From: Ptychodera flava
Lineage: Eukaryota; Hemichordata; Enteropneusta; Ptychoderidae
Direction of reading: 5' to 3'
Length of the DNA: 64,000 bases
Assembly (NCBI RefSeq): GCF_041260155.1
Contig: NC_091931.1
Location: forward strand, 8,785,861-8,849,860
Part shown: positions 1 through 64,000 of the stretch, piece after piece
Position numbering within the stretch: position 1 is the first letter of the stretch
Layout of the letters: the number at the start of each line of letters is the position of its first letter
Translations under genes and position numbers: made by a program
Notes under the pieces: model-generated
What the model saw: the letters and a program-made list of their open reading frames with translations, nothing else
Told to the model about the DNA's origin: nothing
Database searches by the model: none

Positions 1-129
1 AGTTTCCGATGAAATTCCTCCGCCCCCAGGCCGTAAATAATGACGGCTCCCTAAGAGACATGAACCTCGTACAGGAAGAATAGAGTTGTCTCCAGCATAG
101 ACCCTCGAGTTTCTCGGGGGTCTCAGGGT

Positions 130-274
130 CTATGCTTCCAGTCCTTCTTGGAGGAGACGTGGACCCATCGGGTCCTCAGTCTCCGATGATATTGATGATG
201 ATGATGATGATTAGGCCTAAGCTTAAATATTTAAAAATGGAGAAAAATAAAAATATATTTGGACTCTGTAAATT

Positions 275-309
<35 letters not shown>

Positions 310-670
310 ATTGTTCTCTTTGCAGAAAAGAACAAAGTAGGCCTATAAGCTGTGAAATTCAATACAGCCTAACTATACAAAGATGTACAGCCAAAGTTAG
401 GCTCTGTACCTATCATCGACCCTCGAGAAATTTTGCAGCGCATATGTATAGTTAGGCTGTAAGCTTATTGAATTTTGCAGCGCATACTTTGTTCTTTTCT
501 GCAAATACTGTCAACAACAACAACAATAATGATAACAACAACAAAAACGACAACAAATTTACAGAGTCCAAATAGATTTTTATTTTTCACGATTTTCAAA
601 TATTTAATCATCATCATCATCATCATCAATATGATCGGAGACTGAGGACCCTATGGTGGACCTAGTAACT
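130..670. repeat. Long imperfect inverted repeat (fold-back element)
   Basis: The stretch around 160-390 is matched by the reverse complement of about 420-665. Shared landmarks in both arms are GGGTCCTCAGTCTCCGAT, a GAT/ATC triplet run, a segment reading TTTGGACTCTGTAAATTT, a TTG/CAA triplet run, GCAGAAAAGAACAAAGTA and CAGCCTAACTATACA. The arms differ by small indels and by triplet-repeat length. This looks like a fold-back transposon or MITE. The 107-residue frame across it is only translated triplet repeat (poly-Cys, poly-Met). No coding gene is visible here. Confidence 0.75.
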
Positions 671-879
671 CGTGGGATAAACGTGATAAACAGTGTTGTT
701 TATGAGCTGCAAACAACCGAAGGTCCGGGAAATGTCGCTGCACTCTTATTAAAATGTTTGTGAGGATCTCATTTGGGAGAAGCGTGAGACGAACACAATG
801 ACTGCAGAATGGTGCAAGCTGATCAGGTGAAAACGTGAACCACGGTCTTCTCTTTGCCGTCTGTGCTGTCTTCTTTCTC

Positions 880-2930
880 TTAGGAGAGAACCATTTGGGG
901 GGGGGGGGTATGGAGGAAATGGGTAAGGGAGCAAATTTTTTTTCCTGTCACAGTGACAGCAATTTTTTTTTCTACTGTCAGAGCTGCATCAATTTTTTTT
1001 TTCAAATGGAGTAGCAATGCAATTTTTTTCTCTTTGTCATCAAGTTTGTGATGCGTTGTATATAGGGAGCCAACATTATTTACGCCTGAAACGCAGAAAT
1101 TTCGAGTGACCCCCCCCCCGTCAACCATGATGAATTTGAGTATCTCCCCTCTCTAACTCTGAAATTTTGACTGATCCCCCTCCACTCAGAAAAGTTAAAT
1201 ACAAATACATGTATTTGTAAAATTTACAAAATACAGCAACAGTATATAAAGACCTTTGAAATCCTGATGTACTCTGCTAGACTGTCATCAGTTATCTTCA
1301 TGATGGTTCAAAAAAGGTGAACCCATCAAAAGAAATTCAAAGTCACAGTAAAATAAAGATATAAAAGCTCACGCAGTATCAACCATATAGTATATGTTTA
1401 ATTTGGATGGGTATTATGCATATGACAGGGTTTTCACTAGGATATCTGACCGGGCAGAATTTGAAAGTACAGGGGGAGAACACGCGAGAGGCTTAGGGGA
1501 AAGTGTCACAGGGGCTTTCCCCTATCTTGCATGGAAATTTTTAAGATATTGATGTGTGCAATGGTGCAGTCTGGTGCAATCTGAGAGGTGTTTTTAATTT
1601 TTTACTAAGTGAAACTGTTAGAATACCCCAAGGGGGAGAGCACGAGAGGGGGTTTCCTCCTCTCGTATTGGAAATTCTGGGAAATTGATGTGTTTAATGG
1701 TGCAATCTGAGAGGAGTTTCAGATTATTTTGCACTCGCTAAAACTGTTTGAAAATGACATTGAACACTGCAATATTTTTTACATTTTGTGTATGATCAGT
1801 GTTTGTGTCACAATATTCAACAACCAAACAATAACAATACAATTTGTAAAAAACAGTTCCGTTTGCCAGAGACTGAAGATAAATAAATATACAGGAACGG
1901 AAAATCTGTGACCTTCTTGTGTCATTTCTCCAGCTGCCAGCTTCTAATGAAAAGCATGAATATGGTATGTTTAACTGTCAAAATGGTCATTGAACTGAGG
2001 TAAATGAAAACATGTTTCTGTGATAATAAAGGATGAAGTCACAACAGTTCAGTTTTGTCCTAAATCCTGTGAAAATTTTGAGAAATTGATGTGCGCCACG
2101 GTGCAGTGTAGTGCAATCCGATAGGTATTTTAAATTTGTCTTTTACCAGTAAAATTGTTAGAAGACCCAAGGGGGGGAGAGCACGAGAGGGGGTGCCCCC
2201 TCTGACATTGAAAATTTTGAGAAATGGATGTGTGCAATGGTGCAATCTGAGATGTGTTTCAATTTATTTCGCCAGAAAAATTTGAGTAACCCCGCCCCGT
2301 TCTTCCTCTCCACATTTGAGTAACGCCCCCCTGAAGTTTTCAATTTTTTTAGTGACCCCCTCCCTTGTATTTCATTATATTTGTTGTTCCTCAATTTTCA
2401 TCGTCAACATGTACATCTTCCTAATATATTTATATTGAGAGAGTAATATATTGATTTTAACACTAGTTTATTGACTCCTGTCTTGTGTTTCAAATTTTCA
2501 CAATTTACAGAAGTCAAAAAGTCCCCTTTAGATAGTGCCTATGCCATTGAGATATTGCAACAGAAATCCTGAAATATGATTTCTTGGGTCAGAAAAGGGA
2601 AGGAAAACATTGAGTGCACTGAGGTGTGAAGTAGACCTATGTAGTGCATGCTTATATCATAAGTGCTGGGAAAAAAAACATAAGAATTGCTTGTGGTAAA
2701 AAACATTGCTGCGCACCGGCAAAGAATACATGAGAATAGGGTTCCAAATTTTGCTAATTTCTGGTGCATTGTGACATTTTTTTTTCACTTTTGTCTGTTA
2801 TGACAATTTTTTTTTCTCAGGCCATGACAGGATCAATTTTTTTTTTTCTTCTATCTCACCTGGCGACAATTTTTTTTCCTCAAAATCCTCCATACCCCCC
2901 CCAGAAATCAAATGGTTCTCCCCTTACGTT
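880..2930. repeat. Composite repeat with inverted ends, phased T tracts and internal duplications
   Basis: GAGAACCATTT followed by a G run and TATGGAGG near 884-915 recurs inverted near 2888-2922 (CCTCCATACC plus a C run, then AAATGGTTCTC). Inside each end, oligo-T tracts of 7-11 bases recur about every 40 bases (930-1030 and 2775-2880). Between them, 1440-1760 and 2070-2290 hold related copies of a roughly 130-150 bp unit. Its landmarks are GAAATTGATGTG, CAATGGTGCAATCTGAGA and GGGGGAGAGCACGAGAGGGGG. The whole looks like one mobile element or a nested cluster. No intact protein frame is present. Confidence 0.55.
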
Positions 2931-3096
2931 TCAGATTCCGATTCTCGTTAGCGAAACCGGATGTGGATTCCACTACGTCTACCACGTGACAGAGTTCTGG
3001 CCAATCAATTAGGACCTTACATTTTGCGTTCATCTTTGATAGGTAGTTCAGAAGACTGGCGCTTACTCCACATTTTAACCTTTGATTTTACCAAAA
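2931..3096 (+). promoter_or_regulatory. Probable SUMO proximal promoter and 5' leader
   Basis: Between the repeat cluster and the SUMO start codon lies about 165 bp of non-repetitive sequence. It contains a CCAAT element (TGGCCAATCAA near 2999-3009), roughly 90 bases upstream of the ATG. No TATA box is evident. The transcription start is not defined by sequence alone. Confidence 0.4.
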
Positions 3097-6000
3097 ATGT
3101 CTGAGGATAAAAAGGTAGGTCACGGTTCTTAGCTTCACTAGGCGGCATTTATGAAGATCTTGTCAAGAGATTTTTGACAACCTGGATTAAATAGTCATTC
3201 CAATGCCGGAACGTAGTTTTGTTTTTGCCGCCATCAGTCTTTGTGTTCGAGTGCAGCGTGATAGCATCATGCGGACTCGAAATGACAGTTCGGATCGTTC
3301 GTGTTTCGGCTGCATTCCGAAAATGTGGAAGTTTTGCCATTGCACCCAGCCCCGTTTGAACTTTCCGTAGTAAAACGTCACTAACGAAGCAGGAAGGAAG
3401 GCTGATACAATTTCTTTCGCTATTTCTCAGCAGATGCCCTTATTTGTTCCTTGTTAATCGTCACGAGCGACGGCGTGACATGCCAAAATATACACATTGA
3501 CATTTCCAGTTATTAACAAGACTGAAGATTAGCGGACATAAATACATTTTGTTAGAATTATTAGTAAGAGAGTCAACACACACCATCACTCCCCATCAGG
3601 GCCCCCTACGTCAGTCCCTTTTAGTTCGCAACCAAAGGCGTGTCCACTAATCTTCAGTCGTCCCTCTTCCTCAACAGTAGCTTCTCTCTCACCGTACTTC
3701 GCTGCGTCAGCGTTCTTGTCACAAAATACAAATTCAAAGAGCACATGATGAGAAGCACATTGTATTGTCCAACAAGTCGCTAACAGTGAATGATGCCATT
3801 GTCATATGGTTGAATGGCCGATCGATCACCGAAAGTTTACAAATTACATCATCCACCCAGCTGATCCTGTACTTGATGTGCATTACTCCACCAATCAATT
3901 TTCCAGCAGACGCCCGTGGCCCCTCCCTCAATCTTCCTGCACCTTTCTGAATTATTATTAACTCTGTACCCGACGTTGTTTCTACAGGATGTCAAACCAG
4001 AGGGAGGAAGTGAGCACATAAACTTAAAAGTGACTGGTCAGGTGAGGATAGCAAGTAACTGCATTTATATACCATGTTTTGTCATGTAATTCACTGCTTA
4101 TCACCTTGCTTTATTGGTATCAAAGTGCACTGTCATCATTCCAAACACGGTCCCTCCACAAATTTTGTGGAGGGACCGTGTTCCAAATAAAAAAAAATGT
4201 ATGCATGTTTCCTAACCAACCCTTGAATAACTTGCTGACCCTAGACATTTTTTCGCATTTTCAACAATTTTGAATAATTTAACAAAATTTACTGTATTTT
4301 GTGGGTCTCAGCCTTCAAAAATATAAAGTGAAAATAAACTCTGACCTACCTACCCTGATTTTCAGAGGCATGTTTCAGGAAACAAATTTTTTGCGCAATA
4401 GAATTGACCCTTCCATGTAGACCTATAAGCCATATATCATGTAAACAATATTACCTTTTCTCTTCTTTTGTTTTGTGAAACGCCAATGCAATAATCAGTA
4501 ATATTTGTAATATATATACATGATATTTGCAGTTGTAACACGGTATGTAAAAATAGGTCTTATTTCAATTTAGGACTCATTTTTGTGATTTCGGTGAAAC
4601 AATGTTTTTGTTAAATCTTTTGACAGAGGTTTTGGAAATTACAATATTTATATATGTTCAAAATCATGTAAAATTGTATTTGTTTATGCCAATGAGACGA
4701 TGTATGAGACATACTCTCATTAAAAGTGGCCTGTTGGCTACTGTAGTTGAACAATATAGTAAATTTTAGGGAAGTCCATAAAAAAAATGAAAGGCAAAAT
4801 GTAGATGATTTGGTTTGAGTGAAGTAATGATGGCTTTACAGATTGCTGTTGTCTGCATCATATCAGCTAAATATGATCATGGAGCTTTGTTAAAATAATG
4901 ATGTTGTAAGTTTGTATATTTGCTCATTTGATCACATTATCTAAGTTTTTCCAGTATACTACCAAATAAGTGATCATCTAGGTTTTATACTTTATTCACC
5001 TTTGAAATCTACTTAAAATGCATCAAATACTGTCTGCTATGAAGAGCTCATCTAACCCAGAATAACAAATCTCCCTCAAATATGTATATTGTGTCTTGTC
5101 TGTTACATTGAGATACATAATTTGGTCTATCATGACCATTACAGCTGATAAGATAACTGTCTAGGCAATTTAAAAGTCAATTTTAGTGCAGTATTCTATT
5201 TGTTGCCTCAGAAAACTCTTCCTGGTGGGCAATATTCAAATCAATATCAGTTTGTTTTAGAACAAAGTATGTAACATAATCAAATTAAGGAAAATGTTTA
5301 GTGAGGTGGAGTGTTCATTGTACAACATGCTTAGTTAATATTTGGATGCATGTAGACAATTTTCATATCATTACTGTGCTCTCCAATGCAAAGCATGATA
5401 TTGCTGCATTGTCAGATTCAGCCTATAATTTCTTCTGGCCTTCATGAAAACTGAAAACTTATCCAAAAGAAAATTGAAGGCTCAATAAACCATATGTTTG
5501 GTGAATTTTCCAAAATGTTGTTCCTATTTGTACTGTCATTATCATGATAAAATAAGGTATATTATGTTCAGCCCATCAACATACGGTAGGCTGTATGTGT
5601 GCAATGTCTGATGAGTTTGTGTTGTACTTAAAGGGAGGGTGTCATGGGAACTGTGCATGTGCGACTTTCTTGTTTACAAATAATGAATTTCATGCATGAT
5701 ATCTAGATGCATCACACCAACATATCTGCATACATGTTTTAAGTTTCATCAATCGCCAACATACCCTAGATACAGTGTTTACATTGGTCGTAGGGGTCCT
5801 TTGCAACCTTTGAGCCGAGTTCCGACAACACTCTCCCTTTAAATCTGGTTGAGAATTGAATTTCAGTCTCAACTATAATTTAGTTGTGAACAATGACATT
5901 GCATCTTGTACACAATACATTGTCTTAAGAAAGCCACTACTTTATATATCAACATACTTTCAGGAGAGGAAGAAGAAAATGTATGTCTTCTCAAACAGAA

Positions 6001-8558
6001 TTAATGAAAATATCATGAAAAATATCATGAAACGTTGCTGCTGTTGGCCCTGTCACTTGATGCAGCAGCATCAACATATACGGCAAAAAGAAAAAAATAT
6101 TATTTTGTTCTCTTATTCCAGGATGGTACAGTTGTGCAATTTAAGATAAAAAGGCATACACCTTTAAAGAAACTTATGAACGCATATTGTGATAGGCAGG
6201 TAAGTGTAACTCAATAGTATTTGTATGTTCTTTATGTGGTCTTGCATGACTATGGTAATGTACCTTAGGTTAATATACCTGGTGTGCCGACAGTGGTGGT
6301 ACATATTATACGGTCAATACCATCACCTCACTTTCTGTCCTCCCAAACTGTTTTTAGTGTGTGAGTTTAGAGACAAACCATCACAAGTGTTGGTCCTTAT
6401 CTTCAGCCAAAACTTGCTTTTCATTGTTGGCACAAAAGGTGTACTGACTCTAATAATTTCTGCAAGTGCTTGTAGTGTACAAAGAAGAAATGACAAAATT
6501 CTGTGTAAAGTTATAGGAAGTGCTCCATCTTATGCCAGTGGTTGAGAAGTATGCTAATGTGTGGGTACAGGAACCAGTGAATTTTCCTTCCGAGCAGAAA
6601 GCCATTAGGGTTGTAAACATGTGAAATGTCATGTGACTTATTACTGCTGTTAGATATTGAATTCTAAGCATCTAGACAGCTTTAAGAAGACAACAGACAT
6701 TTAATTTATGATATGACAAAGGAGTGCTTAGATTTTGACTTCAAAAGAATTGAGATAACGTAGGGATGTGGAGGGGAGGAAGGGTGAAAGATTGGTCACA
6801 GAACTGAAGTATTACTGATGGCTAGGTTTTAAAACTTTCTTTCTTCTTTATTTTGCTAACTTCTTGTCTTAGGGTCTTCGGCGGAATGCAATTAGGTTTA
6901 CATTTGATGGCAATCCAATCAATGAAGAGGACACTCCATCACAGGTGAGACGGCATTTATGATATTTTCATTAATTTACCAGGATTTATTCAATAAGGCA
7001 CACTCATCACTTGATACTGTCGCTGTTTTTATGATTTGTGTAAGCCACTTTCAGTGTAATTGCATGCCCATTTGTATCTAAGTGAAAATGTTGTCATGTC
7101 TCGAAAAGCATACTGTTGTATATTGTTATGTGTTAATACTGGTACCATATAAAGTTGTGTATAAATGTCTAAGTTGACAGAACGTAATCTTGTACATAAG
7201 TAGGGTTGTGATCAAAGTAAGTTATGCTGTCTTAGCTTATGTTTGCTAGTTCTTGCAAGAGATGGTAATGCATTTCCCATAACCAGGTTGTTCCCATAAC
7301 ACTGGTACTTTGCAAGGACATACTTAGACTTGGTTCAAGTCTGTGATTTGTGAATGTTTGAGTGGAGTTAACGCAATGATTTGTATTCTGCTTTCATGTG
7401 AAACGCGCGCGTGAGTGGACGCGATGAGTGGAGTGAACGCTATACAGCGGAGTTTCACCCGGAATCACAGACTTGGCTTCTTGCAGGGTTTGCGTTGCTA
7501 TAAATTATTCATGAGATGACGTTTTCTTTACTCATATATTATTCATAAGATGACATTGCTAAATTTTACACATTAGGAGGAGTTACCAATTGACCCAAAC
7601 GAGACGTGCATAAAACTCACATGGCGTTGTTGACAAAATGTCGAGTGCGATCACTCCCACAAAAGTCAGCACGACCTCTGTTCTATCACCGAAAACGCGT
7701 TGAAAATATCTGTGTTGTTTGTGGGGCCCATGTTACAAAATGCGAAAATCGTGGCCGGTTATTCAAGGATGGAAAAAGACACCGTCCTTCCAGTTGTAGC
7801 CTCTTCTCTTACGTGCCCAAAGCGATGGAAATCAAAACAATGTGGAGCGACTTCGTATGTCAGTGATTTTCCGCTGCCGGTTGGTGCGCAGACGAACACA
7901 TCTTTTCCCTCAATGTAACTCTCAACAAGCTTTCTTTGGTAATCTCGCATGATTAGCGGTGGTCGACCGATCAGTTGTAAAACGCGGTTGATGTACGAAC
8001 TTGATGCCATTATTCGCCCCGATATAAAACGTACTCGATGTCTTGCTTTGCACGGAGATGACAACAAACTTTTTAATGCATGCAGAGGTTTATTAGTAAG
8101 CGTTCTTCTTATTGGCCAGAATAACGGCGGGGGCTGTCAATCATTTGTATTTGCTCTACGTCACTGTGTACACAGTCCGTCTCACCGCCTGTACTTTGCA
8201 AGAAGTCCAAGTCGGTGAATCCGGCAGAAACTAACTCACTACTGCGCAGACTCAAACGTGACGCATTCAATCGCTGGGAAAACCTGGCCCGAGCTGCCAA
8301 ATTCCGGATAGGTTTGTACGAAATAGGAGAGACACAAGAGAAACTATTATAAATGATTTTATTTTTTTAAAATTCATCGACTTGAACCAAGTCTAGGACA
8401 TACAGTGCGTAATAAAAATTGTTTGATTTCATGTGAATACTTTTTCAAAGTGTGACGCAAAAACTTAATTTTTTTGAAATTTTTTTGCCTTTCAGCTTGA
8501 GATGGAAGATGATGATATCATTGATGTATTCCAACAGCAAATTGGAGGCCACACATAA
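3097..8558 (+). CDS. SUMO: Small ubiquitin-like modifier (SUMO2/3 type) precursor, five exons, 94 aa
   Basis: Coding exons are 3097-3114, 3988-4041, 6122-6199, 6873-6944 and 8496-8558. All junctions are phase 0 with GT/AG borders and together give 95 codons including TAA. The protein begins MSEDKKDVKPEGG, has the ubiquitin fold core (INLKV, then [20 protein letters not shown]), the acidic [14 protein letters not shown] segment, and ends GG-HT. SUMO proteases would cut after GG (residues 91-92) to expose the glycine that is conjugated to lysines of mostly nuclear targets. Residues 8-11 (VKPE) fit the psi-K-x-E motif used for SUMO2/3 chains. Length and exon layout match the family (human SUMO2 is 95 aa). 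The start sits in AAAAATGTC. Confidence is high; only the SUMO2 versus SUMO3 assignment is open. Confidence 0.96.
3520..3659. repeat. Short inverted-repeat element in SUMO intron 1
   Basis: GACTGAAGATTAGCGGACA (3520-3538) is repeated inverted as TGTCCACTAATCTTCAGTC (3641-3659), with 18 of 19 positions matching. The 140 bp unit resembles a MITE. The rest of intron 1 (3115-3987) shows no other structure that I can support. Confidence 0.5.
4042..6121 (+). other. SUMO intron 2
   Basis: AT-rich intron with GTGAGG donor and TTCCAG acceptor. Apart from the palindrome at 4147-4185 I see no gene, repeat array or RNA gene in it. The short open frames inside are not supported by homology or splice structure. 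Confidence 0.6.
4147..4185. repeat. Near-perfect palindrome of the CGGTCCCTCCAC motif
   Basis: AACACGGTCCCTCCACAAA is followed after one base by its exact reverse complement, giving 19 bp arms. The same word occurs at about 25577-25595, and a variant (CCCTCCGTGGAGGGACGGTG) occurs near 46394-46432. It looks like fused or solo terminal inverted repeats of a transposon family. Confidence 0.65.
7316..8403. mobile_element. DNA transposon with 8-bp target duplication in SUMO intron 4
   Basis: The element runs 7324-8395. TAGACTTGGTTCAAGTC at the left end is matched by its exact inverse GACTTGAACCAAGTCTA (8379-8395). The 8-bp sequence GGACATAC flanks both sides (7316-7323 and 8396-8403), a clean target-site duplication. 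The interior is more GC-rich than the intron, with CpG-rich stretches. It contains a helicase-like fragment on the minus strand but no transposase that I can recognise. An 8-bp duplication suits hAT or a similar superfamily. Superfamily assignment is not possible from these ends alone. Confidence 0.85.
7759..8067 (-). pseudogene. RecQ/DEAD-like helicase N-terminal fragment inside the transposon
   Basis: The minus strand reads a Q-motif-like [19 protein letters not shown] followed by a Walker A motif APTGSGKS and LTYEVAP. This is the usual order of motif 0 and motif I in RecQ/superfamily 2 helicases. A splice donor consensus follows HRFGH (CAC|GTAAGA, exon end about 7813). After it the frame runs to a stop, and no motif II (DEAD/DEAH) or later motif is visible. 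The frame lies wholly within the transposon ends, so it is either captured host gene sequence or a remnant of the element's own enzyme. It is not a complete gene. Confidence 0.7.
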
Positions 8559-9725
8559 TGGTACAACGTTTTAATGTTTCCGGGAATAAGCACTGTTAAT
8601 ATGTGGATAAAAGACTGTACATTGAACATTACGTTTCCGTCTTTCTTTTTATAACTGTGAAGATCCTGAGTTCCACTTTGATCCATCAGGAATAACGATT
8701 TATGCTGTTATTATCCATCATAGCCATGCTACCCAGACGTTTGGATAAGGTTATCAGAAGAATCTTTCTTTGATCTGCCTCGTATGGTAGTTTTCCAAAC
8801 ACCTAGTAATGGAAGAATGCGATTTCTATATTCCTGATCCTAGACTAGACTTCTTAATGTTGTATAACAATCTATAAAATATATTCAGATCTTGTTATTT
8901 TTTGTGGGTGGGTGGGGAGGGGGGAGCTATAAAACTCAAATTTCACTGTCTTGCAGTTTGCAAATGCTGACACGACTGTAGCCTTAATGCAACAGCACTG
9001 ACATTTTTGAACTTCTCATCTGACCAATAATAGTGTAGATCAAGATGGCGAGATATATTTAATGAAGTTATCATTAAAACATTCTATGTTCTTCATATGA
9101 CCATGTATTTAAGTTGTGACAATGTTTTTCATTTTTGTACCACAAGCACTCGGGATTGTGCTATTCTGCATTGTGTGTCTCTATTATACATGATACTCAA
9201 GATGGCCTCTGCCAACTGTAGCTTTACATCCATAGTGTAGGATAAGGGTCATGTGAATAGCATGTCTGTTGAACGCCATGTGTGATAGAGAGAGTAAAGT
9301 ATACATACATACAGTACTGATAGTCATGTGCAGTGTGGTAGATTGATTGAATGCCTGCTTGAATCTACAAGCTACTGTAAACTGACATGTCAATGAGAAC
9401 TACAGAAACCCCAGAGGTATCCACAGTGTCCATTGCCGGACAGGAAACTCTCATTTCAGATCCCTAGATGTATTGATGAAATGATTGACACACTACATTT
9501 CTTGAAAGCCTGGTTGTTATTTGAAATGTCATGGCAGTTTCAGTACTTAAGTGTCTTCCAGCACAGGAAGACACCAAATCATCTTGTGTTAGTCATGCTA
9601 CACCGTTTCCAAATCACACATGCTTCTCATCTCTTGACATAAGTGTACAGGGTGCTTTTATGAATCATTGCTTTAAGACAAAGCGCTGTCTTGAAGACTA
9701 AATAAAACTGCAAGTATGAGCATAT
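8559..9725 (+). other. SUMO 3' untranslated region
   Basis: About 1.15 kb of non-coding AT-rich sequence lies between the TAA and the first strong AATAAA on this strand. No repeat or competing gene is visible. The extent is inferred from the polyadenylation signal. Confidence 0.6.
9701..9706 (+). terminator. Polyadenylation signal AATAAA (SUMO)
   Basis: The canonical hexamer sits in GACTAAATAAAACTGC, followed within about 30 bases by a GT-rich stretch (ATGTGTGTACATCATTGG). It is the best candidate 3' end for the SUMO transcript. Confidence 0.6.
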
Positions 9726-9730
9726 AAAAT

Positions 9731-11500
9731 GTGTGTACATCATTGGTTGGTATTTTAACCTTTTCATACCATTTTCTGCTATATACGTCCATTTTTGCCA
9801 TAGAATTATCTAATATGTTTTATGTGAATTTGACGATGACAGGCAAAATTGATTTCAAAAACTAAGTGTCAAGACACCAAGTTTTATAAGTGCAAGTGAC
9901 AGAATAAAGTTCATATCTATAAATAGCAATGAGTGAAAAACAGATTTGATATGCCCTGTTTACTAGTGTTAGGGTTGCAGTTTCTTTTTCATCACTTACA
10001 TACAAAGACGAGAATTATTAGAGCTGTGCATCACCCTGATAAGCACAATATCAACATTGGACAGTTGATGTGTAGTAATCTGAATCTGACTTATCAAATT
10101 AATAAATTAAATCATCAGTGCCTAATATACAACAGCATACCTTTTCAAGGATCCAAAGGTGACATTTCAACACAGATATGTCCAGCTCAAGATTGCATAG
10201 TAGAATGTGTGGAAGTGCTCAAATTAAGTGAGTTTTGTATTCTTTGAGTTAATAGTGTGACCAATTGTGTGAAATTTGTCAATCATAGAAGGCTAATGAA
10301 TACCTTAATACATGGGTTGAATGTACAAGCAGCGCTGTCATGATCTAATGTCGCTGTAGGACTTAAATTGGAAATGACTGTCTTGTGTTTACAGAGCTTG
10401 GCGTTTCATTGTTTCCAATGGCAGAGTCGGACCTCTGTACTGGGGGTTGGGGAGTTGGGTTGATTCTTCACCATGAAGTTCAGGTACATTGCCATGTTTT
10501 CAATGGTATTCTTGGACCTAGGTACAGAAGATTGGTCTGAAAGGGTTGAGAATACAAATGTATTCCTGGTGTATTTTTCCTTTCCCTAAAGCTATTTATT
10601 CATTACAAATACTAAGAAGTTGTGAGATTGTTATAGTTTTCCTGTCTTTTGTTCAGCTTTTGCTAAAGCAAAGAATTGAATAGGTCAATGTCCTATAGAT
10701 GTGTTAATCGTAGTATTTGTGTTGGGATGGAAACTAACAAAATGACCTTGTACAGAGATAAAAAAAATTCGTGGATTTTTTAAAATTAAGGTGGTTGCCA
10801 GTCCCTCAGTTAATGCTATGGGAAAAAATTAATTTGTACAAAAACAAAACTATTTTCTCGACAGGTTTCAAAACAAGTCCAGTCAAACAGTAGACAAAAA
10901 TGTTTTGTGAAAAACTTGGAAACCGCAGATCTGTACCCATGTTGCTTTCTTTTAGAGTATGTTCAAGAGTATTTTGTCATAATTTGGTTCTTCGCATATT
11001 CTTTAATAAAGATAGAAGCATTCGGGGAGTGACAATCATTTTAATTCTCTGTTTAGGGTTCTCAAATTGCCCCTCAACCAAAGTATCTTCAGTAAGAAAG
11101 TAGTTTCTTTGTTTTGGGTTAACTAGTCTTGCTAGCATTTTTGTTTCAGACTTTTTCTTTTTTGTTCTATACTTTTCATCTTGTTTTAGTTTTTAATTGA
11201 AATATAGATACCTCATGCATCGCTCAGATATGTTTTCCCTCTTTTTTAATAAAAGTGTGATTGTATAATTAATGAAATATGTTCATTGATTTTTTGTCAT
11301 TCTTCACATCATGCCCATTGGCCAACAGTTCATAGAAAAGTCATTATCAAGTAAGTACTCGCTGCAGTACTAGATGAAGCTGTAAGGGAAAATTACAGAT
11401 TACTGACAAGCTGTTGAGTGTAAAAATTGTAACACCATTTCCTTACAAGCACTGCTGAACATGTTACATATTTTAATTCTTGAAACAAAGAAAGGCACTG
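9731..11500. other. Intergenic sequence without recognisable features
   Basis: AT-rich sequence between the SUMO 3' end and the LINE remnant. Short open frames here (for example 9933-10247) lack motifs, splice logic or homology that I can recognise. I see nothing to annotate. Confidence 0.5.
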
Positions 11501-11506
11501 CTATTG

Positions 11507-13245
11507 TTACAACTCTGGCAGAAAAATGGAAAACATTTTTTTTAGCCTCGCCATAAATAAGTTTTTTTTAAATAAGATCGGCTTTATTTCTTCAGACATT
11601 AAACATACAACTGATCGTAAGTGATTTACAGGTGATTTATAAACTCCGAAATAATTCTGTTCTCTTGACATAATTAATGTAATATAATTCCTCAATCAAT
11701 AAACTTGTCACGTTGTTTTGTTTTAAAATTCTTGCCTTGTATACTGAAAAAGTGCCAACCATAATTATCATATTCAAGGCTTCAAACTTAGGCATACTTA
11801 GAAAATAACCATATAACATGTTTCCATCGCATGTTTAAACTGGATATCGTATGTTTTGTTAAGGGCCCGAAAAACAGTCACCCAAAATTGCTTTACTCGT
11901 GCACATTCAAAAAGAAAATGTTCACAGTCTTCAAGAGAAATACATTGCTCACACATTGGAGAAGGTTTCTTCTTCCATCTAAATAAATTTGATCTGTGAG
12001 GTAGTTTGTCATACAACAGAAACAAATTAAACTCAGCGATTTTCTTGATTGTCATGTTTTTCACCTTGCTTGACCATATCAGCTGCCAACTGGCACACTG
12101 ACCAATTCTGTTTTCCCACACTGTTTTTGCATACGATGTCCCCACACGTCTCATCAAAATGTTCCAGTAAAAATCTTTACAAGAGAACATATAAACGTCT
12201 ACATATTTTCCTTGGTGATTCTGTTTCAAAATAGTTTTTCTTTGTCGATTTACCACTAAGTTAGTTCTTAGAGTTCTCATACATTGCATCCATTGATATG
12301 GAATAGCTTTCTTTAGCTTTATATACTGTATAATCCAATTTCTTTTTTTCTGCAATCTATTCAAAAGATCACATTGCTGAATGAAATGACCATTGGTAAA
12401 TAAATCAGAAATATACATAAAACCAGCATCCATCCAATCAGTAAAAAAATAAAGGCTGATTATTTACTGTAATGTTATGGTTGCCCCAAATTTTTTGCTC
12501 GCCCACTGTATTTGGCGTTAACTCTATTTTACAGTCATTTATAACAATTTCAGACCAACTATCAAGGACACTTGCATAGAAAGTCGGTAGTTTTTTTGTT
12601 ACATATTTCAAGCATTTTTTATCAAAATTGTATGTAAAAACATCACTGATACCACGGAATTTTTCAAAATAATAATCAATGACTACTTTCCATGTCTCAT
12701 TTCCGCTATTCACAAGCATCTTCATCCATCCGCATTTCAATGCTTTTATATTTGAACTTATATCTATCATTTGTATACCTCCCTGTTCAAATTTATTCCA
12801 AGTAATTTCTTTCCGAATTTTACCCTTTTTCCCGCTCCATAAAAAATTATAAAATATTTTATTTAATCTCACTACTACGTCTTTTGGTGTATCAATCATA
12901 GACGCAATATAGGTGATTTTGGAAAAAGCAAGGTTCTTCAAATTGTTATTTTCCCAAATAAGGATAAGTATCTTTTCTTCCAACCGTTCAGTAATGCCTC
13001 TATTTTATCTAACTTATTATCCCAATTTCATGATCTCACCTCCTTTTGTCATGACCAAAATATATTCCCAAAGCTTTTATTGGCTTTTTAGGCCATGGGA
13101 TAAGGCCTATATTATCCTTCTTTTTCCAGGGCCCTAATTTTAACCCTTCCGTTTTGTCTCTATTTAGTTTTAGCCCAGAGTACTTTCCATATTGATCAAT
13201 GATGTTGAGAACTCGAGCCAAGGATTTTACATTCTCTATGTACAC
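11507..13245 (-). mobile_element. 5'-truncated, frameshifted LINE (L1/Tx1-like non-LTR retrotransposon)
   Basis: Successive minus-strand frames match the second half of an L1/Tx1-type ORF2. 13245-13036 reads the end of the reverse transcriptase (YSGLKLNRDKTEGL, then IKALGIYFG). 12983-12438 reads the post-RT region (FYNFLWSGKKGKIRKEITW, then QGGIQMIDI). 12433-11798 reads the C-terminal region with the zinc-knuckle-like MCEQCISLEDCEHFLFEC. Frames then continue to about 11507. At least two frameshifts and several stops separate the segments, so the copy is dead. The 5' half (endonuclease and RT core) is absent, as expected of 5' truncation. Confidence 0.85.
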
Positions 13246-13690
13246 TTGAGTGCTGCTAACTGTGTGATTTTGATATTCTTGTTTTTCACTTTTTCACGTT
13301 TAATTGAAGATTTAATTGACTTTGCTGAGAAAAGGAACAAAGGAGGGGCCATTTTGTTCCAGTCGCATTTTGATTGGTCGAGCTGAACCACGTGACTGAC
13401 CACCATTACTCAGTAATGGTTTCTTTACATGCCCGCGAATATGAATAATAAGATTACCTACTCAAAGTATCGTAACTTTACAGCTCAAACGTAAATCATA
13501 ATCAATCACAAAATAAAATGGAACACATGTAGGTCAAGTTGAGATACTTTTTTCTGAAAACATCTCCAGATTTGCCAATTTTAGTGATAGTGAGCATGCG
13601 TGCGTGAGTGCTTCACGAACTCTACAACGTGTGGAGCGGTCTCAGTCAGAAAAATGTAACAACTTAGCCGGCTATTGAACCACTCTTTTT
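13246..13690. other. Intergenic spacer, no supported feature
   Basis: No coding frame with motif support and no clear repeat is visible between the LINE and the SINE-like head. Confidence 0.4.
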
Positions 13691-13694
13691 CGGG

Positions 13695-13790
13695 AGTGGA
13701 GATTTAGCCGAGCGGTTCTCTCTGTGGCCTCTCCGCTAGGCGACTGATGCCATATGTTGTGGGTTCGAACCCGATTGAAAACTAGCCGTA
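13695..13790 (+). repeat. tRNA-derived SINE head with A and B boxes
   Basis: TAGCCGAGCGG (13705-13715) fits the pol III A box and GGTTCGAACCC (13762-13772) fits the B box. The tRNA-like segment has a long interval between boxes, like tRNA-Ser/Leu, but the acceptor ends do not pair. This points to a tRNA-derived SINE rather than a working tRNA. Confidence 0.6.
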
Positions 13791-13888
13791 TTTACAGCGT
13801 GCGACAGTGCATCGCGTATTGCTCAGTTTCTGGGGCGCCGTTGTCGTTCGCTCCTGAAATTTTCCAAAATTTTGACGCTTTTCTTGGA

Positions 13889-14080
13889 TTCGCTGATAAT
13901 ATAATGGAAATAACAGACTCCGCTCTGACAATTAACATTTATTTATGGGCACGGGCTCGAGGAAAGCCAAATTAACAGGCTCGACAAGCCTTGCCGTTAA
14001 TTTTTGGCTTTCCTCTTGCCCTTGCCTACAAATAAACGTTAATGGTCAGCACGTCGTCCGTTATTTCTATAATATTTAAG
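13889..14080. repeat. Large hairpin element 1
   Basis: The left arm (about 13890-13975) and right arm (about 13980-14076) are imperfect reverse complements. Shared words are GGAAATAAC, TTAACRTTTATTT, GGAAAGCCAAA and TTAATTTTTGGCTTTCC, with a short turn at about 13975-13985. It resembles a fold-back MITE. A plus-strand open frame crossing the arm is not a gene. Confidence 0.65.
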
Positions 14081-14223
14081 CAATAAAGCACACCCAGTGA
14101 TGGTATACCACGAGATTTTGACCTGTTCACGACATATATGCACGAGGGACAGCGAGTGCATATATGAAGTGAAATGGTCAAAATCGAGTGGTATACCGTC
14201 GCTGGGTGTGATTTATTGCTATT
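14080..14223. repeat. Large hairpin element 2
   Basis: AGCAATAAAGCACACCCAGTG at the left is mirrored by CGCTGGGTGTGATTTATTGCT at the right. Further inside, GGTATACCAC with TTTTGACC pairs with GGTCAAAA and GTGGTATACC, and a central CATATATGCACGAGG pairs with GAGTGCATATATG. It forms an almost complete stem of about 70 bp. A later TATATCATAACAGTATATTG and inverted CAATATACTGGTATGATATA (14223-14393) suggest it is nested in a further inverted pair. Confidence 0.7.
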
Positions 14224-14780
14224 ATATCATAACAGTATATTGAAACTCTGGCGCGGAACGTCATAAAAGGACTTTTCCTCAAGCTGAGAGCTAGTGCGCA
14301 TGCCAGCCTTGGTATATTGCCAATATACCACGGTTCTTTTCGCACCAATCAGATCGCTGTATTTGCACCATCAATATACTGGTATGATATAATACACCGT
14401 ATACAATATGCTATAAGCAGTGTCATTGTTTCTAGATAGACACTTATTTTGAAATAGACCTCGGCAAATAAGCCACCTCTTCACAAAGTTTGGCAGCTTT
14501 TTAGTCCCCTGCATGCCTATAAGTGGTTTTATAGAACATAATGTTCTTCAAAGCAGTGCCACCAGGTTGAGATAAGTCCAGTGGTCAGACAAGTCTGCCT
14601 GGGGTGTTGGCATTCAATATGGTTAGTTACAACACAATGGAAGTTGTCCAAGGGACCTCTATGATTTCAAATCTACAGGTATTTGCATGAATTAGCATTC
14701 CCTAGTTTCACTTGTAGATTTGCGTACCCATATTGAAGAAGGTATGGTTTGTTGTAGCTGAATTCAAGACAAACACAAGT
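14224..14780. other. Spacer between hairpins and MBT-gene 3' end
   Basis: Apart from the outer inverted words near 14223-14393 I see no gene or repeat array here. Confidence 0.4.
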
Positions 14781-14798
14781 TTACTTTTTAACTTGGTA

Positions 14799-14804
14799 TT
14801 TATT
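14799..14804 (-). terminator. Candidate polyadenylation signal of the MBT/SAM gene
   Basis: The plus strand reads TTTATT, which is AATAAA on the minus strand. It is the first canonical hexamer noticed downstream of the stop codon. Confidence 0.4.
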
Positions 14805-17800
14805 GTATAGAGTTCTGCCAAGTTTAAGTCTTGGACCAAACAACCAAAAATAAAACAAAAAACAAAAACAGGTTATGAACCCTTTTTGATGAGAAATTTC
14901 TTCAATAAAGAAAATACATCTGAATGTTTCTAATATATCTACTTAAAATGCTGTACAAATTGAAGTCTTTGGAAAGTGTTGTTCTCAATATTCTTAACTT
15001 CACATAATAGGTATCCAGTCACAGTGTTGTGTGAGCTTGGACTCTGAATAGGATTCAACAATAATCATAAGCATTCTACAAGTTTGTGTAATACAGCTTG
15101 TAAGTTTCGAAAAGGTCAAAGGTCATAATGGATATGCCAATAATGTCAAGTTGAAAACTGTTTCTACACATTCCTTCTGATTAATTCAATGATCAAGAGT
15201 GACTCTGTTAACCTTTAGGGCAATGGCCACAGTCAATTTGAGATAACTTGATGTTCTGCTACATCAGAAGTTCTAAAAAATATATATATACACTTTTTGT
15301 TTTCTGCCATGTGTCAGAATAATAGTACATTGAATCACAGGGGAAAATGCACATTCTTGGAAGAGAATTCTTTGTGAATATGGCTTTTAAGGAATATGTC
15401 ACGTCATGCTGGAAAGGTGTTAACATTAAATTATATATCATTGTTTGCAAAAAAAAAAGATGCACAGAAACACCACTGTTCAGTAAGCGTTCTGGTTGGA
15501 AGCAGAGATCATTGCATGTAATTTTGTTTTGGTGGGATGTTAGCGTGTGAGAAAACTACACTTTCTTGCAGTATTAGTTCGCATGTACATGGACTTGTAC
15601 GCCCCTTAGAATAACATATGCTTTCAGCATTTGATAGATGGCTTAGTGACTTAGATAACTGGTATTACAGTGGTAAATCTTCAAGACTGACAACGCACAG
15701 CAAGCTACTTGTCTCATACAGTGTGTAGACACTTGAAAGGTTAAGGAGAATGCATCTTTTCTTTTCAAGTTGATGCTTAACTTCACTACTATTTTGAATG
15801 TATCAACAGTCAGGACAAGTAAGATTTTTATGTTACAATACTACCACCCTAAAGCTGAAATAATTACAGCCACTATCACTGAAAAGTTCAAGAGTACATT
15901 TCAAAAAGAGCAAAAATCAAAGGCATGTACTCTGGTGTTTGTATGCTTTACTGAAATGGTTTAACAATATCCGCTCACATCTGTCCACTTCAAATTCATC
16001 TTATATAAATATTTTTTCATAAGGCCCTGCAATTGGTGAGCCTCTTATCAACATGCCTCCTTGTCTATCTTGCATGACCTGTTTACCCTTTCACTACCAA
16101 ATTTTGGTGGCAACCTATTGTTTCATCATTTTCTGCAGAAAATTTAGCAGTGAAAGGTAACGGGGTCATGCTCAGCAAGACATCACACGTCACTTGTTCA
16201 CCTGAGTGTAAGCCATAATTTCACAATAAGCAATGACCTTATATAATTTTTCAGGTGACGCTTTGTATGAAAGCTTTCTGGGTGACGGTTTTTCACAAGC
16301 CAGAAGCCAGTGCTTTGCTTGTTTCTCTCAAAACCAAGGTCAGAAGATGATGTTATAAACTTGGGACTGTTTTGTGACCAAAGATATAATCTTGGAGTTG
16401 GAACCAATTGTAATAATCTTTTCAATGTAACAAACAGTAGAAGACTGTGACCTGATGGAGGTCTTGTTTTAAAAAGCGTAGATTATGTTAATTTCCTTGT
16501 TCATTAACTCAGTGCAAAGTCCCTTCAAATGAAAGATACCACAAATAAATCAGGTTAGAATCCAGTGGAGACATTGTATGAAATACATGTATTACTAATT
16601 TCATGTACATTACATGTACAGATCTCAGTTATCTTTTACACTGTAACCCATATGTGGTGCATGATAGGTAGACTTTAAAATCCACAGTCTTCTCCATTTT
16701 GGGAAGATGAGTGGATATACTTGATTGTTTGCAAATATGAGTACAAAGGAAAAAAAAGGTAATGAACATGCAAAGCTGCCTCTTGCAAAATCAAGACATC
16801 TGCAAGCTGAAAACCAAAATTCACTTCAAATGATTATCAAAGTATTCTTGAAACTGTTTGTCATGAGTGAAACCTGTACATAAATAATAGGTATATCGAC
16901 AGAGATCAACCCACACGTCAAAAACACCCCCAACCCTACTACCTACAGGTGCCACAAATATTTACAATTGCAATAGAAAGGTTTCTAATAATATATCAAG
17001 GGAAAAGTACAAAATCAAAGCACAAAGGTAAAAGAAGTAGAGGTGATTTCTTTGCGATGAAGTACAAACCAAGGCACAGAGCTGATACTTTGGGGGAGGG
17101 AGGGGGGAATGTAGCAGGGTTGAAAGAAACCAGTAATGTGAAATTGAAGCATGGAGAGATGTTCCAATACATGTACTTTGTATTATTCTTGTTTGACTAA
17201 CCAGAGTCTGTCCTTGCAAGATTTGAGATCTGGAACTTGTACATAGCTTGATATGATATTCATACACTGTATGAGTAAATTGAACACAGTACACCTTAAA
17301 ACGTTGCTGTGCCAGACCACCTCCATGGTCAGACAAAACTTTTGAGAAAGATTGAAAAGCTCCTCTGTATTGAGGAACGTTTTCTTGGTTGAGGTTGACA
17401 ATATGTGTTGTCATATCATACAGTCCAAGTGGTTACAAAAGCTTCAAACTGCCTGCACACACTGAAAGATTTATGTCCTGAAGAACAGTGTACAACCTAC
17501 TTGACAACATTCCACACTCCATTATTTGTCATTTTAACATTTTCACCAGGGTTCTACACATGAGGATTTGAGGGGTGGTCAACCCATCTGTCATGTTTTT
17601 GGAGCAATCTATTCATATATCAATAACCACACAGAAGACATGTTCACAACAAAAAAAGCAAATTTTATGTTGCTATGTAAATTGACCATCCCTTTGATTT
17701 TCCAAGCTGTGGAGAACACGGTTTACATTAGATTTGTCCTATACACTGTCTCTCTTAGCTGGTGATATTGTCTCTCTTAGCTGGTGATATTGATGCGCAA

Positions 17801-19740
17801 ACTTGTAAATATTTCCACTTATATTGGGCTCCTGATCAAATTACAACAAAGAAGAATTTGAAGATCCTTTTACTTGCATGACAAGATTTCAACCTTTAAA
17901 TAGTAATTCAGGAGAGAAATGTTTTAACATGTAATTGCAGTTGATTGAAATTTGATTTCATTTTCAGCAACACTAATGATCACACACAATATTTGATTCT
18001 CATCAGAGAGAAAAACATTATTTTGTGGTTCTGTAACACACAACAGCTGCAGCCGCAGCCAGTGTCCATGAATCAAAACTTGGATTTGAAAAATACATCA
18101 TAGTATGAGCTGTAAAAACTATAGGCCATGCAGAAAATCTATTCACACAATTCAAGCACATGATATACTCCACTAACACCACTGTTACATACAGCAGACA
18201 CATATTCCTGACAAAGTCCCACAAATTTCCAAGTCCTCTAGCATCTTACACTTTTTCTTACAAGGTAATTTTGCGTCATGTTTCAGTTGGAATAGGCTCA
18301 TATGACATTGTTATAAAGAGAGATGCAAGCATCATACAGCTTTGAACTCATTGTGTAAATGTAGACTTGATGTTTCATGATGGAATTGCCTTCATCGAGA
18401 AAACGGAAAATTCTTGGCACTATGCCAGATTTCAACAATCTTTTCAAAGTGAGACAGCATAGCACAGAGGTCTATGGTTCTACAAGAATCGACATACCCC
18501 CGTACAAGGTCTTTGATAAAACATCTAACAAATGATGAAACTTCAATTACAAATTCAACTACTGCACTCTAGTGTGGATTGTATCATTATCATTTCACAT
18601 GCATGATTTAAAACCCAAACTGGTCGCTTTGAGAAATCTTCCCAACTTCACTTCACACATGGTTTTTACACGCTGTTGTATTAATTACATACAAAGAAAT
18701 ATTTTACAGTAATTGTAAAATATGAATCCCATTTGCCTTTTGCATTTTTGAATGTAAAAGTACCAAGACATTACTTTGTAACTGTTTCATGGATGAACTT
18801 CTGGACTGTATGTCAAGATAGGGAGATCTTTCAGTACTCTGCAATATAACAACCTAGAGCTATGACTCAATGGGGCACTCTGTGTTGAAAACACGACAAA
18901 CAACAATGAAACATTCTGGCAAATAAAGAAACCTCCCTGACTAGACATAATTTGTGTGAGAATTCGCATATCATTAACATGAGTGTCAATGCAGATTACT
19001 GTCAGGTGGAATATTGCACCTTTGACAGATGTGCTGAACATTTTCCTGCAATGCAACTGATTTCAACCTGGCCAAGTGAAGGGCAGTCAACTAACTCAAT
19101 TCAATCAAACACAACAAAAGAACTGTGACATAAACAGATCAACATATCATAACTAAAGTGGAAAAATTATGGCTCTCTGAGGGAATGGAGAGTTGCTTCT
19201 TTTACAGTGCCTATGGCAATACCATTGGCATTAACCATATAAACCCTCTTACTATTTCACATTGGTTTCATCCTATTGTCATTGACGGAACATGTACACG
19301 GAGGGAGGGGTGAACAAGTTGGTGACACAATGCAACAGAGCAGTGCATGCATACACGCTGTATCAATTCAAAAGGATGTACATACGATTAATTCATGATG
19401 GTCTTACTTAATATTTGTTAAACTTTTGAAACTGGAAGACTGTACCAGATACTGGCAGATGGTAGAATTATTCTTCCTCATCCAGTGATATACTAAAAAG
19501 AGTAAACAGCCTCTAGTATTTCATGGGCAAAGAATAAATACTTACATACCCGAACTAAAATTGTGTGAAGAAGTTACACTCATTTGATAGCATTAGCAAG
19601 GTAAATAACAAATGATATTCACAGATACATTTTATGTCTGAGTGAGACAGGATATCAGATTCAATGAAATTCTGCTCTGCTGTGAAAGTTAAGCTTGGCT
19701 GTGCATGAAAGAAGTTAAGTATTGGCACAGGTCACATGTA

Positions 19741-19775
19741 TACACACACACACACACACACTCTCTCTCTCTCTC

Positions 19776-19841
<66 letters not shown>

Positions 19842-19865
19842 ACTCACTCTCTCTCTCTCTCTCTC
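19741..19865. repeat. Compound microsatellite (CA)n(CT)n(CTGT)n(CT)n
   Basis: A run of CA is followed by CT, about fifteen CTGT units and a second CT run. The open frames across it in several phases are low-complexity translations (Leu-Ser-Val or Arg-Glu-Thr-Asp), not genes. Confidence 0.95.
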
Positions 19866-20195
19866 ATATACACCTCCACTGTTTGTAATGAGCACAAAGT
19901 CCTTGGTACAACTTGACAACTTACATTTGTACTGTACATCAAATATTCCTCGCACACATTCGCACAGAAAAACCACAGATTTCCACTCACACACTTTATG
20001 CAGAGAGTACTCTGATAGACTGCTTGTCTTGCTAGCTTCATACCTGTACAGATGAAGAGAGAAATTACACAGTAGTTGACATGAAGACGCTGCCTGTTTC
20101 AAATATCAAGAAGTGTCCATGAAGAATTCAGAGAAAGTTTGGCAGAGTTACTGATTACACCTGATTATGGTGGTTGGTTGTAGCAAACATCAATT

Positions 20196-40007
<19,812 letters not shown>

Positions 40008-40744
40008 CGCAAGTGGTCAGAGAGGTCTGGACCACTCTTTTCACGGGATGATTTCAGTACGAAAGAAGCTGAAAGGGCAGCAAAAACGGCAAAAGTGCAT
40101 AAACTTTCGGAACCCTGGTTCAAGTCCTCTATTTATCAACAAATTTAGCATGAGCTGAGAGCGCATGCTCAGAGACGTAAAATCACGTAAATGTTACAAA
40201 GTACCCTATTGGCTAATCTATACTGAGGCCCCAATGATATTGTTTTGAGCAGACTTTATTCAAATCATTAATGTTATTGAAAACATGCTTCAACCGCGAA
40301 CAAATTATTAATTAAGTGGTGTACAAAGACACGAATGTCTTAACTCATATGTAAAGGAAATGTTCGTGATTTAATATGTTCAGTCGGGAATACACCTCCA
40401 CAAACCAATAGTGATCAAAGACACGAAATGAGAGTAATTTCATACCCTTTGCCCAGTTTCAAAATATTATAGACGATCAATATTGTTGTATAGTGAAAAT
40501 AAATACCACTTTTCATAAAGAGAAAAATTTTAATTGATTCATGTTGATAAATTTTGACGTGAAACGATAGATTTTTCTATAATTTTTGTTTAAGCAGCAG
40601 TTTACACACTGGTAAACTATTATCGATGGTACGAGGTTATGACATCACTTCCCTTGGAAGGAAAACACCACACAAGCCATGGTTGTGTTATCCTTCGCCC
40701 TGTCAATGCAATGTGACTTCTGACTTGGTCAAACGTGCAGAAAT
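40008..40744. promoter_or_regulatory. Bidirectional promoter and 5' leaders of the MBT/SAM gene (-) and WBP4 (+)
   Basis: The two genes are transcribed away from each other. The inferred first donors are at 40004 (minus, ATG|GTAAGT) and 40747 (plus, AT|GTAAGT), so both 5' leaders and all core promoter sequence must fit in about 0.74 kb. CCAAT boxes, in either orientation, occur near 40210 (ATTGGCTAAT) and 40230-40236 (CCCCAAT). No TATA box stands out. The exact transcription starts cannot be read from sequence. Confidence 0.5.
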
Positions 40745-52007
<11,263 letters not shown>

Positions 52008-52190
52008 CACTTGTACCACTGCAAACCATATTTTATCTTGTCATCCCCATTACTCATTGGAGATGTCCAACCTTGCAAAGGAAGACAATGGGACTATACC
52101 AATGTCTTATGCTGAAAGGGTTAGGTTGCAGACACTGTGAACAAAATAATTGCGTTGCTTTATGCAAATAAAATACCCATATGTCTGCAT
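52008..52190 (+). terminator. WBP4 3' untranslated region and AATAAA signal
   Basis: The first AATAAA after the TGA lies at 52167-52172 in TATGCAAATAAAATACCC. It implies a short 3' UTR of about 180 bp. Confidence 0.55.
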
Positions 52191-53514
52191 CTTCAGCTCA
52201 TCATAAGTGGCTGACATTGTCATGGCACAGTGGGCCACCAATGATGGAATGTCTACCATAAAATTCTTAGAAGCAGTGATACTGCTACAGCTGTACAGAG
52301 TACAATCAAAAGATGTGTGTGCCGTCACAGTGTGACATATTCGAATTTAGGTGCCATGCACTGGTTGAGTTGCCGAAAAAATCTTGTTGATTTCATTTTA
52401 TTCATTTTTCAGCATCACAGCCACATCACATTGTGGGGGTAAGGGTAGGGGTGGGGTGAAAGCATAACCATAATTTGAACATTGGTTTTCATTCTACACT
52501 CTCTTTTATTGTTGATGAGATGTTTTCAATACTGGTATCTGTTATTCATAAATTTGATGTCATATATTCGTAAGAATGGAAGCAACTGTCATGTGTATTG
52601 ATTTGGTTTTCTCAAAAGACTCCCAAACTTTTATAATACCTCTTTGTAAAAGAGATGCACCAAATCAAGACTGGGTGATTGTACTTTTTCACCCCAACTC
52701 AAGGTGAATAGGTCCACACTCACCATTGATAACAATGGGTTTGGGGCAAACCATTGTGGTGAAAGGGGTAATCAGAATAAGGCTATGCAAAATTAGATAC
52801 ATTTTCATGAAGGACTATAATTCCAAACTTTTATGCAGTGTTCCATCAGTTGACAATCATACGAATACTTAGAATTTTGTCATTTTGAATGTTTTTTTTT
52901 AAAATTCTTACCCTACTTATTTTCTTTTCCACTTTCCGAGATCTTATTGTCAATCTTGTAAGCTGTCTCTATTTACTCCATGTCCCTTACAGAGCACAAT
53001 ATAATTGATTTATCAGGTTTTGAATAGAATCTACCAAAAGCCAAAGAATGTAGTTATCACTTATTTCAGCGTTTATTCTCATTTCCCTTCAAGGTCATCA
53101 ACCACAACTTTTGATAATAACGAGGTTACAAAAGACGTTTCTTGTATTCAGTGTATGCTCACTCCAGAGACTCCTGCAAGTGTCAGGTCACAATGATTTA
53201 GAGGACATAAAATTCTACATTCTGCATTTTTGGACTTTTACCATTTTGTCTACGTTTGTGAAGGATGGCTAATAAGCATATCAATGGCAGTAAGTGCCAA
53301 TGACAACAATAGTGGTTAAATAATACTACAAAATTAAAACCAACAAAGATGAAAGATTCGCTGTTCAAATCCAGGAAGTGTTCCAGGCATCATCTGCAAA
53401 CATCTACATATACTGATATTACCTTTTCTCAAGTTTTCATCACAAAAGTGGAGTCCAGTCACCCATCAAACATTTTAATGTTTAAAAAAATGGCCATGCC
53501 CTGTGCCACTTTCA
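52191..53514. other. Intergenic sequence, no supported feature
   Basis: AT-rich sequence with short unsupported frames only. I see nothing to annotate. Confidence 0.4.
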
Positions 53515-53772
53515 GTCCATCCTTTCTACTTTGGCCCTCCCCACTGCTTCTGCTTTGACCCATACATGTACTTGTACTTTGGTCCTTCCCTCTGTCACTT
53601 CTTTGACCCATCCCCCTGCTACTACTTTGGTCCTTCCCTGTACCATTACTCTGCCCCATCCCCCTGTTACTGCTTTGAACCTTCCCTTGCCCTCAACCTC
53701 AGCCCAGCCCTCTCTCTGCTTGTACTTTAGTCATTTCCTCTGCTACTTTGACCCTTTTCTGCTTTGACTTCT
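53515..53772. repeat. Degenerate minisatellite (CTTTGGTCCTTCCC-type units)
   Basis: Units of about 28-32 bp alternate CTACTTTGGTCCTTCCC and CTTTGACCCATCCCCC with drift. Because the unit has few stops it leaves open frames on both strands (FGPS/FDPS repeats on plus, GKDQS/GMGQS repeats on minus). None has start, splice or family support. Confidence 0.65.
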
Positions 53773-55030
53773 ACTGCTGTGTAGTGGCAAGGAATACAAT
53801 GGGCAAAAAATTCAAATTCTTGATATTCTTTTTCCATGATATGGATCTAGTGATGGATCTAGTGAATTGTCATTGGCTTTTACAAAAAGTGTGTGAACAG
53901 ATTCTTCATTAAACCAGACCTTAAATGCACCCGCTCTAAGGCTTGTTGAATTCCAGGTTATAGAATTTTCTTTTTCTGGAGTGATCTGTAATGCATACCC
54001 ACAATCTAATGCAAAACTAGACTACACTAATAAGCAGTCTTTCTTATATCGTTAGTTTTAAACATTTTAATATTGTTTTCATGATCTTTGCCCGAGAAAC
54101 TTCTCCCATTCTCCCTAAAATATGTTGAAATACAAAGAATTAGTCATAATGTACTCAAGACTGAAAGTGTTGTCAACAGTCAAAAATAACAAATAGTCTG
54201 TGATGACATTTTTGACACTAGGCATTTCACCTATGATTTGCTTTCCAGAACAAATGGCTATTTGACCATATCAGAACAAGTTACAATTTAGAACCTGCAA
54301 AATGAGAAATACATAAAAAAATATAGTGGATCAATAATGGATTAAAAATTAGTTCATGATTGAGCTTTTCCAAATATTTATTAAACCTATTAGGGCAAAT
54401 TGTATATGAAGATCCATCTCTTAAAAAATGTCAAAACCAAATATCTTTTAAAAATTGGGGAGATTTTGTCAGTGTGTTTAATATTGGCTGTTGCAGCCAC
54501 TTAAGATACAATGCCAATGCTAACTTTTGCAGAAACGGCGCCCTCAAGATAGCCAGCTCACTCACAAAACACATCCTATCATACTCACGCTGTAAGCTGT
54601 CATCGGAAATCGACGGGCATACACAAAGATCGCAATGACTCGAAACTGAACAACAGATCAGAATTGGATATTGAGTGTACGAACCACTATCATCCTGTAC
54701 TAGGATTTTCGCCTTTTGGGTGATGGAGGGAATTAATACTGACGTCGACATTGAGCAACTCCATTTTAAACCGAAAACCTCATGTGAACTCGTAAGTTTC
54801 ATTCCTATCCCAAATTTATTACAAAAATGTTGCTGCGATGCAGTGTTTTTAAATTTTGTTTCTCTTAGTTCAATACAACCGACACTCGAGACTTATTCTG
54901 ACACAAAGCGAGACGGCGACGGAAAGTATCATTAGGCGGAACTGTATAGTGATTGTATGTCTGATCCCTTAGGGCATTGACATTTTCCATGGACTGGCGC
55001 GGTGCACGTGAATTTCTATTGTATTTCGTT
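53773..55030. other. Intergenic sequence with one weak first-exon candidate
   Basis: Mostly featureless. At 54723-54791 (+) an ATG opens 23 codons (MEGINTDVDIEQLHFKPK onward) that run into a good donor (CTC|GTAAGT). The surrounding 54530-54920 is richer in CpG. No following exon is identifiable, so I do not call a gene. Confidence 0.25.
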
Positions 55031-55035
55031 TGTAC

Positions 55036-55382
55036 CCCAGTGCTGCTAACTTTCGATGTTTTTTTTTTTCATTATTTTTATTTTATAAATCAATTGCAAC
55101 TTCTTATTCTACTCCCCAAATAATGTTGAAACACCCACTATTTAGCTTGTCAACTTAGCGTCTATATGTGTAAAATGTATGGTTATTGTTTACATTTGAA
55201 TTCTAGTCCGGACCAGAAGTTACTTTTCAACAATAACAATGCACTTTACAACCATAGGGGCTGAGTTGACAAGCTGGATACTGTGTATATCAACATTCTT
55301 TGGGGAGAAGAACAAGGAAGTATGGTTCACATTCAAATAAAAATGGTGACATTATCATCAAAAGTTAGCAGCACTGGGGCGT
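55036..55382. repeat. Fold-back element of about 345 bp
   Basis: CCCAGTGCTGCTAACTTT at the left end is exactly inverted at AAAGTTAGCAGCACTGGG on the right. The arms also share CTCCCCAAAnAATGTTGA, AGCTTGTCAACT and GGTTATTGTT against their inverses, so each arm is about 165-170 bp with a small centre near 55205-55215. No coding content. Confidence 0.75.
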
Positions 55383-56176
55383 CAAAGAAGACCGGAGCAT
55401 TTCGGTGTTGTGCCAGTAAGCGTATCTGTGTAACGTTATCCTGCATATCTTCAATCTCCTACTATCCAGTAGACGTATAACATTTTGTTCAATTTAATAG
55501 CAGGCCAGAGAAGAATGAAGACGTTGCAGAAAGTTTAACGCAGACATAATGGTTAAAAAAGATAAAAATTCTTGAAGTGTGAGTATTAGTACATACAAAT
55601 TCGAGATTCTTGGTATTTATATGTATTCGTGTACGTGAAACATGACGCTGACAAATAAAATTGAGGACATGTGTTTGTTGTCTCGATTGACTTCTAAACT
55701 ATCTGTTCGGAGACTTATCTGAGCTACAGGGTACCGTTTAACCCTATCCGTACGTGACAAAGTTAATATGATCGGAAATGATAAAATGTAATCGAATTAT
55801 TGTCTCCAAAGGAAAGAGTAGGACCGTTTGAATTCTCCATGGCCGCGGACAGTAATTTTCAGAAAGTTAAGATTCCTCTGCCAACCTCTGATACATTCTA
55901 AATTAGTTCACTAAATGTAATAAAGAAGTATATAAACCAACACCGCGCAAAATCCACCGCCTCATTCGATAATTTCAGAGGCCATTTTAGAGACACACTT
56001 TGCTGGATAAAAATACAGGGCTTTCCACGAATTAAAAAAGTCTATAAATTTACATCTTGCAAGATAAAATGGTAAACTCTATGTCTTTTTACAGATGCAA
56101 AAGGGAGAATACATACATTGTACTGCTGCTGATAATCTTTGAGTCATATCTGAGTGTTGTTATGGTTACCATGATA
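55383..56176. other. Intergenic sequence, no supported feature
   Basis: No gene, array or inverted repeat that I can support. Confidence 0.4.
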
Positions 56177-58964
56177 GTGACAGTTGTAACCTCCACAAAT
56201 GTAATAATCTCCACAAATGTAATATCAACCACAATTGTAATAAAATGCACCCATAAATGTAATATCGCCCATAAATGTAACAAAAATCAACCATAAATGT
56301 AATAAAAACTTCAACCACAAATGTAATAAATGGTAACCATAAATGTTATAAAAAAATCACCCATAAATGTAATACTTGTCAACCATAAATGTAATAAATC
56401 TATTTTGTCGTTGAAATTGAGGAATTAGCCCTTAAATATTAATCTATGTAATAAGTAAAGCAACTCCACACATTATTCATTTCTTAATTGTTTGCGTTTA
56501 GTGTGTTTTGCATATTTGAAAGTGTATTTTACGTTTCCCTGTTTTGTGTACAGAACTGATTGGTCATGGCGAGACACAGCTGTAATCTGAACGTCAGTGC
56601 AGTCTCTACTCCAGAGTGGGGAAGACTGTATAACACTTCGATCCTTTAACACCGTTTTTTCGAAAATTGCCGTACTTTCTTAATCAATTGCCTCAAATTC
56701 GTCTTCAGTGGATAAATTGTGTGGAATAATCGATAGATTGTCTGTATTCCTATGTTGTCCCACTTAAAGTTTGTTCCTTCACTAGGGATGCCAGGATATC
56801 TAATTGTGTTCTACTGTGTTCAAGGTAGTGTTCGTATTGTTTTTTAGCTACTATAGACTATAGTCTATGGAAGCTATTGGGATGGGTATCCGTCCGGCGT
56901 CCGGCGTCAGTCTGTATGTATGTATGTATGTATGTATGTATGTATGTATGTATGTATGTCCGTTTGTGAGGCGTCCGTCCACTCAAATATCTTGAGAACC
57001 GTAGTACTTACTGATTTGATATTTGTTGTGTAGATGAAAAATATGATTTTGAGAAACTATTTTTTTAATTTTTTGATATTGTTGAAAATAGGCAAATTAA
57101 TGCCAAAAAAGGTGTTTTTGGTAAAAAATCTTCTTCTTCATAACCGCTGGTCAGACAGCTTTGTTATTTGGTATACAGGTCCCTAGGGGTAACCCAACTT
57201 AGATTTGTTCAAATTGTGATGAAATATGCAAATGTGTATTTTTAAGGAATTTTTTTGTCATTTTTGGTCAAAATTTGACTTACATTGTATGTAATTCTTG
57301 TACTGTATAAACCCTATCAATTCACCCAGAAAAAAATAATATTATTTTAAATAATTGAATTAATAAGGAAATCATCAAAGCCAAAATAATTTTAGTGTGG
57401 AATTATCAGAAAGTTCAACTTTTTTTGACAGTTCATAGTGAAATGCTTACCATCTTGGAGGATTAAAACATGTAAAGGCAACTTTCCTGAATCCCAACTT
57501 TGATATATTCTGAACCACCATTTATGTTATCTAAAAGAAATTGCTCATAATAGTTTGTCATGATAGGGTGGTCAAATAAATAGAGATAGAGAAAGTTCTA
57601 ATTTTCATTTATGGTTGACTTGGTAAGGATAAAAGAAGATTACTTTTTGAGGAAAAAAATTGAGTGATCAATTAAAAGAGTGGTCAAAGTAATAGGGTTT
57701 TTATGGTAAAGCTGAGCTGTAAGATTCCTCGTGCTATTTATAGCAATTATGCAATCTGTGTAAACAGTGCAATGAAATTGTAACATGATTCCTTATAGTG
57801 CTTTTTATGACCTTGAACTTCTTAAGTTACAAACATTTGTCTCTTCAGTGTGCTTTCTCTGAGTACGTACAGTCTCAACTGATTCAACAGAACTTACTTA
57901 CAATGTTAATTTGAAAGTTAAAATGTGCTTGGTTAATAGGATGAAAATACTCATATTAAAAGATAACCAGCTGAAGATTCTTTATAACCTGACAGATATG
58001 CTGTTTTATTATGACGTAAATCTTGATTTAAGCAAGTCTTGTTTACTTTAATTAGAATGTAATTAACTCTCGTTTATTTGCTATTATAGACTAATATAGT
58101 CTCATGAAATATGCAAATCTGTATTTTTAGGGAATTTTTTTCCATTTTTGGTCAGGCCATCCTGAAATGAGCTATCAAAGATATCCACCTTCTTCATCAA
58201 TACATGTGTCACAAAAGGTTATTCTCTACAGAACACAGCAGAGCTCTGTCATCTGTTGAGTCGCTTGTTTTTTTAAAACCGCTGGTCAGACAGCTTTAAT
58301 ATTTGGTTTACATGTCCCTAGGATGACCTTAGTGAGATCATTTCCTACAGTCAGGAAATACTTAATTTTGTATCCATGTCTATAGTAGCTTCAGGGACTT
58401 TGGCCCTATGTTTACTAGATTGAAATATATGTTCTCGTCAACATGTTTTGTGTCGTAAGTTTCTGTTATAAGGTTTTATGTTTCTCTGTTATTTGTTCTG
58501 AGTCATCTGTCATAAACTTTGTGTGGTATCACTGGTTGACGAGTTATTTTGACGCTTCCTTATTATGTAATTATCAGTGTCTAGAACTGCTGTTCCACTT
58601 CCATTATCTAACGGTTTGATCAGTACCTCGCCGTTTTCTGATAGCGATCTCAAAGTATTCTATTCTGTGTTTCGGAAAGGAAACCTAGTTTCAGGAAAGT
58701 ATGCAATAACATTACACTAGTCTTATTAAAGTTATCATTTACTCAGGGCATTGATAAACAAATGATCACATATGCAAGTTCAAGTTTATTACATTTATGG
58801 TTGAGTTTTATTACATTTATGGTTAATTTGTGTATTACATTTGTGGTTGCGGGTTGTTACATTTATGGTTGACTATTTTGTTACATTTGTGGTTGATTTT
58901 ATTACAATTGTGGTTGATATTACATTTGTGGAGATTATTACATTGTGGAGGTTACAACAGTCAC
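56177..58964. mobile_element. 2.8 kb transposon with iterated subterminal motif, interrupted by a nested repeat
   Basis: The ends GTGACAGTTGTAACCTCCAC and the inverse of GTGGAGGTTACAACAGTCAC form terminal inverted repeats. They continue inward as arrays of a 14-bp core, CCAYAAATGTAATA, at 17-24 bp spacing. There are ten units at 56190-56399 and eight inverted units at about 58790-58950. The outermost three units keep the same order and spacers at both ends. The interior includes the 1.57 kb copy B of another repeat (56843-58413), leaving about 0.8 kb of own internal sequence. No transposase is recognised, so it is probably non-autonomous. Confidence 0.75.
56843..58413 (+). mobile_element. 1.57 kb repeat, copy B
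   Basis: Matches the reverse complement of 27971-29516 end to end. It begins TTTTAGCTACTATAGACTAT, carries a (TATG)n run (56917-56959) and the CAGCTTTGTTATTTGGTATA module twice. It ends GGGACTTTGGCCCTATGTTT. It is nested inside the iterated-motif transposon, so it inserted after that element. Confidence 0.8.
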
Positions 58965-59846
58965 TCCTTTCTTTAAAAGCAATGGTGAATGTAGAATATG
59001 CACCGGGGACAGATATTCCGACTCTCAAAATTTTCCAAAATTCTTTTCTGATCTACCGCTCGGGGGGAGGGGGGTTCATTTTAAAGTTCATTGACTAAGA
59101 AAAATGTTTGCTGTCCTAGTCTTTCGAAAATCGACAATTTAATTTCACTCAATACAGTTAACGCATGGGTCACTAAAATGTAAGTCTTTTTACTTTCGAG
59201 GCACATACTACCTTAAAAGGTATAGACAGTAACAGAGCGATGTCGCATTAACTTCATAAACACAATATCGTAGCATGACACTGAGTGATGTTCATGTTGG
59301 ATGTCTTTTTTCATAGCCATCGTGGAACGAGAATATAAAAGACGATACTTCACAAACAAAGTATCGCAATTACTACATTGTTTCATTTGGAGATTGAAGA
59401 ATGATGAATAGTGTGAATGAGAACTCTGCTATGAACCATTTTCATAGATGAAACAAAACCCAGTTAAACACTATAGGTCTTTCATAAAAGGGTAGGATCA
59501 GTAGGAACTACGTCCACAAGAAAGGATGGGAAGGACTTCGTGATTACCAAAAAACCAATTTCTAAAACCTGGGGCAGGAATTGATTTGAAGCTGATAAAA
59601 GTCACACGGTGTATTATTTTGAAAGATCATAATAGTGTTTTGATCTAAAATTCGATAATATTTGAATCGTTCACTATTTGAATGATGATCGAGTTATTAG
59701 CTCAGATACTTTCATTCTTTTTCTGACTATGTATGGTAAGTTAGGATGGATGCTCTATACGATTCTGTATTTTGCAATTTCTTGGTTCTTTTAGCTGCCG
59801 CATCTTCTCACTAGTAATGTTGTTTGCTCGTTATATCTTTCAAATG
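58965..59846. other. Intergenic sequence, no supported feature
   Basis: No supported gene or repeat. It probably includes the 3' untranslated region of the minus-strand gene that ends at 59847. Confidence 0.4.
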
Positions 59847-60900
59847 TCAAATCATTACTGTTTCACTTCCAGTAATGACTATTTTATCAATGATGTAGGT
59901 ATTATGTCGTATGTCTGTTATCTGATTGTGTACATCATCCAGGTCCCAGTCCATTTCATGTTTCGCCCTTCCCACGGGATTGGACATTCGCCAGGTGCAT
60001 GTCTGACCTTTTCCAACGAGATACACGGAGGGCGCTTCCAAAGTGAATGTCATGAAGTAGTCAGTGCCCGGAACCAACATCATCTCAATTGGATCACTTT
60101 CTAAGCCGGTTTCTGAGACGTCTGCTGAATTCGAAGTCTCTCCATCATTGAAAGTGACTTCGTTGGAAACACCTTTTACATTCAAAGACCAATCTTTTCT
60201 TGTTGCTAGGGTCATCTCGGTGACTTCATATTCACCATGATCAAATGCTCCACCCTGTTGGTATGTAAGGTGATTTGACGATCGTTAATTTTCCATTCAA
60301 CGAACTAATTAGAACACAACAGCCATTGAACACTAAGATTGCATATGATGACGTTCTCTTTCATTTTATTTTCAACGATGAAACCAATCGTGAATGTTAC
60401 TGTTAAACGTTATTGTCTTCAAGAGACAAAAAAAAAATCGTTGTTATTGACGAACTTTAGACGGCGAATTGTTTACAAGAACATAGATAAGCTTAGCTGC
60501 ATAAGCTGGAATGTAAAGAGGTTTTATATAAACCATTTAACTTACCTGCAATTGTAATTTGACGTAACCCTTGTCACCAAATACATTGGTTGCCAGGAAC
60601 GAATTACCATCAATCAGAACTCGGAATCGCCCGGTCCATTTACTCTTGCGATAACCGTCACTTCCAATGAGTTTCAATTGTCTATGTGATCGCCATCCGA
60701 CCACATAGTCTTGGATTTGCGGGATAGGATATGGTGGTGTAATTGGTTCCTGTTCCACACCAAACCGTTGATCTATGTTTCTTATCATGAAGGAAGTTAT
60801 AGCAAAGTTGTTTAGTTGCTTAGCAGCATCGGTAATCGTTGTATCCTCACCATTGGTCGTAGGGGGCGTTTCAACGATATCTTTGGATTCGTCAGCCTTG
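59847..60900 (-). CDS. Unrecognised protein, two 3' exons (partial)
   Basis: Exon 60900-60546 begins in phase 2 after a good acceptor (AATATTCAG|C) and ends CTGCAG|GTAAGT. Exon 60254-59847 starts after ACAG and runs to a stop. Together they encode about 254 residues. The first half has an acidic Thr-rich stretch (KADESKDIVETPPTTNGED) followed by a region with W-R-S-H-R and TNVFGDKGYVKLQLQ. The second half is beta-rich in look (MTLATRKDWSLNVKG; VPGTDYFMTFTLE; then MDWDLDDV). I recognise no family and see no membrane segment or repeat. The upstream exon is not found in the LINE-filled 2.3 kb before it. These may be the end of a separate gene or alternative 3' exons of the upstream transglutaminase, whose last donor has the compatible phase. 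Confidence 0.55.
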
Positions 60901-60999
60901 CTGAATATTTGCAGGGACAATGGCAAAGGGAGGTGTCAAAGTGAATCAAAGGATATGAGCAAATGTGAGAAAACACTGTTGAGTGAGGACAATTGTAGG

Positions 61000-62930
61000 A
61001 ACAACTGGCAAAACACAGCCAACATGGTTATTTGTAATGTGTTAAAAATCCGTACAGCGGTAAAGATTTTCGACAGATTCTGTTAAATTTTTTCAATGGG
61101 ATTCTTAATAGTGGCTGTTTTCCTTTGGAATGGGTGAAAGAAATGATAGTTCCTTTATTTAAGAAAGGGAACAGATATTCTGTTGGTAACTATAGGGGTA
61201 TTACATTGCTTCAAATTATCAGTAAAATTGTTTGTAATATCATGTGTACCCGTATCAACATATTTGAAATTCACTGCCCTATTGCGGCCAAAGCTAGCCC
61301 CTGGTTTTAAAAAGCATTTTAGTACGATTGATAGTAATGTTACAGCAATATGGAAATATCTATCAAAACACCAGTCACGTTTGTATTGTGCATTCGTTGA
61401 CTTTGAAGAAGCCTTTGATAAAATAGATCACGACTCCATGTTATATGAATTGTTAAAGTTGGGAATGAAGGAAAAATGTTAAACATTTTGAAGTCTATGT
61501 ATACAAATGTCAAGTCATGTGTAAGAACACCTCATGGCATCACTGAATTCTATAACTGTACTTATGGTGTACAACATGGTTCCGTTCTCTCTCCTCTTTT
61601 ATTCAACCTTTTCATTGATGACATTGGATCATGATATGATAGCATATATGATGATGTTTACGTAGGTATGTTAAAATTATTGTATATTTCCTTTGCCGAC
61701 GATCTATCACTCACGAGTAGTACTGTAATTGGTTTACAGACTCAGAAACAACTTGTTAAACTTTCTTTGTACTGCAAACAGTGAAAGTTAAAAACTAATG
61801 CTACCCAAACAAAAATAGTTGTTTTCAGAAGAGGGGGAAAACTAAAAATACTACAAAAAATGGAATTTGAAAGAGTTTCTGACTTGAATTACGTTGGCTT
61901 AACGTTGTCTTCTACTGGGATCTGGTCAATGTAACAAGAAAATCTTGCCAGACAAGGTAAAAAAGCCACTCACAATATTAAGAAATATTTAAGCAAATTT
62001 AAGAATTTGAATATTAAAATAGTTTTAAGAATATTTGACCAAAAAATCCTCCCTATATTTCATGATGTATCGTTGTGAAATCCGGGGCTTTCACGATGGT
62101 AACGATATAGAACAGGCCCACTTATCTTTTTGTAAATACTTACTTCAGGTTAGCTACATTTCATGTAACTCTGCTGTGAACTGCGTAGGCATTGCTTAAA
62201 AGCGTAAAGACTTCCTCGCATTATCAAATACTGGTTAAAATTATTACATGTAGAAAACAATATAGATACATTAAGCAATGCTACAATTACCAGTTTGAGA
62301 TTGCAGAGAACGGGTTTAATTGCTGAGCCAAACAAGTCAAAGATCTCTTATTTTCATACGGTTTCGGTATAATTTAGAACATGCAGTCAGAATTCAAATA
62401 GACAACACTTGATATAGGCGTTCAACAATGAAGAACAAACATGGAAACATTCAAAGCTAGACACATATCGTTTGTTTAAAAATGATTTAATTGTTGAAAA
62501 ATATCTCAGAGATATCACTCTTGGTGTTTTTAGGAGAGCACTTCGAAAGTCCAATCACAATTAACATATTGAAAGTTCACGAATACAAAAGTTACCTTGA
62601 GCAAATAGACTATGTACGCTATGTGTATTGAACCAAGTTGAAACTGAATTACATTTTTGTCTAGTATGCCCCTTGTATTGTATACCTGAATGTTACAACG
62701 CCTACACTACAAAATTCAAAAGATTAATTAATTCGATCCCAAAATCCTCAAACCCCAATAAATCTATCAAAGTATTTATTTTACAGTCCGTGATTCAGGG
62801 AGACCTCACTCCAGAAGATGTCTGCTTAATGAGATGTATTAGCCCCACATATGTATTCACTTGTATGTATTTTTCATGTTTTGGGGAAAAGGCCAGGGGC
62901 CTATAATACTGAATAAATACGTTATATATA
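61000..62930 (+). mobile_element. Decayed LINE (non-LTR retrotransposon), RT region to 3' end
   Basis: Plus-strand frames in order give reverse transcriptase blocks FPLEWVKEMIVPLFKKGN, NYRGITLLQIISK, YCAFVDFEEAFDKIDHDSM and FADDLSLTSS. These are followed by TKIVVFRRGGK, DLNYVGLTLSSTG and a C-terminal VETELHFCLVCPLY. The frames are broken by many stops and shifts (for example at 61079, 61310 and 61480), so the copy is inactive. The family is a non-LTR clade with the F/Y-x-DD box. It ends with AATAAA at 62913-62918, close to where the homology stops. It sits directly upstream of the unrecognised minus-strand exons. Confidence 0.85.
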
Positions 62931-63237
62931 ATCAAATCCTATATATCGCAAGCGCAAAGTAAAAAAATAATTGACATATTTCAGTTGAAACAAAGTGAAT
63001 TTACCAAAAATCTTCATCTTACAATCCATTTAGGATATTTTTCGTCAAAATATCACAAAAAAGACACAAAAATACAACTCAAGTGTATATTCAAATTTCG
63101 GTACTTTGAAACAATAACCGCCGTTGAAAATAACTACCTCCTTTTTCAGAACCTCACCCCAAATTGTCAACCCCACTCAATTAGGAAAAAACCGTGAACC
63201 TTAAGTTCACATCACTGAATATTATCATAACGCAGCC

Positions 63238-64000
63238 TTAGTTGTCGATGTTCAAGTCAATTGAGCCGGTGACGCTGTTTAGCTGACGTGAATGAAAACT
63301 CGCTATCAGTTTGCTCTTTCCGACACGTTTCGGAGTCAGCTTCACCTCAAGCTTAGCATCTTTCCCAGCTGGAACATCGCTGGAAAAGAACAAAAAGTAG
63401 GGAAGTTTAAAGATGTATGGTTGCCACTGGTAGTAAAGTCTTGCAACTTTCAAGAATGTGCACTATTTGATTCGTCTTAACAAACTTTGTCAAAATTTAA
63501 AATAAAAAGGGCACTTAATGTTATTTTTGATATGCCACAATCATATTGAATGTAACAAAAGATCTTAAATAACTGTAGCACTGATTAGAAACTAAAGGAA
63601 AATCGACAATTTAATATTTCCCGATAGAGTTAAAACAGAGATGGCAGCCAATTTGAACTTCAAATATCTTAAATTGAAGGTAATTGATTTCCACAGTATG
63701 AAAACTTTGCAAAGTGACAGCTCCACGATTTTTTCCTTGATTTTGAGAGAATGGTTGAAAGTTTTCTCCATCGCAGGAATGTTTGAGTAAAAGTTTAAAT
63801 CTTTCAATTTTGAGGTGCATTTTACATGTCTGTCATAGCATGGAGTTAAAAAGCAACAACCCTAGAATCATGCCTCACCTGATGGTTTCCTTGATTTGTC
63901 CTTCGATGCCAGTACCCTCCAGTCGGAATGAACAGACCTGTAGTGTTATGGGCAGCGGGTTGGAAAACATGGCAATGACGTTGAACGGCTCACCTCTCCT
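63238..64000 (-). CDS. Transglutaminase, C-terminal part (last two exons; continues beyond the window)
   Basis: Exon 64000-63879 (cut by the window edge) reads GEPFNVIAMFSNPLPITLQV and CSFRLEGTGI. Exon 63379-63238 reads DVPAGKDAKLEVKLTPKRVG, KLIASFHSRQL and ends SIDLNIDN-stop. The junction is phase 2 (AG|C) with GTGAGG donor and TTCCAG acceptor. These segments match the paired Ig-like C-terminal beta-barrels of animal transglutaminases, which crosslink glutamine to lysine side chains under calcium control. The catalytic Cys-His-Asp core lies outside the window. The paralogue (tissue, hemocyte/annulin-like or other) cannot be assigned. Confidence 0.85.

Follow-up and report, generated by a model that had tools for sequence, protein, structure and literature searches.

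A small DNA transposon in a SUMO intron of the hemichordate Ptychodera flava carries the start of a probable RecQ-like helicase gene

An insertion in a SUMO2/3-like gene

The window analyzed here is a 64,000-nucleotide stretch of the P. flava genome (contig NC_091931.1, positions 8,785,861 to 8,849,860 of the forward strand); all positions below count from its first letter. Two of its exons, which we take to belong to a SUMO2/3-like gene, flank an intron interrupted by an insertion. The intron is the last of this gene, running from the GT at 6945 to the AG at 8495, and its 1,551 bp shrink to approximately 471 bp once the inserted element and a single duplication copy are subtracted. Direct reading of the window gives an element of approximately 1,071 bp whose 17-bp inverted ends are perfect and which is flanked by a direct repeat. 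The features at and around its outer ends are as follows:

6873..6944, plus strand: SUMO2/3-like exon preceding the interrupted intron, ending in DTPSQ at 6944 (from translation)
7315..7323, no strand: left target-site duplication, AGGACATAC, with the 8-bp core GGACATAC at 7316-7323 (direct reading)
7325..7341, plus strand: left terminal inverted repeat, TAGACTTGGTTCAAGTC, perfect over 17 bp
8379..8395, minus strand: right terminal inverted repeat, TAGACTTGGTTCAAGTC, perfect over 17 bp
8395..8403, no strand: right target-site duplication, AGGACATAC, with its 8-bp core at 8396-8403 (direct reading)
8496..8558, plus strand: final SUMO exon with the stop codon, following the interrupted intron (from translation)

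The terminal repeat is itself a near-palindrome (AGACTTG-GTT-CAAGTCT). A single unpaired T at 7324 separates the left duplication copy from the left terminal repeat, and the two flanking copies agree at all 9 positions, 7315-7323 and 8395-8403. The target-site duplication is 8 or 9 bp, and one copy cannot fix which, because base 8395, the last A of the right terminal repeat, can be assigned to that repeat or to the duplication. A duplication of 9–10 bp with one changed base may also be compatible with this single copy.

Scans of the window set this arrangement apart. When up to three mismatches are allowed, the 17-bp end occurs three times in the window, compared with 0.26 expected; the third occurrence, at 46654 and with three mismatches, is probably due to chance. 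We also scanned for perfect inverted arms of at least 14 bp lying 150–6000 bp apart, excluding low-complexity arms, and counted a pair as flanked when direct repeats of 7 bp or longer lay no more than 2 bp from the arms. Of 30 inverted-repeat pairs in the window, the only one so flanked was the present element; 20 windows simulated with a first-order Markov model averaged 2.8 inverted pairs, none of them flanked. No further copies of the element were found within the 64-kb window. The element carries two marks of a TIR (cut-and-paste) DNA transposon, terminal inverted repeats and a target-site duplication. An earlier note on this DNA had described a single insertion with perfect 17-bp inverted ends and an 8-bp duplication in SUMO intron 4. 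The insertion and its ends are well supported by these scans, and the 8-bp sequence is present at both outer edges, but the repeat extends to a perfect 9 bp; the intron is the last of the SUMO gene, its number 4 being tentative.

Since both ends and the duplication are intact, and since the exon that the element carries is open, we infer an insertion age that these features suggest is young. The element differs in composition from its surroundings: its CpG observed/expected ratio is 1.20, whereas 609 overlapping windows outside it average 0.47 and none reaches 1.2 (maximum 1.14). Such a raised value fits either a recent arrival or a promoter-like cargo, and it would also suit a promoter captured from the host, an origin considered below.

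Repeats inside the element ends

A further pair of inverted repeats, 35–36 bp long, lies inside the terminal repeats, one within each end:

7451..7485, plus strand: left subterminal inverted repeat, carrying the GACTTGG core of the terminal inverted repeat (blastn)
8197..8232, minus strand: right subterminal inverted repeat (blastn and alignment)

The two are 86% identical (blastn, E = 1.1e-4), and their alignment scores 49, whereas 200 base-composition shuffles reach no more than 32. They sit 127–161 bp from the left end and 164–199 bp from the right end. The terminal and subterminal repeats that bear GACTTGG may be binding sites for a transposase. Separately, a 19-bp direct repeat beginning TGAGTGGAGTTAACGC occurs at 7359-7377 and 7425-7443 in the left end of the element, and may provide a further protein-binding site.

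The helicase fragment

The minus strand of the element encodes the start of a helicase-like protein, directed inward from the right end:

7813..8010, minus strand: 66-aa exon, presumed to be the first of a RecQ-like helicase gene; contains Walker A (APTGSGKS) and a region resembling motif 0
7807..7812, minus strand: donor-like GTAAGA directly after the helicase exon (consensus match only)

The ATG at 8010 lies approximately 187 bp inside the right subterminal repeat, has A at -3 and G at +4, and opens a frame that runs uninterrupted to the donor-like GTAAGA. Pfam DEAD matches at E = 2.9e-07 (30.8 bits against a curated cut-off of 26), over residues 65-97 only. Among 11 NCBIfam families, recQ_fam ranks first (E = 3.8e-06), its 25.9 bits standing against a full-length cut-off of 219.8. 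Codon usage is only weakly better than the null (7.6%), as judged with a training set of 1053 codons from open reading frames picked by eye, and the predicted fold is of low confidence (mean pLDDT 50.8). Past Walker A the element's frame has none of the helicase motifs, and such a fragment cannot be a working helicase.

Could this frame be a chance match, or a Walker A match of a non-RecQ protein, within an ordinary non-autonomous element? The family-model matches span only some 33–39 residues, and the top entry among 27 PDB sequence matches is MDA5/IFIH1 (27.7 bits), with RecQ5 lower (20.5 bits). Searches of 5.8 billion proteins yielded nothing at E<=0.001 (42 candidates) and one weak match at E = 6.2 (9 candidates); with queries this short, and with no sign of animal relatives among the entries, such negatives are weak evidence and say little. 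Against an accident stand the Pfam DEAD score above its curated cut-off, the first rank of recQ_fam, and an ATG and splice donor in register with the frame. We regard such a chance or non-RecQ match as very improbable. The designation RecQ-like is probably a better guess than RIG-I-like, though short of proof, and the preference for RecQ rests partly on the motif GKSLxY, which we take to be characteristic of it. The Walker A motif and apparent splice donor reported earlier in the cargo are borne out, the latter as a match to consensus, and the similarity to helicases is real; the RecQ-like label is the part that is tempered, by the shortness of the fragment and by its best PDB match.

Pattern searches of viral and prokaryotic sequences added little to this picture. 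In viral contigs, the helicase exon produced 399 pattern matches, which yielded 52 loci, each spanning approximately residues 22-49 around Walker A; the one of the 52 inspected (L001) looks like a phage contig that encodes a helicase itself. The pattern based on the terminal inverted repeat and that based on the subterminal repeat each had zero matches in viral contigs. In prokaryote genome contigs, the terminal-repeat pattern matched once, in Algoriphagus, where approximately 0.5 matches are estimated by chance. We judged the prokaryotic and viral matches irrelevant, in the case of the 52 helicase loci from the one inspected. An Rfam scan of the window returned nothing.

The left-end open reading frame

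A second frame faces inward from the opposite end:

7621..7863, plus strand: ATG-initiated open reading frame, 81 aa, with one CxxC pair; an unproven candidate for the start of a second gene

A TATAAA at 7499 lies 122 bp upstream of it. Its codon score is below the null mean, with 80.6% of 5000 random open reading frames scoring as high, and an ATG-initiated frame of at least 81 codons arises in 19% of 2000 random sequences of 1071 bp. Its predicted fold has low confidence (mean pLDDT 37). It matched no Pfam family, a protein search with 9 candidates found no homologue at E<=10, and of 33 stretches that matched its pattern in viral contigs none was confirmed. One lead came from the bacterial NCBIfam model LIC10235_fam, which matches residues 20-56, the CxxC region, with E = 3.2e-05, its 24.1 bits being far below the model's cut-off of 160; a longer version of the frame matches with E = 8.2e-05. 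None of nine other open reading frames in the window had a match under 0.06, and none of nine frame shuffles under 0.012; three of 14 control genomes, and the single Algoriphagus genome that was searched (E = 0.21), also contain weak matches to the model. Support for a convergent two-gene layout, in which this frame would be a second gene and perhaps a transposase, is consequently mixed; the layout is unproven and we do not claim it. The lead leaves the odds of the origin preferred below unchanged.

Origin of the element

Two origins had been proposed for this element: capture of a host helicase gene by a Pack-type event, or decay of an autonomous element with a helicase of its own. Both survive the present analysis, with anatomy and published precedents favoring the second. 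We lean slightly towards the view that the element is an apparently young, non-autonomous cut-and-paste DNA transposon, derived by internal deletion from a larger autonomous element that itself encoded a RecQ-like helicase. Inside both ends the inverted symmetry extends further, so the right segment would be element sequence to within approximately 187 bp of the helicase ATG. What follows is an inward-facing gene start (ATG, open frame, and donor) rather than a random piece, as expected from a deletion between two element ends. This favored model draws mainly on the anatomy at one end and on published precedent. Four open reading frames of the element, scanned against Pfam, matched no family of transposases, although a transposase would be missing from a deleted copy in any case.

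Under the deletion model, the transposase of a full-length relative would bind the GACTTGG repeats at the terminal and subterminal positions, excise the element, and insert it into the SUMO intron with an 8–9-bp stagger. The inserted element would then be spliced out together with that intron. In the autonomous parent, the helicase may have aided transposition, perhaps by unwinding the ends or helping to repair them.

Pack-type elements (Pack-TYPE, Pack-MULE) are non-autonomous elements with terminal inverted repeats that capture the 5' ends of genes and carry them as cargo. hAT elements, with duplications of 8 bp, and P elements would both suit an 8–9-bp target-site duplication. A non-autonomous element of such an ordinary superfamily (hAT, MuDR, P, Zisupton, or Merlin) could have taken up part of a host RecQ-like helicase gene, namely its promoter, its first exon, and the very beginning of intron 1. 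This would account for an exon and donor kept without the remainder of the gene, and the duplication length fits those given in the consulted parts of published descriptions for MuDR (4–10 bp) and Merlin (8 bp; both PMC10045372) and for Zisupton (8 bp; PMC12730594). No mark of capture edges was found in the element, and the fragment begins close behind the right subterminal repeat and faces inward. Capture from the host is possible, in our view, though rather unlikely. Zisupton, Merlin, and hAT share the 8-bp duplication with the present element; unlike it, they have no connection to a RecQ helicase in the portions of their descriptions available to us.

Helicase-encoding transposons are already known from two groups, so that the present element at most adds one more. 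As far as the available parts of the sources describe them, a RecQ helicase is present in Academ transposons (PMC3627910, PMC6416283), in KolobokH, and, on the complementary strand, in Kolobok-1_CCri (PMC9587614). The same partial account reports KolobokH from fungi only (PMC9587614). Membership of KolobokH was considered and rejected: the Kolobok descriptions give TTAA as the duplicated target, whereas the duplication here is 8–9 bp and reads (A)GGACATAC.

Judged from descriptions in other papers and from the title of its own, AcademH appears to be the closest published lineage. It is a helicase-encoding DNA transposon, the helicase being of RecQ type in descriptions of Academ, and its 9–10-bp duplications (PMC10045372) are compatible with the 9-bp reading of the direct repeat. 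The title of the AcademH paper names animals and fungi, and an expansion of Academ in bivalves is mentioned in the part seen of another report (PMC10294476). These points would allow the deletion model to be narrowed to a derivative of AcademH specifically. On the other side, no Academ transposase was seen in the element, the duplication may also be of 8 bp, and the likeness is drawn from descriptions rather than from AcademH ends or gene order. We consider this narrower assignment unlikely.

A bolder interpretation, which we hold to be quite improbable, is that the element derives from an animal DNA transposon lineage not yet described, marked by 8–9-bp duplications, by ends that are palindromic, and by a double set of inverted repeats. 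In such a lineage, a free-standing RecQ-like helicase gene would start at one end and a gene for a small zinc-knuckle (CxxC) protein, possibly the transposase, at the other. If this were true, transposons of this kind would be a source of the RecQ-like genes annotated in marine invertebrates. No published description of the present element was among the matches listed in the open-licence literature, a scope that leaves Repbase outside. The earlier suggestion that the element could explain the spread of RecQ-like helicases in marine invertebrates is speculative, built on a single fragment, and the titles and abstract openings listed contained nothing that makes this link. As it stands, the record consists of one copy, probably a deleted one. 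Should longer copies exist, the TAGACTTGGTTCAAGTC ends could serve directly as a probe for animal transposons that carry a helicase, and would help to tell which RecQ genes annotated in invertebrates belong to the host and which to transposons.

Other repeats and genes in the window

Several other repeats were observed in the window. A repeat of approximately 1.55 kb, with ends ACATAGGGCCAAAGTCCC and TAGTAGCT, is present as two copies in inverted orientation, at 27971-29518 and 56841-58413, that are 89–92% identical. The second of these copies sits between oppositely oriented minisatellite arrays at about 56176-56398 and 58785-58965. Imperfect palindromes at 165-656, 13898-14231 (two adjacent), and 55035-55379 have 74–78% identity to their own reverse complements and are possibly fold-back or MITE-type elements. 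By reading, LINE-like fragments are located at 11801-13004 (minus strand), with a zf-RVT match just under its cut-off (E = 2.2e-05), and at 61038-62903 (plus strand), where the piece scanned contained no Pfam family. A gene at 20633-30977 (minus strand), presumably Polycomb Scm-like, encodes MBT repeats (PF02820) in two of the three pieces scanned, with SAM detected below its cut-off in the third.
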